Assembly: GCA_030068525.1 (NCBI GenBank)
Contig: JASJOS010000001.1
Span: forward strand, 124,001 to 188,000
Direction: 5' to 3'
Source: Xanthocytophaga flava
GTDB lineage: Bacteria; Bacteroidota; Bacteroidia; Cytophagales; 172606-1
DNA length: 64,000 nucleotides
The notes under the pieces are model-generated. The model did not search any database. It saw only the letters and a list, made by a program, of their open reading frames with translations, and was not told where the DNA came from. Below, in pieces: positions 1-64,000 of this stretch (position 1 is the stretch's first letter; every line of letters starts with the position of its first letter). The position numbers and the translations under genes were made by a program.

Positions 1-46
1 AATTAATGAAAATCTGATACTCATTCACTTTTAAATCATTATTATC

Positions 47-1156
47 ATGGGACTCTGGGATAAACTAACCAATGAATTTATTGATATTATTGAGTGGCTT
101 GATCCTACCAATGACACATTGGTCTGGCGCTTTCCACGCTATCAGAACGAGATTAAGAATGGAGCTAAACTGATTGTACGGGAATCACAGGTTGCTGTAT
201 TTATCAATGAGGGGAAAGTTGCTGATATATTTAAGCCTGGTACTTACGAGCTTACCACACAAAACCTGCCTATTTTGTCTACTTTACGTGGTTGGAAATA
301 TGGGTTTAACAGTCCATTCAAAGCGGAAGTATATTTTATCAATACCAAACAGTTTACCAACCAGAAATGGGGTACTAAAAATCCTCTCATGTTACGTGAC
401 CCGGAATTTGGACCTATGCGGTTACGGGCATTTGGAAGTTATGCCTTTCGTGTCAACGCAGAAGATCCTACCCGCTTTCTGACTGAGATAGTCGGAACGG
501 ATGGAGATTTTAATATGGACGAAATCAACGAGCAATTACGTAATGTAATTGCCAGCCGTTTTGCAGACATATTGGGAGAAGCAAAAATCCCGGCATTAGA
601 TCTGGTAAGTAATTATGATGAATTATCCAGATTTATTACTGAACGCATCCATGATGATTTTAATGAATATGGACTAAAGGTTACTAAGCTTTTGGTAGAA
701 AATATTTCGTTACCACCAGAAGTCGAAGCAGCGCTGGATAAACGTACCAGTATGGGTGTTATAGGCAATCTGAACGCTTATACACAATTTCAAATGGCGA
801 ATGGCCTTGAAAAGGGAGGTTCAGGAACAGATGCGGCTTCTATGGGAATGGGCTTTGCCATGGCAAATCAAATGGCACAGAATATGAACCTGAATCAGCA
901 AAGTTTTGGTAATGTAAATGCGAATGCAGGTGGCACACCTCCTCCACTTCCGGCATCTGCTACTTTCTTCATTGCAGTCAATGGGCAACAACAGGGACCA
1001 TTTGATATGAACAAACTGAAAGAAATGGCTCAGCAAGGTGCATTAACCCGTGAGACGTTGGTATGGAAACAAGGTATGGCAGCCTGGCAAAAAGCACATG
1101 AGGTATCAGATGTATCTCCATTATTTGCCTCAATGCCTCCTCCACTTCCTGGTTAA
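47..1156 (+). CDS. SPFH-domain protein with C-terminal GYF_2 domain (YdjI-like)
   Basis: The first two thirds of this 369-residue protein match the bacterial SPFH/virion-core (YdjI) family, a band-7 relative that forms membrane-associated oligomers. After the SPFH domain (about residues 25-240) comes a Gly/Met/Asn-rich linker (about 250-297), then a GYF_2 domain (about 305-360) with the GQQQGPF and W-KQGM-AWQ signatures. Proline-rich PPPLP motifs flank that domain. There is no signal peptide or membrane helix, so it is probably cytoplasmic and peripheral. GYF domains bind proline-rich peptides, so the PPPLP motifs may be self or partner ligands (inference). The zinc-ribbon gene at 4548 is a likely functional partner. 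The ATG at 47 is the natural start. Confidence 0.85.
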   Translation: MGLWDKLTNEFIDIIEWLDPTNDTLVWRFPRYQNEIKNGAKLIVRESQVAVFINEGKVADIFKPGTYELTTQNLPILSTLRGWKYGFNSPFKAEVYFINTKQFTNQKWGTKNPLMLRDPEFGPMRLRAFGSYAFRVNAEDPTRFLTEIVGTDGDFNMDEINEQLRNVIASRFADILGEAKIPALDLVSNYDELSRFITERIHDDFNEYGLKVTKLLVENISLPPEVEAALDKRTSMGVIGNLNAYTQFQMANGLEKGGSGTDAASMGMGFAMANQMAQNMNLNQQSFGNVNANAGGTPPPLPASATFFIAVNGQQQGPFDMNKLKEMAQQGALTRETLVWKQGMAAWQKAHEVSDVSPLFASMPPPLPG

Positions 1157-1182
1157 TCATCTCTATTCTTTTAAAATTATGC

Positions 1183-1220
1183 TACACACGATTTAGAGAT
1201 CCCCCTTTAAATCGTGTGTA
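1183..1220 (+). terminator. Perfect 13-bp hairpin after the SPFH gene
   Basis: Arms 1183-1195 and 1208-1220 are exact inverted repeats around a 12-nt loop. No clear T-run follows, so this may be a terminator or an RNA-stabilising hairpin. Confidence 0.45.
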
Positions 1221-1247
1221 ACTATTTATAATCAACCCGCTTAACCT

Positions 1248-2078
1248 ATGTGTATTCGATTTCTGCTAACCTTTTGTCTATTCATTTCTCTCACCCAATT
1301 ATCTTTGGGTCAGGTCAGAGATCAATATGTGTCTTCACAAGGCAAAACTATTGCTATGCGATTTACTCCTCCTGCAGGTTTCGAAAGACTTACAACACAG
1401 GCAGGCTCGTTTGCCAATTATCTTCAGAATCTACCGTTAAAGCCCCATGGATCAATTGTTAAGTATTATAATGGAAGCACAAAACAAAATACCAATGTAT
1501 ATATCGGAGTAGTAGACATGGAAATCGGAAATCAGGATCTGCAACAGTGTGCGGATGCAGTAATGCGGTTACGTGCCGAACATCTATACCAGCAGAAAAA
1601 GTATGCAGACATCCATTTTCACTTTACCAATGGAGATAATGTTTTGTATACTCAATATGCGGAAGGCTATCGTGCCTCCATTAAAGGAAATAAAGTAATC
1701 TGGAGTAAGAAGGCGAAAAAAGACTATAGTTATTCCACATTCCGCCAATATATGGATTTGGTTTTCATGTATGCAGGTACTCTTTCACTCAGTAAGGAAC
1801 TCCACCCTGTTCCTACTATTAAAAATATCCAGATTGGAGATGTGTTTATCAAAGGAGGCTCGCCCGGACATGCTGTTATTGTTGTAGATATGGCCCAGAA
1901 TAAAAAAACAGGAGAAAAAGTGTTCTTATTAGCTCAAAGTTACATGCCTGCACAAGAAACCCAAATCCTGAGAAATCCAACTGAATCAGAAATGAGTCCC
2001 TGGTATAGTACAAACTTTACTGGAGAATTAATCACACCGGAATGGACATTTGAACAAAGTCAGCTTAAGCGTTTTTAA
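1248..2078 (+). CDS. DUF4846-family secreted protein
   Basis: A 276-residue protein with an N-terminal Sec signal peptide (hydrophobic residues 4-20, likely cut after LSLG, about residue 21). The mature part matches what I know of DUF4846, a Bacteroidota-enriched family of unknown function with a papain/NlpC-like flavour. The segment around residues 200-215 (GDVFIKGGSPGHAVIVVDMA) carries the conserved G-D-[IV]-x-G-GSPGHA pattern, in which the His could be catalytic (inference). It ends 12 nt before the convergent folA gene, so the two 3' ends almost touch. Substrate unknown. Confidence 0.75.
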   Translation: MCIRFLLTFCLFISLTQLSLGQVRDQYVSSQGKTIAMRFTPPAGFERLTTQAGSFANYLQNLPLKPHGSIVKYYNGSTKQNTNVYIGVVDMEIGNQDLQQCADAVMRLRAEHLYQQKKYADIHFHFTNGDNVLYTQYAEGYRASIKGNKVIWSKKAKKDYSYSTFRQYMDLVFMYAGTLSLSKELHPVPTIKNIQIGDVFIKGGSPGHAVIVVDMAQNKKTGEKVFLLAQSYMPAQETQILRNPTESEMSPWYSTNFTGELITPEWTFEQSQLKRF

Positions 2079-2090
2079 GCGTTTACAATG

Positions 2091-2582
2091 CTACTTCCGC
2101 TCATAGACAATAAATGCATAATCGTATGGATTTTCTGAGTCAGACTGATAATCATCATGTCTTATTTCTCGAAAATCTCCTTCCGGAAACTCTGGAAAAA
2201 AGGCATCTGCCTGAAAGGTGCCTTTTACAATAGTCAGATAGATTCTATCTGCTATAGGTAGACTTATACGGAAGATCTCCTCTCCTCCCAAGATAAAAAC
2301 TTCGTTAACATCGCCAACTAACTGAAGTGCTTTTTCCAGAGTGTCAGCAACCAAAAATCCCTCATCCGTCTGGTAATTGGGCTGTCGGGTAATAACAACA
2401 TTGCCAGCTTCAGACCAAAGACGATCCGGGGACTCATAACTTTTCCGTCCCATGATCATCTTTTTTCCAGCAGTTACCGTTTTTAGATTGTCCCAATCAG
2501 CGGGTAAATGCGTCCAGGGCAACTGGTTTTTATAGCCAATTGCCCTATTTAGATCCATTGCAACAATAAGAGAAATGATCAC
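2091..2582 (-). CDS. folA: Dihydrofolate reductase
   Basis: Reduces dihydrofolate to tetrahydrofolate with NADPH in the cytoplasm. The 163-residue length is standard. Family hallmarks are visible: an N-terminal ISLIVAMD strand, NRAIGYKNQLPW substrate-loop region, MGRKSYES cofactor motif and the ILGGEEIF segment near residue 97. The start is a GTG at 2582, supported because family members begin M-I-x-L-I-V-A just before this point, and the next ATG (2558) would delete the first strand. It lies 33 nt downstream of the 494-codon gene on the same strand, so the two are probably cotranscribed. A folD gene lies elsewhere in the window. Confidence 0.93.
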   Translation of the reverse strand: MIISLIVAMDLNRAIGYKNQLPWTHLPADWDNLKTVTAGKKMIMGRKSYESPDRLWSEAGNVVITRQPNYQTDEGFLVADTLEKALQLVGDVNEVFILGGEEIFRISLPIADRIYLTIVKGTFQADAFFPEFPEGDFREIRHDDYQSDSENPYDYAFIVYERK

Positions 2583-2615
2583 AACTAGTAATATTCGAGT
2601 AGATTCAGAGATTAA

Positions 2616-4100
2616 TTAAAATGAAAAACTTGGGTCGTTGCTTTCATTTTCAGAAGCAGGTGCTACGATCTCTGAGACATTGGTGTAATGGGTTTTACTG
2701 ATATAGCCAAACAAATTTCGTTCTTTGATAATACGAGCAACCTGAGTAGGCACCATAATTTCCCAGCCATCTATGCCATCTTTAATCATAGCCAATACGT
2801 TATCAGAAATGATATGAAGCAGATTTTCATCAAAATCCCGAATAGCTTCCAGTTTATTATTAGCTAATAAATATTCAAACAAGTCAATTTGATTGGGAGG
2901 CAACGTAAAATCAGTGCAAGAATATAGTTTGCCATCTGCCTGCATCATTGGATATACATATAGTTTTACTTTACGGCTAAACAAAGTTGCAAAAGCTTCC
3001 AGAATACCGCCAGGCAAAAACTCATAATGCTTTTCTTCAAAGATATATTCCAGATTACTCATTCCCAGAATAAGACCAATCTTCAATTTTGTAATCTTTG
3101 ACAGATACGCCACCAGTTTGTAATACTCCTGATAGTTGGAAATCATAACTGTTTGTCCAAGAGAGGCCAGAATATTGACCCGGTCCATATAGTCCTTTTC
3201 ATCGATCTCCTGTCCATGCTTTAGGTTGTGAAGCGTCAGCTCTGATAATACCACCACCTTCTCAGGGTTCACTTCCGGATCTTCCAGAAACTGTTTCACT
3301 CCATTCTCCAACATATCCAGATTCACATGGGTTACAGGTCTGAAACGTCCTCTTATACAAACAATATTACGTTTGTATAATGCTTCTGATGGCTGCAATA
3401 CATTTCCGTCTGGCCCAAACAAAGCCACATTTGTAAATCCGTTCTTTACCAGATACAAACTCATCAACCGATTATCGACATTGACAAAATCAGGCCCTGT
3501 GAAACGGATCATATCAATCTCCAATCGTTCAGGTGACAGATCATCCATCAGGGATAACAAAAGCGTCTCTGGAGATTTATAATAATAATAACAACCGTAT
3601 ATCAGATTCACACCTACCACTCCCAGCGCCTGTTGTTGCAATAAGTTCTCAGTATCCAGCATTTTAACGTGCATAACCACGTCATTGTAAGGTGCACCTG
3701 GTTGCAACTGAAACCGCAGGCCAATCCATCCATGCCCCTCATTCGTTTTCTGATAGTTTAATGCTACTACAGTGTCAGCAAAGGCAAAAAAGGTAGACTC
3801 AGCCCCTCTTTTTTCATTTAACCGCATTTGCAACAAATTATACTCACGATGCAGCATCTTCGTTAAACGAGATTCTACTACATACCTTCCACTCTCCTCT
3901 ACCCCATAGATCGCATCACTGAACGTCATATCATAGGCAGAGATTGTTTTCGCAATTGTTCCGGAAGCACCTCCCGCTTTAAAAAACTGAGCGGCTACTT
4001 CCTGCCCGGCACCAATCTCAGCAAATGACCCATAGATTCGGCGGTCCAGATTAACTTTCAGTGCTTTTTGTCTGGTTCCAAGATTTTTATCGTAATACAT
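2616..4100 (-). CDS. Conserved protein of unknown function, upstream of folA
   Basis: A 494-residue soluble protein beginning MYYDKNLGTRQKALKVNLD, with no signal peptide or membrane helix. I recognise it as widespread and highly conserved in Cytophagales and Flavobacteria. From memory, database entries carry conflicting labels (TonB-dependent receptor, nicotinate-nucleotide adenylyltransferase). Neither is supported here: there is no barrel or plug, and no nucleotidyltransferase HxGH motif is visible. The central region (about residues 100-320) is a mixed alpha/beta fold and the C-terminal part is helical. It is the first gene of a probable two-gene unit with folA. Function is left open. Confidence 0.8.
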   Translation of the reverse strand: MYYDKNLGTRQKALKVNLDRRIYGSFAEIGAGQEVAAQFFKAGGASGTIAKTISAYDMTFSDAIYGVEESGRYVVESRLTKMLHREYNLLQMRLNEKRGAESTFFAFADTVVALNYQKTNEGHGWIGLRFQLQPGAPYNDVVMHVKMLDTENLLQQQALGVVGVNLIYGCYYYYKSPETLLLSLMDDLSPERLEIDMIRFTGPDFVNVDNRLMSLYLVKNGFTNVALFGPDGNVLQPSEALYKRNIVCIRGRFRPVTHVNLDMLENGVKQFLEDPEVNPEKVVVLSELTLHNLKHGQEIDEKDYMDRVNILASLGQTVMISNYQEYYKLVAYLSKITKLKIGLILGMSNLEYIFEEKHYEFLPGGILEAFATLFSRKVKLYVYPMMQADGKLYSCTDFTLPPNQIDLFEYLLANNKLEAIRDFDENLLHIISDNVLAMIKDGIDGWEIMVPTQVARIIKERNLFGYISKTHYTNVSEIVAPASENESNDPSFSF

Positions 4101-4547
4101 ATTTTTGCAGGTTTGAAAGAGTATTGCAGATACTATTAGTGTTAATATAACGAAAGAATCTGAAATGCGATGTATTCCATTTGCAAACTTTCTGGCATTT
4201 CAATTTCAGGAAAAGGTAGCAATACCAATGGTGCGTTCGTATTTATTACCTTCCTATATATCCAAGGCATCGGGTCTGCAATATCGCATTTTTTACTATA
4301 AAATACTGATTTTTAAGTATATGTTATTCCAGGCACAACTAGCTCACTTGTATATGCCCACATTCTTTATACACATCTGCAATATGCAATTAACCATCTG
4401 CAAAATATCAGCTATTCTTATCAAACACCTTACACAGGTAGTACTTTAAATGATTACTTTGCGTTACTTTGCAATATCCTGGTTAAATAACTTTCTATTT
4501 CTGAAGCTCTTATCCGACTCGTATTTATTGTCCAATATTATTTCTTT
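4101..4547. other. 447-bp intergenic region between divergent genes
   Basis: Holds the promoters of the minus-strand folA unit and the plus-strand zinc-ribbon gene. A 9-nt element ttactttgc occurs twice in tandem (4454-4462 and 4464-4472), close to the Bacteroidota -7 box, about 80 nt before the zinc-ribbon start. Open frames here have low-complexity, unfamily-like translations and are not called. Confidence 0.5.
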
Positions 4548-5657
4548 ATGGATTCAACCTCTACCTCTCAAACCCTTCGATTTCCATGCCAATCTTGTGG
4601 GGCTTATCTGGTTTTTAAACCTGGAACTCATCATCTAACCTGTGAATATTGTGGTGCGGATAATGTAATAGAGGATTCACAGGAAACTATTCAGGAATTA
4701 GATTTTGAAGATTTTCTTGCTAAATCATCTCCAGCAACAGAGACCCAACAAGTAGCAGTTGTTAAATGCAATGCATGTGGAGCAGAAAGCTCACTGAAAC
4801 CAGGTATTACTTCTGACAATTGTCCATTCTGTGGCTCAGCTCTGGTTGTAGGGACAGGGAGTTTAAGTACACAGCTTAAACCCAAGTCGCTATTACCATT
4901 TAAGATTGATCAGAAAACAGCATTCAGCAAATTTAAAGGGTGGCTTTCCAATCTCTGGTTTGCCCCCAATGATCTTGTCAAATTTGCTGATAATCAGGAA
5001 CGACTCAGTGGTATGTATATCCCTTACTGGACATATGATTGCGAGACCGACAGTAACTATACAGGACAAAGAGGTGATTACTACTATGTAACAGAAACTG
5101 TCATGGTAAATGAGAATGGCAAAATGGTTGAGAAACGACAGCAGGTACGTAAAATCCGATGGAGCTATGCATCTGGGCAGGTTCATAATTCTTTTGATGA
5201 TTTACTTGTAGAAGGTACTACTTCGTTACCAGAAGATTATCTTCGGGCACTTGAACCCTGGGCATTGGATCAACTGGTTCCGTTTGATGAACGTTTTTTG
5301 AGTGGATTCCGGACAGAAACATACCATGTAGATGTAAAACAAGGATTTGAGGAAGCCAAGCAGATTATGGATGGACCTATCCGTGCTACAGTATGTCAGG
5401 ATATTGGGGGTGATGAACAACAAATTACATCACTAAGTCCTAAATACAAACAAATTACGTTCAAACATATTTTATTGCCTATCTGGTTAAGTGCCTATCG
5501 ATACAACGGCAAAGTGTACCGATTCATGATCAATGGCAGTACAGGTGAGGTACAAGGCGAACGTCCTTACAGTGCATGGAAAATATTCCTTGCCATTGTA
5601 TTTGGCTTGGCAATTATCATTCTATTGGTTGTATTGTTTGGAGGAAAACAACAGTAA
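4548..5657 (+). CDS. Double zinc-ribbon, C-terminally membrane-anchored protein (YdjG-like)
   Basis: A 369-residue protein with two CxxC...CxxC zinc ribbons: residues about 14-36 (CQSC, CEYC) and 74-96 (CNAC, CPFC). A large middle domain follows, containing GMYIPYWTYDCET, seen in proteins that databases often mislabel as primosomal-helicase-like. One transmembrane helix lies near the C-terminus (about 344-363), followed by a short GGKQQ tail, so most of the protein should face the cytoplasm. The architecture resembles Bacillus YdjG, which is encoded beside the SPFH protein YdjI. Here the SPFH gene is 3.4 kb away. An envelope-stress scaffold role is an inference. Confidence 0.75.
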   Translation: MDSTSTSQTLRFPCQSCGAYLVFKPGTHHLTCEYCGADNVIEDSQETIQELDFEDFLAKSSPATETQQVAVVKCNACGAESSLKPGITSDNCPFCGSALVVGTGSLSTQLKPKSLLPFKIDQKTAFSKFKGWLSNLWFAPNDLVKFADNQERLSGMYIPYWTYDCETDSNYTGQRGDYYYVTETVMVNENGKMVEKRQQVRKIRWSYASGQVHNSFDDLLVEGTTSLPEDYLRALEPWALDQLVPFDERFLSGFRTETYHVDVKQGFEEAKQIMDGPIRATVCQDIGGDEQQITSLSPKYKQITFKHILLPIWLSAYRYNGKVYRFMINGSTGEVQGERPYSAWKIFLAIVFGLAIIILLVVLFGGKQQ

Positions 5658-5678
5658 TTTTTAAAATATTGTTATATA

Positions 5679-5714
5679 TGTCCCCTCAGGTTTGCATAAA
5701 AGTCTGAGGGGATA
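5679..5714 (+). terminator. Hairpin after the zinc-ribbon gene
   Basis: Arms tcccctcag (5681-5689) and ctgagggga (5704-5712) pair perfectly and extend outward by a G-U and a T-A pair. It lies 25 nt after the stop codon, with no strong T-run. Confidence 0.5.
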
Positions 5715-5752
5715 CTCATTACCACCTATCTATTTAATTGAATAAATTTTTC

Positions 5753-7039
5753 ATGAGATCTAAACCGTTTTTTTATCTATCATCCCTCCTTGGCATTTTT
5801 CTTTGCATATCCTGTCATCAGAAAAGTGATGAGGAATTACTCCGGTTAGAACGCACTAAACTGAAAGAGAAACTAGAAAGCCAATCTGTATTATTCTACA
5901 AACTTTTTAAGATAGTCCTTCGTACTCAAACAGCCGAGAACGCTAAACAAATCCCTGGCTCAGAACATTTACAGAAAATCAATTCACGTATTATTCAAGC
6001 AATTGATACTACCAAAAATGATACTACCTATATCTCGCTGGAAGATATGGTACTGGCCTACAAAGAATATAATGAGTTAAAAGATTTTGCTCTTACTACA
6101 GATGAAGATATGTATCCTACACTGCTGGAAACATTCTTCAAAATGCATACAGGTGAAACACCTGCTTTGAGTCATACCAATATATCCTATGCAGAACTTT
6201 TCGGATGGGACAATAATATGGAACATACTTTTTTAAGTACAACCAATACGTCTGCACGTCGCACAGAACTTGCCTTGTATGAAGGTTCACGGGTAGATAC
6301 AGAGCATGAAAAGGATATGGAAAGACGTTGTCTATACAAAATGCAGAAAGGCCTTTTGTTTATAACCGAAGATTTTCCGTATCTCAGCGAACACGAATTA
6401 ACCAGTAATCATGAATGGCTGGAGAAAGATGGCCAATCCTATCAATATAGCTTTTTTCGGAATCTGATACCTACCGGAACAAATAAAGATACGTATCACT
6501 ACGCACATGGGATTAATCTGATATGTCGAGGACTAAGCCGAATCAAAATGGATCGTGAGGATAAAAAAAAACTGGCATTACAAGACTTTGAAGCATTTTT
6601 ATCTGATGCTAATGCTATTGGACTAAATGATGAACTGGTTTGGCTGGTTGCCACCTATGTCGCACTGGAAAGAGAAGACAATCAAACTGCACTTGCTAAC
6701 CTTAAGAAACTGGAGAAGAGTACTATCTTCAACAATGAGGATAAGGCCATCCTTCATTCAGGGATTGAGTATCTGGAAGCCAAAGAAGACAACAAAGCAT
6801 CGAACCTCATTACAGATAAAGTCTTTATGGGAAAAATAGCCATACAATACTTTATTACCCAAATGAAGAAAGTTGACTGGAAGAAATACACAGGCGCCCG
6901 TCCAGAAGTAGCTACCTTGATGCGATACAATGAACAGATACAACAGCAACTGGATAAAGTAAAGACTACAGCAACACTGGATAACCTTAAAAAAGAAGGA
7001 GGAGGACTACTGGACAAGGCCAAAAAGGTTATCCAGTAA
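5753..7039 (+). CDS. Putative lipoprotein of unknown function, helical
   Basis: About 428 residues starting at the ATG at 5753. An in-frame TTG at 5738 would only add five residues. The N-terminus is a signal peptide ending in a lipobox-like CISC, so the protein is probably lipidated. The rest is charged and helical, with a conserved-looking motif DLICRGL-like segment and TPR-like helical pairs around residues 270-340. The C-terminus ends in a Lys-rich helix (GGGLLDKAKKVIQ). I do not recognise the family. It sits between the zinc-ribbon gene and a convergent VWA gene, only 7 nt apart from the latter at the 3' ends. Confidence 0.7.
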   Translation: MRSKPFFYLSSLLGIFLCISCHQKSDEELLRLERTKLKEKLESQSVLFYKLFKIVLRTQTAENAKQIPGSEHLQKINSRIIQAIDTTKNDTTYISLEDMVLAYKEYNELKDFALTTDEDMYPTLLETFFKMHTGETPALSHTNISYAELFGWDNNMEHTFLSTTNTSARRTELALYEGSRVDTEHEKDMERRCLYKMQKGLLFITEDFPYLSEHELTSNHEWLEKDGQSYQYSFFRNLIPTGTNKDTYHYAHGINLICRGLSRIKMDREDKKKLALQDFEAFLSDANAIGLNDELVWLVATYVALEREDNQTALANLKKLEKSTIFNNEDKAILHSGIEYLEAKEDNKASNLITDKVFMGKIAIQYFITQMKKVDWKKYTGARPEVATLMRYNEQIQQQLDKVKTTATLDNLKKEGGGLLDKAKKVIQ

Positions 7040-7046
7040 TCGATCA

Positions 7047-8831
7047 CTATTTCTTAATTGACTGGGCTTCTTTCAAAAGCGTTTGTTTGGCATTTTCAGG
7101 AGTAATCTCCTGAAAATTGCCTTTCCCTAATAAAGCAAATCGTTGTAACTGCTCAATCACGTGTTCATTTTTGGTTTGTCCAAATAAGAATACAGTCAAG
7201 ACAATTCCTCTATTCAGATTTTCCTGAATAATAGCTTCGGTAGCCTTATCCAAACCAAATTCGCCATCCGACGCCAAAATAATGCGATTATTACCATTTT
7301 TGATAAAGTGTTCATTAGCCAATTGATAGGCTAGGCTTACTCCTCGGCGAATATTGGTCCCACCCTCTGACTTCAGTTTATCCAGTTTCGACTCAATCTT
7401 TTTACGTTCAGTAGCTGAAACTGTATTTAACTCAATTCGGGCATCACCTGAATAACTTACAATGGCAACTTTATCCTCTGGTCGGGTAAGGGTCAACAAA
7501 TAGGAAAATGCTTCTTTTAACAAAGGCAGCTTTTCGTGACTATTCATAGAACCAGATACATCCAGTAAAAATACCAGATGGTTGTCCGCATATCCTTCCA
7601 GTGTCTCATCAGTAGATTTTTTATCTGGCTCTGGTTTTACAGATATGACAGGTTTATCTTCTAACTTATTGCTTTTGGGATAAAAAACTTTGTATTGATG
7701 AGGTTCCTCTACCTGATGTAACAACACTGTTGTGGAAACATCCAGTTTAATAGATTTATTCTGGATATAATAATCAGGAATTTCAGCTTCTTTCTGTACA
7801 CCTTTTCCATCAGCAAGTTCGATAAAATCATTGTAAGAACGAATAAGCCCTAAACCATAACGATTGTATTTGTTAATGATATCATTATTGTGGTAATAAT
7901 AGGCCTTCGAATAGGGTTTGTAGTTATTCTCCCGCCATTCGCTGGTCAAAAAACTATGACAACGAGACACAATAGCCTCCAGATTTCTTACCACTCTCTC
8001 ATAACGCCAGTAGGGATCTAATCCATTACTTGACCCAAAACGATATAATCCCTGAAGATTTTCATCCTGATGAGTTTTGTAGTTCTCAATGAGAGCTTCT
8101 AATTCCTGTACATAGAATGATATGTTGCTTGTTTCTTCATTATCCAGATCATCCAGAATAAGCTTGCACCAATGGATAGCAGGCTGAAACTTATCGGCCA
8201 TTGCGACAATTCTATGATTGGTATTGGTAGGTTTATAGTGAGTAAGATATACTTGCTGCACAGTAGCATACAAGTTGTCCTTTGCCTGATCGTACTGATT
8301 AAATAACTTCTCCAATAACCCCAACTGCCGATAAGCCCAGGCAATATTTGTTCTCTGTAAATAAACCTTTTCCTGGACAAAATGCCAGATCGAATCCCGA
8401 CTAAGCTGAATACGGTCAACTGTTTCTTTCAGAACCAATAATCTTTGATTCAGCACTCTGCGATCCGTTTCAGATAAAGCAGAATGACCCGTCATACATT
8501 TTTGATAGATCTCGGCAGGAATCACTTCATAGGAGGAAGACTTATTCCAGTGATCCTCATTCTGAAACGAAAGAAATTTGGATTTCTCTTCACTATAATA
8601 GTTTAGCTGCAGATTAAAATTCATTAGCTCCTCATAAATAGGCCAAAGAGCATGAATCGTCTCATTAGTATATTGTACATAGCCATTTAAAGCATCTACA
8701 GCCTGATTACGGGGTGATATTTTTGATTGGGCCTGTGACATAAAATGAGTCAATAAAAAGAACAATACCTGAACAATGAGTTTTATAGGTGTCTGCTTTT
8801 TAGCAAACTGATTTTCAAAATAATATTTCAT
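7047..8831 (-). CDS. Secreted VWA-domain protein
   Basis: A 594-residue protein with an N-terminal hydrophobic signal segment (about residues 15-35, ending SQAQ). A long helical region follows (40-400), then a von Willebrand factor A domain (about 420-590). The MIDAS metal site is intact: DVSGSMNS (about 426-433), the downstream GGTN threonine and ASDGEFG aspartate. VWA domains bind protein ligands through Mg2+, and in secreted bacterial proteins they commonly mediate complex assembly or adhesion. The helical region gives no family match. It converges on the lipoprotein gene at 5753 and belongs to the same neighbourhood as the SPFH and zinc-ribbon genes, which suggests a shared envelope role (inference). 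Confidence 0.8.
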   Translation of the reverse strand: MKYYFENQFAKKQTPIKLIVQVLFFLLTHFMSQAQSKISPRNQAVDALNGYVQYTNETIHALWPIYEELMNFNLQLNYYSEEKSKFLSFQNEDHWNKSSSYEVIPAEIYQKCMTGHSALSETDRRVLNQRLLVLKETVDRIQLSRDSIWHFVQEKVYLQRTNIAWAYRQLGLLEKLFNQYDQAKDNLYATVQQVYLTHYKPTNTNHRIVAMADKFQPAIHWCKLILDDLDNEETSNISFYVQELEALIENYKTHQDENLQGLYRFGSSNGLDPYWRYERVVRNLEAIVSRCHSFLTSEWRENNYKPYSKAYYYHNNDIINKYNRYGLGLIRSYNDFIELADGKGVQKEAEIPDYYIQNKSIKLDVSTTVLLHQVEEPHQYKVFYPKSNKLEDKPVISVKPEPDKKSTDETLEGYADNHLVFLLDVSGSMNSHEKLPLLKEAFSYLLTLTRPEDKVAIVSYSGDARIELNTVSATERKKIESKLDKLKSEGGTNIRRGVSLAYQLANEHFIKNGNNRIILASDGEFGLDKATEAIIQENLNRGIVLTVFLFGQTKNEHVIEQLQRFALLGKGNFQEITPENAKQTLLKEAQSIKK

Positions 8832-9155
8832 TCTAACTGATCAACTTTCAACAGAAAGTCTTCTATTTTTCTGATTGGTGTCCAGGAAAACAAAAAGTGA
8901 ACACAATCTCTTCAGAAAGAAGTTTATAGCTAATAAATATTGTTTTATTACTACAATCAAACACTAATCTACATATTCAGAGAACGATAGTCTGAAGCAT
9001 TCACACTATCATAATATGTTACTGCTAATTAGTAGATTAAATAGTATAAAATGGCTGGTAAAAGCAGACACTTTGTAATCGATTTCTGTAATTTTCGATA
9101 GTTTCATTTAGTTAGTATACATCACTCAACGATCCTACTTATACCTCTTTCACAA
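8832..9155. other. 324-bp divergent intergenic region
   Basis: Separates the divergent VWA and CE15-like genes and must contain both promoters. It is AT-rich. I found no exact TAnnTTTG box, no strong hairpin and no convincing small gene. Confidence 0.4.
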
Positions 9156-10535
9156 ATGAGATCTCTTTCTATAACAAAGCTACATCTGCTTTTTATGTGG
9201 ATATTGTTTTCATTACCCATTATGGGCCAATCTACTTCATCTCTATCTCCACCTGTACAACTTACAGCTGAGCAAGATCATAAGCGACTAATGAACTTGT
9301 TGGGAATTACATCCATACGAAGGGGTCCGGACGGCAACCCTCAATCCCCCAATGCAGCTAACTTTGACGAAACTAAGGCAAATCCATATCCTAACCTGCC
9401 AGATCCATTACTACTAAAAAATGGAAAGAAAATAACTACAGCCCAACAATGGTGGACACAACGCAGACCTGAGATTGTAGAAGATTTTGACAAAGAAATT
9501 TATGGACGGGTTCCGGCACATACTCCTAAAGTGCGATGGGAAATTGTACAAACTAAAATTGATACAATAGGAAAAATTCCAGCCCTGACTAAAAAAATTA
9601 TAGGATATGTAGATAATTCAGATTATCCACTTATCTCTGTCAGTATCGATCTGACAGTCACTACTCCTGTCAATTCTTCGGGTCCTGTCCCGTTACTCAT
9701 GGAATTTAGTTTTGTACTCCCGCCCGGTTTTCGTCCGCCGACGTCTCCAGTCCCACCTGCCCCTTCCTGGCAACAGCAAGTACTGGAAAAAGGCTGGGGT
9801 TACGCAATTTTAATTCCAACCAGCGTACAAGCAGATAAAGGAGATAGCCTGACCAGAGGTATTATTGGGTTAGTAAATAAAGGCCAGCCACGTAAGGTTG
9901 ATGATTGGGGAGCATTGCGTGCATGGGCTTGGGGAGCGAGCCGAGCATTGGATTATCTGGAAACAGATCCTGCCATAGATGCAAAACAGGTAGGTATCGA
10001 AGGCCTGTCCCGCTATGGAAAAGCGGCCCTTGTGACTATGGCTTATGATTCCCGCTTTGCTATCGCGTTTGTAGGCTCATCAGGAGAAGGAGGGGCTAAA
10101 TTACACAGAAGAATGTATGGGGAACAGGTAGAAAATGTCGCCTCATCGGGTGAATACCATTGGATGGCTGGTAATTTTATTAAATATGCAGGTCCACTCA
10201 CACCTAACGATCTACCTGTAGATTCACATGAACTAATAGCTTTATGTGCTCCCCGCCCTGTTTTTGTCGGTAGCGGCTCTCTCCAGGTAGAAGGGGGCTG
10301 GGTAGATGCCAAAGGTATGTTTTTAGGAGCTGCCTATGCAGGACCTGTTTATAAACTAGTAGGTAAAAAAGGCTTGGGCACTACAGAGTTTCCTCTTATT
10401 GAGACCGCTTTACTCTCAGGAGACATTGCATTTCGTCAACATAGTGGTGGACATACCAACGGGCCTAACTGGCCAACCTTCATTTCTTTTGCAGAACGTT
10501 ACCTAAAAACCAATAGTAAACCGAAACACAAATAG
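9156..10535 (+). CDS. CE15-like glucuronoyl esterase (secreted alpha/beta hydrolase)
   Basis: A 459-residue secreted protein with signal peptide ending near PIMGQ. It matches the bacterial CE15 4-O-methyl-glucuronoyl methylesterase family, which cleaves ester links between glucuronoxylan and lignin. The nucleophile elbow is G-L-S-R-Y-G-K (about residues 281-287, Ser catalytic, Arg typical of CE15). An acidic residue follows in SSGEGG (about 308), and the catalytic His is probably in HSGGHTNGPNW (about 431-441). Length and the WWxxRRPEIVEDFDKEIYGR segment (about 104-124) also fit. The neighbouring polysaccharide deacetylase could act on the same type of substrate, but there is no SusC/SusD pair, so this is not a canonical polysaccharide utilisation locus. 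Confidence 0.82.
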   Translation: MRSLSITKLHLLFMWILFSLPIMGQSTSSLSPPVQLTAEQDHKRLMNLLGITSIRRGPDGNPQSPNAANFDETKANPYPNLPDPLLLKNGKKITTAQQWWTQRRPEIVEDFDKEIYGRVPAHTPKVRWEIVQTKIDTIGKIPALTKKIIGYVDNSDYPLISVSIDLTVTTPVNSSGPVPLLMEFSFVLPPGFRPPTSPVPPAPSWQQQVLEKGWGYAILIPTSVQADKGDSLTRGIIGLVNKGQPRKVDDWGALRAWAWGASRALDYLETDPAIDAKQVGIEGLSRYGKAALVTMAYDSRFAIAFVGSSGEGGAKLHRRMYGEQVENVASSGEYHWMAGNFIKYAGPLTPNDLPVDSHELIALCAPRPVFVGSGSLQVEGGWVDAKGMFLGAAYAGPVYKLVGKKGLGTTEFPLIETALLSGDIAFRQHSGGHTNGPNWPTFISFAERYLKTNSKPKHK

Positions 10536-10561
10536 AGTCGCTTATTTAGGGGAGACAGTCT

Positions 10562-11371
10562 TTATTTGTTTCCTTTTTTCATTTTCTGTTGAGCTTCTTT
10601 TATATATTGGGTTACTTCGAGAAATGGAGCAACCCAAATCTGCGACTGATTTTGCTGAAGAAAATGTACTAGCTTTCGATGTGCATCAACAGATACATTG
10701 AGATTATGTTCTCCTCCTACTCCATGAAACAAGAATACCAATAACGTCTTGGTTTCCATTGCTTTCTTTACAAGAGTAATCAATTCCTCTCCTGATTGCC
10801 CATTTATGCCTATAGCTCCTACATTCATTAGATCAATCTGGCCGAGTGACAAAAATTCAGGCTTTACCCCACGGGCAGCAACAAAATCATCCTTCATCAA
10901 ATCCAGATATGTTACATCTCCGATTTTGTTATCACCACATGGATAAGCAAATGTCCGTTGTGTTTTTCCATCCAAAGTTTGTAATAAAACATTCATCATT
11001 CGGATTTCATCTACCATCCGTGTAACAGAATAGGCTCCCATATTCGATTCAGGTTTTACCCACTCTCTTCCAGGTATTTGTCCAATACAAGGGTGGAATA
11101 AGGTATGATTCGCCATTTCATGTCCATTGGCAGCTGCTTTACGCCAATCTGTGATTCGTTGCCTAAAACCGGGAAAATAGCCGGATAAATAAAATGTACC
11201 TTTCAACTTTGCAGAGTCCAGAACAGGAATTACGTTATCGAGATGGACATTCAATGCATCATCATAAGTAAGTACAACAGCACATTGTTTTCCATTCCAC
11301 GTAACTTTTTGCTGGGCAAAAGCTAATATTCCTTGTAAAATAAAAAGGTAGAGAAAGGCAATTCTTTTCAT
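10562..11371 (-). CDS. Secreted polysaccharide deacetylase (NodB/CE4-like)
   Basis: A 269-residue protein with signal peptide (MKRIAFLYLFILQGILAFAQ). The NodB homology domain covers most of the mature chain: motif 1 is TYDDA (about residues 34-38, general base and metal Asp), motif 2 is ANHTLFHP (about 87-94, metal His pair), and motif 3 is AYPCGDN (about 142-148). Motif 1 departs from the usual TFDDG by having Tyr and Ala. A later LFHGVG motif supplies the C-terminal catalytic His. The likely reaction is hydrolytic deacetylation of a sugar polymer. It converges with the CE15-like esterase with a 26-nt gap. Confidence 0.85.
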   Translation of the reverse strand: MKRIAFLYLFILQGILAFAQQKVTWNGKQCAVVLTYDDALNVHLDNVIPVLDSAKLKGTFYLSGYFPGFRQRITDWRKAAANGHEMANHTLFHPCIGQIPGREWVKPESNMGAYSVTRMVDEIRMMNVLLQTLDGKTQRTFAYPCGDNKIGDVTYLDLMKDDFVAARGVKPEFLSLGQIDLMNVGAIGINGQSGEELITLVKKAMETKTLLVFLFHGVGGEHNLNVSVDAHRKLVHFLQQNQSQIWVAPFLEVTQYIKEAQQKMKKGNK

Positions 11372-11468
11372 ACAAAACAGATGATAGTTTTTCCTATGTA
11401 AGAAGTATTATAAAAGTAAAGACGTATTCTTTGAAGGAAAAGTACAAATAAAGTATTTATAAACAAAC

Positions 11469-11490
11469 AAAGCCCTTCATTCAGGGCTTT
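11469..11490 (-). terminator. Rho-independent terminator of hemL
   Basis: Arms aaagccct (11469-11476) and agggcttt (11483-11490) with a 6-nt loop. On the minus strand it lies 31 nt after the hemL stop and runs into ttgtttgttt. Confidence 0.8.
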
Positions 11491-11520
11491 GTTAATGTAT
11501 TTGATTTAAAATAAAAAATA

Positions 11521-12819
11521 TCAGGCTGTTACCAGAATCTCTTCCAATGATTCATAGTTAGCCTTGATGATTGTATCAATATGGTCGTTTGTTAATGCAG
11601 TTGAAACGAACAAGCTCTCAAACTGAGATGGAGCCAGATACACTCCCCGCTTTAGCATAGCTTGGAAATATTTAGCAAATAACTGCAGGTCAGACTGTTT
11701 AGCAGATTCAAAATCATATACTGGTTTGTCTGTAAAGAAAATCGTAAACATAGATCCTACATGATTAATTGTGTAATTAACCCCTAACTTTTGCATATTA
11801 GATTGCATTCCTGCCACAATCTTATTTCCGATTTCTTCCAGACGTGTATATACTTCCGGATGGTTGTTCAGATAGTGTAACATTGCCAGTCCGGCAGACA
11901 TGGCAACCGGATTTCCAGATAAGGTACCTGCCTGATATACAGGGCCAGCAGGAGACACGAAATCCATGATTTCCCGACGTCCACCATACGCACCAACAGG
12001 CATTCCACCTCCAATAATCTTACCCATGGTAATCAAATCAGCCTGAACATTGAAACGTTCCTGTACTCCTCCTTTTGCCAGTCGAAATCCTGTCATTACT
12101 TCGTCAAAGATCAACACAATACCTTCCCGTGTACAAATCTGTCGCAAACCTTCTAAAAACCCTTTATTAGGCAATACAAGACCCATATTTCCAGCCACAG
12201 GTTCTACAATGATAGCAGCTATGTTTTGTTTATTCTCTGTAACAAGTCTCTCTACTGCTTCAAGATCATTGAAAGGGGCAGTCAATGTATCATTGGCGAT
12301 TCCTTGTGTTACACCAGGGCTATCCGGCACACCCATTGTGGCAGCCCCACTACCGGCAGCAATCAGAAAGCTATCGCCATGTCCATGATAACAGCCCTCA
12401 AACTTGATCATTTTATCACGACCTGTATAGCCTCTGGCTAATCGAATAGCAGACATAGTTGCTTCTGTGCCAGAGTTCACCATCCGAACCTTCTCCAGGG
12501 TAGGCACCATAGAGATAATCAGTTCTGCCATCTCCACTTCTTTTCGGGTAGGAGCACCAAACGATAGTGAATTTTGTACAGCATCCGCAACTGCTTTCTG
12601 AATAATTTCATGGGCATGTCCCAGTACCATAGGTCCCCATGAATTAATCAGTTCAATGAATGCATTATCATCTTCATCATATAGATAAGCGCCTTTAGCA
12701 GATTTAATAAAAAGAGGATTACCTCCCACTGCCCGAAATGCCCGCACTGGAGAGTTAACCCCTCCAGGAATAACCTTCTTGGCATGTTCAAATAGCTGTT
12801 GGCTCTGAGATATATTCAT
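11521..12819 (-). CDS. hemL: Glutamate-1-semialdehyde 2,1-aminomutase
   Basis: Converts glutamate-1-semialdehyde to 5-aminolevulinate, the committed step of C5 heme synthesis, in the cytoplasm. The 432-residue length is exactly typical. Visible class-III aminotransferase features are GGVNSPVRAF at the N-terminus, NSGTEATMSAIRLARGYTGR (about 118-137), the cofactor Asp in IFDEVMTGFR (about 239-248), and the PLP lysine in ITMGKIIGGGMPVGAYGG (about residue 266). It is transcribed alone with its own terminator. No other heme genes are in the window. Confidence 0.97.
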   Translation of the reverse strand: MNISQSQQLFEHAKKVIPGGVNSPVRAFRAVGGNPLFIKSAKGAYLYDEDDNAFIELINSWGPMVLGHAHEIIQKAVADAVQNSLSFGAPTRKEVEMAELIISMVPTLEKVRMVNSGTEATMSAIRLARGYTGRDKMIKFEGCYHGHGDSFLIAAGSGAATMGVPDSPGVTQGIANDTLTAPFNDLEAVERLVTENKQNIAAIIVEPVAGNMGLVLPNKGFLEGLRQICTREGIVLIFDEVMTGFRLAKGGVQERFNVQADLITMGKIIGGGMPVGAYGGRREIMDFVSPAGPVYQAGTLSGNPVAMSAGLAMLHYLNNHPEVYTRLEEIGNKIVAGMQSNMQKLGVNYTINHVGSMFTIFFTDKPVYDFESAKQSDLQLFAKYFQAMLKRGVYLAPSQFESLFVSTALTNDHIDTIIKANYESLEEILVTA

Positions 12820-12967
12820 ATATAAAAGCTGTTAATCGTTGTAATTACAAATTGTGATAAATTTCTGCACAAATATCTGACACAATCCCCAATAAATCAC
12901 CTTTTTTGTAACAATTAACAGTATAGTTCTCTCAACGATCCTCCACAGAAACACAATTATTCCCACT

Positions 12968-13690
12968 CTACTCAAGTCCTGTTTTATCAGGGGTCCAGAA
13001 AGGTTTTGCTTTTATTTGTCCAGAATTCCAATTTAACTCTTTTTTGAAATATTGATTTAACTGCACACAGCTTCGACTATCACCACCCACATAGACCATA
13101 CCGGAATCCGATATTTGTCTGGCAGTAACATCAATGGATTGCACTAGTCTCTGTCCTGGGTTTGCAGCTAACTGTAGAAATTGAAATGGTTTTGATCCAT
13201 CAATATCTGGAAAAATATCTTTTTCATTTTCAGCATACACAAAGCCATAAATCTTTTTGGAAACAGACAGATTTCTATAGATTTCATACAAATGTCCCAA
13301 AGCAGAAGTATCACCCACCAATACGTATGAGTCGGCAGACTGATCTACAATAAACTTACCTTTGTGCCATCCAAAGTAAATAGTATCTCCAACAACACAA
13401 TCCTGAACCCATTTGCTACCGGGTCCGTTAGAATGTGTACAGGCAGCAATATCTATAGTCTCAGCTTTGCGATCAAAATACCAGACTGAGTAGCTTCTGA
13501 TTTTGTCTTTCAGATTCACAGACATACCCATACCACAAAAAATTCGCAGAAAATATCCTGGTACATATTCCACTGATTTTAAACCACTACTATGAATACG
13601 GATATGAAAAGTATTGTCAGCTATTTTTGACTTGTGTACAATAACAGCTTTGTTTAAAAGTTTACTTGCCAGATTATCAATAAGACCCAT
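12968..13690 (-). CDS. Siderophore-interacting protein (FAD-binding ferric reductase family)
   Basis: About 240 residues from the ATG at 13690 (MGLIDNLASK). An upstream in-frame ATG at 13777 would add a 29-residue tail unlike the family and is less likely. The FAD-binding barrel carries RSYSVWYFD (the RxYS/T flavin motif, about residues 67-75), and DIAACTHSNGPGSKWVQ matches the phosphate-binding segment of SIP/ViuB proteins. The GDTSALGHLYEI stretch is the NAD(P)H-binding start. The predicted role is cytoplasmic reduction of ferric-siderophore to release iron. No siderophore receptor or synthesis gene is nearby. Confidence 0.85.
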   Translation of the reverse strand: MGLIDNLASKLLNKAVIVHKSKIADNTFHIRIHSSGLKSVEYVPGYFLRIFCGMGMSVNLKDKIRSYSVWYFDRKAETIDIAACTHSNGPGSKWVQDCVVGDTIYFGWHKGKFIVDQSADSYVLVGDTSALGHLYEIYRNLSVSKKIYGFVYAENEKDIFPDIDGSKPFQFLQLAANPGQRLVQSIDVTARQISDSGMVYVGGDSRSCVQLNQYFKKELNWNSGQIKAKPFWTPDKTGLE

Positions 13691-13798
13691 CTTATTTAGT
13701 TTTGTAATGGTAATATAAAAGTGTACTACTTCTCGACTAATGTATAGCTGGTAATTATACAGACGAACAGACATCACTTTTACTTTACGCTATAAAAA

Positions 13799-13828
13799 GA
13801 AAGTGAGCCTTTTGTAAGGCTCACTTTC
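13799..13828 (-). terminator. Rho-independent terminator of the DsbA-like gene
   Basis: A 12-bp perfect stem (13799-13810 with 13817-13828) and a 6-nt loop. Reading on the minus strand it is followed by tctttttata, 31 nt past the stop. Confidence 0.85.
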
Positions 13829-13858
13829 GAAAATAAGATATTCTTTATCACATAAATA

Positions 13859-14587
13859 CTAATTGCAATCACCCTCTGGTGTACAGGAAGGTCCTTCAAT
13901 TACTTCAATAGGTGCAGGATGTATATTTCTCCACTCTGTAAAGGATTTTCCCAACACATCTGAAAACACATCTGAAGGTTGTGCACCAGAAACAGCATAT
14001 TTGCGATTGAAGACAAAGAATGGTACACCTCTCACACCAATAGTTTGTGCCTCCCGAATATCTTTTTCTACTTCATACCCAAAATCATCACTAGCTAGCA
14101 CTTGCCGGATATCGTTTTCCTGCAATCCAATCTGTTGTCCTAACAACACCAGTGTCTCGTGATCGCTAAAATCTTTCCCTTCTGTAAAATAAGCTTTAAA
14201 TAAACGTTCTTCAGCCTCATCTCCGAGATTATGTTTTTTTGCCAGTTGTATCATTCGATGGGCATCAAATGAATTGGCAACAACAGCATTATCAAAGTTA
14301 TAGGTAAGACCTGCTTCTTTTGCCATCTGCGTTACCTGCCGATGCATCTGTACAGACTGCTCATAGGAAATACCTTTACGTTCTGATAAGTATTCATATA
14401 AATTTTTGCCATGTCCTGCTTCAATAGAAGGATCTAGCTGAAAGCTATGCCACTCCACTTCAACCGATCCAGCGTCAGAAAACTGTTGTAGTGCCTTTTC
14501 AAACTTTCTTTTACCTATATAACAAAATGGACACATAATATCTGACCATATCTCTACTTTCATTTTCTCAGTGGTATTCATCTGCAT
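13859..14587 (-). CDS. DsbA-family (FrnE-like) thioredoxin-fold oxidoreductase
   Basis: A 242-residue cytoplasmic protein without signal peptide. The thioredoxin-fold active site CPFC (about residues 19-22) follows the strand MKVEIWSDIM. The helical insertion and the cis-Pro loop in GVRGVPFFVFNRKYAVSGAQ (about 184-203) are diagnostic of the FrnE/2-hydroxychromene-isomerase-like DsbA branch. The C-terminus carries an additional Cys pair (SCTPEGDC, about 233-240). The function is probably thiol-disulfide exchange on unknown substrates. Two possible starts (MQMNTTEK or MNTTEK) differ by two residues only. Confidence 0.88.
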   Translation of the reverse strand: MQMNTTEKMKVEIWSDIMCPFCYIGKRKFEKALQQFSDAGSVEVEWHSFQLDPSIEAGHGKNLYEYLSERKGISYEQSVQMHRQVTQMAKEAGLTYNFDNAVVANSFDAHRMIQLAKKHNLGDEAEERLFKAYFTEGKDFSDHETLVLLGQQIGLQENDIRQVLASDDFGYEVEKDIREAQTIGVRGVPFFVFNRKYAVSGAQPSDVFSDVLGKSFTEWRNIHPAPIEVIEGPSCTPEGDCN

Positions 14588-14773
14588 TTTTATTTAAGAA
14601 TAATGATTGATACATGAATAAACAGTATATAGAGTGTAATATGTTCCCTGAAGTACTTATTAATCCCCACTACTTGCCCTACCGACAATTAAACTCAGAA
14701 AATTATTTAGAATAGCTACTGTAACATGCAACCATTCCAATAGGTAATGTGTCATGCTTTTGGAATTAAAAAT

Positions 14774-15220
14774 ATGTTTATGAAAACGATTTTAGTGATT
14801 GTGGGTGCAATAGTATTATTTAGCCAATGTATGAGGGATGGGCTTACACCAAAATCAGTGTCTCTTAATCAGGCAACTATTTTACAAGCCAAACAATCTG
14901 CCATTCTACGGACAAATATTGCTGCATCCAATGGCCTGAATATTCGTGTAGATTCGATTCAGGATAGTCGCTGTCCCAAGGAAGTAGCTTGTATATGGGC
15001 AGGAAATGCACAAGTGTTTTTTACAACAAGTAAAGGACAGGCAGTCAAATCTGGCACTTTGTGTATTGGTGCTTGTGGGCAACTTAAAACAGCTGACACT
15101 ACTCAGATTGAATTATCTGGTATGCATTATGATATAATTCTTCAGCGTGTAGATCCATATCCCACTCAAACAGAGAATCAACCTGCGAAGACGGCTAGGC
15201 TGTTTGTCAGAGCTCGTTAA
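14774..15220 (+). CDS. Small exported protein, DSRCP/CIWAGNA family
   Basis: About 148 residues from the ATG at 14774. The upstream in-frame ATG at 14747 would put nine polar residues before the signal sequence. A hydrophobic signal (KTILVIVGAIVLFSQC) ends at a Cys that could be lipidated, though the lipobox is poor. The mature part contains DSRCPKEVACIWAGNAQV, a motif I have seen in many uncharacterised exported proteins of Bacteroidota and Proteobacteria. Four Cys residues could form two disulfides. No function is known. It ends just before a strong bidirectional terminator. Confidence 0.7.
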   Translation: MFMKTILVIVGAIVLFSQCMRDGLTPKSVSLNQATILQAKQSAILRTNIAASNGLNIRVDSIQDSRCPKEVACIWAGNAQVFFTTSKGQAVKSGTLCIGACGQLKTADTTQIELSGMHYDIILQRVDPYPTQTENQPAKTARLFVRAR

Positions 15221-15221
15221 T

Positions 15222-15261
15222 AAACAAAAGAGGCTTGTTTGACAACAAGCCTCTTTTGTTT
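15222..15261. terminator. Bidirectional terminator, 18-bp perfect stem
   Basis: Arms 15222-15239 and 15244-15261 are exact inverted repeats with loop tgac, and carry A-runs and T-runs on both sides. It serves the convergent genes at 14774 and 15260 and overlaps the stop codon of the latter. Confidence 0.9.
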
Positions 15262-16966
15262 ATTCTAAAGGATTAGTCAGTATAAGACTCCCGCTTTCAA
15301 ATTTTGTAATAGGTATATATTGATTATCGTTTGCATTCCGATAATCATATCCTGCAAAGATGGCCCCCTTTATAGGTGCCTTACTCTTCAGTCCATTATG
15401 AAAGTTAGTACCAAACTCTTTCAATATTCTCCCAAAATAAAGCATCATATCATATCCCTGATAGGCATATACAGAAGGAATAAGATTTCTGGCCTGAATG
15501 TATGCCTGCTTAAAAGCTATTGCAGCCTCGCTACGGTAGTCCAGATACTCTGGATTAATAAAATGAAACTGTAACCGTTCAAACTGATCATAACTAAGCA
15601 TTGAATAGGACAACCAGTTTGACTGGGTAATGACAGGAATTTTTGTTTCCCTTTTCTCCAGCGAACTAACCAGATTAATTGCAACATTCTGATCAGAGGA
15701 GGTAATAAAAATATGTCCGGGATCTGTAGTCCCTTCAAGAGCCAGAATCATTTTAGGTATGTCAGCAGCAGAACCTATTTTACGAAAAGTAGATATTTTC
15801 CCACCACTTTCTGTAAACTTCTGTCTATATACATGAGCTAACAATGAATCGCGGGAAGTATTGCCATAAAATATAACAGCCGTAGGAGTAGTAAACTGCT
15901 TTCTGGCAAACTGGGCTGCATGTCTGGCCTGACTTTCTACAGAAGCCTGATATAGATAAGCAGCAGATGTATTCTGAACAATCTGACTGTTTGTTGTAAT
16001 AGGGTTGATCTGTCCTATCTTAGTTTGGTTTGCAAAAGAGACAGCAACTTTGATAGCAGCTCCATTAATAGGTCCTATAATCAGATCATTGGACTGAAAT
16101 TCAGACTGATTAGCAAGAGTTAACATTTTATCACCATCTGCCCCAACATCATAGGCAAACAAGTTTATCTGGATATCTTCTTTAGCCAGTTGCTGTTGAG
16201 CTAGCCGGATACCATTATACATATCTACAGCTATCGGACTCACACGACCATTTTTTTCTACAAGCAGTTTATTGTAGTCAAATGGCAGAATAACAGCCAC
16301 ATTATATGCCTGCTTAGTCTCAACCTGTTTGGCAGGTGGATTACTGACTTTTTTTAGATTAAATTGTGAATCCAGCTTTTTAGCTAATGCTTTTTCTTCT
16401 TCATTTGTACTAAGCCATAATTTATCTGTCAGCACTTCAGCGATGATACGATCATTTGAGTTCTTCTGTTGAAGGTCTTTTAGTACTGATATATTCTTTT
16501 CGCTTTGTAAGTAGTATCGTTTCAGACTTTCTGCATCTTTTTTTACTCCATCGTTTTTAATCTTATTGGTATTGACAAGAGCCATACCATAGTCTTTTTT
16601 GATAAAAAAGATATTTGCCAATAAATAGCTTGCCTGATCCATATCAGGCCATGAAGGATACTTTTGCTGCAACTGCTCCAGAGTCAAACGCGCTTCATCA
16701 GATTTGTTCGCTTTAAATGATGCCAGTGCACTGAAATAATGTGCATAGGCTGTAAATGGATTGTCAGGTAGTTCACGCATCAGAGGACGAAATATCTCCT
16801 GTGACAGATCATACTTTCCTTGTTTAATCAACTCTTTACCTGACTCATATTTACGTCTATAATCGGCCACAGTCTGTGCCTTGACAGTAGAAATATTGAT
16901 CAGGCTTACAAGGAACAGTATAAAAAAATAACAAAACGTAGTCTGTGAATGTGTGATGAATCGCAT
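15260..16966 (-). CDS. TPR protein with periplasmic-binding (LivJ/LpoA-like) domain
   Basis: A 568-residue exported protein (signal peptide ending VKAQ, about residue 31). The N-terminal 35-200 region is TPR-like (KYDLSQEIFRPLMRELPDNPFTAYAHY). From about 220 onward it has a type-I periplasmic-binding fold: VAVILPFDYNK, DMYNGIRLAQQQL, DLIIGPINGAAIKV, and a C-terminal PSVYAYQGYDMMLYFG hinge segment. This TPR plus Peripl_BP_6 arrangement is like LpoA, a penicillin-binding-protein activator. In Bacteroidota such proteins are also called ABC-type branched-chain-like binding proteins, but no transporter genes are nearby. Cell-envelope activator or sensor is the best guess. Confidence 0.8.
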   Translation of the reverse strand: MRFITHSQTTFCYFFILFLVSLINISTVKAQTVADYRRKYESGKELIKQGKYDLSQEIFRPLMRELPDNPFTAYAHYFSALASFKANKSDEARLTLEQLQQKYPSWPDMDQASYLLANIFFIKKDYGMALVNTNKIKNDGVKKDAESLKRYYLQSEKNISVLKDLQQKNSNDRIIAEVLTDKLWLSTNEEEKALAKKLDSQFNLKKVSNPPAKQVETKQAYNVAVILPFDYNKLLVEKNGRVSPIAVDMYNGIRLAQQQLAKEDIQINLFAYDVGADGDKMLTLANQSEFQSNDLIIGPINGAAIKVAVSFANQTKIGQINPITTNSQIVQNTSAAYLYQASVESQARHAAQFARKQFTTPTAVIFYGNTSRDSLLAHVYRQKFTESGGKISTFRKIGSAADIPKMILALEGTTDPGHIFITSSDQNVAINLVSSLEKRETKIPVITQSNWLSYSMLSYDQFERLQFHFINPEYLDYRSEAAIAFKQAYIQARNLIPSVYAYQGYDMMLYFGRILKEFGTNFHNGLKSKAPIKGAIFAGYDYRNANDNQYIPITKFESGSLILTNPLE

Positions 16967-17011
16967 TATAAGATTGTTTAAACAAAAGAACAGCCCCTAT
17001 TAAACGAAAAA

Positions 17012-17039
17012 ACTTCCTGAAAGTTGGCTTTCAGGAAGT
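17012..17039 (-). terminator. Rho-independent terminator of yidC
   Basis: A 12-bp perfect stem (17012-17023 with 17028-17039) and loop ttgg. On the minus strand a T-run follows directly. It is 57 nt past the yidC stop. Confidence 0.88.
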
Positions 17040-17095
17040 AAATATACAAGACGAAGTCTGTTTACAAAAAGTGTTTTCAGAGTTAATAAGAGACC

Positions 17096-18958
17096 TTATT
17101 TTTTGGTTTTCTTTTTAGCATCTGTATTAGGTCCCTTTTTTGAATCAGCATCCTTGCGGACTTCTTCTGCTTTACGCATAGCTTCCTCTAAACGCGCCTG
17201 GAAACCTGTCTTTTTCTTATCTTTATTCTTAATGCGGTTCTCTTCCAGCTTTCTGCGGATTTCTCCTTCATCCACGAACTTACGAATGGTAAGCTGCTGG
17301 GCAATAGTAACCAAGTTAGATATCAGGTAATAAAAATTCAGACCTGCTGGTGAGGAATTCAATACAAACATAATTACTACAGGCATCACATACTGAACAG
17401 TTTTATACGGTCCAGGCATTGCAGCAGAAGAAGTCATCTGGCTATTGTAATAAGTAAATGCCAGTGAAGAAGCTGTCATCATTACTGCAAACAAACTGAT
17501 ATGTGAATAGGCAGTAAAGGGTATATTAAATGGAAGCTGAATAATAGAATCGTATGTTGAAAGGTCATTTGCCCACAAAAATGCCTTTTGACGAAATTCA
17601 ATCAGGTTCGGGAACAAACTAAACAAGGCAAACAAAATAGGCATCTGTAATAATACAGGCACACAACCACTCAATGGATTTACACCTACCTGATTGTATA
17701 ACTTCATTTGTTCTTGCTGAACCTTCTGCATATCATCCCCATGCTTGGCTTTTATTTCCTCAATCTCTGGTTGCAACACGCGCGTTTTTGCAATAGACAT
17801 ATAGGAGCGATATACCAATGGGAATAAGATTGTTTTCACAACCAGTACCAATGCAATAATTAACAACCCATAATTAGTGATAAAGCTTTCCAGAAGATGG
17901 AAAACGGGCAAAATCACAAAACGGCTTACGATTCGTATTACAGGCCAGCCCAGATAAACATTTTCGCGGAAACCGTCTGTTACATTCTTGACAATTTCAT
18001 AGTCATTAGGACCAAAATAGTAATCAAAATGGCCTTTTCCACTTTTTAGATCAGCCAGTGAAAGTTGAAGATTACTTTCTAATACTTTGATATTATCATT
18101 GGATACAATTGTGGGTACAGAGCTTTTTAGCTGTCCAGCGGAAAAAGGAGTTCCTCTGGCAATCAATGCAGTAAGGAAGAATCGTTGCTTTAGCGAAACC
18201 CAGCGAATAGGTTCTTCAACAGCTTTTTCATCCACGCTGACAGAGTTATCACCGATATCGTTAAACTCTTCTTCTACAGTATAATAATTGATGGCAGAGG
18301 CCATCTGGCTTGTCTGAGTATCTTTTTCAAACTTCTTCAGATGTTCCAGCCACACCAATTGTACAGGAGCATTTTTTAAAACACCATCTAATCCATTTAC
18401 TTTCAGATCATATCCAATCTGGTAGCCAGAGCCTCTGATTGTGTAAATCTGCTCGACATATTGATTATCGGCTAAAGCTAAACGAAAAGAAACACGTATG
18501 GAATCTCCATCCTGCTTAACTACGCCACCAACATCTGTTGAAGTAAAGTATAAATCTGAAAGATTGATATCTCCTGTCCGGCCAGGTAAACGCAATACCC
18601 GTGAGCTTGACTTTTCATCAATCAGAACCAAGGGTTTCTGATCATATGTTTTGTAATTCTTTAATAATACCTCTTTTATCTTACCGCCCTTGGTATTCAG
18701 GGTAATTTTTACATCTTTATTTTCAACAACAATATCTTTTGCTTCTCCAAAACCTGCAGCAGCAAAATCTCCATACATTCTTTTAGCTGTAGCAGAATCT
18801 GTTACAGTTTCAGAAACAGAAGGTGCAACTTTGGGAGCAGGAGTAGCCTGCGTAGTCTTGGGCGGCTCCGGTCGCGGCTGCTGCGATTCATATATGGTAT
18901 ACCCTATTAAAAGCAGGAAAATCAGCAGAAATCCGATCAGATTATTACGATCCATCAA
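17096..18958 (-). CDS. yidC: Membrane protein insertase YidC
   Basis: Inserts and folds inner-membrane proteins, alone or with SecYEG. The 620-residue protein begins with one transmembrane helix (NLIGFLLIFLLLIGYTIY, residues 5-22). It continues with a periplasmic beta-sandwich domain (about 60-350) as expected for Gram-negative YidC, then the conserved five-helix core (about 365-565), including the NPLSGCVPVLLQMPILFALF segment (about 429-448). The C-terminus is a long Lys/Glu/Arg-rich cytoplasmic tail (about 565-620), common in Bacteroidota and possibly ribosome-binding. It lies downstream of pyrG on the same strand, separated by a hairpin. Confidence 0.97.
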   Translation of the reverse strand: MMDRNNLIGFLLIFLLLIGYTIYESQQPRPEPPKTTQATPAPKVAPSVSETVTDSATAKRMYGDFAAAGFGEAKDIVVENKDVKITLNTKGGKIKEVLLKNYKTYDQKPLVLIDEKSSSRVLRLPGRTGDINLSDLYFTSTDVGGVVKQDGDSIRVSFRLALADNQYVEQIYTIRGSGYQIGYDLKVNGLDGVLKNAPVQLVWLEHLKKFEKDTQTSQMASAINYYTVEEEFNDIGDNSVSVDEKAVEEPIRWVSLKQRFFLTALIARGTPFSAGQLKSSVPTIVSNDNIKVLESNLQLSLADLKSGKGHFDYYFGPNDYEIVKNVTDGFRENVYLGWPVIRIVSRFVILPVFHLLESFITNYGLLIIALVLVVKTILFPLVYRSYMSIAKTRVLQPEIEEIKAKHGDDMQKVQQEQMKLYNQVGVNPLSGCVPVLLQMPILFALFSLFPNLIEFRQKAFLWANDLSTYDSIIQLPFNIPFTAYSHISLFAVMMTASSLAFTYYNSQMTSSAAMPGPYKTVQYVMPVVIMFVLNSSPAGLNFYYLISNLVTIAQQLTIRKFVDEGEIRRKLEENRIKNKDKKKTGFQARLEEAMRKAEEVRKDADSKKGPNTDAKKKTKK

Positions 18959-19050
18959 AAAGCGATTAAATAATTATGGTTAAGGATTAAATCATTCACT
19001 GATGCATAAGTTGTTAGTACATCAGCTTGTTAGTAGGAAGTTAAAACATA

Positions 19051-19089
19051 ACAATATGGAAAAGACGAAAAGAGTCCTTTCCATATTGT
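19051..19089 (-). terminator. Hairpin between pyrG and yidC
   Basis: Arms 19051-19066 and 19074-19089 pair over 16 positions with one mismatch that is a G-U pair in one orientation. It follows the pyrG stop by about 37 nt on the minus strand, with a weak T-rich tail. Confidence 0.65.
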
Positions 19090-19125
19090 AGTGTTTATCC
19101 TATTAATTGGCTGCAAGTTACAACT

Positions 19126-20757
19126 TTATCTCACTACTAAGCGCTTAGCACTAGCATATTCTACAGCAGCCTTCACAAAATGAACAAATAATGGCTGAGG
19201 ATTCATTACTGTACTTTTTAATTCAGGGTGAAACTGTACCCCAACAAACCAAGGATGATCTTTGATTTCAACAATTTCAACTAATCCTGTATCCGGATTG
19301 ATACCAGTAGCTGTCATACCTGCTTTCTCATAAGCTTCCAGGTATTGGTTATTGAATTCATACCGGTGACGGTGGCGTTCTGAGATCTTACTCTTACCGT
19401 ATACTTGTGCAGCACGTGAACCTTTCTTCAGATCACATGGATACGCACCGAGTCTCATGGTACCACCTTTAATAGTAACCTTTTTCTGATCCTCCATCAT
19501 ATTGATCACCGGATGTGAAGTATCCTGATTCCACTCTGTAGAAGCGGCCCCATCCAGCTTTAGAACATTACGGGCAAATTCTACAACTGCACATTGCATA
19601 CCCAGGCAAATGCCAAAGAATGGAACCTGGTTTTCACGAACATACCGAATAGCAGCTATTTTTCCTTCGATACCTCTTTCACCAAATCCAGGTGCTACCA
19701 ATACCCCATCCAGATCCTCAAACAAGTTTTCTACGTTTTCCGGCAACAGTGTTTCTGAATGTATCCACCGGATATTTACTTTGCATTCATTCTGAGCTCC
19801 GGCATGAATGAAGGCTTCTGCAATGGATTTATAGGCATCACGCAGTTCCACATATTTTCCAACCAAGCCTATGGTTACTTCTTCTGATGGATTTTTGAGA
19901 CGCCCCAAAAACTCTTTCCAGCCTTCCATATCAGGCTCTTTGTCATGTGAAAGCTTCAACTTTACCAACACTCTTTCATCCAGTTTCTCCTTTTTCATCA
20001 TTAGCGGCACATCATAAATAGTATCCGCATCCTGAGCTTCAATTACCGAATTAATATGCACATTACAGAATAATGCTATTTTTTTACGGATATCCTGAGG
20101 AATAGGGTGTTCTGAACGACAAACCAATATATCTGGCTGCACACCAGTTTCCAATAGGTCTTTTACTGAATGTTGAGTAGGTTTTGTTTTTAATTCACCT
20201 GCAGATTTCAGATAAGGAATCAACGTTAAGTGAATAACAATTGCATTATTTGGACCTACGTCCCACTTGAACTGACGTACTGCTTCAATAAATGGCAATG
20301 ATTCGATATCACCCACACAACCACCTATTTCAGTAATAACAATGTCGTATTCTCCAGTATCACCTAATGCCCGGATACTCCGTTTAATCTCATCTGTAAT
20401 ATGAGGAATTACCTGAACAGTTTTGCCAAGATATGCACCTTGTCGTTCTTTAGTGATTACACTATTATAGATGCGTCCGGTAGTAACGTTATTGGCCTGA
20501 GATGTAGGAGTGTTCAAAAAACGTTCGTAATGCCCCAAATCCAAATCTGTTTCTGCCCCATCATCTGTGACATAACATTCCCCATGTTCGTAGGGGTTTA
20601 ATGTGCCTGGATCAATATTAAGATAAGGATCGAATTTTTGAATGGTTACCGAGAAACCTCTGGCTTGCAGAAGCTTAGCCAATGATGATGCAATAATTCC
20701 TTTGCCTAAAGAAGATGTTACGCCTCCCGTAACGAAAATGTATTTTGCAGATGCCAT
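19126..20757 (-). CDS. pyrG: CTP synthase
   Basis: Amidates UTP to CTP using glutamine and ATP. At 543 residues it is the standard size. The synthetase domain starts [17 protein letters not shown] (P-loop, about residues 4-20) and includes the allosteric GTP/UTP region [12 protein letters not shown] (about 192-203). The class-I glutamine amidotransferase domain (about 295-540) has the catalytic Cys in [12 protein letters not shown] (about 383) and the His-Glu pair in FHPE (about 516-519). A Bacteroidota-type -7 box lies 33 nt upstream of the start, so it is probably transcribed from its own promoter. Confidence 0.98.
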
Positions 20758-21076
20758 AAGTTGTTATTCTCTGAAAGACTTATGGGATACAAAGGTAGGG
20801 AAAATTTTTGGGAGTTAAACAGATAAAAATAACGAACTCTCAAAAAGTCAAAGATTTACCAAACTTTATCAGAATAATCATAAAAGAAGCTGGTAAAAGC
20901 CGATTACTACATATCTTCTTGAAACAGACTACTTATACATATTATAAGTATATTCAACAATATGGAGTTCATATTTTAAATAGAAAGCAAACTATGGGAA
21001 TAAGCGACAAAAAACAAGATTTGTCCATACAAAGCATTTATTTTGCACTTCTAAAAATACCGCTTACAAAACCTTT
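20758..21076. other. 319-bp divergent intergenic region
   Basis: Contains the pyrG promoter and the promoter region of the Sua5-like gene. For the latter, TTTG at 21020-21023 and a near-consensus TATTTTG at 21039-21045 are candidates. A 90-codon plus-strand frame here (20808-21080) overlaps the next gene start and looks like chance. Confidence 0.45.
20790..20797 (-). promoter_or_regulatory. Predicted -7 box for pyrG
   Basis: The minus strand reads TACCTTTG, an exact match to the Bacteroidota -7 consensus TAnnTTTG, 33 nt before the pyrG start. A GTTTAA about 18 nt upstream could serve as a weak -33 element. Confidence 0.55.
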
Positions 21077-21643
21077 ATGACAGATAGTATTCAGCGTGCC
21101 TACGAAATTTTAAAAACAGGTGGAGTTGTTCTTTCTCCTACTGATACAGTATGGAGTATTCTTTGTGATGCCCGTAATGATGCGGCCGTTAAACGAGTCC
21201 ATGAATTAAAAAAGAGAGAAACACCTAAACCTCTGGTGGCTATGATTTCACAGATAGGTTGGCTCCCTGAATATATGAATAAAGTACCAGATATAGCCTG
21301 GGATCTGGTTGAATTTTCAGAACGGCCGTTAACTGTAGTTTATTCCAATGGAAAAAATGTATCCTCAGATGTATTGGGATCAGATCGGAGTATCGCTATT
21401 CGCTTAGTCAAAGACAATGATTTTCTTGGAAAGCTTATCGGAAAATTTAATCGTGCCATTGTTGCAACTTCGGCAAACCGTCCTAACCAGTTTATGCCCA
21501 GAACCCTAGATGATGTAGATCCTGAAATTGTCAAAGGTGTAGACTATGTTGTTCCAATGGAACAAAGCACTAAAAATGATTATCAGTTAGCTAATATACT
21601 CCGGCTGGAAGTAAATGGTGAAATTAAGTTTATCCGGAAATAA
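21077..21643 (+). CDS. Sua5/YciO/YrdC-type L-threonylcarbamoyladenylate synthase
   Basis: A 188-residue protein covering one YrdC domain. It starts with ILKTGGVVLSPTDTVWSILCDA, the nucleotide-binding strand-loop of the family, followed by the basic KKRETPKPLVAMIS motif (about residues 44-57) and TSANRP (about 132-137). Members make threonylcarbamoyl-AMP from threonine, bicarbonate and ATP for the t6A modification of tRNAs reading ANN codons, in the cytoplasm. YciO-type paralogues share the fold without proven activity, so the exact role is not certain. It is monocistronic, with a strong terminator directly after the stop. Confidence 0.9.
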   Translation: MTDSIQRAYEILKTGGVVLSPTDTVWSILCDARNDAAVKRVHELKKRETPKPLVAMISQIGWLPEYMNKVPDIAWDLVEFSERPLTVVYSNGKNVSSDVLGSDRSIAIRLVKDNDFLGKLIGKFNRAIVATSANRPNQFMPRTLDDVDPEIVKGVDYVVPMEQSTKNDYQLANILRLEVNGEIKFIRK

Positions 21644-21676
21644 TAAGGGTTCAGGTATCATACCTGAACCCTTATT
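21642..21676. terminator. Bidirectional terminator, 16-bp perfect stem
   Basis: Arms 21642-21657 and 21661-21676 with loop tca. It serves both the Sua5-like gene (+) and the convergent exported-protein gene (-), and overlaps the stop codon region of the former. Confidence 0.9.
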
Positions 21677-21677
21677 A

Positions 21678-22244
21678 TTACTTTCCACTTATTTTTATTG
21701 AATTCATAACCTCTTTCGCAATAGGTTGCCAGTGTTCTCTTACTTGAACAGGGCAATTAAAGGCCATAACATTCACCTTATTACGAATTGTTGTGTACAC
21801 AATATAAGAATATTGGCGTGTAATCCCCTTATTAGCTGAATTAGGATCTTCATCACGCAATTCTGCGGTGTATTCTAAAACGATGAAGTCCCTTTCATTA
21901 ATCTGGACAACTCCTTCCTGAATAAAATCGACTTTAGTAAAGTTAGACCGGATTCCCGATTTAAAAAAGTCTTTCAGCATTGCCAGATCCTGTTGCCTTC
22001 CAGGTGTAGTTGTTTGATTAAAAGAGAAATCAGCTACCCGGTCAGCACTTGAAAAACTAGCAGTTGGCTTTCTTGATACAAAATATTTGGCTGCAATTTC
22101 ATCATCTGTCATTGGATGAAAATCATCAGGCAGCGAAACTGTAATTTGGTCAGTTAACTTTGTCTTCTTTAACTTAGGAATACCCTGAAAGCCTACTCCC
22201 CAAACTGTTAAAACGAATAAAAAAATCTTAAGTTGAAATCCCAT
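21678..22244 (-). CDS. Exported protein of unknown function
   Basis: A 188-residue protein with a signal peptide (LKIFLFVLTVWGVGFQG, about residues 4-20). The mature part has a VSLPDDFHPMTDDEIAAKYFVSRKPTASFSS segment and a mixed beta fold similar in style to PsbP/DcrB-like proteins of Bacteroidota, where a pdxFxxmtd...aakY pattern recurs. That assignment is from general likeness only. It is single-gene, divergent from the methionine operon and sharing its 3' terminator with the Sua5-like gene. Confidence 0.65.
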   Translation of the reverse strand: MGFQLKIFLFVLTVWGVGFQGIPKLKKTKLTDQITVSLPDDFHPMTDDEIAAKYFVSRKPTASFSSADRVADFSFNQTTTPGRQQDLAMLKDFFKSGIRSNFTKVDFIQEGVVQINERDFIVLEYTAELRDEDPNSANKGITRQYSYIVYTTIRNKVNVMAFNCPVQVREHWQPIAKEVMNSIKISGK

Positions 22245-22406
22245 AGCATTTTAAAATAGTAATGAACACAAAATAAGTGCAAAATCTGATCCCATATCAG
22301 TTTTTAAGTTCTAATTGGGAAATGTTTTTTTTTAAACCTGAACCATCCTCAAAACTCATAAGGCTAATCAATGATTTTGCCATAGTTGAAGGTTTCATAA
22401 ACAAAT

Positions 22407-22438
22407 TTTGCAAATCTAAAAAACGCTTTCTACTTTTG
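22407..22438 (+). promoter_or_regulatory. Promoter of the methionine operon
   Basis: TTTG (22407-22410), a 20-nt spacer, then TACTTTTG (22431-22438), an exact Bacteroidota -33/-7 arrangement. Transcription should begin near 22445, about 30 nt before riboswitch helix P1. Confidence 0.7.
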
Positions 22439-22472
22439 TAACCCTGCAAGTCAATTACCCTCAACAAGTAAT

Positions 22473-22579
22473 TGGTTTATACAGAAGACGGGAGAGAATA
22501 GGCTCGAAGAACGTCTGGCAACCTACCCACAATGGCAAGGTGCTAAATCCTACCTAAGCTGATTAGGAAATATAAATCA
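22473..22579 (+). promoter_or_regulatory. SAM-I-type (S-box) riboswitch
   Basis: The conserved core is visible: GGCAACC (22517-22523) and GGTGCTAAATCC (22539-22550), matching the S-box consensus. Helix P1 pairs 22473-22481 with 22571-22579 (nine pairs, one G-U). P2 pairs agacg (22486-22490) with cgtct (22512-22516). P3 closes the ACC of the first core motif on the GGT of the second. P4 is cctaa/ttagg (22553-22557 with 22563-22567). S-adenosylmethionine binding should switch off the downstream metY-metX-hom operon. No terminator is evident after P1. The first ATG lies only 8 nt beyond it, which suggests control of translation. Confidence 0.85.
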
Positions 22580-22587
22580 AAAAAATC

Positions 22588-22746
22588 ATGCTTCTTAAAA
22601 GATTATTTTCACGCCATTTGTGCATGACTGTGTTATCGCAACATTGTCTTCCAGTATCTTTTCGTGTATTGAGTTTCTTTCCTTTCCGAATGCGCTACAG
22701 TTTGCTTTCAATGCAAAAAAGCAACGAAATCGTATTACTCTACTAG
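22588..22746 (+). CDS. 52-codon ORF directly downstream of the SAM riboswitch
   Basis: An open frame that starts at an ATG 8 nt after the riboswitch P1 helix and ends 105 nt before metY. The predicted peptide begins MLLKRLFSRHLCMTVLSQHC, is basic and hydrophobic, and has four Met and two Cys residues. It is too short for routine gene callers. Its position fits a small protein or leader peptide whose translation is what the riboswitch controls directly. I do not know a named family. It could also be non-coding leader RNA, so confidence is moderate. Confidence 0.45.
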   Translation: MLLKRLFSRHLCMTVLSQHCLPVSFRVLSFFPFRMRYSLLSMQKSNEIVLLY

Positions 22747-22830
22747 TTTCATATACTTTAAGGAGATTTATTTTGGAATTCCTTTTAAAAAAGCCTTATT
22801 TACAAGAATCCAAATTTCAATCTTATTTAA

Positions 22831-24177
<1,347 letters not shown>

Positions 24178-24185
24178 TATAAAAG

Positions 24186-24218
24186 GGTTTCATGGCTAAA
24201 ATAACTAGCCATGAAACC
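24186..24218 (+). terminator. Intercistronic hairpin between metY and metX
   Basis: A 13-bp perfect stem (24186-24198 with 24206-24218) and 7-nt loop, followed by aatctttt, 8 nt after the metY stop. It may cause partial termination or protect metY mRNA, since metX should be in the same operon. Confidence 0.6.
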
Positions 24219-24242
24219 AATCTTTTCATCCCTAATTATTAA

Positions 24243-25301
24243 TTGAATTTGAATCTTTTACAATTCAGTTACGAACAAGAATTTACATTAGAGTCTGGAG
24301 AAACTTTAGCACGGTTCAATCTGGTGTATGGAACATCCGGCACACTAAATGAAACAAAAGATAATGTGATCTGGGTTTGTCATGCATTGACAGGAAATGC
24401 AAGTGCAGATGATTGGTGGTCAGGAATGATTGGAGAAGGTAAATTCTACAATCCTGATGAGCATTTTATTATATGTGCCAACATCATTGGTTCACATTAT
24501 GGATCAACAGGGCCATTTTCATGGAATAACAAAACCGATGATCGGTACTATCACGACTTTCCGTTTGTGACTATCCGGGATATGGTCAATGCCATGGAAC
24601 TACTTCGTATTCACTTAGGCATTACAAAGATCCACACCTGTATTGGCGGCTCACTTGGTGGGCAACAAGCTATGGAATGGGCAATTCTGCAGCCTACTCT
24701 CATTGACAACCTGATTCTGATAGCCACCAATGCCTACCATTCGGCATGGGGAATAGCTTTCAATGAGTCACAACGTATGGCAATCGAAACAGATCCAACC
24801 TGGAAAGAAAAACGTCCGGATGCAGGTATCCAGGGAATGAAAACAGCCAGATCTATTGCCTTACTATCTTATCGCCATTACGAAACATACACTCAGAAAC
24901 AAACGTCACCTGATAAAAACAAACAGGATGATTTTCCTGCATCGTCTTATCAACGATACCAGGGTGAGAAATTGGCAAAACGATTTAATGCATTCAGCTA
25001 TTGGGTATTGTCCAAAGCAATGGATTCACACAATGTAGGTCGTGGACGTGGAGGAGTAGAAGCTGCACTACGGGTGATCCGATCCAAAACACTTGTCATA
25101 GGTATATCTACAGATATTTTATTTCCTGTATCAGAACAAAAATACCTGGCACAAACTATACCGAATGCGCAATACACAGAGATAGACTCCATTTATGGAC
25201 ATGATGGTTTTTTAGTAGAGTTTGAGATTTTGAGTCAGATACTAAAAAAATTTTATATCTCCTCTGACATTCCGAAAGATATACCAGTAGAAAAAGAGTG
25301 A
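24243..25301 (+). CDS. metX: Homoserine O-acetyltransferase
   Basis: Transfers acetyl from acetyl-CoA to homoserine. It is an alpha/beta hydrolase of 352 residues with HALTGNASADDWW (about residues 37-49), nucleophile elbow GGSLGGQQAMEWA (Ser about 139), a late Asp in the VIGISTDILFP region, and the catalytic His in YGHDGFLVE (about 319). There is no ATG before residue 60, so translation must begin at a non-ATG codon. The TTG at 24243 (or TTG 24249) fits the family N-terminus LQFSYEQEFTLESG. It lies between metY and hom in one operon. Confidence 0.94.
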   Translation: MNLNLLQFSYEQEFTLESGETLARFNLVYGTSGTLNETKDNVIWVCHALTGNASADDWWSGMIGEGKFYNPDEHFIICANIIGSHYGSTGPFSWNNKTDDRYYHDFPFVTIRDMVNAMELLRIHLGITKIHTCIGGSLGGQQAMEWAILQPTLIDNLILIATNAYHSAWGIAFNESQRMAIETDPTWKEKRPDAGIQGMKTARSIALLSYRHYETYTQKQTSPDKNKQDDFPASSYQRYQGEKLAKRFNAFSYWVLSKAMDSHNVGRGRGGVEAALRVIRSKTLVIGISTDILFPVSEQKYLAQTIPNAQYTEIDSIYGHDGFLVEFEILSQILKKFYISSDIPKDIPVEKE

Positions 25302-25338
25302 GATTTTTATTCATATAGACATATAAGTAAGACGTTAC

Positions 25339-26583
25339 ATGAGCAAGAAATTACGCATCGGTTTATTTGGCTTTGGCGTGGTAGGTCAAGGCCTTTACGA
25401 CATTTTTACACATACAACAGATTTTAATGCCGAGATTGTCAAAATCTGTGTAAAAAACCCTCACAAATCCCGCCCATTACCCGCAGATCGATTTACATTC
25501 GATCCGGATGATATCCTGGGCGACCCAACTATCAATCTGGTTGTTGAAATGATCAACAACACAGAAGATGCGTATATCATTGCCAAAACAGCCCTTCAGA
25601 ATGGAAAAACCGTTGTTTCTGCCAGCAAAAAAATGATTGCAGAAAATCTGGAAGAACTGGTTGCCTTACAAAATCAATACAACACACCAATTCTTTACGA
25701 AGCAGCAGTGTGTGGTAGTATTCCTATTATTCGAAACCTGGAAGAGTATTATGATAACGAGCTGCTCTACTCTGTAAGTGGTATTGTCAACGGTACTTCC
25801 AATTATATTCTCTCAAAAATATTTCAGGAAAATTTGAGTTACGAAACAGCTCTTCGTCAGGCTCAGGAAGCAGGTTTTGCAGAAACTGATCCTACTGCAG
25901 ATGTAGGTGGTTTCGATGCACTGAATAAACTTTGTCTGCTGGTTACGCACTCTTATGGAATTTTTGTAAAACCAGAAGAACTATTTAACTATGGCATACA
26001 ATCATTGTCTAAACATGACATTCAGTTTGCAAAAGAAAAGGGATTAAAAATCAAGCTGGTAGCTCAGACCCGCAAATTGACAGATGATACCATTACTGCA
26101 TTTGTTATGCCTCAATTCATTGCACCTAATGATTATCTGTACAATGTAGAAAATGAATACAATGGTGTAGCTGTAGAAGCTGCATTTGCAGACAAACAAT
26201 TTTTTATGGGCAAAGGAGCTGGAGGACATCCTACAGGTTCCGCTGTTCTTTCTGATATTTCAGCCTGTCGCTATGATTATCAGTATGAGTACAAGAAACA
26301 TCAACATACCCGGATACATTATACCAATGATGTTATCCTGGAAGTATATGTGCGTTACTATCAGGAAGCTGTGCTGGATGTTATTCCTTTTTTACAAATT
26401 CATGAAAAATACAGCAGTCATAATTTCCATTATATCATTGGTGACATTAATCTTTCTGACCTTATACTAATTAAGAGCGACTTAGCTACTCAAGATCTGT
26501 TTATTGCTAATACGGGCAAAAAAACAACAGCTTCCAAGCCTTTGACAGCTCCAATATTTGTCAGTGACCAAAAATATATTTAG
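25339..26583 (+). CDS. hom: Homoserine dehydrogenase
   Basis: Reduces aspartate semialdehyde to homoserine, supplying metX. The 414-residue chain opens with the Rossmann motif IGLFGFGVVGQGLYD (about residues 6-20). The catalytic domain signature GIVNGTSNYILSKIF (about 149-163) is followed by ADPTADVGG-like ETDPTADVGGFDA (about 181-193), which contains substrate-binding acidic residues. The C-terminal 80 residues are diverged, and I do not see a clear ACT regulatory domain. It is the last gene of the SAM-riboswitch operon, 37 nt after metX, and followed by a strong terminator. Confidence 0.94.
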   Translation: MSKKLRIGLFGFGVVGQGLYDIFTHTTDFNAEIVKICVKNPHKSRPLPADRFTFDPDDILGDPTINLVVEMINNTEDAYIIAKTALQNGKTVVSASKKMIAENLEELVALQNQYNTPILYEAAVCGSIPIIRNLEEYYDNELLYSVSGIVNGTSNYILSKIFQENLSYETALRQAQEAGFAETDPTADVGGFDALNKLCLLVTHSYGIFVKPEELFNYGIQSLSKHDIQFAKEKGLKIKLVAQTRKLTDDTITAFVMPQFIAPNDYLYNVENEYNGVAVEAAFADKQFFMGKGAGGHPTGSAVLSDISACRYDYQYEYKKHQHTRIHYTNDVILEVYVRYYQEAVLDVIPFLQIHEKYSSHNFHYIIGDINLSDLILIKSDLATQDLFIANTGKKTTASKPLTAPIFVSDQKYI

Positions 26584-26600
26584 AAATCCACCCTATCAGA

Positions 26601-26640
26601 AAAAACTCTCAACTTTTTTATAAATAGTTGAGAGTTTTTT
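26601..26640 (+). terminator. Terminator of the metY-metX-hom operon
   Basis: A 14-bp perfect stem (26601-26614 with 26626-26639), 11-nt AT loop and T-run, 17 nt after the hom stop. Confidence 0.9.
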
Positions 26641-26864
26641 GTTTACAAAGACTTCCATTCCTTCATTAAAGACAAAGAAATTACCAATTCTGAGCTTTCA
26701 CTTTTCAGTGTTCTTCGGCATACCCCACATTTGCCTAACCACTTCTATTAGTAAACAGGATTTATAAAATATCTCTTCATGTTTTAACAGGTAAACCTGG
26801 TTAAGGTTGTCCTATACATAGACAAATAAGAGGCTAAATAAGCTATGCAGGAAAGTTACGAACT

Positions 26865-27851
26865 ATGGCATTCGCATCATATATAAGAGAGAATCCTTTC
26901 ATAAAAGCATTTGCCAAGACATACACCCAAAGTATGGCAACTATATTTATGTTGCATAGGGTCTTTCCGGTCATATACCCACGTCTTACTCCAAACGAGG
27001 ATCTTAAAATCTCACCTGACTATCTTATTCAAGTAATAGAGCTTCTTTCAAAAAGGGGATATACATTCATTTCAGTAGATGAGTTATATGAAGCATTAAC
27101 TTCTTCACGAAAATATAAGAAGCTTATTGTATTTACATTAGACGATGGATATAAGGACAATCTTACTCATGCCCTTCCTGTTTTCGAGTCCTTTAACATA
27201 CCGTTTATCGTGTATATTACCAATTGCTTTCCTGATCAAACAGCAAACTTATGGTGGTATACTCTGGAAGAAATTGTCCAGACTAATACATCTGTTCATC
27301 TATCCAATGATTTACAGTTTGCCTGCTACACTCCAGAAGAGAAATGGGAGACGTTTACAAAGATTCGGGAGCTTATTCTGGAGAATAAAATAGATTGCAA
27401 AGAATTAGATCCATTCTCCCAATTCACCTCTATCCAAACACTGTGTATGAATTGGGAAGAAGTACAACAATTGAGTAAGCATCCTTTGGTTACCATTGGT
27501 GCACATACTCTCAACCATCCTGTATTAAAAAATCTTTCTATGACAGAGGCTACCTATGAGATATCTGCATCCAGAGATGCACTAGAAGGAGCAATACATA
27601 AAAAGATAGATCATTTTGCCTATCCGTTTGGGGAATTTCAGCAAGCAGGTCACAGAGAATTCAGTTTGGTACAGGAACTTGGTTTTAAGACAGCAGTTAC
27701 CACCCGATCCGGTCACATATTTCCTCAACACCAACATCATCTTACAGCCTTGCCACGCATCTATTTGTATGAAAATGGCTTAAAGCTAGATGAGCTTATG
27801 TTCAACAATGTATTCTGGTCTAATAAATTTAAACAAGTTGTTACGATATGA
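26865..27851 (+). CDS. Polysaccharide deacetylase family protein
   Basis: A 328-residue protein without a signal peptide. NodB motifs are present: FTLDDGYKDN (about residues 90-99, catalytic and metal Asp), GAHTLNHPVL (about 214-223, metal His pair) and FAYPFGEF (about 246-253). LWWY and the absence of a signal suggest a cytoplasmic enzyme of glycan or nucleotide-sugar/lipid-sugar deacetylation rather than an exported CE4. Its stop overlaps the start of the glycosyltransferase by 4 nt (ATGA), so the two are translationally coupled and probably act on the same surface-glycan precursor. Confidence 0.87.
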   Translation: MAFASYIRENPFIKAFAKTYTQSMATIFMLHRVFPVIYPRLTPNEDLKISPDYLIQVIELLSKRGYTFISVDELYEALTSSRKYKKLIVFTLDDGYKDNLTHALPVFESFNIPFIVYITNCFPDQTANLWWYTLEEIVQTNTSVHLSNDLQFACYTPEEKWETFTKIRELILENKIDCKELDPFSQFTSIQTLCMNWEEVQQLSKHPLVTIGAHTLNHPVLKNLSMTEATYEISASRDALEGAIHKKIDHFAYPFGEFQQAGHREFSLVQELGFKTAVTTRSGHIFPQHQHHLTALPRIYLYENGLKLDELMFNNVFWSNKFKQVVTI

Positions 27852-29113
27852 ATATCCTGCATGTTTCCTATTCTGACTATGAAGGTGGAGCTGATAAGGC
27901 GGCATTGAGAATATGTAAAGCCCAACGTAGCATTGGCATAAATGCACAGATGCTGGTTATCAAGAAAGTGACGGACCTTCCTTTCGTTCATTCAGCTATA
28001 CCTAAATGGAGGCTGGCAGAGTTTAAGATCAAAGACAGATTAGCCCAAACATTGCTAAGAATGCAGCCTGGCACTAACCCTATGTTGCACTCACTTAATT
28101 TGTTCCCAGGTTTTATTCACCACACCATTAATAAATCTAAGGCCGATATTGTGAATCTGCACTGGATTGCCAAAGAAATGATTAGTGTCTCAGAAATTGG
28201 TAAAATTCACAAACCTATTGTCTGGACACTTCACGACTCCTGGGCATTTTGTGGAACGGAACACCATCCCAATGGCTTAGAGGATGATGGATTTGCCAAA
28301 GGGTATGCAAACACCAACCATTTTCTGGATTTCAACAGATGGAACTTAGCCCATAAGATACAAGTCTGGAGAAAAAAACATTTTCAAATTGTTACTCCCA
28401 GCCAATGGGAAGCATCTCTGGCTCATAGAAGCAGTATTTTCAACAAGGAAAACATCGAAGTTATTGCCAATCCCTTAAACACAGATGTATTTCATCCTTT
28501 CAACTCATTAGAAGCTCGCCTCTCTCTTGGCATTCCGTTAACTAAAAAAGTCATTCTTTTTGGTTCTTTACGTTCCGTAGAAGATAGAAATAAAGGCTAT
28601 GATCTTTTGCAGGAAGCACTTACTATTTTTAAAGAGAAGTACGGAGTTCATAATTGTCTGGCAGTTATTTTTGGTATGCATGAAGATGAAGAAACGATCC
28701 ATCTTGATTGTCCAAGACAATATGTGGGTAGGATAACTTCTGAACAACAGATGGCATTACTATATTCCGCTGCCGATGTTATGGTAGTTCCGTCCAGAAT
28801 GGAGAATCTGCCACAAACAGCTACAGAACCTATTGCATGTGGCACTCCTGTAGTTGGTTTTCAGGTAGGAGGTATGCCAGATATTATTTCACATAAAACA
28901 AATGGATATCTGGCACAACCCTACAAGTCTGAAGATCTGGCAGATGGTATAAACTGGGTACTCTCTAATTCTCTCGCCTATAATCTATCTGAAAATGCAC
29001 GTAAAATTGCATTACAATCTCTTTCTGAAACCAGGATAGCGTCTCAATATGAAGAGATCTATCGAAAGATTATGGTTTCCAGCATACAATTCTCAGAACG
29101 AATATTTATGTAG
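27848..29113 (+). CDS. Glycosyltransferase family 4 protein
   Basis: A 421-residue GT-B enzyme. The N-terminal domain begins MNILHVSYSDYEGGADKAALRI, where GGA is the acceptor-side glycine loop. The C-terminal GT4 domain has VILFGSLRSVEDRNKGYDLLQEAL (about residues 235-258), the E-x7-E type motif in SRMENLPQTATEPIACGTPVVGFQVGGMPDII (about 316-347), and a final helical tail. It should add a sugar from an NDP-donor to a surface polysaccharide or lipid. Overlap with the preceding deacetylase indicates a two-gene unit. There is no wider polysaccharide cluster around it. Confidence 0.88.
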   Translation: MNILHVSYSDYEGGADKAALRICKAQRSIGINAQMLVIKKVTDLPFVHSAIPKWRLAEFKIKDRLAQTLLRMQPGTNPMLHSLNLFPGFIHHTINKSKADIVNLHWIAKEMISVSEIGKIHKPIVWTLHDSWAFCGTEHHPNGLEDDGFAKGYANTNHFLDFNRWNLAHKIQVWRKKHFQIVTPSQWEASLAHRSSIFNKENIEVIANPLNTDVFHPFNSLEARLSLGIPLTKKVILFGSLRSVEDRNKGYDLLQEALTIFKEKYGVHNCLAVIFGMHEDEETIHLDCPRQYVGRITSEQQMALLYSAADVMVVPSRMENLPQTATEPIACGTPVVGFQVGGMPDIISHKTNGYLAQPYKSEDLADGINWVLSNSLAYNLSENARKIALQSLSETRIASQYEEIYRKIMVSSIQFSERIFM

Positions 29114-29142
29114 CAACTTTATATTCTATCACAGGTAATTGA

Positions 29143-29451
29143 TTAATCTCCTCCCCAGCGTTTTCTGAATCGATCTTTTAACTGTTCTCTCTCTTCGTCA
29201 CTCATGTTCATCCACTTTTCGCGAAGATGAGGAGGTCCACCTTTAGGGCCAAAGTGAAATCCGCCAAATAGAATACGACAGAGAATCAGTAATCCCATAG
29301 CTTGCCAGTAGGTAATAGTATGTACTTGAAGTATTTCAGGAAGAATGGCATTCCATAAAGACATAACCACCCAACTGATAACAAAGATAAATACTGGAAT
29401 AAGCAAAAATAGAAATTTCTTCTTTCCCCCTCTGAATTGGCTCTTTTGCAT
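29143..29451 (-). CDS. Small two-helix membrane protein beside an ECF sigma factor
   Basis: A 102-residue protein with a basic N-terminus, two transmembrane helices (about residues 12-33 and 48-66) and a charged C-terminal tail, MSDEEREQLKDRFRKRWGG, which is a conserved-looking amphipathic segment. It is encoded 13 nt downstream of the ECF sigma factor on the same strand. By position it could modulate the sigma factor, but it has no recognisable zinc-finger or FecR-type anti-sigma domain. I do not recognise a named family. Confidence 0.7.
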   Translation of the reverse strand: MQKSQFRGGKKKFLFLLIPVFIFVISWVVMSLWNAILPEILQVHTITYWQAMGLLILCRILFGGFHFGPKGGPPHLREKWMNMSDEEREQLKDRFRKRWGGD

Positions 29452-29464
29452 AGTATTAATATAA

Positions 29465-30040
29465 TTAGTAATTCAAAAATTCGCTGTATAACATTTCTAA
29501 CTTCTTACGCAGATGTTTTACTGCATATCCTTTACGGGAAATGATCGTCTTTAAATTCTCGCCTGTCTTATCTGCAATCTCCTGTAGAGTCATATCTTCC
29601 AGTTCATTCCACACAAAAACCTGACGTTGTTTTTCAGGCAGTTCCTCCAAAGAAACAAATAATTCTTTCCAGAAAGCATCCCGAATGTATTCTGTTTCCG
29701 GATTTGTATCATTGGCAAGCAAAATCTCCATAATAGAAAAATTGCCTTCTTCATCCTCATACCCCATATCTTCCAACGCATCGGGAGTTTTTTTACGGTG
29801 TTTATCGATGATTTTATTTCTGGCAACCTGAAACAGCCATCCGCTCATATGTTCAATTTCATCAATATTTACTGCATTACTAAGTTGATACCAAACATCC
29901 TGCAAAATATCCTCAGCATCCTCATCAGACTTTACCTTTCCTCGAATAAAGCCAAAAAGACGCTTACTATAGTCTTTAACAGTCTGGACTATTTTTTGTC
30001 TGGGTTTATCAACCATTGGTATGCTTAGGATATCTTCCAT
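29465..30040 (-). CDS. RNA polymerase ECF-type sigma-70 family factor
   Basis: A 191-residue sigma factor containing region 2 (about residues 20-90: the DAEDILQDVWYQL and GWLFQVARNKIIDKHRKK segments, typical of sigma2.2-2.4) and region 4 (about 125-185: LEELPEKQRQVFVWNELEDMTLQEIADKTGENLKTIISRKGYAVKHLR, an HTH that reads the -35). It directs RNA polymerase to a stress or envelope regulon. The following small membrane gene is a candidate partner. A near-consensus -7 element TACTTTG lies on the minus strand at 30080-30086. Confidence 0.9.
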   Translation of the reverse strand: MEDILSIPMVDKPRQKIVQTVKDYSKRLFGFIRGKVKSDEDAEDILQDVWYQLSNAVNIDEIEHMSGWLFQVARNKIIDKHRKKTPDALEDMGYEDEEGNFSIMEILLANDTNPETEYIRDAFWKELFVSLEELPEKQRQVFVWNELEDMTLQEIADKTGENLKTIISRKGYAVKHLRKKLEMLYSEFLNY

Positions 30041-30166
30041 TTGTAGAGGAAGACGCAGATCACAACTGGATTACTTTAACAAAGTATACATTTTTTTTCT
30101 CGTGAAATTTTGCATTTTATTGGCAAAAGAAAAATAGTATCTTTTCAAATTATAACCATACTCTCC

Positions 30167-31528
30167 ATGGCACAAGCACACTTTCAATCTATTAATCCAT
30201 ATACACAGACCATAATTGCAGAATATCCCATTCAGGATAAACATGCTCTTGACAAAAAAATCAGCCAGGCTGAACTAACGTATAAAAGCTGGAGAAAAAG
30301 CACGTTTGCTCAACGTAGTGAATTATTACTTAAAGTAGCCGAGATTCTAAAAAGAGATACAGAAAAATATGCCCGGATTATTACAGACGAAATGGGGAAA
30401 CATATACGAGAAGCCCGTGCAGAAGTACTAAAATGTGCTACTGCCTGTAGTTATTATGCACAGGAAGCCGAAACGCTGCTGGCTGACCAACTAGTGAATA
30501 CACCATTCAAAAGTAAAGTCGTATTCGACTCTATTGGCTGTGTCTTTACCATTATGCCCTGGAACTTTCCATTCTGGCAGGTATTCCGGCAAGCTACAGC
30601 CTCATTATCTGCAGGCAATGTACTTATGCTTAAACATGCCCCCAATGTAAGTGGATGTTCTCTGGCTATGGAATCGATATTTTTGGAAGCAGGATTTCCT
30701 GAAGGAGCTTTTCAGTCGTTGATCATGAGTGTAGAAGATATTGAATATGTGGTTCAGCATCCTATTGTTCAGGCTATCACTCTTACAGGAAGTGAACGGG
30801 CTGGTGTAAGTGTAGGAGCCTTGGCAGGCAAACATATTAAAAAGAGTGTTCTGGAATTAGGTGGGTCTGATCCAGTATTAGTGTTGGATGATGCAGATCT
30901 GAACAAAGCAGCCCAAATCGCTGTTCAATCCCGAATGCAGAATGCAGGGCAAAGCTGTATTGCAGCCAAACGATTTTTAGTGACACCTAAAACTGCCGAA
31001 CTATTCACAGGCAAAGTGTATGATCTTATTCAAAACATCAAGCAGGGAAATCCACTGGATGATTCGATCCAAATGGGTCCTATGGCCCGCCTTGACTTGG
31101 CAGAAGGTCTGGAAAAGCAGTTGAAAGATTCTATGGAAAGTGGAGCTATACTACAAGTGGGCGGGCATCGTAATGGAGCTAACTTCTCTCCCACTCTGCT
31201 TACAGAAACAGACACACAAATGCCCGTTTTCCAGGAAGAAACATTCGGACCACTGGCATCTGTTTTTATAGCCAAAGATGAGACACATATGATTGAACTT
31301 GCCAACCAAAGCCGATATGGTTTGGGGGCTACTCTATTTTCGGAAGATCGCGAACGGGCAGAACGTATCGCACGAGAAATAGAGTCTGGTAGCGTATTTA
31401 TCAATAGCATGGTTCGTTCCGATGCTCAATTGCCATTTGGTGGAGTTAAGAAATCAGGATATGGCAGAGAGTTAGCGGGCTTTGGGATTCGTGAACTTGT
31501 CAATGTTAAAACACTGGTAATAGAGTAA
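30167..31528 (+). CDS. NAD(P)-dependent succinate-semialdehyde dehydrogenase-like aldehyde dehydrogenase
   Basis: About 453 residues starting at ATG 30167 ([13 protein letters not shown]), the family-like N-terminus. An upstream in-frame ATG at 30110 adds 19 unlikely residues. The ALDH fold shows the cofactor motif [15 protein letters not shown] (about 123-137), the general-base Glu in [12 protein letters not shown] (about 226-237) and the nucleophile Cys in [12 protein letters not shown] (about 261). Substrate preference cannot be fixed from the sequence, but the closest families known to me are succinate-semialdehyde dehydrogenases. It is monocistronic. Confidence 0.9.
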
Positions 31529-31653
31529 ACTGTAGACAGTGTAAGTAGTATTACCAGATGTAGCTCAGGCGGATACATTGTAGAAGAATTGTTAGTCAGA
31601 GATTGATATCCTGGAAAAGATGCTTATAGCATTAACAATTGAAAAATAGTTTC

Positions 31654-31661
31654 TACCTTTG
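31654..31661 (+). promoter_or_regulatory. Predicted -7 box upstream of folD
   Basis: TACCTTTG matches TAnnTTTG exactly and lies 80 nt before the folD start. No well-spaced -33 TTTG is obvious (a TTG at 31639 is too close). Confidence 0.4.
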
Positions 31662-31740
31662 CGGCTCAATTGACAATACGGATCTCCCAAAGTAAATCTC
31701 CTATTCAGAATCTGATCTTTCACTCATTTATCCTTCATAC

Positions 31741-32622
31741 ATGCAACTTATCGATGGAAAAAAGATTGGCGAAGAAATTCGTCAGGAAATTGCAGCAGAA
31801 GTACTCAAAATAAAAGCCCAAAACGGAAAAATCCCTTACCTGGTAGCAGTTTTGGTAGGTAATGATGGTGGTAGCGAAACCTATGTAAGTCACAAAGTAA
31901 AAGCTTGTGAAGAAGTAGGCTTCCGGTCAGCAGTATATCGCTATCCGGAAACTATTTCAGAAGATGAACTTCTGAATATAGTAGAGTCAATTAACAATGA
32001 CCCTGAAGTAGATGGATTGATTGTGCAATTACCTCTTCCCAAACATATCTCAGCAGACAAGGTTACTGAAAAGATATTACCAGAAAAAGATGTGGACGGC
32101 TTTCACCCAGCCAATATTGGTAGAATGGTAAAAGGGTGGGATTGTTATTTACCTGCAACACCTAATGGCATTGTGGAACTGATCCGTCGTAGTGGCATCC
32201 AGACAGCAGGTAAACATTGTGTAGTTATTGGTCGTAGTCAGATCGTAGGTCTTCCTATGAGCATTTTGATGCAACGTAGTCAGGAACCAGGCAACTGTAC
32301 CGTAACAATCTGCCATAGCCGGACTCAAAATATGACAGAAATCACACGTCAGGCAGATATTCTGATTGCAGCTATTGGTAAGCCAGGATTTGTGACCGCC
32401 GATATGGTGAAAGAAGGAGCTGTTGTTATTGATGTGGGAACTACACGTGTACCTGACGCAACGAAAAAATCAGGATTTGCACTAAAGGGTGATGTAAAAT
32501 TTGATGAGGTTGCGCCAAAATGCAGCTACATTACGCCAGTTCCAGGAGGTGTAGGCCCTATGACTATTGTCAGCCTGTTACAAAACACACTAAAAGCATC
32601 AAAAAAAGAAATCTATAAATAA
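31741..32622 (+). CDS. folD: Bifunctional methylenetetrahydrofolate dehydrogenase / methenyltetrahydrofolate cyclohydrolase
   Basis: Interconverts 5,10-methylene-, methenyl- and 10-formyl-tetrahydrofolate in one-carbon metabolism. The 293-residue length is typical. Signatures are [14 protein letters not shown] (catalytic Lys about residue 57 in the YxSxK-like motif), [28 protein letters not shown] (about 117-131), the Rossmann [17 protein letters not shown] (about 161-177) and [18 protein letters not shown] near the C-terminus. It sits alone between an aldehyde dehydrogenase and queE. Confidence 0.96.
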
Positions 32623-32630
32623 TACTGATA

Positions 32631-32677
32631 GCCTCCTGCTTAGCTTATTCAAACATACACAGCAGGAGGCGTTCTTT
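32631..32677 (+). terminator. Terminator hairpin after folD
   Basis: A 10-bp GC-rich perfect stem (32631-32640 with 32661-32670), 20-nt loop, and tail gttcttt, 8 nt past the folD stop. Confidence 0.7.
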
Positions 32678-32751
32678 CCAGACTGCTTATCCGGCACTAA
32701 AACTGTGAAAGAATTGTTCAACATAAAGAATTACGACTTTACATTACTGGT

Positions 32752-33399
32752 ATGATCCTTCCTTCTCCTCTATCTATTTCCCTACAATCTGACATTCAAG
32801 AATCAAAACTACCCTTGATGGAAGCATTTTATACTATCCAGGGAGAAGGATTTCATCAGGGAAGAGCGGCCTATTTTATCCGATTGGGAGGATGTGATGT
32901 GGGTTGTGTATGGTGTGATGTCAAAGAAAGCTGGGATGCATCTTTACATCCACAAAGCTCTATTGAAGATATTGTATCACAAGCGCTTACATTTCCAGGC
33001 AGATTAGCTGTTATCACAGGGGGCGAACCTTTGATGTACAATCTGGATCATCTTACAGAATCTCTTAGAAAAGCAGGCTTTCAAACCAATATTGAAACTT
33101 CTGGTGCTTATCCCGTATCTGGGCATTGGGATTGGATTTGTTTTTCGCCCAAAAAGTTCAAACCTGCTCACCCTAGTATCTTTACCAAAGCTCATGAATT
33201 AAAAGTCATTGTGTATAACAAGTCCGACTTTAAATTTGCAGAAGAATATGCCTCTAAGGTAAATTCTTCTTGTCAGCTTTTTTTGCAACCTGAATGGAGC
33301 AAGTCTGCTCAGATGCTACCTCTTATCATTGAACATATCAAGACTAATCCTCAATGGCGTATTTCCTTACAAACACATAAGTATATGGATATACCTTAA
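32752..33399 (+). CDS. queE: 7-carboxy-7-deazaguanine synthase (radical SAM)
   Basis: Catalyses ring contraction of carboxy-tetrahydropterin to 7-carboxy-7-deazaguanine on the path to queuosine. The 215-residue length fits. The variant radical-SAM cluster motif CDVGCVWC (CX3CX2C, about residues 48-55) is preceded by MEAFYTIQGEGFHQGRAAYFIRLGG, the QueE hallmark. GGEPLMY (about 89-95) is the SAM-binding GGE motif. The C-terminus WRISLQTHKYMDIP is the standard family ending. An internal ATG at 32818 begins the conserved part, so the first 22 residues may be a variable extension. No other queuosine gene is in the window. Confidence 0.92.
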   Translation: MILPSPLSISLQSDIQESKLPLMEAFYTIQGEGFHQGRAAYFIRLGGCDVGCVWCDVKESWDASLHPQSSIEDIVSQALTFPGRLAVITGGEPLMYNLDHLTESLRKAGFQTNIETSGAYPVSGHWDWICFSPKKFKPAHPSIFTKAHELKVIVYNKSDFKFAEEYASKVNSSCQLFLQPEWSKSAQMLPLIIEHIKTNPQWRISLQTHKYMDIP

Positions 33400-33665
33400 T
33401 ACTATTTTACTTCTGAAATTAGTTATATCACTCTTCTATTCTCCCTCTCTGAAGAAACAGGTACAAAAGTTGCTTTAGTAGACACCAAATTGCTTACATA
33501 AACACACTGATTCTTACTAACCTAAGAAAAGTTTGTAAATTAATTTGTGTAAATAGCATCTCTGTTGTAGTATTTCCGTTGAATACTATTTACTATATTC
33601 TTATTCTGAAATTTGCGTTTATTTAGTGTCTACGTTATTCAGATCTGTTAATCCATTTATCCGCT

Positions 33666-35609
33666 ATGAAAGTACCTCACTGGAGAATTGTATTACCTTT
33701 ACTCGTCTTTATACAGATTTTATTTTCACATACATCTGCCCAAACCATTACCCCAAAAGCCAGGCTTTTGTATGAACAATCTCAACAATATATACTGGAA
33801 AGAAAGTTTGATCAGGCTGTATCTGCACTTGAAAAAGCGATTGAACGAGAACCTAATTATCCGGAAGCTCATTTTCGTTTGGGTAATGTTTATGAACTAA
33901 AATCGCAGGTGGAAGCAACAGAAAACTATGCAGATCTGAGTCGTCAACATTATGAAAAGGCCATAGAATTAAAACCAGGCAACCCCTCTTTTATCAGTGC
34001 CTATAGTATATTGGGAGATTACTATTTACGCAAAGCAGATTATACCAAAGCCAAGGACTATTACCAGAAGTTTCTGGATCTAAAACCACCAAAGCAGTTT
34101 CAGGTAACTATGGCTATGCAGCAAATTGCGAATTGTAACTTTGCAGCAGAAGCCATGCAACATCCATTGGCCTACAAAGCTAATGCGATGACCAAAGAGC
34201 TTAATAAGTTTGCACTCCAATACTTTCCTGTACTTACCGCTGATCAACAAACAGTATTTTTTACAGCGCGCAAGGGATTGGATGCCCGAAGTGACGAAAA
34301 TATTTATGTAGCCTACAGAAAAGGAAATGAATGGACTGAGCCAGCGCCTCTGTCAGATCGGATCAATACAGTAGAGAATGAGGGGACATGTACTATTTCT
34401 GCGGATGGTCGTACACTGGTATTTACCAATTGTGACGGAAGACAAAGTTTTGGTAGCTGTGATTTATATGTGTCTTATAAAATTGGTAACGAATGGACTG
34501 AACCTCTTAATCTGGGTAACAAAGTTAATTCACCCTTCTGGGAATCGCAACCTTCGCTCTCCGCAGATGGACGTACACTTTACTTTACATCTGACCGGCG
34601 TGGAGGATATGGTAAACGCGATATATGGGTAAGTAAACTTGGAGACGATGGGTTGTGGGGAGTGGCAAGTAATCTGGGAACCAATATCAATACGCCGGAT
34701 GATGATCTCTCGCCTTTTATCCACGTGAATGCCAAAACGTTGTTTTTCTCATCCAAAGGCCATATTGGAATGGGTGGCTTTGATTTATTTTCGTCTGAAC
34801 TGGAAGGAGGAAAATGGTCGTTTGCCAAAAACCTGGGCTATCCTATCAATAACCAGGATGACCAGGTATCTCTGTTTGTTTCAGCAGATGGAAAGAAAGG
34901 ATATTTTGCTCATGAAGAACGACAAGGCCGTAAGTATATCAGCAGCCAGCTTTACGAGTTTGACTTTCCGGAAGAAATTGCAGTAAAGCATAAGAGTAAC
35001 TATCTGAAAGGAATCGTATACGATGCCAAAACAAAAAAAAGTCTGGAAGCTAAAATAGAACTTTTTAACCTGAATGATGGAGCATTGGAAGCAGTCATGA
35101 AATCAGATCGTAAAGAAGGATCTTATCTGACAGTACTTACAGAAGGAGCCTCATATGGATTGTATGTAGATAAAGAGGGTTATCTGTTTAAAAGTTTGTA
35201 TTTCGATTATTCCGGAACTAAAAACAACGAACCGGTTGTCCTGGATATCTATCTGCAACCTATTGAAAAAGGAGCCAAAGATATTTTGAATAATCTTTTC
35301 TTTGAGACAGGCAAATGGGAGCTCGAAGGTAAGTCCAAAACGGAGTTGGATAAACTGATGGCTCTGATGAAAAATACAAAAGGATTGCGTATAGAAATAT
35401 CAGGACATACAGATGATGTAGGTAAGGACAGTGATAATCTGGAACTCTCTCTGAAACGGGCCAAAAGTGTGTATGATTACCTGATCAATGCAGGAGTTGA
35501 GAAAAATCGACTTACCTATGTAGGATATGGAGAAACACAGTTTGCAGTCCCCAATAACTCGGAGAAAAACCGGCAACTAAATCGAAGAATCGAATTTAAG
35601 GTGTTATAA
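33666..35609 (+). CDS. OmpA-family protein with TPR and PD40/WD40-like repeats
   Basis: A 647-residue exported protein (signal ending SAQT, about residue 27). Domains in order are TPRs (about 30-160, QAVSALEKAIEREPNYPEAHFRLGNVYE), PD40 beta-propeller repeats (about 170-430, recurring TEPxxLG..N..E..P.LSADGRTLYFTSDR patterns), a carboxypeptidase-regulatory-like beta segment (about 440-520), and a C-terminal OmpA/Pal peptidoglycan-binding domain (about 535-647, ISGHTDDVGKDSDNLELSLKRAKSVYDYL and NRRIEFKVL). This layout is common in Bacteroidota, including gliding/PorE-type periplasmic proteins anchored to peptidoglycan. It is monocistronic, with no gld/spr genes near. Confidence 0.9.
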   Translation: MKVPHWRIVLPLLVFIQILFSHTSAQTITPKARLLYEQSQQYILERKFDQAVSALEKAIEREPNYPEAHFRLGNVYELKSQVEATENYADLSRQHYEKAIELKPGNPSFISAYSILGDYYLRKADYTKAKDYYQKFLDLKPPKQFQVTMAMQQIANCNFAAEAMQHPLAYKANAMTKELNKFALQYFPVLTADQQTVFFTARKGLDARSDENIYVAYRKGNEWTEPAPLSDRINTVENEGTCTISADGRTLVFTNCDGRQSFGSCDLYVSYKIGNEWTEPLNLGNKVNSPFWESQPSLSADGRTLYFTSDRRGGYGKRDIWVSKLGDDGLWGVASNLGTNINTPDDDLSPFIHVNAKTLFFSSKGHIGMGGFDLFSSELEGGKWSFAKNLGYPINNQDDQVSLFVSADGKKGYFAHEERQGRKYISSQLYEFDFPEEIAVKHKSNYLKGIVYDAKTKKSLEAKIELFNLNDGALEAVMKSDRKEGSYLTVLTEGASYGLYVDKEGYLFKSLYFDYSGTKNNEPVVLDIYLQPIEKGAKDILNNLFFETGKWELEGKSKTELDKLMALMKNTKGLRIEISGHTDDVGKDSDNLELSLKRAKSVYDYLINAGVEKNRLTYVGYGETQFAVPNNSEKNRQLNRRIEFKVL

Positions 35610-35611
35610 AG

Positions 35612-35645
35612 AAAAGCCCCACTACAATCCAGTGGGGCTTTTTTA
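35612..35645 (+). terminator. Terminator of the OmpA-family gene
   Basis: A 12-bp perfect GC-rich stem (35612-35623 with 35631-35642), 7-nt loop, T-run, directly after the stop. It may also serve the convergent DUF4136 gene. Confidence 0.9.
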
Positions 35646-35647
35646 TG

Positions 35648-36268
35648 TCAGGAATGTTTGGCAACAGGTATGTCAATTCCACCTTTTGTTACCGGATAAT
35701 GTTTCATAATTTTGCTTACTCCCTTGGTAATCTGTTTTTCCAGCCGTTTGGGAGTATCAATCACTCCAGACGCAGATCCTCGCCAGATCAATTCCTTCGT
35801 AGATGCCTCTATTACGTCTACAATCAAAGTTCCCTCTGTATAATTATATGATCTGAAATTGGAATTCCAGGCATAAGGCCAGTTTCCATAGCCCCAGGGA
35901 TAATACCACCATCCCATACGATAACCACCCGGATACAACATAGGACTTCCATAATTATATGCCATATGCTTCTTCTCTGTATAGGTATGAAAAGATATCA
36001 GCAAATCTGGACTTTGATCCGGATTTACCCGCATCAGGCCTCGTTTTACCAGTTCAAGCTCCACATGTTCTTTTATATTCCGGTTAATAAGCTTACTGGT
36101 ATACAATGGGTTGCTACCCACCTGAATGTCTTCTTTCATCCAGGCAAACGTTTTGAACTTTGAGAAGTCTACGTTTTTATCATAATCTGTAGCTACTTGT
36201 CCCAAGCTACAGGTAGTTGCCCATACAATACAAAGTGTATAGACCACTGATTTTATCAATATTCTCAT
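35648..36268 (-). CDS. DUF4136-family exported protein
   Basis: A 206-residue protein with signal peptide (IKSVVYTLCIVWATTCSLGQ). It carries DUF4136 features: VDFSKFKTFAWMK near the start of the mature chain (about residues 33-45), LISFHTYTEKK, and VDVIEASTKELIWRGSASG (about 148-166) near the end. A Tyr/Trp/Gly-rich stretch (about 105-140) is peculiar to this member. Some members are lipoproteins. Here a Cys at residue 20 precedes SLGQ, so lipidation is possible. It is 23 nt downstream of another exported protein gene on the same strand. Function unknown. Confidence 0.85.
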   Translation of the reverse strand: MRILIKSVVYTLCIVWATTCSLGQVATDYDKNVDFSKFKTFAWMKEDIQVGSNPLYTSKLINRNIKEHVELELVKRGLMRVNPDQSPDLLISFHTYTEKKHMAYNYGSPMLYPGGYRMGWWYYPWGYGNWPYAWNSNFRSYNYTEGTLIVDVIEASTKELIWRGSASGVIDTPKRLEKQITKGVSKIMKHYPVTKGGIDIPVAKHS

Positions 36269-36291
36269 AGTTAAAGGATTATGTATGAGAG

Positions 36292-36978
36292 TTAGATTTG
36301 TTTTTTTACAAAAGATTTTATCCGTTCAGCCTCCCTATGTGTAGCAGATATTACTGTATCTCTGGCTAACACCTGAGAGCTTTTCAGGAAAGCGTAACCC
36401 TCTTTCAGTAAACACTCGCCTTCCTTCTTTACCTCAGCGTCTTCTGAAATTAGCTTATAGTTGATGTTCTGAAGAGTCTTCCGTAAATGAAGATTGGTCT
36501 TAGCGTCTAATGCGGGCATTTGCTCCCACGTTTCTATTTCATCATGTACCACCATCCACTCAGCGGCATGATACTTATTGGCAAAGGCATCTTCATTTAA
36601 TGTTCCTTTTCGGGCAGCAGCAGCCATTTGCAGAAGGTCAGCAATTGCACTATCCAGCTTGTTACGAATCTCACTACCTTTACCTGAATCTTCTTTTTGA
36701 AGAGAAGTGACACCCTCACGGATGTAAATAGACGCCTCCAGATTTTTGTGCGTTTTTAACAACTGTAGCGCCTTGCAAAATTGTACATCAGACCGATTGT
36801 CCAATATCTTATCTTCTGCAATCCCCACATAAGAGGTATCATACATGATATCAGAAACAGACTGTGAAGATACTTTATAGTCATGCCTTTTCCCTTGACA
36901 AGACCACAGTAATGCAACTATCATCAAGCTTAGGAGCACAGCAGCAGGTATCATTCTACACAACATTTTCATATACAA
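36292..36978 (-). CDS. Helical lipoprotein of unknown function
   Basis: A 228-residue protein with a signal peptide and lipobox LLWSC (lipidated Cys about residue 27). The mature chain is rich in charged helices, with alternating DSAIADLLQMAAAARKG and EWMVVHDEIETWEQM segments. I do not recognise a family. The arrangement recalls helical periplasmic sensor-like proteins only in a general way. It is upstream of the DUF4136 gene on the same strand and may be cotranscribed with it. Start choice between two in-frame ATGs two codons apart is open. Confidence 0.65.
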   Translation of the reverse strand: MYMKMLCRMIPAAVLLSLMIVALLWSCQGKRHDYKVSSQSVSDIMYDTSYVGIAEDKILDNRSDVQFCKALQLLKTHKNLEASIYIREGVTSLQKEDSGKGSEIRNKLDSAIADLLQMAAAARKGTLNEDAFANKYHAAEWMVVHDEIETWEQMPALDAKTNLHLRKTLQNINYKLISEDAEVKKEGECLLKEGYAFLKSSQVLARDTVISATHREAERIKSFVKKQI

Positions 36979-37057
36979 TACAGCGTTTATGAAGGTCTTT
37001 CTTCAGGAAGCCTCTTTATGAATCTATGAACAGGTATGATCTGGATAGCACTATATT

Positions 37058-37606
37058 TCAGGCATGTTCTTTCAGAAACTTTCCTTCCATATCAAAAAAC
37101 AAAGTGCGTTTATATTTCCCATTCTCAATCACTACTTTGTAATAATCAGGCTTTTTCGAAGAATGAATCATTTCTTTTTCACTAACAATCTTCCATCCTT
37201 TATAGTCTTTCTCCAGGGTATTTGTAATAACAGCAGGTAATTCTCCATTTTTCGTCTTTTCACTGAAGTAAAGTAATCTACCATCTTTACTATAAATGGA
37301 GTGTGTTACTGTGTGATTGCTTCTGGTATCAACCTGATAATAATCTGCAGATTGGCCAGCCCTGTAATCGGATGATCGTGTATCTACTACTTTCCAGTTT
37401 TTGGTATAAGTATCCAAAGGCTGTAATGTATTCTTTGTGATAACCTCATTGGGAAAGTCTTTCAAAAAAGCGTTAATTTCATCTGTTGGTGTTTCTCCGG
37501 AAGGGACTTTTTTTATGGTAATAGTTTCAGTGGTCAAAGAAACCTGAGCCTGCAAACTCACCCATGAGATTGCCAAAAGGATACTTGCAAATACTATCGT
37601 TTTCAT
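37058..37606 (-). CDS. PepSY-like (DUF2874) exported protein
   Basis: About 182 residues starting at the ATG at 37606 (MKTIVFASILLAISWVSLQAQ, a clean signal peptide). An upstream in-frame ATG would place a poor hydrophobic extension before it. Two PepSY-like repeats are visible: EINAFLKDFPNEVITKN-type with SDYRAGQSADYYQVDT, and EKDYKGWKIVSEKEMIHSSKKPDYYKVVI (about 120-148). This is the usual Bacteroidota layout of this putative beta-lactamase-inhibitor-like fold. It is periplasmic. Function unknown, though such proteins often accompany two-component systems. None is adjacent here. Confidence 0.8.
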   Translation of the reverse strand: MKTIVFASILLAISWVSLQAQVSLTTETITIKKVPSGETPTDEINAFLKDFPNEVITKNTLQPLDTYTKNWKVVDTRSSDYRAGQSADYYQVDTRSNHTVTHSIYSKDGRLLYFSEKTKNGELPAVITNTLEKDYKGWKIVSEKEMIHSSKKPDYYKVVIENGKYKRTLFFDMEGKFLKEHA

Positions 37607-37782
37607 CTTTGTAAAGGTTTGTAGTAATAATAGATAAATAGGAAAATTCATATTCAACAATAGCTGAAGTGATAGGAATCGTCTATTTTCCAACAACTTT
37701 CTATTGTTGAGAAACCCGAGACATTACAAAAATAGGAGTAGATTTGGGCTATCTTATTAAATAATTACAAAGGTGAAGTATC

Positions 37783-38370
37783 TTAGAAGGAGGTATAAAT
37801 ACATTTTTTGCCGTCTTCAACAAACTTAGTCAGATGAACCGGGGGCGCAATGTCATGTGCAACAGTATAATCAGACTGCCAGCTAATTTGTACTATTCCT
37901 GAACCCTTTATAGAAGGGCTGGTACGCTGAGCAAATCCATTCATGTCATCATATACCCATAAATGCAACTTACTGTTAGTTGTACTATCATCTGAGAATA
38001 CATATTCAAATTCCAGATATCCAGTCATATTCTGTTTCCGTATAGCAGCAGGCAGGTCTGTAACAGAAGTTGTTGCCTTATGTACAAGGAAAAGTTCGAT
38101 TTCGTAAGGATTATCAAAGTTCTCTACACTGGCTTGCAAAAACAGTGGATAATAATCTCCTTTTATAAATCGTATCTGTTCATCATCATACAGATTAACA
38201 TCAGCTTCTCCATTTTTACCTGTATAAGCCTTTTCTATCCCAGCCAGCTCTACTCCTTCTATAGGTTTATGATTAAAAGAATCCAGTACTTTTATATGCA
38301 AGGTTTGAGCATTTGACACCACTCCCTGTGACAATGCCAGAATCAAACTGACTATAACCAAAAATCTCAT
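37783..38370 (-). CDS. Exported protein of unknown function with beta-sandwich-like N-terminus
   Basis: About 195 residues from the ATG at 38370 (MRFLVIVSLILALSQGVVSNAQT, signal peptide). An in-frame ATG at 38412 would add a second hydrophobic stretch. The first 90 mature residues (LHIKVLDSFNHKPIEGVELAG and YTGKNGEADVNLY) resemble a carboxypeptidase-regulatory/CNA-B-like beta-sandwich, common on Bacteroidota surface proteins. The remainder is unrecognised. It is monocistronic, between the PepSY-like gene and a divergent orphan. Confidence 0.7.
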   Translation of the reverse strand: MRFLVIVSLILALSQGVVSNAQTLHIKVLDSFNHKPIEGVELAGIEKAYTGKNGEADVNLYDDEQIRFIKGDYYPLFLQASVENFDNPYEIELFLVHKATTSVTDLPAAIRKQNMTGYLEFEYVFSDDSTTNSKLHLWVYDDMNGFAQRTSPSIKGSGIVQISWQSDYTVAHDIAPPVHLTKFVEDGKKCIYTSF

Positions 38371-38524
38371 ACGTTCTTCCTTTATGTTACACAACAAAAG
38401 TAGAGGTAGCATATTAGAACCATCTTAAAACAAAATTAAATGTGTATTAAAAATGGCATTTCGTCTGTTCATAGAAGGACTTTCCTAAAAAATCACTAAA
38501 CTCGCTTCCTAAAAATGTATTGTT

Positions 38525-38887
38525 ATGGGATATACTATATCTATTTATAGACGAGAAGTCAAATCGAAACAACTGGCATACGAAGGAGAAGATTTCTTTG
38601 AGAATACAGACAACTTGCTTCCCTTCACATCTGATCAAAAAGAAACACTCGAAAAACGCCTGTTGAACTATGGGTATTTGCTACAGAATGAAAATGCTAC
38701 AGGCAAACAATTTGAACATAAAAAGCTAAAAGGTGTTTTGGCTTTACTCACAGATCATGCACTCTACTTCGAATCCGGTTTTACTGAACAAGGTGTATTT
38801 GAAATATCTATGACAGCCTCTGAGTTTACAGACACAGATGAGTTTGTCAAATATGATCCTCAAAATGAGGGATGGGAGGAGTTTTAA
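38525..38887 (+). CDS. Small acidic cytoplasmic protein, unknown
   Basis: A 120-residue protein with no signal peptide, beginning MGYTISIYRREVKSKQLAYEG and ending EGWEEF. It is acidic overall. The fold looks alpha/beta, with a KGVLALLTDHALYFESG core. It has the size and charge of immunity or SMI1-like small proteins, but no toxin gene is next to it and the likeness is only general. Upstream DNA up to the divergent gene is 154 nt and AT-rich. Confidence 0.55.
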   Translation: MGYTISIYRREVKSKQLAYEGEDFFENTDNLLPFTSDQKETLEKRLLNYGYLLQNENATGKQFEHKKLKGVLALLTDHALYFESGFTEQGVFEISMTASEFTDTDEFVKYDPQNEGWEEF

Positions 38888-39222
38888 CCTGCTGGCTAGA
38901 TTTGCAACAAATACTTTGAAAAATACTTCACAGGTACAAATTACTATTTCTACAAGAAATCTAAAGGAGATGATCAAGAACCAGTTTTTTGTAAAACTGA
39001 CCGGAGTTCCAGTCATTAACAAGGATGAACTAAATTCCGGTCAACAAAAAAGTTGACCATTATTCGAATAATTTTGAGAAATGATCGGTATTCTGGTCAA
39101 ACACAAAAGTGATTCAAACTCTGGTCATTTTATAAATTGGTAATCCCATGTCTCTCATTATTTTTTCTATCCGTTTGAACTATATTCGAATAGCTGAGAG
39201 GATGTATACTTACTCGTTCTCA
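38888..39222. other. 335-bp intergenic region with clustered GGTCA half-sites and two TATTCGAATA palindromes
   Basis: The segment 38998-39127 contains GGTCA or its complement TGACC at least five times: ctgaccgga (38998), ttccggtcaa (39035-39044), ttgaccatt (39053), ttctggtcaa (39091-39100), ctctggtca (39119-39127). The 10-bp palindrome tattcgaata occurs at 39061-39070 and 39183-39192. No gene with a convincing product covers it. Confidence 0.55.
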
Positions 39223-40527
39223 TTAATTATCGACATCCCGTATTAAGGGTCTTCCATCGGCAATACGTTTTTCATAAGAAACCTGGAATCTGCTCAGATC
39301 TGGTTTATATTTTCTCTTCCTTTTTAATTCATACTTATAGATTGTTTGCCCCAACTGGTAGAGAAACGGATGAGCAATTGTATCATATTCATATTTATTG
39401 TCATTCAATATCCCATCACTATTTACATATAAAGTAGCTGTCAGCATATACTCCACCTTATTTTTAAAATCTGCCACATAGGACACATCCGTCATAAACC
39501 CATACGCCCATCCTACTTTATTAAAGACCCTCACTCCTTCTGGTAGTTGGTGATACAGGCTATCCTGAAAAAAGAATTTAACATATGTATCATAATATTG
39601 TGAAGGATCATAGTTGGGATAGTTGGTCTCGCCCGGAAATTGAGACAAATATTGATATACAAAGGAATAATCCTCTTCTGTCAATTGGAACTTCTGTCTG
39701 GTCTTTACTGAAGTAGGAAACATAACAGATTGCAATATCTGCTGCAATGATTGCAAGGGTAGTTTATTTCGCATAGTAAAGTCAAAAGGCTCCTGTACCA
39801 GACTATCTTTGCTATCATAATATCCTTTACCAAGTTTTTCCACTCGCCGAAAGTCAAAAGCATCCCGGTTATAAGCAGCAGGCTGGCTATAAACCATTTC
39901 GCCCTTTTCAGTAATAAAACGAACTGGATTTGTATGTCGGTTTTCCTCTGGTGTCATCCGAACAAATCGATGCGTAATACGAGTATCCGGATAACCTTTG
40001 GCATGTAAAGACCGATTGATAGTTTCCTGTCCGACAAATTCATACATACGACTATAGGCATCATTATCACTTACCAGAAAGGCCTTTTTTATAAAATGAG
40101 CAATAGATGGATAACCGTTAAGAGAAGTAGGGTCTTTCCATTCTCTGGACTGATTACTATAGGCACTGTCAAACTGCATGGCAGTATTTTTTGTAACTCC
40201 AGCAACATTCAACTGGTTTATTTTTTCCAGTGATAGCAACGCAAGAGGCAATTTGACTGTAGAAGCAGGATTAAAATAGAGTGTGCTATCTACCTGATAC
40301 CTATAGTGTGTAAAGGAGGGAACATTGTGCTTATCCCGATCTATACGGGTATAGATAATCTGCAACCGATATTCCTGAGGATGTTGAATGACTTGCTGAA
40401 AAATAGCATCTGTATTTTTAGTAAATAGCTTTTTCAGAAAGTTGTCTGTTTGTACCTGCCCTAAACAAACTGAGGCAATCAAATAAAATGGAAAAGTTAC
40501 AAGAAAGTGGTATGTATAGTTTTTCAT
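39223..40527 (-). CDS. Beta-lactamase-like serine hydrolase (class A fold)
   Basis: About 434 residues from the ATG at 40527 (signal peptide ending VCLGQ). The SxxK catalytic tetrad appears as STVK within FNPASTVKLPLALLSLEKI (about residues 87-105), and an SDN motif follows in FLVSDNDAYSRMYEFVG (about 137-153). The expected KTG is replaced by the diverged FNKVGWAYGFMTDVSYV region near 340, where K-V-G stands in for it. It is much longer than beta-lactamases (about 290 residues). The length suggests a peptidoglycan- or peptide-acting hydrolase rather than an antibiotic resistance enzyme. Periplasmic. Confidence 0.8.
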   Translation of the reverse strand: MKNYTYHFLVTFPFYLIASVCLGQVQTDNFLKKLFTKNTDAIFQQVIQHPQEYRLQIIYTRIDRDKHNVPSFTHYRYQVDSTLYFNPASTVKLPLALLSLEKINQLNVAGVTKNTAMQFDSAYSNQSREWKDPTSLNGYPSIAHFIKKAFLVSDNDAYSRMYEFVGQETINRSLHAKGYPDTRITHRFVRMTPEENRHTNPVRFITEKGEMVYSQPAAYNRDAFDFRRVEKLGKGYYDSKDSLVQEPFDFTMRNKLPLQSLQQILQSVMFPTSVKTRQKFQLTEEDYSFVYQYLSQFPGETNYPNYDPSQYYDTYVKFFFQDSLYHQLPEGVRVFNKVGWAYGFMTDVSYVADFKNKVEYMLTATLYVNSDGILNDNKYEYDTIAHPFLYQLGQTIYKYELKRKRKYKPDLSRFQVSYEKRIADGRPLIRDVDN

Positions 40528-40712
40528 GGTTACTAATATACAAAACCACATCCAAAAATAAATTAACCTTGTATGAACTTAGAAATCAGTCTGAATTTCC
40601 ATTTCAGCTATTCATTTCCTTTATTCAGAATTATTTCGTTTTTCTAAAATACTACTGACATACTGCTGTCACTCTCCTGTTGTTTCTTTGTAATACACTA
40701 AACAACAAGACC

Positions 40713-41240
40713 ATGTTACAGACATCTATTGAATTAGCAGAATCTTCTCTTGTCTCTTTAAGCAGAGACTATGCAAATTATAATGCATGGGCTAACAAGC
40801 AATTGATCAATTGGCTACAAGCCAAGCCTGCACAATTAATGGAAGTAGAAGTAGCATCCAGTTTTCCGAGTGTACATTTAACAGTGTGGCATATCCTGCA
40901 AACGCAACAATGGTGGTTAGGTAATCTGAAATGTAGTCCTCTCGGTAATACAAGAGACACAACTTTTGACGGTACTACTCAAGACATGATGCAGACTCTG
41001 CTACAACAGTCTGAAGAGTTCTGTGCTTTTGTAGAGAATATGACAGAAGAAGATTTGTATGAGATGTATCCCTTTAGTATTCCGTATGTAGGAGATTTTT
41101 CCAGATCCGGCTTTGAGATTGTCCAACATTGTATGAATCATAGCACCTATCATAGAGGCCAGTTGGTTACGATAGGACGTGAACTAGGCTTCACAGATGC
41201 GCCAATGACCGATTATATGTTTTATCTCTTAATGGCCTGA
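40713..41240 (+). CDS. DinB-family protein
   Basis: About 175 residues from the ATG at 40713 (MLQTSIELAE). An upstream TTG-started frame is less likely. The four-helix DinB/YfiT-like bundle carries the metal-binding His triad: VHLTVWHILQTQQWW (His about 59), and HCMNHSTYHRGQLVTIGRELG near residues 135-155. DinB-like proteins include Ni/Zn-dependent thiol-S-transferases (BstA). Activity of this one is not predictable. It is monocistronic with a strong terminator. Confidence 0.87.
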   Translation: MLQTSIELAESSLVSLSRDYANYNAWANKQLINWLQAKPAQLMEVEVASSFPSVHLTVWHILQTQQWWLGNLKCSPLGNTRDTTFDGTTQDMMQTLLQQSEEFCAFVENMTEEDLYEMYPFSIPYVGDFSRSGFEIVQHCMNHSTYHRGQLVTIGRELGFTDAPMTDYMFYLLMA

Positions 41241-41250
41241 CTAATAAAGA

Positions 41251-41286
41251 AAACGGTACAAGACGTATCTGTCTTGTACCGTTTTT
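41251..41286 (+). terminator. Terminator of the dinB-like gene
   Basis: A 14-bp perfect stem (41251-41264 with 41271-41284), 6-nt loop and T-run, 10 nt past the stop. It also faces the convergent reductase gene. Confidence 0.9.
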
Positions 41287-41307
41287 ATATAACACATCGA
41301 TAATCAC

Positions 41308-42186
41308 TTAGTTTGACGCATATACCTGTTGCAGGTATGCTTTTACAGAAGTAGGTTTATGGCCTATCAATCTCTCAAGAGTGGCATCTGTATCAGCAAA
41401 CTCTCCCTGAGCAATACCTTGATTAAACCCTGTCAATAAACCCACTACCTCTCCGGGAACTCCTGCTTTTGTCAATTCAGTTGTAAATACTTCTGCAGTT
41501 GGAGCGACATAAGTGATCTTCTTGCCTGTGATCTCTGTAAGAATATCTGCTACATCCTGAAAAGATACCGCTTCGGTATTCACAGCTTCATACTCCTTGT
41601 TTTCGTGTCCTGAAGTTGTTAACACAGCAACAGCTAGTTCAGCAAAATCCTCTCTTGTTACAAATGAAGACTTTCCTTCTCCTGCAGGCTGGAATATCAC
41701 TCCGGTTTCCAATACTTTGTCACCGATAAACATAGGAATGATATCAGTATACAAAGCATGTTTTAGTATAGTATATGGTACTCCTGACGCCTTTAACAAT
41801 TTCTCTGTATATAAATGCGACTTGGCAATAAAGGTAATAGGAGAAGTTTCTGTTTCATTTTTACGGGCAAAGCTGGTATAGATTACATGTCCTACGCCTG
41901 CCTCTTTTGCTGCATTTACTACATTCTCATGTTGTTTTTCTCTGTTAGCTATATCATTACTTGATACAAAATACAGCTTGTCAATCCCTTTGAATGCAGT
42001 TACCAAAGAAGCATGCTCATTGAAGTCGCCAATACGTGCTTCAATACCTTTAGCTGTAAACTCTTTCGCTTTCTCAGCATCTCTTACCAATACAACGATA
42101 GAAGATAGAGGTAATTTTTTTGCCAGTAATTCTACAACAAGTTTACCTAAATGTCCAGTTGCTCCGGTTATTAATAATTTGCTCAT
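41308..42186 (-). CDS. NmrA/SDR-type NAD(P)-binding oxidoreductase (QOR2/YtfG-like)
   Basis: About 292 residues from ATG 42186 (MSKLLITGATGHLG). ATG 42192 would add two residues. The atypical SDR Rossmann motif GATGHLGKLV (about residues 7-16) binds NAD(P)H. IYTSFARKNE and AKSHLYTEKLLKASGVPYTIL are typical of the YtfG/quinone oxidoreductase-2 group, which lacks the usual YxxxK pair. The predicted role is reduction of quinones or related electrophiles. It is divergent from an HxlR regulator (158 nt gap), the same arrangement as E. coli ytfG-ytfH, so redox-responsive repression is likely. Confidence 0.88.
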   Translation of the reverse strand: MSKLLITGATGHLGKLVVELLAKKLPLSSIVVLVRDAEKAKEFTAKGIEARIGDFNEHASLVTAFKGIDKLYFVSSNDIANREKQHENVVNAAKEAGVGHVIYTSFARKNETETSPITFIAKSHLYTEKLLKASGVPYTILKHALYTDIIPMFIGDKVLETGVIFQPAGEGKSSFVTREDFAELAVAVLTTSGHENKEYEAVNTEAVSFQDVADILTEITGKKITYVAPTAEVFTTELTKAGVPGEVVGLLTGFNQGIAQGEFADTDATLERLIGHKPTSVKAYLQQVYASN

Positions 42187-42344
42187 TGTCATGTTTATTA
42201 ATTTGTTTCGAAATAGTTGCACACCAAAATACAGTAACTTACTTTTGGTAACTCAAAGGTATATAGGTACGTTACATCAAACAAGAAGGCACCTGATAGT
42301 TAGACACTTACCTCCAGGTAACGATTATTGTAAATGAATGAGTT

Positions 42345-42728
42345 ATGGAAGAAAGAAATCTTGAAAAATTTTCAGATCTGATGAACTGTCCCGTGCGGCA
42401 TGTACTGGATCGGTTTGGGGACAAATGGTCAGTACTGATTCTGATCATGTTAGATGAGAAAGGAACATTGCGATTCAATGCCTTACACCATACTATTCCT
42501 GACATATCACAGAAGATGCTTACTGTGACATTGCGTACATTAGAAGCAGATGGCCTGATAACTCGCAAGATCTATCCTGAGATTCCACCACGGGTTGAAT
42601 ACCAGTTAACAGAGATGGGTAGCAGCCTGATCCCCTACATAGATGGACTAGCAAAATGGGCACTACATAATATGCCTCATATTCTACGTTCAAGGGATCA
42701 ATACAACAACAAAGTGACATTGAATTAG
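42345..42728 (+). CDS. HxlR-family winged-helix transcriptional regulator
   Basis: A 127-residue regulator whose HxlR domain spans about residues 10-105. The start MNCPVRHVLDRFGDKWSVLILIMLDEKGTLRFNAL (about 12-46) includes the conserved Cys (residue 14), used as a redox sensor in several members. The wing follows around DGLITRKIYPEIPPRVEYQLTEMG. It probably binds the 158-bp divergent region to control the adjacent reductase gene and itself. The GNAT gene begins 21 nt downstream and may be cotranscribed. Confidence 0.92.
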   Translation: MEERNLEKFSDLMNCPVRHVLDRFGDKWSVLILIMLDEKGTLRFNALHHTIPDISQKMLTVTLRTLEADGLITRKIYPEIPPRVEYQLTEMGSSLIPYIDGLAKWALHNMPHILRSRDQYNNKVTLN

Positions 42729-42749
42729 TAATCTTGCGTATTCTATCTA

Positions 42750-43283
42750 ATGCAACACTACAGAGAAGCTACCCTTCAGGATGCTGAGTCTATTGCTATA
42801 CTCCATGCTACTAGCTGGAGAAATACCTATAGAGGCATGTTTAGTGATTCCTTTTTGGATACAGAAGTGTGGAAAGATAGAAAGAATGTATGGGAACAAC
42901 GATTTTTCTCACCTATACCCAATCAAAAAGTTATTGTAGCAGAAGAAAACGGTTCTCTTAGCGGATTTGTGTGTGCTTTTGGAGATGAAGATTCAGTATG
43001 GGGTACATTAATAGACAACCTCCATGTGTCACGTCAGAAACAGGGGCAAGGCATTGGTGCCCAATTGCTAAAACAGATTGTATTCTGGATGCAACACTCA
43101 CATCTATCAGACTCATTTTATCTCTGGGTTCTGAATGATAATCATCCAGCCAGAAGATTCTATGAAAAGCTGGGAGCCATCAATCAGGAAGCGGTGTTAC
43201 ATGATAATCCAGGTGGTGGACAATCTTTAGCACTCCGTTATGCCTGGCCTGACTATCGAATATTGCTTAACAAAATTTCATAA
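42750..43283 (+). CDS. GNAT-family N-acetyltransferase
   Basis: A 177-residue GNAT protein. Motif A is visible as LHVSRQKQGQGIGAQLLKQIV (about residues 91-111), with the pyrophosphate loop Q/R-x-x-G-x-G/A in QGQGIGA. Motif B includes LWVLNDNHPARRFYEKLGAI (about 125-144). The acceptor substrate cannot be read from the sequence. It follows the HxlR regulator closely on the same strand and is convergent with the LysE-type gene. Confidence 0.88.
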   Translation: MQHYREATLQDAESIAILHATSWRNTYRGMFSDSFLDTEVWKDRKNVWEQRFFSPIPNQKVIVAEENGSLSGFVCAFGDEDSVWGTLIDNLHVSRQKQGQGIGAQLLKQIVFWMQHSHLSDSFYLWVLNDNHPARRFYEKLGAINQEAVLHDNPGGGQSLALRYAWPDYRILLNKIS

Positions 43284-43291
43284 CATCTAAA

Positions 43292-43342
43292 GAGAAAGGA
43301 ATGAGTAGATTTGTGTGAAGTAGTATGTTCCATTCCTTTCTC
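43292..43342. terminator. Bidirectional hairpin between convergent genes
   Basis: A 12-bp perfect stem gagaaaggaatg (43292-43303) with cattcctttctc (43331-43342) and a 27-nt loop, between the GNAT and LysE-type stops. Confidence 0.6.
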
Positions 43343-43352
43343 AATTTTGATC

Positions 43353-43988
43353 TTATTGAATTCTTCCAGTCAGAGCGGAATAAATCAACCATACCCCAAA
43401 TCCTGTCAGACATAGCCCTACTATTCGGTTCATCCAGTCTAATGTGTGACTGCTGAGATAGTTACTAATTCTTCGGGCAAAATACACTTTAAGAAGATCG
43501 GAAGAAAAAAGGATGGAAATAATACCAGCCAGAAATATATAGGCTTCTGCCGGGCTTTTTTCAATTTTGGCAGAGGCGACCGAAGCCATGCCAATCCAGA
43601 ATAAAACTACTGCTGGATTCAGAGAGTTAAGTAAAAATCCTTTGGAAATAAATCGGAACGTTCCCACTCGCTGTGGTTGATTTGTGCCATTATCGGCTAC
43701 TTCGAGACGAGATTTTTTCATAAAAGTAGCAATCCCAAACCCTATTGCGATAAGTCCGCCAACAGCTGCAATATTGGATTCAAATTGTTTGACCAATTGT
43801 GAAAGTCCCAACTGACAGACAAAAGCATACATCAAATCACTAAGCGCGATTCCGGCAGCCATTAAGGCTCCGGATCGAAACCCTTTCTGAATACCTGTTT
43901 GTAACAAAGAAAAAAACACAGGTCCTAAACTAAATGTTACAGACAGAATAAGGCCATATTTCATGCCCGTTAACAACGCATAAATCAT
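43353..43988 (-). CDS. LysE-family transporter
   Basis: A 211-residue integral membrane protein with about six hydrophobic segments. The N-terminal GMKYGLILSVTFSLGPVFFSLLQTGIQKGFRSGALMAAGIALSDLMYAF is the LysE/RhtB signature (the conserved GPxxxxxxxxxxxxG pattern followed by a D in helix 2). Later LNSLNPAVVLFWIGM matches the conserved NPKAxxFW motif. These carriers export amino acids or related small molecules by proton antiport. The substrate here is unknown. Monocistronic. Confidence 0.88.
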   Translation of the reverse strand: MIYALLTGMKYGLILSVTFSLGPVFFSLLQTGIQKGFRSGALMAAGIALSDLMYAFVCQLGLSQLVKQFESNIAAVGGLIAIGFGIATFMKKSRLEVADNGTNQPQRVGTFRFISKGFLLNSLNPAVVLFWIGMASVASAKIEKSPAEAYIFLAGIISILFSSDLLKVYFARRISNYLSSHTLDWMNRIVGLCLTGFGVWLIYSALTGRIQ

Positions 43989-44057
43989 TCCGCAAATCTT
44001 TTAAAATCAAACAAGCATTTCCATTGTCCTCTCTTACTAAGAACAATCAGCAACAGA

Positions 44058-45611
44058 TCAATTATTGGCAAAATTCTTCACAAAGGCCTCCCACTCTGCA
44101 TACTGTTGCCTTTTCATTACACGCGGAAACTTGGTTTGACCACCGATCTTCCCTTTATGCTCCATCCATTGATAAAAAACCTCTGTAGGTACAACATCCA
44201 CATATACATCTTTTAGTGCAGCAGCACGTTCTACCCGATAATCATCATTTAGTATTTTCAGTTTTTCATCTATCTTCTCACGTAATAATCGCGGGTCTGC
44301 CTCGTCATCCGTTCCTATAAACCAGTGATGTGCAAATAAAGTACCATGTGGTATACCTACAACTGTAAACTCACGAATATCTATTCCCTGTTCTTCAGCT
44401 ACTTGCTGCACTGCCTTATTCATATTATCTACAGACAAATGCTCTCCACACAAACTCAGAAAATGTTTTGTCCGGCCAGTAATCACAATCTCACAAGCCT
44501 TCTTGTCTACAAACTTTATCACATCACCAATCAGATAACGCCACGCCCCAGCACAGGTCGACAGTAACAATGCATATTCCTTGCCCTCCTCTATCTGATC
44601 AATCATCAGTGTCTCCGGATTATCGACCATTTCTCCGTCCGGTCCAAAATTTTGTTCGTTGAATGGAACAAACTCATAAAACATTCCATTATTCAACACC
44701 ATACGCATTGAATTACGCCCTGGTAACTGGTAAGCTATGAATCCCTCAGAAGCCAGATATGTTTCAATATAGATCAGAGGATGTGCCAGCAATTTTTCAA
44801 ATCCTTTGCGATAGGGCTCAAAAGATACCCCACCATGTGTATACACAGCTAGATTAGGCCATATATCATGGATAGTTTTCAACTGATATCGATCAATGAT
44901 CTTCTCCATCAGAATCTGTATCCAGGCAGGTACACCTGCTATAAAACCAATATTCCATTTAGGCGCCTGTTCTACAATCTCCTCCAGCTTTGTATTCCAA
45001 TCTGCAATACTGGCAATTTCAAAACCAGGTTTGTAAAAATGTTGAAACCAGAAAGGTATTCTGCTGGCATTGATCCCACTCAAATCGCCTTCAAAATAGG
45101 TTCCATTGTAGTTGAGGTGAGTGCTACCTCCCAAAGCCAGCATACCCGTTTGAAACAGCTTGCCAGGAAGATCCGGATAGTCAGCAAGGGAAAGAATTTC
45201 GCGGACACTGGTTTTGTGAATGGCCTTAATCATGGCCTTTGTAACCGGAATATGTTTGGAGGAGGATTCTGAGGTTCCGGAACTCAAAGCAAAATATTTT
45301 ATTTTTCCAGGCCAGCATATATTCTTCTTACCTTGAAGGGTTTTATGCCACCATTGCTGAAATATCTTATTGTATGTAAAAACGGGTACGTTTTCCTTGT
45401 ATTTCTTATAGAAAGCATGAGGGTCACGGTTATATGTAATCTCATGCAGAATCTCTTCAAAACCATATGTTTTCCCAAAAGCAGTCTTTTTTGCTTTATC
45501 CAATAACGCAGCCAACTCGTCCCGTTGCAATTCATAAGGCCTAACACGTTCCTGTTCAATCATTTTACGAAGTTTAATACCTCGCTTTAGTAAAGTCCCA
45601 ATTATTGCCAT
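44058..45611 (-). CDS. GH3 auxin-responsive-promoter family protein (acyl-adenylate/amido-synthetase fold)
   Basis: A 517-residue protein matching the bacterial GH3 family of the ANL adenylating superfamily. The adenylation loop is LSSGTSESSSKHIPVT (about residues 107-122). EGFIAYQL- and EYALLLSTCAGAWRYLIGDVIKF-type segments (about 340-365) match A-binding and hinge motifs, and the C-terminal lid includes GRTKHFLSLCGEHLS. Plant GH3 enzymes conjugate amino acids to carboxylic hormones. The bacterial substrate is not known. A Bacteroidota-type promoter precedes it (see 45744). Confidence 0.9.
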   Translation of the reverse strand: MAIIGTLLKRGIKLRKMIEQERVRPYELQRDELAALLDKAKKTAFGKTYGFEEILHEITYNRDPHAFYKKYKENVPVFTYNKIFQQWWHKTLQGKKNICWPGKIKYFALSSGTSESSSKHIPVTKAMIKAIHKTSVREILSLADYPDLPGKLFQTGMLALGGSTHLNYNGTYFEGDLSGINASRIPFWFQHFYKPGFEIASIADWNTKLEEIVEQAPKWNIGFIAGVPAWIQILMEKIIDRYQLKTIHDIWPNLAVYTHGGVSFEPYRKGFEKLLAHPLIYIETYLASEGFIAYQLPGRNSMRMVLNNGMFYEFVPFNEQNFGPDGEMVDNPETLMIDQIEEGKEYALLLSTCAGAWRYLIGDVIKFVDKKACEIVITGRTKHFLSLCGEHLSVDNMNKAVQQVAEEQGIDIREFTVVGIPHGTLFAHHWFIGTDDEADPRLLREKIDEKLKILNDDYRVERAAALKDVYVDVVPTEVFYQWMEHKGKIGGQTKFPRVMKRQQYAEWEAFVKNFANN

Positions 45612-45919
45612 GTGTGTTTTCCGTTAATTGAAATACTAATTATAATTCTGGCGTGCTAAAAATTATATCTTCTCACTAAAAACCTTGTAGTTTTGCAGTT
45701 ATTATATCTGACATCTACTACACAACCATCTGTAAATGGCGAACAAAGTTAAACCGAAATCAACTGAAGTCAATACAAGTGTAATGCCTCCAACAGAAAA
45801 CTGGCACCAAAACACTTAGTAAATACCTGTTCCCCAATAAACTAAATATCTATACCTGATAAATATCAGCAAAGTTTATTGGGCAAATCTATTCAATCGT
45901 TTTAATCATTCTTTTGGTT
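45612..45919. other. 308-bp divergent intergenic region
   Basis: Between the GH3-family gene and yggS-like gene. It contains the predicted GH3 promoter. Near 45838-45880 a short imperfect repeat of ccccaataaact...tttattgggc forms a possible hairpin before the yggS-like start. No other gene seen. Confidence 0.4.
45744..45773 (-). promoter_or_regulatory. Predicted promoter of the GH3-family gene
   Basis: On the minus strand TTG (45771-45773), a 19-nt spacer and TAACTTTG (45744-45751) match the Bacteroidota consensus. The leader would be about 125 nt. Confidence 0.5.
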
Positions 45920-46585
45920 ATGCCTATTCACGAAAATATCGCAGCTATTGAGAAACAACTCCAGCACACACACTGTCAACTGATTGCAGTGACCAAGACC
46001 AAACCTGTTGAAATGCTAAAAGAAGCATATGATGCAGGCTGCAAACAATTTGGCGAAAACAAGGTACAGGAAATGCAGGAGAAACAACCTCTTTTACCTT
46101 CTGATATTCAATGGCATCTGATTGGACACCTTCAGACTAATAAAGTCAAATATATTGCGCCGTTTGTAGCACTCATACATTCTGTGGATAGCCTGAAGCT
46201 TCTGGAAGAAATAGATAAGCAGGCTGCCAAAAACAACCGTACAATTAAGTGTTTATTACAACTATTTATAGCACAGGAAGAAACGAAATTCGGACTTTCT
46301 TTTGAAGAAGCAGAAGAACTGATTTCATCTGCAGCTATCGAAAATCTCAAACACATACAGATTGTAGGTCTGATGGGAATGGCAACATTTACGGAAGACC
46401 AGAATCAAATTCGTAACGAGTTTCGTAGTTTAAAGCAGTTTTTTGAGAAATTAAAAAATACATCTCTGCCATCAAATGTCCAAATGCAGGAACTTTCTAT
46501 GGGTATGAGTGGCGATTACGAAATCGCGATAGAGGAAGGAAGCACATTAATCCGGGTAGGAAGCGCTATTTTTGGAAATCGATAA
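45920..46585 (+). CDS. YggS-family PLP homeostasis protein
   Basis: About 221 residues from the ATG at 45920 (an in-frame TTG six bases upstream is ignored). It has the alanine-racemase-like TIM barrel, with the PLP Lys in LIAVTKTKPVEML (about residue 27), FGENKVQEMQEK (about 48-59), WHLIGHLQTNKVKYI (about 71-85) and the phosphate-binding IRVGSAIFG at the C-terminus. YggS/ProsC proteins bind PLP without strong enzyme activity and keep vitamin B6 and amino-acid pools balanced. It is convergent with the histidine kinase gene. Confidence 0.95.
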   Translation: MPIHENIAAIEKQLQHTHCQLIAVTKTKPVEMLKEAYDAGCKQFGENKVQEMQEKQPLLPSDIQWHLIGHLQTNKVKYIAPFVALIHSVDSLKLLEEIDKQAAKNNRTIKCLLQLFIAQEETKFGLSFEEAEELISSAAIENLKHIQIVGLMGMATFTEDQNQIRNEFRSLKQFFEKLKNTSLPSNVQMQELSMGMSGDYEIAIEEGSTLIRVGSAIFGNR

Positions 46586-46615
46586 AGCAAGCCGACGAAG
46601 GCCATTTATAATCAA

Positions 46616-48661
46616 CTATTCAGATATAGAAGCCTTCGTTTCTCCTTTTATTTTTTCAGCTAAGTTTGGCAAAGTAATTTTGAAAGTTGTTCCCTGATTA
46701 ATTTCAGACTCTATAGCTATAACACCATTCAGTTTTTCAACGGCTTCTTTGACAATATATAGTCCTAAACCAGAACCTTTGGTAGCATGATTAGCCCGAT
46801 AGAATCGGTCAAATATCTTCTCTAAATGCTCGGAACTAATACCTTGTCCATTGTCTATTATCTCTATTACAGCCTTTTCAGGAGTTACATTTCCTCTAAT
46901 CCTAATAGAGGGAGAGGATTGATTCAAGTTATGGTAACGAATTGCATTTGAGATAAGATTGCTAAAGATCATATTCAGCCGTTTCGTATCACTGTAAAAT
47001 ACACCTGTCTGATTGACTTCTACTATTTTCTCAATCTTTATTGCTTCTTCCAGATGACTGAGATCGGTTAGTATATCCTCAATAAGTTTCGGGCAACTAA
47101 CTTCTTCCAGTTGTAGGTCTGTATTATTATTTCGTGCATAATCAATAATATCCTGAATCAGTAAATCCATTCGTCGCAGTGTCTTCTCCTGAAGATCTAT
47201 ATAGTGTGGCAATAGGCTATCCCCTGTGGTTTTGTCTTTCCGTATCAAATCAATCAAGCCTAACACAGAAGCAATAGGAGAACGTAAGTCATGCGAAACT
47301 CTGTACACCACGCCATCCATTTCAGCATTTAACTTCTGCAGCTGTTCATTGGTAGATTCTACCATTTTATTTTTCTCCTTCAACTGCAGGTTTCCTGTTT
47401 CCAGTTGAACGTTGGCTTGTTCCAGATCAGAGAAAGCAATAGAGTATTGGCGGGATAATGTCAATGCCTGTGAAAACACAAATACGACCAGTCCAATATA
47501 AAAGAAATGTCCCGTCTGTATAATAAAGCTAGTATACAATATGTCATTTACTATCATCAGGAACAATACGACAAAGCCAAACAGGAAGTATGTGCTTCCT
47601 ACCCGCTGATTTTTCCAGGCTTTGAAATAGACTGTAGCACCATATATAGCAATGAGAAATATATATATCTGGAAAGGACGAACTCCATAACTAAATATAT
47701 CGGGAGGAAACAAAAGAGTTAATCCGGCAAAAAGAAAACCAATCCAAACCACCCACCGGGTAACTACTCCCGAAACCTCTTTAGGAAACAGATAACGGGA
47801 ATATAAAACAAATACCAAAGGAGAAAGATAAAGTGACAAAAACTCAAGATGAATAAGAGTATTCCAGCTTATATCAGCCCAGACATTAATTCCATATTCT
47901 CCTGTGGTTAGTATACGTATAGATAGAAGATTACAAACAATAAAAAAATAAAGGGGAGAAGGATTGCGACGTAAAAATATATAAAGAAACAAATGATAGA
48001 GACCGATTAACAGAAAACTCCCAACCACGAAGTAATCCAAAGTCAGATTCTGTACACGTAAATGTTGAATATCCTTTGCCGGCCCCAGCTTAATTACATT
48101 CCAGAGCCCTCCCTTTCTATAATGGAAGTTCGATACAGGCACCAGAATTTCCAATGTATCACCTGTTGGCATAAAGACTGCTTCAAATGGGGAAAACTCA
48201 GGAGTCATCTCAACAAAAGAATGTCCTACTCGTCCCTCCTGCCCTACTTTTTGTCCATCTACATACATCTCCATCGCAGTAGAAGCAGTAAGTACTTTTA
48301 GGGCCAATAACTGTTTTTTATCAGGTAGGATAATTTTGAGCCGATACGTACAGTACCCATGCCCTTTTTTCCATTCACTACCAGCCACATTTGAATTCCA
48401 AACACCGGGGACAGATATATATGAAGTTACAGGTAGCTTGCGTGTATAAAAAGCCTCAGGGCTATACAGTCCATTCCAATACCACTCCCATTCTCCACTT
48501 AACTCAGTAATACCATTCTCTTGCCAGTCCCACTTACTTAAATCTAATACGCCTTTTGTTGCCTGCGGATATGCATTGGCAAACACACTTCTGGCAGGGA
48601 ATAATAGCACACATATTCCCCAGACAAAATACAATATGTTATGATTATAGCTCTTTGTCAC
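46616..48661 (-). CDS. 7TMR-DISM-type membrane histidine kinase
   Basis: About 681 residues. No ATG exists before residue 150. The GTG at 48661 gives a good signal peptide (SYNHNILYFVWGICVLLFPARSVFA), while a TTG at 48700 would prepend 13 residues. Domains in order are a periplasmic galactose-binding/jelly-roll-like sensor region (about 40-200), seven transmembrane helices (about 205-400), a coiled coil (about 405-445), HisKA with phospho-acceptor His in YRVSHDLRSPIASVLGLIDL (about 460) and HATPase_c with NAIRYHN, DNGQGIS and GSGLGLYIVKEAV. There is no receiver domain and no adjacent response regulator, so it is an orphan kinase. Confidence 0.88.
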   Translation of the reverse strand: MTKSYNHNILYFVWGICVLLFPARSVFANAYPQATKGVLDLSKWDWQENGITELSGEWEWYWNGLYSPEAFYTRKLPVTSYISVPGVWNSNVAGSEWKKGHGYCTYRLKIILPDKKQLLALKVLTASTAMEMYVDGQKVGQEGRVGHSFVEMTPEFSPFEAVFMPTGDTLEILVPVSNFHYRKGGLWNVIKLGPAKDIQHLRVQNLTLDYFVVGSFLLIGLYHLFLYIFLRRNPSPLYFFIVCNLLSIRILTTGEYGINVWADISWNTLIHLEFLSLYLSPLVFVLYSRYLFPKEVSGVVTRWVVWIGFLFAGLTLLFPPDIFSYGVRPFQIYIFLIAIYGATVYFKAWKNQRVGSTYFLFGFVVLFLMIVNDILYTSFIIQTGHFFYIGLVVFVFSQALTLSRQYSIAFSDLEQANVQLETGNLQLKEKNKMVESTNEQLQKLNAEMDGVVYRVSHDLRSPIASVLGLIDLIRKDKTTGDSLLPHYIDLQEKTLRRMDLLIQDIIDYARNNNTDLQLEEVSCPKLIEDILTDLSHLEEAIKIEKIVEVNQTGVFYSDTKRLNMIFSNLISNAIRYHNLNQSSPSIRIRGNVTPEKAVIEIIDNGQGISSEHLEKIFDRFYRANHATKGSGLGLYIVKEAVEKLNGVIAIESEINQGTTFKITLPNLAEKIKGETKASISE

Positions 48662-49085
48662 GTAAAATTTTCGATTTCCAGCAAAACTACGATAACCCAA
48701 TAGTAACGGATTTGTTTAACAAGCCTATGCGTAAAGTCTATACAACTACAGAGATCGACTAATTAGTAAATAATTGTACTCTCAATTATTTATATAAAAA
48801 TATATGCTTGAGCATAAAACAGTCAAGGCATTTCTCTCTATTGATGCAAATAACACAACTCCGAAAGATAACGCTAGTTCCTTACTCTATTTATATACAA
48901 CCCATCCTAATTAGTAACCAAAACACTTTTTAAAGAACCTGATTTCTCTTATTTGTATGTATTTCTTTTCAAATACGTGTCTTTGAATTTACTATGATGT
49001 TTTTACCTTTGTGACACGATACGTACATATGGCAAGCTATGACGGCATTGCCGGTTTTATTCATTCTACACATACTATTTTGACA
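48662..49085. other. Divergent intergenic region, histidine kinase to icd
   Basis: AT-rich, with the icd promoter at its right end. I see no further gene or hairpin. Confidence 0.4.
48982..49011 (+). promoter_or_regulatory. Promoter of icd
   Basis: TTTG (48982-48985), an 18-nt spacer and TACCTTTG (49004-49011), both exact Bacteroidota elements. The inferred start point near 49018 lies after an in-frame upstream start at 49011, which supports translation from 49086. Confidence 0.75.
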
Positions 49086-50315
49086 ATGGAAAAAATTAAA
49101 GTAGCCAACCCCGTCGTTGAACTGGACGGCGACGAAATGACCCGTATTATCTGGAAATTCATCAAAGACAAACTTATTCTTCCTTATCTGGATGTAGATA
49201 TTAAATACTATGACTTGGGCGTTGAATATCGCGATGAGACAAATGACCAGGTTACTGTTGACGCTGCTGAAGCTATTAAGAAATATGGAGTAGGTATCAA
49301 ATGTGCTACCATTACCCCTGACGAAGCTCGTGTACAAGAATTCAATCTGAAACAAATGTGGAAGTCTCCAAACGGTACGATCCGTAACATCCTGGATGGT
49401 ACTGTTTTCCGTGAGCCAATTGTTTGTACCAATGTGCCTCGTCTGGTTACTAACTGGGATTCTCCTATTGTAGTGGGTCGTCACGCATTTGGCGATCAAT
49501 ACCGTGCTACTGACTTTGTGGTTCCAGGAAAAGGGAAACTGACTATTAAGTTTGAAGGTGAAGATGGTAAAGTGATTGAACATACCGTGTATGACTTCAA
49601 AGGCAATGGGGTAGCGCTGGCAATGTACAACACAGATGAATCAATCCGTGGCTTTGCTCGTTCCTGCTTTAACATGGGCTTACAAAAAGGATGGCCAGTA
49701 TATTTATCTACTAAAAATACCATCCTGAAAAAATACGATGGTCGTTTCAAAGACATCTTCCAGGAGATCTTCGATGCAGAATTTGCTGACAAATTCAAAG
49801 CAGCAGGTATCGTATACGAACACCGTCTGATCGATGACATGGTAGCTTCTGCACTGAAGTGGAATGGCAAGTTTGTATGGGCTTGTAAAAACTATGACGG
49901 CGACGTACAGTCTGACTCAGTAGCACAAGGTTTCGGATCTCTGGGTATGATGACATCTGTACTGATCACTCCTGATGGAAAGATCATGGAAGCAGAAGCT
50001 GCTCACGGAACGGTAACCCGTCACTATCGCGAACACCAAAAAGGTAACCCAACCTCTACTAACCCAGTAGCTTCTATCTTTGCATGGACTCGTGGTCTGG
50101 CTTTCCGTGGTAAACTGGATGGCAACCAGGATCTGATCGACTTCTGTACTGCCTTGGAAGATGTATGCGTAGAAACCATAGAAAGTGGCAAAATGACCAA
50201 AGATCTTGCCATCTCGGTTTTTGGAAATAAAGTAAATCATGGTGAACACTATCTGTATACAGAAGAATTTCTGGATTTACTGGATAAGAACCTTCAGGCA
50301 AAACGTAAAAAATAA
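49086..50315 (+). CDS. icd: NADP-dependent isocitrate dehydrogenase (dimeric, eukaryote-like)
   Basis: Oxidatively decarboxylates isocitrate to 2-oxoglutarate in the TCA cycle. From the ATG at 49086 the protein has about 409 residues, the size of the homodimeric IDH subfamily shared with eukaryotes. Signatures are [14 protein letters not shown] (about residues 9-22), [20 protein letters not shown] (substrate loop, about 93-112), the Lys/Asp catalytic region [11 protein letters not shown] (about 245-255) and [17 protein letters not shown] (about 305-321), which includes NADP-binding residues. An upstream in-frame ATG at 49011 lies inside the promoter. Confidence 0.97.
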
Positions 50316-50350
50316 GGCATACACTTTTTTTTACGAAAAAATTTTATTTC

Positions 50351-50386
50351 AAACCCTGGTAAAGATTATTACCAGGGTTTTTCTTT
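50351..50386 (+). terminator. Terminator of icd
   Basis: An 11-bp perfect stem (50351-50361 with 50370-50380), 8-nt loop and ttcttttg tail, 36 nt past the stop. Confidence 0.88.
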
Positions 50387-50479
50387 TGTCAGAAATGTTT
50401 TCCTTTTGAACATATACATATTAATCTAAGATATTATCTTTCAACCGACTAACCCTTCATTCATTATCTATTAAAGTCT

Positions 50480-51256
50480 ATGCGAAATAATTCTTTTGGT
50501 GCAGCTTATCTCTTTGCTGTTACTATTCTTGTGTTGATTGTCTTTGCGGTTCTTAAATATCTCCAGATTCAGGCAGGAACGCTGGTTGACTGGGTAATTG
50601 GCATTGTAGCCTTCTGGTGGCTTACAGGTATTACAACCATTCCCTGGAATATGCACTTTGCCGCTAAAGAAGTATTGGTGGATGCTCAGACATCTTCTGA
50701 TAAAGGTATTGAGGTAAAGGCAGCAGACATAAGTTATGCTCAACGTCTCTCCAAACGCTTTCTATGGGCAGCCATCTTTCTTCATATTATATCTGCATTA
50801 GTTCTTTATTTACTGGCCTATTATGGTGTTACAGTAGTAGGTTATATGGCCTCTCTGGCAGCACTAGGACTTACTTTTGTGCGACCACTGTCTCGTTTAT
50901 ATGATTATGTGGTACATCGCCTGCAATCTATCCGCCATGAAATACGTTATCCGAGAGACGATGTATATGAGCTTAGTGCCAAATTAAACGAAGTAGCCAG
51001 CAAAGTAACTGTATTGGAGGAAATGTTAAATCTTTCATACAGAGAATCCTGGGCCAGCAAGCAACAGGAAGAACTTGCTTATCTGACAAACAAACTCTCT
51101 GAACTTGATAAAGAGACTGATCGTATCAAACAACAGAATGCCCGTGAGCATGAACAACTGGCCCGTCGTTCGGAGCAGGAAATTGCTAAACTTTCAGAGG
51201 ATGCACAGTTCCTGAATCAGGTTCGGGAATTAATCCGGTTTGTAAAGGGAGCATAA
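50480..51256 (+). CDS. Membrane protein with four helices and a C-terminal coiled coil
   Basis: A 258-residue protein. Hydrophobic helices lie at about residues 9-28, 36-54, 96-116 and 119-137. A Cys-free cytoplasmic loop (KEVLVDAQTSSDKGIEVKAADISYAQR, about 64-90) links helices 2 and 3. The last 100 residues are a long charged coiled coil (KLNEVASKVTVLEEMLNLSYRES... to ELIRFVKGA). I do not recognise the family. The architecture suggests a membrane-anchored scaffold. It is monocistronic, with a bidirectional terminator after it. Confidence 0.7.
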   Translation: MRNNSFGAAYLFAVTILVLIVFAVLKYLQIQAGTLVDWVIGIVAFWWLTGITTIPWNMHFAAKEVLVDAQTSSDKGIEVKAADISYAQRLSKRFLWAAIFLHIISALVLYLLAYYGVTVVGYMASLAALGLTFVRPLSRLYDYVVHRLQSIRHEIRYPRDDVYELSAKLNEVASKVTVLEEMLNLSYRESWASKQQEELAYLTNKLSELDKETDRIKQQNAREHEQLARRSEQEIAKLSEDAQFLNQVRELIRFVKGA

Positions 51257-51264
51257 TTATATAT

Positions 51265-51301
51265 AGTGTTGCGGCTATACCTTCTACCCAGTCGCAACAC
51301 T
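51265..51301. terminator. Bidirectional terminator between convergent genes
   Basis: Arms agtgttgcg (51265-51273) and cgcaacact (51293-51301) are exact inverted repeats, followed by a T-rich tail, between the coiled-coil gene and the nucleoside hydrolase gene. Confidence 0.7.
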
Positions 51302-51312
51302 TACCTCTTTTA

Positions 51313-52227
51313 TTATTTTCCAGTTATCTTCCACCAATCGTTTATCATTCCTTTTACATCTATCTGAGTATAGACAGATACTTCTCGTTGTGTGTTTTCA
51401 GGTGGTGTTAATCGCTTCTCTTCTTTGGCCAGGTCAGGACGGGCTACTGCTATCATTAATGCCAGATCCCAGAAAATACGTTCTTTGTCTCCGGGAGCAT
51501 TGCTTAGCCAGCGGGTCACCAGGTAATCCCATACACCACCCTTTCCGGAAAGCCGTTTTGAGATTTCCTCTAGTGTAAACTTAAAATCATACAGAATATT
51601 AATTGGCATCAGATGCAAGTCAACTCCTTCTGTATTGAACAAAAAGTTAATAGCATTCAAATCATTCCGAACATTAAACTCGTCTTTGTTCCAGATCTTC
51701 TTCGTAGCATCATAATGCCCTCCCAGATTGTAACAGATTACTTTGGGCATGATATCCGGAGCTAATTTCAATGCGGATGCCACATTGGTAGCGGCACCCA
51801 GACTAATAATTATCAGTTTTTCATTTGCAGGCATTCGCCGGGCAGTATGTATCATCAATTGAGTTGCCGGAGAATTTCGCCCTTCGTATTCTCCCCAAGG
51901 TTGCCCCATAATCATTTCTGATCCCAGTGGTGCCGGAATATCTATACGGCTCATTAATCTGAGCAGGTCCTCGTTCAGCTTCTGACTTTCCTGAACTGTA
52001 TTGGGAGGAGACAACTGATTATGCCACTGAGCAGAACACAATCCTTTGACTTGAAAACGCGGTTCCAGCAATGCCCTTACAATCGCATACAAATCATCAA
52101 TCTCATTGGCTGTATCTGCATCAATAATTACTGTGAGTTTCTTATCCGCCAAAGAGCTGGACCAGGAAGTTGCAGTGGTACCTGCGACAAGGAAGGTAAG
52201 TAGCCGAGAAAATGTGCGGCGTTTCAT
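51313..52227 (-). CDS. Exported inosine-uridine-type nucleoside hydrolase
   Basis: A 304-residue protein with an N-terminal KRRTFSRLLTFLVAG sequence, which looks like a twin-arginine or basic Sec signal. The nucleoside hydrolase Ca2+/ribose motif is DADTANEIDDLYA (about residues 35-47, in place of the usual DTDxGxDDA). Further family segments are PLGSEMIM, IISLGAATNVASAL (about 144-157), NVRNDLNAINFLF and HLMPINIL. The enzyme splits nucleosides into base and ribose. The diverged D-motif (alanine-asparagine-glutamate in place of GxD) could mean altered specificity. Export implies salvage of extracellular nucleosides. Confidence 0.87.
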   Translation of the reverse strand: MKRRTFSRLLTFLVAGTTATSWSSSLADKKLTVIIDADTANEIDDLYAIVRALLEPRFQVKGLCSAQWHNQLSPPNTVQESQKLNEDLLRLMSRIDIPAPLGSEMIMGQPWGEYEGRNSPATQLMIHTARRMPANEKLIIISLGAATNVASALKLAPDIMPKVICYNLGGHYDATKKIWNKDEFNVRNDLNAINFLFNTEGVDLHLMPINILYDFKFTLEEISKRLSGKGGVWDYLVTRWLSNAPGDKERIFWDLALMIAVARPDLAKEEKRLTPPENTQREVSVYTQIDVKGMINDWWKITGK

Positions 52228-52581
52228 ACGAAGAAATATTTTATGTATTGCAGTTTTTTATTGACCAATGACGAAAACATCATTTTGGACAGTTAAACTT
52301 AAATGCAAATAGAATAATTTGTGCTGTAGAACACAATTTAAAACAAATTATTTCAGCAGATTTTAATAGAATTATGATGACCTAGTCATCTTTTTGAATA
52401 TGGGCTTTTACCTCAATTCTTTACTTCTTATCTGGATTGTTATAAAACATAGTTTTCTTCTATGTAGTAATTTTGCAACTTTATTTCCTATAGTCATAAT
52501 GCCATAAAAAATCTTTTCAAAACCTTGTTAACCAGATAGGATAGAGTGCTATTAATAAATAGAATCTAATATCCTGAAAAG
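52228..52581. other. 354-bp divergent intergenic region
   Basis: Between the nucleoside hydrolase and caspase-like genes. A single exact -7 box TAATTTTG (52468-52475) lies 107 nt before the caspase-like start, with no good -33. No gene is seen. Confidence 0.45.
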
Positions 52582-53898
52582 ATGACCTGCCATCGACTTC
52601 TCCTGTTAGTACTGCTTCTCTTATGCAAATATAGTACGGTCCTTTCACAAAGTTTTTATGAAATTACCTGGACAAGTGATCAGGTCGCCTACAATGCATT
52701 GCTGGTATTCTATAGCAGTGACAACGCTTATATTCGGGTTCGCTACCAGGCGAATGAAGCATATAATGTTGCGGAATACCCCTGCAAAGGAGAATACCGA
52801 TACACATCCACAGGCAGTCAGTATTATCTGATTAATGGTGAAAACGCCCGGATTGTATATACAACCAGCAAAACGAATCAGATAGGTTATACTGCTGATA
52901 ACTTCTACTTTACGAATGTCAATGCAAAGGGAGAATTTGAAGACTTTTATACACTAGATGATGCACAACTACAAAAGCTTGCCACACAAGAACGTGTCAA
53001 TCCAGCGAAATGTACCTGGAAGAAATTAGATCCTTCCTTGTTTACCTCTACATACTTATACAACTATTTCGACACATCTGAGCCTCAATACAAGCAATTC
53101 CTTGCTCTGGCACGTCACAAAACACCTATTGCAACTGTCAATTGCAAGTTGCATCTTATTATTGTTGCTAATACACTGGATAATAGTATTGGAAAAGGTT
53201 GCAGCGTAGATAAAGACAAGTTGGATAATGAATTCACAAATATTGCCAGCGCATTGGGTATGCCTATCCAGAAATACATTATCTATGGTCAGAACTTTAA
53301 GAAAGACAATGTAATGCAGACGCTCCAGCAGTTAAATCCATCTTCCAATGATGTAGTAATATTCTTCTATCGGGGACACGGATTCCGGTGGTCTGACCAA
53401 CAAAGCGACTGGCCACTGATGTCTATGCGTTATTCTACACTCCAACCTTTTGAAAGTATTGCACTCGATGAAGTATATCAGACAATTGTATCCAAAGGAG
53501 CACGATTAAATCTGATATTGGGAGACTTGTGTAATTCAGATGGCAGCAGTCTGCCTTCTAATCTAGCCTCCAATATGTTTCAGGCAGAGCCTCATCCCAA
53601 TATTGAAAAGCTACATAGATTGTTTGTAAAGTCAAGAGGAAACCTACTGTCTGCAGCCGCACAGAAAGGTGAAGTATCCTGGACCAACAACTATGATGGA
53701 GGTTTTTATACATCCAGCTTCCTGGAATCGTTTTATGAAGGTATCAGTGAAATATCAGGTAATGCAGACTGGCAAAAAATAATAGATAGTACCATCAATA
53801 AGGCTCGTTACAAGTCATCCTATGGATGTACCTATAATGGAAAGGGTTGTTCTACCCAGAATGGAATCCGCTATGTTGCTATAAATTATATTCCATGA
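52582..53898 (+). CDS. Secreted caspase-family (C14-like) protein
   Basis: A 438-residue protein with a signal peptide (LLLLVLLLLCKYSTVLSQ). An uncharacterised beta-rich N-terminal region (about 25-190) is followed by a caspase-like domain (about 195-420). Its catalytic dyad is visible: His in FFYRGHGFRWSD (about residue 272) and Cys in LILGDLCNSDGS (about 319). The strand pattern (CKLHLIIVANTL, NDVVIFFYRGHG) matches metacaspase/ortho-caspase p20. Most bacterial caspase homologues are cytoplasmic, so export is notable. The stop codon overlaps the start of the next lipoprotein gene by 4 nt, indicating coupled translation and a likely partnership (inference). Confidence 0.82.
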   Translation: MTCHRLLLLVLLLLCKYSTVLSQSFYEITWTSDQVAYNALLVFYSSDNAYIRVRYQANEAYNVAEYPCKGEYRYTSTGSQYYLINGENARIVYTTSKTNQIGYTADNFYFTNVNAKGEFEDFYTLDDAQLQKLATQERVNPAKCTWKKLDPSLFTSTYLYNYFDTSEPQYKQFLALARHKTPIATVNCKLHLIIVANTLDNSIGKGCSVDKDKLDNEFTNIASALGMPIQKYIIYGQNFKKDNVMQTLQQLNPSSNDVVIFFYRGHGFRWSDQQSDWPLMSMRYSTLQPFESIALDEVYQTIVSKGARLNLILGDLCNSDGSSLPSNLASNMFQAEPHPNIEKLHRLFVKSRGNLLSAAAQKGEVSWTNNYDGGFYTSSFLESFYEGISEISGNADWQKIIDSTINKARYKSSYGCTYNGKGCSTQNGIRYVAINYIP

Positions 53899-54353
53899 TA
53901 CGATCTTTGAGCTTTCTGTTCTTCACTTCTGTAGTGATCGTTTCATGCTCCCGGCCTGTCTATCAGGAGGAATTCTCAATTGTGAATAAGACAAATACTG
54001 TCACACTATTTGAGATAGACCCATTCCCTGTTGAACTGAACAAACAAAGTACTTCCGAAAGATATATTGAAAACTATAGAATAAAGGAGAGCATTGAAGT
54101 AGCAGATTCATCTCGACACACACTGCTTAAAGCAATGGTCGCACCGGACAACTACATACCCGACAACAGTCGTGGATGTGAGTTCTTCCCCAGGTTCGCC
54201 ATTAAGTTTGGCGAAAAAATGGTCACTCTGATAAGTACCAGACCCTGTCCCAAAATTGAATATCACATAACAGGTAAAGATCAAATAAAGATAGTAGACC
54301 TTATTGATAACAGTACTATTGAAAAGAGCCTCATCTACCATATAGGAAACTGA
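53895..54353 (+). CDS. Lipoprotein coupled to the caspase-like gene
   Basis: About 152 residues from the ATG at 53895, which overlaps the caspase-like stop (ATGA). A longer frame from 53847 is ignored because it would overlap the caspase gene by 52 nt. The signal peptide IRSLSFLFFTSVVIVSC ends in a lipobox VSC, so the protein is probably outer- or inner-membrane anchored. The mature part is beta-rich and acidic, without a recognised domain (motifs YQEEFSIVNKTNTVTLFEIDPFPVEL and CEFFPRFAIKFGEKMVTLISTRPCP). A role as inhibitor, substrate or anchor of the caspase-like protein is speculative. Confidence 0.72.
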   Translation: MIRSLSFLFFTSVVIVSCSRPVYQEEFSIVNKTNTVTLFEIDPFPVELNKQSTSERYIENYRIKESIEVADSSRHTLLKAMVAPDNYIPDNSRGCEFFPRFAIKFGEKMVTLISTRPCPKIEYHITGKDQIKIVDLIDNSTIEKSLIYHIGN

Positions 54354-54377
54354 GGTCCCAAAAGAGGAATAAGTAAA

Positions 54378-54944
54378 TTATTCTTTGAGTGTTATGGGTC
54401 GAATCACTTTACAGGGGTTGCCGGCAGCAAATACATCGGATGGAATATCTTTAGTTACTACGCTACCTGCACCGATAACTACTCGGTCTCCAATGGTGAC
54501 ACCAGGACAAATTACAGCGCTCCCTCCTACCCAAACATCTTCTCCAATGGTAATAGGTTTAGCATACTCTACTCCAGAAGACCTTTCTTTGTGATCAATA
54601 GGATGGGTTGCCGTATAGATCTGTACATTAGGTCCGAACATGGTTCTACTACCTATTTTCACATAGGTTACATCCAGTACCACACAATTAAAATTGAAAA
54701 ACACTTTCTCACCCACAATCATGTAACTTCCATAGTCACAATAGAAAGGAGGTTGTAGCCATAAGTCAGGCCCTGCGTTTGGAATCAACTCTTTTAGAAT
54801 CCGCATTCTTTCTTCTGTCTGATCTTCCCGGCTGTCATTTAATTCCTTAATGAGTAATCTGGTTCGAAGACGTTCTTCTACCAGTTCCTGGTCTAGTGGA
54901 TTGTATAACTCTCCAGCGAGCATTTTCTCTTTCTCTGTTTTCAT
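54378..54944 (-). CDS. Maltose/galactoside O-acetyltransferase family protein
   Basis: A 188-residue left-handed beta-helix (hexapeptide) acetyltransferase of the Maa/LacA group. The N-terminal cap MLAGELYNPLDQELVEERLRTR (about residues 8-29) and FYCDYGSYMIVGEKVFFNFNCVVLD (about 67-91) are typical. The catalytic His lies in YTATHPIDHKERSSGVEY (about 110-127). Repeating IGEDVWVGGSAVICPGVTIGDRVVIGAGSVVTKDIP (about 132-167) forms the hexapeptide helix with acetyl-CoA groove. The physiological sugar substrate is not known. Confidence 0.93.
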   Translation of the reverse strand: MKTEKEKMLAGELYNPLDQELVEERLRTRLLIKELNDSREDQTEERMRILKELIPNAGPDLWLQPPFYCDYGSYMIVGEKVFFNFNCVVLDVTYVKIGSRTMFGPNVQIYTATHPIDHKERSSGVEYAKPITIGEDVWVGGSAVICPGVTIGDRVVIGAGSVVTKDIPSDVFAAGNPCKVIRPITLKE

Positions 54945-55082
54945 TGTAGATGAGGGAATTTAGATGGGTAATAAAAAATGAAAAATCTGATCCGGTATCT
55001 ATAAGAAGTTATACCAGATCAGTAAGTAGTTACCTGAAAAATGTATTGTGTTATCGATTCCTGCCACCCCAATCTTTACAGT

Positions 55083-55430
55083 CTACACATTGGGATCAAT
55101 CAGTAAGTAGGCAAATTCACATACCTCCAGTAACTCGGAAGAAGAGCGAGCCGAACGTGTTTTTTTCTTTAATCCTTCAATGGAATCCCGATGGCTTTGA
55201 GACATTTTCCATTTTAAAACTTTATCCAAGGCTAACAGGATATATTCTTTCACCTTTTCGAGTTGTACTTCGGCATCAGGCGAATTGGCAGGGCCACGTT
55301 TGCCTTTTTCTTTATTGATAAGATTAGCCATTACACTGGCATAAGCCCCATTTTTAGTAGTTGGTTTTCCTCCATATACTTGTAGAAGAAAACTTTCATA
55401 TATAGCGGCTAATGATAATGAATCAGACAT
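55083..55430 (-). CDS. Small cytoplasmic protein, unknown
   Basis: A 115-residue acidic-basic protein without a signal peptide. It appears mostly helical (SLSLAAIYESFLLQVYGG; VQLEKVKEYILLALDKVLKWKMS). No family recognised. It is transcribed towards the sugar acetyltransferase gene with a 138-nt gap, so it may be a separate unit. Confidence 0.55.
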   Translation of the reverse strand: MSDSLSLAAIYESFLLQVYGGKPTTKNGAYASVMANLINKEKGKRGPANSPDAEVQLEKVKEYILLALDKVLKWKMSQSHRDSIEGLKKKTRSARSSSELLEVCEFAYLLIDPNV

Positions 55431-55535
55431 ACTAGTAAGTATTAAAACCTAAATTGCTATTGTTATACAACCACAAAGGTAGTTCAATTTACATTCTGCA
55501 TTATCAGCTTATAACGACATATTTATTCGATTCAT

Positions 55536-55742
55536 TTAACTCCTCTTCTTTAGTGATAAAGTAATAACCGAAGCAGAGAGAGGAATGGCCTGATTGTAGT
55601 GAAGCACTTTGTTAATCCTATACCCGTCCTGAAGGGCATTTTGTAATTCGGTATGATATACTCCAATGTGTGCAGCCTGCCCGGCTACAAGATATTCAAT
55701 TTTTATTTCGGAAGCCTGAATAGTAATAATTCGCTCAGTCAT
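55536..55742 (-). CDS. Very small protein, unknown
   Basis: A 68-residue frame (MTERIITIQASEIKIEYLVAGQ...SLKKRS), mixed alpha/beta in composition, with an ATG start and normal-looking codon usage. It lies 105 nt upstream of the 115-residue gene, on the same strand. It may be a real small gene or a chance frame. Confidence 0.4.
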   Translation of the reverse strand: MTERIITIQASEIKIEYLVAGQAAHIGVYHTELQNALQDGYRINKVLHYNQAIPLSASVITLSLKKRS

Positions 55743-55912
55743 TTAGAAAAGATAGTGATAAAAAAATCATAGGTAAAAGTATGAATCTGAACAAAGACAG
55801 GCAAAGCTACTAAAGATGTTGTATTTTACTGTCTCAAAACACTATTTTCTGTAGTATGAATATAATTTTGAGAGCAGAAATGAAATAAATCAAAAAAGAT
55901 TGATAGGTTAAT

Positions 55913-55942
55913 TTTGCTAATATATTTTTTTCTTTACTTTTG
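55913..55942 (+). promoter_or_regulatory. Promoter of tRNA-Leu(CAG)
   Basis: TTTG (55913-55916), an 18-nt spacer and TACTTTTG (55935-55942). Transcription should start about 6 nt before the mature tRNA, which begins at 55955. Confidence 0.75.
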
Positions 55943-55954
55943 CACTCCACTTGA

Positions 55955-56038
55955 GCCGAAGTGGCGGAATTGGTAGACGCACACGTTTCAGGGGCGTGCG
56001 AGGGTAACCTTGTACGAGTTCGACTCTCGTCTTCGGCA
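55955..56038 (+). tRNA. tRNA-Leu(CAG)
   Basis: An 84-nt class-II tRNA. The acceptor stem gccgaag pairs with cttcggc (56031-56037). The D-arm is ggcggaattggtagacgc. The anticodon stem cacgt/gcgtg frames the loop ttcaggg, anticodon CAG, which reads CUG (Leu). The variable arm and a T-arm (acgag/ctcgt, loop ttcgact) are normal. CCA is not encoded. The gene has its own promoter and terminator. Confidence 0.95.
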
Positions 56039-56042
56039 CTAG

Positions 56043-56078
56043 AAAAAACGCTTATTTGTGAAAATAAGCGTTTTTTTT
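56043..56078 (+). terminator. Terminator of tRNA-Leu(CAG)
   Basis: A 15-bp perfect stem (56043-56057 with 56062-56076), 4-nt loop gtga and an eight-T run, 5 nt after the tRNA. Confidence 0.95.
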
Positions 56079-56416
56079 ATGCTCGCTTTCTAATTTGATC
56101 ACAAAACTCACACATATGGCTAAAAAAGTAGCTAAATGGATTTTATCCTACAGATCCTACACTCTTATTTATTTAGCTATAACCATAAGCCAAGAAGATA
56201 CTAAGTAGGACCTGTTTATTTTTACTATCATCACAGACAGATTTTACAGGAGCTATCAATATAGACTGTACTTCCATACTTTTACTATAGTATAATAAAA
56301 TAACATTGCAGGCATTCTACCTAGAAGTAAACTGAGGAATATATATGGAAACTGGTAGTATTGATAGAAGAAAAGTAATGAATTTTAGAGGGCTTTAAAG
56401 AATGTTATTTTCTTAC
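56079..56416. other. 338-bp intergenic region between the two tRNA-type genes
   Basis: AT-rich, with no gene, hairpin or repeat recognised. It ends in the promoter of the tRNA-like gene. Confidence 0.4.
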
Positions 56417-56424
56417 TACATTTG
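56394..56424 (+). promoter_or_regulatory. Promoter of the unusual tRNA-like gene
   Basis: TTTA (56394-56397, one mismatch to TTTG), a 19-nt spacer and TACATTTG (56417-56424, exact -7). Transcription would begin near 56431, just before the acceptor stem at 56435. Confidence 0.65.
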
Positions 56425-56434
56425 TGGCAAGGAC

Positions 56435-56526
56435 TCAGAAGTGGCGGAATTGGAAGACGCTCTCCTGGAGGAGGCGAGAGCAAAATCCAACAGTCTCTCG
56501 TGCAGGTTCAAGCCCTGCCTTCTGTA
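56435..56526 (+). tRNA. Unusual class-II tRNA-like gene (leucine-like D half, irregular anticodon arm)
   Basis: A 92-nt tRNA-like sequence. Positions 56438-56460 match the tRNA-Leu gene (55958-55980) at 22 of 23 bases, including the whole D-arm. The T-arm is perfect (gcagg/cctgc, loop ttcaagc). Acceptor arms pair six of seven (the outermost is T opposite T). A 6-bp variable stem cgagag/ctctcg (56475-56480 with 56495-56500) is strong, but then only 13 nt remain for the anticodon arm. They fold as ctcc/ggag around a tetraloop tgga. If the anticodon arm is forced to 17 nt (56461-56477), the loop is tggagga with G at position 33, anticodon GAG and one mismatched pair. A promoter and a terminator flank it. 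Confidence 0.5.
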
Positions 56527-56540
56527 CCTAACCGTATTAT

Positions 56541-56570
56541 AAAAATCCCAACTGTCATGTTGGGATTTTT
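56541..56570 (+). terminator. Terminator of the tRNA-like gene
   Basis: A 12-bp perfect stem (56541-56552 with 56559-56570), 6-nt loop, ending in a T-run, 15 nt after the tRNA-like element. Confidence 0.9.
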
Positions 56571-57163
56571 CGTTACCAATCAGCATCAATCCGTATCTTT
56601 TTCAGCTTTTCGGATTCTTTCTTCTTCATATCCTACCATGATGAAAACTACTTTAATCTGTTTCTGTCCCCCTCTTATCGCTATATGATATGATAGTATT
56701 TCATTTAGATAGCAGCTGACAACAGAATTGTTCTTGAGGCTCTTATGATGTTCGAGTGGAAGGGTTTATCATGATCGAACTGTCTATAATTCTTTTATGC
56801 GACTACTTTTCAAAACAAAGATCTGCAATATCGTTTTATGAAACATATTTTGATTAACAATCCAAAGGTATAGTACAAATAAGCTTGCTTTAATTATAGG
56901 GCACGGTTAGGATCAATGCTATTTTACTCTTCCTTTTTATAGAATGGAAAAGTAAATCTTGAGACAGATTTGATCAGTTTACGTTAGCATCCTGTTTTAT
57001 TGACTTAGTGTATTCTTTTCTCGAAAAGAATGGAAATATTACAATTATCTCTTAAATTTAAACTTAGCCAACAATAGCTTGCCCTATTTCCCAATGCAGT
57101 ATTTAGTTCATTACAAATACATGGTACTTTTCAAAGAAAAGGCTATATTGACAATTAGGAGAC
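56571..57163. other. 593-bp region without a supported gene
   Basis: AT-rich. A short plus-strand frame starting inside the tRNA-like gene is a chance frame. I see no repeats or hairpins beyond the terminator at its left edge. The last 45 nt include aggaga just before the pseudogene start. Confidence 0.4.
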
Positions 57164-58859
57164 ATGAGAAGGTTCTATCTAGTGTTTTTGGCAAGCATAC
57201 CCTTAATTACCTGTCTGGGACAAACACCTGCAATAGACAGTCTGATAAGGATTTTTCCAACTATCAAATCCCAGGAGTACAAAGAATATTTCAGTAACTT
57301 TGACAAGCAAGTATCTGCACTTCCATTAAACAAGGCGCTTTCTACTATTTCTTTAGTAAAGAAAACTCCTTCTCATAACCAATTCCTTCTTCTGGAATAC
57401 TTCTTTAATATCTCTTTATATCGTACCTACACAAAACATAAAAAATATATCCTCGCAGACAGTCTGCTTCAGCAAAATCTGATCTATACCCGACAACAAA
57501 ATTTACCTATCTGGGAGGCAGAAACATTCTATGAGCTTGGATACCTTTATACAGAGTTGTATAAATACCCGGAAGCAGTTCACTATTTATAGCAATCTGT
57601 CAGGTTATTTCTGCAGGAAGGATGGCAACAGCGAGCATCCACCATACTCTATGACATGGGTTCTACCTGTTATAATTTAAATGAAACACAAGGCTGTGCT
57701 GATTATATTAAAAGAGCTTTACAGATTGGAAAAGATTCACTCTTCCATGTTTATCAAGCCAGTGGAAATAACACATTGGGGTTATTAAAATTCAGGGATA
57801 AACAATACAATGAAGCTATTTCTTTTTATAGAAAGGCATTAAAGATTGCAATGTACGCTAAAGATTCTGCCTGGATTGGTATAACACAAGGAAGCATAGG
57901 CCAATGTCTGGTAACCCTGAATAAACCCGATGAAGCCTTACCTTATTTGCAAAATGCATTGAGAATTAGTAAAAAATATGACGATCAACCCTCTACTACC
58001 CGATCGTATACTGAGTTGGGAAACACTTACAGAAAGTAACAGAATCTATCACTGGCCCGGTTTTACTATCATCAAGGAATAGAATTTGCAAAACAACAGG
58101 AAATAATCAGGTTTTGAGAGATCTGTATTATAATCTCGCTTATACTTATAAAGAAAATAATCAGCCAGATAGTGCCTTTATTTACCTTGAATTATACAAC
58201 AATATTAGCGAATGGGTGTCTCAACAAAACCAGCAAATCGAAATAGCAAAAGCTCAGTCATCCTTTGATCTGCAGAAGAAACAACAACAAGTAAATAAGC
58301 TTCTTGATACGCAACAACGCAACAAACAGATTACTATATTTATATTCATCGTATTGATTTTAGTGGTAATTATATTGATTACTCTTTTGCGGGTTAGGCA
58401 AAAGGTAAAAATCAACAAGCTGTTAACCTCACAGAAAGAAACGCTACAAGAGAAAACAAATCTTTTGGAAATACAACAACAACAAATTGAGCAACAACGC
58501 GATTTGTTGTCTTTACAAAATAAACAGTTACAGGAAAGTCAACAGATTATCTCTTGTCAGAACAAAGAGATTCAACAGAAGAATCAAAATCTGGAAGAAC
58601 AAATCCGAATCCGGACTCAAAACTACAAGAAAACAACCGACAACTTAAAGATTTTGCGTTTATCACTGCTCATAACCTACGCACACCTGTTGTCCAGATA
58701 TTAGGACTAGGACAGTTACTCAGTATGCCCGATAATGAAACAGAAGAAGAAGAACTTTACTTAAATAAAATAATAGAAGTAACTGGTAAACTGGATCAGA
58801 TTGTTAAAGAAATGAATGACATTCTCACCAACGAATTACCTGACAATTTAAAGGACTAG
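57164..58859 (+). pseudogene. TPR / coiled-coil histidine-kinase-like protein, degraded
   Basis: Four pieces together spell one protein. A signal peptide (MRRFYLVFLASIPLITCLGQ) is followed by TPRs, a single transmembrane helix (IFIFIVLILVVIILITLL), a Gln-rich coiled coil and the HisKA-like segment FITAHNLRTPVVQILGL. Lesions are an in-frame TAG at 57590 (CAG would fit), an in-frame TAA at 58037, a -1 frameshift near 58097-58105, and a -1 shift in an A-run near 58618 (caaaactac for caaaaactac). The reading also ends before any HATPase domain. Families of this type normally sense signals through TPRs and phosphorylate a response regulator. Confidence 0.8.
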
Positions 58860-59233
58860 TCATACACAAAACTCATCTGATCATTGTAGCGGCGCTTTTT
58901 GTAATCCCACCATACTTTACACAAGTATATATACTCAAGTTAAGTAAAAAGCTTGACATGGTTTAAAGACTCTATTCTTTAAGTCAAATCCACTATAAGA
59001 TTACTTTCAAATAAAATATTTCAATCAAAAAGAATATATTTGCAGTATAAACTATACTATTCCCATCCTAAAGGATAAAAATAAAAAAGTAGAGTGAAAA
59101 TAGACTGAAAGATAAACATCCAGTTCATAAGAGAATATTATTTGATACATCAGGAAGTAAATACAAACTTAGTAGACAGGTATTAAATCACTGGTAATTA
59201 GCCTAAAAATTGGCTTATAAAAAACGCTCCACA
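58860..59233. other. 374-bp intergenic region
   Basis: AT-rich spacer between the pseudogene and the next ORF. No RNA gene, repeat or convincing promoter was identified. Confidence 0.4.
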
Positions 59234-59947
59234 ATGAAAATTCCTTTAAAGATTCTATTTTGGGCTTTAGGCGTTTTTATTGGATTACTCATTTTAATAC
59301 TACTGTTTATAGAGAAGTCTAATAAACCCCAAATAGTTATCAATACTCCCAATCAATCCAAATTCACCATTCAGGATAGTATACTATTTGATTTGAGTAT
59401 TGATAAGATTGTAATAGACACAGTAAAAGCTCAATTTTATAGATCAAAAGCCGAAATGGTTCCTGATACCTTGATTGGAAATAAACTTACTGTTTACTTC
59501 AGTATTTCTAATCCTTATGATAAAGCATATGATGTTACTGTAGCTGAAGTATACGGAATAACCTCCTGCGCTATTAATGATTTTACTTCCGTTTATGGTG
59601 GGATACCTCACTATGATCGACTAGGCATACCTTACTTTCCTAGCTCAAAGGTTTTAGACTCTCAAGGAAAAGAATCATGGAAATGGAAATATTCTCAAGG
59701 ACATCTGGTACCATTTGAAGCAAAACAAACCAGGAGCTTCCATTTTTCTTTTAAGCCAATAGCTAGAGAAGTAGAAACTGTTGAAATCTATCAGATAGGA
59801 ACTTGGAACATAAGAAATGCAACAGGAAAAACTAAATTCATATGGTTCACCATTGATATGAACAAAGGTAAAGTAATAAAGAAACATCTACTAGATTATG
59901 ATATAAATGATGATACAGAAGCATGTCAATTAATTAATCAACCTTAA
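59234..59947 (+). CDS. Membrane-anchored protein of unknown function
   Basis: About 237 residues from the ATG at 59234. A TTG-started extension at 59210 is less likely. There is one N-terminal membrane helix (LKILFWALGVFIGLLILILLFI, about residues 5-26), with the rest predicted periplasmic and beta-rich (ISNPYDKAYDVTVAEVYGITSCAIN; FKPIAREVETVEIYQIG). The pattern resembles bacterial proteins with immunoglobulin-like or DUF-type beta domains, but I do not recognise a family. It is the first of a run of small unknown genes on the plus strand. Confidence 0.65.
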   Translation: MKIPLKILFWALGVFIGLLILILLFIEKSNKPQIVINTPNQSKFTIQDSILFDLSIDKIVIDTVKAQFYRSKAEMVPDTLIGNKLTVYFSISNPYDKAYDVTVAEVYGITSCAINDFTSVYGGIPHYDRLGIPYFPSSKVLDSQGKESWKWKYSQGHLVPFEAKQTRSFHFSFKPIAREVETVEIYQIGTWNIRNATGKTKFIWFTIDMNKGKVIKKHLLDYDINDDTEACQLINQP

Positions 59948-60015
59948 TATCTTATTGGAAAGATTCTCAAATAGCCTATCTCAAAATGACTGAAGCTATC
60001 CTTCAATAATCATCT

Positions 60016-60330
60016 ATGACAGAAATAAGAATTTGCAAAAAATGCGCCAGTATGTTGAGAGAGCATGAAGCTGACTTTTTGTGTGATACCTGCAAGTTTC
60101 CCTACTGGTTTAAGCAGTTGCCTACTGAGCTTCAAACACAAATTGACTCGATGATTTTTGCCAATGATAATAAGCTATTCGCCATTAAATTGATGAAGGA
60201 TTATTTGAAAATCAGATTATATGATTCTGTAGACCTGTTGAGATGGAGATTTGAGCTATTAAAAGAGTCCAGTAGCGACAAGTTCACCTGTGATCCGGAT
60301 ACATTCTGGGATGGATTCTACACATTGTAA
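60016..60330 (+). CDS. Small zinc-ribbon-type protein, unknown
   Basis: A 104-residue protein with a four-Cys cluster CKKC...CDTC (residues 7-10 and 23-26) that probably binds zinc. The C-terminal 70 residues are helical and mildly acidic (LPTELQTQIDSMIFANDNKLFAIKLMKDYLKIRLYDSVDLLRWRFELL). I do not recognise the family. It could be a small DNA/RNA-binding or adaptor protein. It lies between two unknown genes on the same strand. Confidence 0.6.
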   Translation: MTEIRICKKCASMLREHEADFLCDTCKFPYWFKQLPTELQTQIDSMIFANDNKLFAIKLMKDYLKIRLYDSVDLLRWRFELLKESSSDKFTCDPDTFWDGFYTL

Positions 60331-60360
60331 GCTACCTATTCCTAACAATCATCTATTCCA

Positions 60361-60378
60361 AAAGTGGAAGACGCTCCA
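60361..60378 (+). repeat. Short remnant matching the tRNA-like D-arm
   Basis: The 12-nt string tggaagacgctc (60365-60376) is identical to 56451-56462 in the tRNA-like gene. Allowing a 9-nt deletion between its direct tgg repeats, aagtggaagacgctc also lines up, so it may be a degraded tRNA fragment or a chance match. Confidence 0.3.
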
Positions 60379-60470
60379 TTATACTAAACCTATAAACACC
60401 TCTATTAGCTTGAACCATTATCGAGTGCAATCAATAAAAAGCACTCGCGAGTAAATTATTTGTACTTATA

Positions 60471-60833
60471 ATGAAACACATAAAGAATATCCTCAAGTTT
60501 ATTTTCTACATGTTCTTATGTCTGCTTATACCAGTTACATGTGCGAGGTTCTTCGGACTAGATAAAATAGATCACAGAGAAACACATAACCGAGAAACAC
60601 CAGTCCTTGCTATTATTAAGGATAGTGCCCGTGTAGTAGTTATAAACAATAGAATTGCCATCAAAAAATTCCCCCACCTGACCGAAGATAACATATGGAT
60701 ACAGCCTGGTGAAACCATTGAAGTGCAAGGCTATGATCCCGAATCAAAGTTCTATCCCATCCTCTACGGTGGACAACAACGATTTATATTTTATTCAATG
60801 CTACAACAGGCAGAAGCCAAGGCATTAAAGTAA
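60471..60833 (+). CDS. Small membrane-anchored or exported protein, unknown
   Basis: A 120-residue protein. Residues 5-25 are strongly hydrophobic (NILKFIFYMFLCLLIPVTC) and may be an uncleaved anchor or signal peptide. The rest is a compact beta-strand domain (VLAIIKDSARVVVINNRIAIKKF; GETIEVQGYDPESKFYPILYGGQQRFIFY). A family is not recognised. It sits 29 nt upstream of the repeat-protein gene, so cotranscription is possible. Confidence 0.6.
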   Translation: MKHIKNILKFIFYMFLCLLIPVTCARFFGLDKIDHRETHNRETPVLAIIKDSARVVVINNRIAIKKFPHLTEDNIWIQPGETIEVQGYDPESKFYPILYGGQQRFIFYSMLQQAEAKALK

Positions 60834-60861
60834 GGCTTCACACCTTTTTATATAAGATACT

Positions 60862-61884
60862 ATGACTTTTCACTCTCCCACCAAACCATTGGTTCTATAC
60901 CTAGCCATTAGCTGCATTATCTTAAGCTTCACCTCATTCAAACCCAAAACAGAGCCTGATGTGTATGTGGTAGGCTCAGAAGATAGAAGTGCTGTGTATT
61001 GGAAAAACGGAATAAAAACAATCCTAGCAACAGGACCTGGAGATGCAATAGCCTCTAACGTCTATGTTGACGGAAAAGATGTATATATAACTGGGTACAC
61101 ACGAGATACTACGGGTTACGGGACTGCCAAATACTGGAAAAATGGAAAGGAAGTAGTTCTTTCTGATGGACAAACGATGGCTATGGCATGTGCACTATTT
61201 GTCTCTGGCAAAGATGTATATGTAGTTGGATTTGAGTGGAACGGAACCAATAACAATAGAGTGGCTAAATATTGGAAGAATGGCAAAAGTATTGACCTTA
61301 CAAACAGTCCGGAAGATGCTATAGCATATTGTATCTATGTAGAAGGGAAAGATGTCTATGCAGGAGGTTTTGAAGAGAATACATACAAAGAAAATACACC
61401 TGTAACGATAGGTAAATACTGGAAAAATGGAAGAACAACAAGTATATCTACGAATGATACCTGTACATCTATGATCATGGATATTTATGTATCACATGGC
61501 GATATCTATACAACAGGTTATGCTGCAGAAGGAAAGAGACAAGTGGCCAAATACTGGAAAAATGGAAAGGCTGTTAATCTTACAGATGGTACTTATGACG
61601 CTACAGGAACCTCAATACTGGTACACAACAAAGATGTTTATGTTTGTGGATATGAGAATGGAATAGCTAAATACTGGAAAAATGGCAAACCTGTTACGAT
61701 CTCAGATGCTAAACCTGCCTCTAGTGCCTCCTCGCTCTTTATTGAGGGAGAAGATGTATACATAGCTGGAGTAGAATATACTGGCAAGTATGCAGTAGCC
61801 AAATACTGGAAGAATGGAGTGGAAACACAACTCACCGATGGAAAATCGGATATTACGATCTATGCAACCTTGATTGTCAAATAA
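60862..61884 (+). CDS. Secreted seven-repeat protein (YWKNG repeats), possible beta-propeller
   Basis: A 340-residue exported protein (signal peptide about residues 9-28). The mature chain is seven repeats of 40-50 residues. Each contains a core DVYxxGx(E/Y) strand and a (A/V)KYWKNGK turn, followed by a less conserved L(T/S)DG segment and a hydrophobic Y/L/IV strand. Seven blades suggest a beta-propeller. No family name comes to mind. The DNA repeats are themselves similar, with aaatactggaaaaatgg recurring, so the array may have grown by duplication. It is in the accessory end of the window. Ligand or surface role unknown. Confidence 0.72.
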   Translation: MTFHSPTKPLVLYLAISCIILSFTSFKPKTEPDVYVVGSEDRSAVYWKNGIKTILATGPGDAIASNVYVDGKDVYITGYTRDTTGYGTAKYWKNGKEVVLSDGQTMAMACALFVSGKDVYVVGFEWNGTNNNRVAKYWKNGKSIDLTNSPEDAIAYCIYVEGKDVYAGGFEENTYKENTPVTIGKYWKNGRTTSISTNDTCTSMIMDIYVSHGDIYTTGYAAEGKRQVAKYWKNGKAVNLTDGTYDATGTSILVHNKDVYVCGYENGIAKYWKNGKPVTISDAKPASSASSLFIEGEDVYIAGVEYTGKYAVAKYWKNGVETQLTDGKSDITIYATLIVK

Positions 61885-61962
61885 CGAACTTAAACAAGTA
61901 TCCTCTAACTAAAGAAGCCACTTGATTGTCTTTTGCATACCAATAAATACCATACAATTCTT

Positions 61963-62115
61963 ATGAAAGTCAAAAACCGTAAATCAAAAAACAAACCCCA
62001 CCCCATTACAGTAGAACGCAATCCGGATTCTGTATATGCTCACATCCGGAAAGCTCTTACTAATAGCTCATACCGAAGGGAAAAAGACAAGGTAGAAGAG
62101 TTTTCTCTTGATTGA
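61963..62115 (+). CDS. Small basic protein, unknown
   Basis: About 50 residues from ATG 61963 (MKVKNRKSKNKPHPITVERNPDS). It is strongly basic in the N-terminal 12 residues, with a short helical rest. A longer frame from 61933 adds ten residues and is less likely. A terminator follows 6 nt after the stop, which supports a real transcript end. Function unknown, possibly nucleic-acid binding from its charge only. Confidence 0.5.
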   Translation: MKVKNRKSKNKPHPITVERNPDSVYAHIRKALTNSSYRREKDKVEEFSLD

Positions 62116-62121
62116 TAAAAT

Positions 62122-62155
62122 GAAAGGCTACCCTATCCAGATAGCCTTTCTTTAT
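62122..62155 (+). terminator. Terminator after the small basic gene
   Basis: Arms gaaaggcta (62122-62130) and tagcctttc (62142-62150) pair perfectly, followed by tttat. Confidence 0.8.
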
Positions 62156-62180
62156 AGATTTGTCTCATACAAGTTTTATT

Positions 62181-63134
62181 ATGTCAGAAGTAAATAGCGA
62201 AAAAGAGAATGTAATGCGGTTGCTGCTCTCCGGTCAAATGGAAAATATTGAGCAGGGGTTAACATTGGCAGATTCTCTGCAAGTTGATATAACAGAGTTT
62301 GCAAAGGAGATAGATGAAATATATGATTGGATTGCCAGGATTAATACATGGAATAGGACTCCACTCCCTACAATCGAAAAAATAGATAAAATCTTATCTG
62401 AAATATATCTATCTCATTCGGGCGAGCATGTTTCTACACACTTTGTAAAAATATCTCATATACCCAAAGGAATTAAGTATATGACCAATTTAACCTCTAT
62501 AAATCTATCCTATAACCAGATTGTGGAACTACCTGTTGAAATTGGCTTCCTTACCAATCTGCGAGAGTTATATCTGGATTACAATTTAATAGAATCTCTT
62601 CCCGACACAATCGGAAATTGCTATAATCTGGACGAATTACATTTAGAAGGAAACCACTTGCATACATTACCTGCAACAGTTGGTAACCTGACTCAATTAG
62701 AAACTTTAAATCTGGGTAAAAATCAACTGCAATCTATTCCAGCCACAATAGGAAATTGCATACAATTATTTCATCTAAATTTAGCAGACAACAAACTTAG
62801 TTCTTTGCCAATAGGAATTAACAAGTTAAAGAACTTGTATTATTTATCGGCAGAAGGAAATCCTCTGGGTTCTTTATCTCCAGAGATTGGGGAACTAACA
62901 GGACTTATGAAGTTATACTTAGCAGAGACACAACTAGATAAACTACCAGTAGAGTTTTTCAATTTGCGTGGTTTAGATGTTCTGGATCTTGGAGGTAATC
63001 AACTAACTTCATTATCTCCAGAAATTAGTAAGCTAGGCTATCTCACTTCATTAGGTTTAAGAAAGAATCCAATTTCAGATACCGAAAGAGAAAAGATCAA
63101 GTCTTGGCTACCCCATCATGAGATTAACTTTTAG
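62181..63134 (+). CDS. Leucine-rich-repeat protein, cytoplasmic, copy 1
   Basis: About 317 residues from ATG 62181 (MSEVNSEKENVMRLLLSGQ). A TTG-started extension at 62160 is ignored. An N-terminal helical head (about 1-80) is followed by nine or so LRRs of 23 residues with the pattern LxxLxLxxNxLxxLPxxIGxLxxL. The pattern looks like the typical bacterial IRREKO/PS-type repeat class. There is no signal peptide. It is followed 10 nt later by a second gene with an almost identical N-terminal head, so these are tandem duplicates. Confidence 0.88.
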   Translation: MSEVNSEKENVMRLLLSGQMENIEQGLTLADSLQVDITEFAKEIDEIYDWIARINTWNRTPLPTIEKIDKILSEIYLSHSGEHVSTHFVKISHIPKGIKYMTNLTSINLSYNQIVELPVEIGFLTNLRELYLDYNLIESLPDTIGNCYNLDELHLEGNHLHTLPATVGNLTQLETLNLGKNQLQSIPATIGNCIQLFHLNLADNKLSSLPIGINKLKNLYYLSAEGNPLGSLSPEIGELTGLMKLYLAETQLDKLPVEFFNLRGLDVLDLGGNQLTSLSPEISKLGYLTSLGLRKNPISDTEREKIKSWLPHHEINF

Positions 63135-63143
63135 GAAAATACC

Positions 63144-64000
63144 ATGTCAGAGGTCAATAGCGAAAAAGAGAATGTAATGAAGTTATTGCTCTCTGGACAG
63201 GAAGAGAGTATTAAACTTGGTTTATCCATCGCCAAAACATTAAAGATCGATATTGCAGATGTGAGGAAAGACATGGACATCTTGTTTGATTGGTATGGAA
63301 AATATAAAAACCTGTCATTTGATAAAAAGATTCTTAAAACTGCTTCCAAAACAGAGATTGATTTCAGTGGACGAAAGATGACTTTTATACCATCTCAGAT
63401 TAGATATTTTGTCAACTTACAAACTTTAAATGTATCCTATAATCAATTAACTACATTACCAGAAGAGATCAGTGGCCTTTCAAACCTGATTTTTTTGATT
63501 TTACCTCATAATCAATTAATCCAATTACCAGAAAAGCTTAACAAGCTTACTAAGATGCGAATCTTAGTCCTAGAAAATAATAAATTCTCCCAATGGCCTA
63601 CTCAACTTAGTACTCTTGTAAACCTAGAATCTTTAAATTTAAAGAATATTGCATTGACTTATTTACCAGAGGGCATTGGTAATCTAATCAACTTACGATG
63701 GTTATCCTTACATAATAACCAATTACAATCAATACCCTCACAAATTGGCAATCTCTCTCAGTTACTATATTTAGACATCTCAAATAATCAGTTGATTGAG
63801 TTACCAGAAAAGCTTGGTAATCTTTCTAGCCTAACAGGTTTACATTTGCAAAATAATAGATTCAAAGAATGGCCTGTTGGAATCAATACCATTTTAAACC
63901 TGACACATATATTTTTAGAAGGGAATCAACTAACAGTATTGCCAGAAAAGATAAGTACTCTTTCAAAACTTAAGCATCTGCATTTACAAAAAAATCAATT
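63144..64000 (+). CDS. Leucine-rich-repeat protein, copy 2 (partial, runs off the window)
   Basis: Opens at ATG 63144 with MSEVNSEKENVMKLLLSGQ, differing from copy 1 at one of the first 19 residues. The frame is open for at least 285 codons to position 64000 without a stop and contains at least nine LRRs of the same 23-residue class (for example LPEEISGLSNLIFL, SIPSQIGNLSQLLYLDIS). The C-terminus is not in the window. The near-identical head beside diverged repeats points to duplication followed by repeat-tract drift. Confidence 0.88.
   Translation, partial: MSEVNSEKENVMKLLLSGQEESIKLGLSIAKTLKIDIADVRKDMDILFDWYGKYKNLSFDKKILKTASKTEIDFSGRKMTFIPSQIRYFVNLQTLNVSYNQLTTLPEEISGLSNLIFLILPHNQLIQLPEKLNKLTKMRILVLENNKFSQWPTQLSTLVNLESLNLKNIALTYLPEGIGNLINLRWLSLHNNQLQSIPSQIGNLSQLLYLDISNNQLIELPEKLGNLSSLTGLHLQNNRFKEWPVGINTILNLTHIFLEGNQLTVLPEKISTLSKLKHLHLQKNQ

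Follow-up and report, generated by a model that had tools for sequence, protein, structure and literature searches.

What kind of RNA is encoded where a tRNA-Leu-like body lacks an ordinary anticodon arm? The question is raised by a 92-nt element, here called C, at positions 56435-56526 on the forward strand of the window, by which we mean the whole 64,000-nt stretch of DNA that was analyzed. Its D and T arms read as intact. An earlier note on this DNA had described a promoter (TTTA, 19 nt, TACATTTG), the 92-nt body, and a 12-bp hairpin as one transcription unit, and all three are present in the sequence:

55955-56039, + strand, ordinary tRNA-Leu(CAG), a neighbor outside the element (ARAGORN and the Rfam tRNA model)
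56394-56424, + strand, candidate promoter of the Bacteroidota type, with TTTA at 56394-56397, 19 nt, and TACATTTG at 56417-56424 (read in the sequence)
56435-56441, + strand, 5' strand of the acceptor, TCAGAAG; pairs 2-7 form and 1-72 is U.U
56444-56460, + strand, D arm with a GCG/CGC stem and GGAA in the loop
56462-56473, + strand, replacement of the anticodon arm: CTCC (56462-56465), tetraloop TGGA, and GGAG (56470-56473), by unconstrained folding
56475-56500, + strand, long variable arm with a CGAGAG/CTCTCG stem, 6/6 pairs
56502-56518, + strand, T arm, GCAGG-TTCAAGC-CCTGC, T stem 5/5 pairs
56519-56526, + strand, 3' strand of the acceptor, CTTCTGT, plus A at position 73 (sequence and fold)
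56541-56552/56559-56570, + strand, 12-bp hairpin AAAAATCCCAAC/GTTGGGATTTTT, a probable terminator (read in the sequence)

C begins 395 nt after the tRNA-Leu(CAG) gene. Its D half matches that of the gene at 22 of 23 positions, as the note had counted, the sole difference being GGAAGAC for GGTAGAC. The perfect T arm and the 6-bp variable stem that it described were also recovered (5/5 and 6/6 pairs), and the D stem is paired at 3/3 positions. The acceptor is paired at 6/7, with a U.U at 1-72 that the note had not mentioned. At the 3' end, position 73 is followed by CC and then T, and CCA is not encoded. When C was folded without constraints, the minimum-energy and centroid structures agreed on a cloverleaf carrying CTCC-TGGA-GGAG, which is the 4-bp stem with a tgga tetraloop proposed from the letters. 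The folding energy is unexceptional (z, -0.76; 40 of 200 shuffles fold equally well).

C scores 29.2 bits against the Rfam tRNA model (RF00005), barely over the gathering score of 29, and the neighboring tRNA-Leu(CAG) scores 48.8. A canonical anticodon arm has 5 bp, a 7-nt loop, and U33; C has 4 bp and a tetraloop. ARAGORN nonetheless calls C a tRNA-Leu(gag), and this call speaks for a tRNA-Leu(GAG) that works despite its unusual arm. By our reading of the anticodon position that ARAGORN assigns, such a tRNA would require G33 and a single mismatch in the stem, as the note had stated for its forced 17-nt arm. Regular tRNA-Leu genes are present in the genome for CAG, TAG, GAG, CAA, and TAA (two copies for TAA), so that leucine tRNA with the anticodon GAG exists elsewhere, and the relatives of C described below carry 8- to 9-nt loops or a 71- to 72-nt domain at this place. 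A working tRNA-Leu(GAG) is therefore very improbable. Among the options that the note had listed, a working unusual tRNA fits badly, whereas a tRNA used outside translation and a regulatory tRNA mimic both fit. The body retains the features that tRNA-body proteins recognize but lacks those that the ribosome reads, and a decoding role is therefore unlikely. The reading that we prefer, with a probability of about 70%, is that C is a functional, stand-alone, non-decoding RNA of tRNA shape, in which the tRNA body serves as a scaffold or as a decoy.

A DNA search of relatives found that the 3' 25 nt of C recur elsewhere together with the D half. The family so defined has five members, three in the genome of origin (G000) and two in a complete congener (G002):

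Window 56435-56526, + strand, member C (G000)
G000:C33:197933-198027, member B
G000:C62:55435-55556, member A
G002:C10:338582-338677, orthologue of B
G002:C31:11048-11170, orthologue of A

No family member was found in a third genome of the genus, which is 72% complete. Plasmid records were considered as relatives and rejected, as the 12 listed of 204 match the hairpin region alone. A covariance model of the shell (R1), built from the five members, was run over 8 genomes; the members scored 89 to 108 bits, high by construction, and the next best match (51.5 bits) is a tRNA-Leu(CAG) according to ARAGORN. Stricter filters were applied to scans of over 40 genomes. Of 390 genomes of the order, six gave a match at an E value of 1e-8, two of them being the genomes of the genus already known and the other four having, on reading, ordinary tRNA-Leu; in 395 genomes of the class, at 1e-10, the genome of origin was the sole match.

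Across all five members the acceptor, D, and T shell is nearly constant, and a canonical anticodon arm is absent throughout. The T arm and acceptor, GCAGGTTCAAGCCCTGCCTTCTGT, are identical in four of the five, the fifth having two changes in the T loop; the T half of C is identical to that of A and to that of the G002 copy of B. The D arm of each member carries GGAA, where the tRNA-Leu genes of the same genome for CAG, GAG, CAA, and TAG have GGTA. In the anticodon region, by contrast with the constant shell, there is either a 4-bp stem, whose loop measures 4, 8, or 9 nt, or else a domain of 71 to 72 nt. C and B share the CTCC/GGAG stem, with a 4-nt loop in C and loops of 8 and 9 nt in the two species of B. 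Because the relatives share this stem with a varying loop, the tetraloop fold is preferred over the forced 17-nt arm. A has a multibranched domain that folds into several hairpins. ARAGORN forced a Leu(AAG) call on the G002 copy of B, reported the G000 copy without an anticodon, and found no tRNA in the lineage A copies. The note had also pointed to complementarity with the anti-Shine-Dalgarno; GGAGG is present in C and absent from the other four members, and we take it to be incidental.

Another role outside translation would be that of an amino-acid donor, charged by LeuRS and used by a transferase. LeuRS is not known to read the anticodon, and C has a class II body with a long variable arm, the tRNA-Leu D loop, and A73, all of which would suit such a donor. 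Position 73, however, is A in C only; each of the four copies in lineages A and B has U or C there (over the five members: A, U, C, U, U). Since this position varies among the host copies, one shared charging identity is argued against, and we regard a donor as distinctly unlikely.

Conservation of the shell was measured in the two sister lineages. In lineage A, the G000 and G002 copies agree at 48/50 shell positions, 57/72 aligned columns of the center, and 32/40 of the upstream 40 nt, which include the promoter, against 41/111, 46/100, and 39/105 (37 to 46%) in the further flanks. In lineage B, they agree at 46/50 shell and 38/45 center positions, with 26/40, 74/112, 73/109, and then 36/117 in the flanks. 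The upstream 40 nt of B (the 26/40) are kept no better than its flanks, and the contrast between shell and flank is smaller for B because its flanks are better kept than those of A. Acceptor pairing is 7/7 in all members except C, with its U.U. Both acceptor changes in lineage A preserve pairing, and the D stem of lineage B shows a double change, GCG:CGC to GTG:CAC, with pairing kept. Between C (CGAGAG/CTCTCG) and B (TGATAG/CTATCA), all six pairs of the variable stem are kept and two have changed on both sides. As a statistic, covariation over the five sequences is indecisive (the score was matched or beaten by 57/500 shuffles, and the number of double-change pairs by 366/500), a weakness that follows from there being only five sequences.

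The null of the earlier note was a lone decaying duplicate, either of tRNA-Leu or of another family member. In favor of decay, C is known from a single genome, has the U.U at 1-72, scores at the Rfam threshold, and folds with ordinary energy. It also lies 395 nt past a tRNA gene whose 3' side is a different sequence in G002, with an integrase-like frame judged by eye. Over window 56040-57200, no orthologue of C was found in G002, only the 25 nt common to the family; either a loss there or a gain in the genome of origin may account for this. Taken strictly, the conservation check that the note proposed thus goes against C, while lineages A and B are conserved, and for the random changes in acceptor and T arm that the note expected of a decaying copy, these lineages, with shells at 48/50 and 46/50, are the opposite. 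The fully paired D, T, and variable stems of C, the variable-stem double changes relative to B, the T half identical to that of A and G002 B, and the presence of promoter and hairpin also stand against decay, and a lone duplicate is weakened by two more members in the same genome with orthologues in the congener. We consider decay unlikely, although C may be a copy that died recently in a family still alive. Because C has no orthologue in G002, the case for its being alive leans on A and B. The integrase-like frame occupies the place of C, 3' of tRNA-Leu(CAG), in G002:C2:141600-145700, and, by eye, this may be an integration site.

The signals around the copies were compared as well. TAnnTTTG is the -7 promoter element. 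It lies 4 to 12 nt upstream of both A copies, the G002 copy of B, and tRNA-Leu(CAG). Within the family, C included, it precedes four of the five 5' ends by 4 to 10 nt; the G000 copy of B has TATATTTA in its place. Both strands of the window hold 94 matches to TAnnTTTG against 74 expected, and because the motif is this common by chance, the promoter of C carries weight mainly through its presence in relatives. The generic terminator scan did not report the 12-bp hairpin 3' of C, probably because the T run lies inside the stem. By eye, similar hairpins stand 3' of both lineage A copies, and none was seen 3' of the B copies.

In the gene neighborhoods, A lies downstream of a frame resembling a PAS/histidine kinase (named by eye) in both species, and the frame upstream of B, again in both, is short and conserved. 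Among the 18, 12, and 9 frames near C, A, and B in the genome of origin, nothing is common to all three. The histidine-kinase-like frames near A and C resemble each other (27% over 75 aa; E, 4e-6), and such frames are a very common kind; between the neighbors of A and B there is one weak match (34 aa; E, 0.001).

The same architecture was found in viral contigs. A first scan with a gapped pattern of the shell was run on IMG/VR viral contigs and on a genome collection. It returned 14 viral contigs, 9 of which lack a canonical anticodon arm on reading; three of these 9 carry one same element, and the acceptor of one (L088) closes uncleanly. In the genome collection, of 257 billion bases according to its description, the pattern returned 15 stretches, 14 of them ordinary tRNA-Leu and 1 non-canonical. 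This last match lies on a contig of length 56306, as long as one IMG/VR contig, and may itself be viral. A pattern for one common acceptor, GTCAGGTGGYGNAATTGGNANAC, matched at least 120 stretches in viral contigs. The phage pattern matched none of 395 genomes of the phylum, a count per genome and not per base, so that by itself it is no proof of enrichment.

Among the matches listed, 102 viral loci were parsed into 114 places with a D half: 14 looked canonical, 85 (80 unique) had a closing T arm and acceptor without a canonical anticodon arm, and 15 lacked a clean T arm or acceptor. A later parse of all viral loci gave, among the matches listed, 168 unique elements, 142 of them with an AGTCAGG-like acceptor. 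A loose anticodon-arm test was passed by 11 of these 142 (7.7%), against 5.4% of shuffled inserts, and by 13 of the 26 other elements, again among the matches listed. As a control on the parsing, 121 of 136 D-half stretches among the matches listed had a T arm and an acceptor with at least 6/7 pairs, compared with 2.1% of 2713 trials with shuffled acceptors.

The inserts of the 142 elements, among the matches listed, span 20 to 196 nt. After removal of similar ones 121 were left, and among these listed inserts no common motif was found, the best 8-mer occurring in 4/121. Folding of the listed inserts is mildly better than that of shuffled sequence (138 inserts; mean z, -0.81; 10% below -2). 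In 40 aligned phage shells, 10 of 15 pairs have changed on both sides; pairing of the acceptor and T stem was a selection rule for this alignment (A4), and the shares of paired cells, 98.6 and 100%, partly reflect that rule. An extra pair between positions -1 and 73, seen in 113/141 phage shells among the matches listed, was set aside as evidence, since ordinary tRNAs commonly have U-1 and A73. No protein common to the shell loci was found: among 1498 frames from 106 loci, the largest family occurs in 10 loci. At the gathering level, Rfam reported tRNA alone in 12 loci that carry shells or inserts related to theirs. Some contigs carry several shells; in a 5-kb stretch of IMGVR_UViG_3300035681_000025 (L125), nine acceptor starts each have a closing T arm. 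The nine, spread on one strand over about 4 kb among ordinary tRNA genes with hairpin-rich stretches between, look like a phage RNA island.

Named phages carry such elements too. In the four LoVEphage-type records that were read among five listed (PQ571265, PQ571302, OY725593, and OY731444), a shell with the acceptor GAATAAG/CTTATTC holds an identical 113-nt insert, at 57835-57998 in PQ571265, and no tRNA feature is annotated at the shell in the stretches of these records. Tenacibaculum phage pT24 (LC168164, 190743-193765; L259) has two class I genes labeled "tRNA-Undet", each apparently with an extended hairpin where the anticodon arm would be. The inserts of four viral loci (L163, L202, L212, and L224) are 79% identical over 47 nt to a free-standing sequence of Cellulophaga phages (E, 0.4, insignificant alone), which hints that inserts may exist without a shell. 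Since annotated phages of Bacteroides, Phocaeicola, and Tenacibaculum carry such elements, the question is testable now.

C is itself a class II shell without a canonical anticodon arm, the feature by which the phage class is defined here. A model built from phage shells with the host members held out (R2) ranked C first in its genome at 58.1 bits, ahead of the regular tRNA-Leu(TAA) (57.6) by only 0.5 bit, with B at 57.2 and A, below many tRNAs, at 47.4. Because R2 barely separates C from tRNA-Leu(TAA) and places A below many tRNAs, the likeness that can be claimed between host and phage is one of architecture and not of descent. The phage shells (the AGTCAGG...CCTGACT class of IMG/VR, and one in LoVEphage relatives) keep the D and T arms and the acceptor around a variable insert, as the host family does. 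They differ from it in acceptor sequence and in having A73 in 128/142 cases among the matches listed, against U or C in A and B of the host.

If C is a non-decoding RNA of tRNA shape, it would be transcribed from its own promoter, and the transcript would fold as a tRNA body with acceptor, D, T, and long variable arms, an unrelated hairpin replacing the arm that reads codons. The tRNA-processing machinery would protect the folded RNA and perhaps trim its ends. The body could then serve as a scaffold for whatever replaces the anticodon arm, or it could compete for proteins that grip tRNA bodies. C would have a partner protein and presumably the same role as A and B. A special case within this reading is a decoy against anticodon nucleases or other proteins that attack tRNAs, one that could not be cut at the anticodon. 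The body is kept without a normal anticodon loop and the design turns up again in viral contigs, both of which point that way, while many of the phage inserts have a length and diversity beyond the apparent needs of a decoy; we rate this special case as possible but a minority prospect. For C, with its tiny replaced arm, a decoy is the simpler idea; for A, as for the inserts of the phages, it is a scaffold.

The design in sisters from one genus and in many viral sequences suggests a little-noticed class of tRNA look-alikes. Tentatively, and at somewhat worse than even odds, tRNA bodies may be general scaffolds, with a phage series of shells holding interchangeable inserts and a chromosomal set of at least three in this genus forming an overlooked class of noncoding RNA. 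It would have been overlooked because tRNA finders label its members tRNA, Undet, or nothing. C, for example, is tRNA-Leu(GAG) to ARAGORN, and the four LoVEphage-type shells have no tRNA feature in the stretches read. Such elements would be relevant to genome annotation, to phage-host conflict over tRNAs, and to proteins that bind tRNA bodies.

Other unusual tRNA-like elements were seen in these genomes. At G000:C16:88916-89035 on the - strand (L248), a class I tRNA body has 71 nt between the D and T arms; it is 98% identical in G002, with partial matches in G004 and G007. The motifs TTACTTCT and AATTACC, seen by eye within the body and to either side of it, suggest that its anticodon arm holds a Y-RNA-like module. 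A conserved tRNA-like element at G000:C22:658451-658549 (L244) and G002:C4:304976-305074 (L245) has, by eye, a 6-nt anticodon loop, a long variable arm, and a weak T stem. G004:C1:3244963-3245103 on the - strand (L247) is a 141-nt class II tRNA-like element with a long variable region. Two clusters of aberrant tRNAs, at G000:C14:73000-76500 (L055) and G000:C62:174500-176500 (L056), are unlike the regular set of the host, and L055 includes two with undetermined anticodons.

YrlA-like arrays with permuted tRNA-like domains, all below the Rfam gathering score, occur at G006:C125:107000-111000 (L044) and G000:C10:26000-40000 (L053). A frame upstream of the G006 array encodes what we take to be a Ro60/Rsr-type protein. 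With such arrays in two genomes of the family, the genome of origin among them, C could be thought a relative of YrlA, the bacterial Y RNA, that partners Ro60/Rsr. The arrays have, by eye, a T half, acceptor, and D half in permuted order plus a Y-type stem, whereas C, A, and B are unpermuted, with the D half of C before its T half. The YrlA model (RF02553) gave no match in window 54000-59000 up to an E value of 10, and none up to 0.5 in L039-L042, the loci that hold A and B. Kinship with YrlA is scarcely plausible.

Among known systems, C is like canonical tRNA-Leu (RF00005) in its acceptor, D arm, long variable arm, and T arm, and unlike it in lacking the 5-bp, 7-nt anticodon arm and U33 and in having U.U at 1-72; its sisters depart further, with an 8- to 9-nt loop or a 71- to 72-nt domain. 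YrlA (RF02553), in the available part of PMC7790460, resembles C as a tRNA-like RNA domain outside translation, and the same part of that paper is a printed precedent, for the tRNA-like domain of YrlA, of the idea of a competitor. tRNA-like RNA as a kind is thus known. In the literature searched (open-license papers, preprints not included), we recognized no published description of the present arrangement, which we take to be a new variant. tmRNA has tRNA-like ends around another RNA domain. The likeness to tmRNA (RF00023) lies in those ends; C differs by its normal D stem, and a search of window 54000-59000 with RF00023 found nothing. If tRNA bodies do occur without anticodon arms, they would be a case of tRNA structure put to new use as a chassis for other RNAs. 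Engineered tRNA scaffolds for recombinant RNA are said to work in this way, with the cargo RNA replacing the anticodon arm. The engineered scaffold is man-made, to judge from the available part of PMC3753655, and the elements described here are natural.
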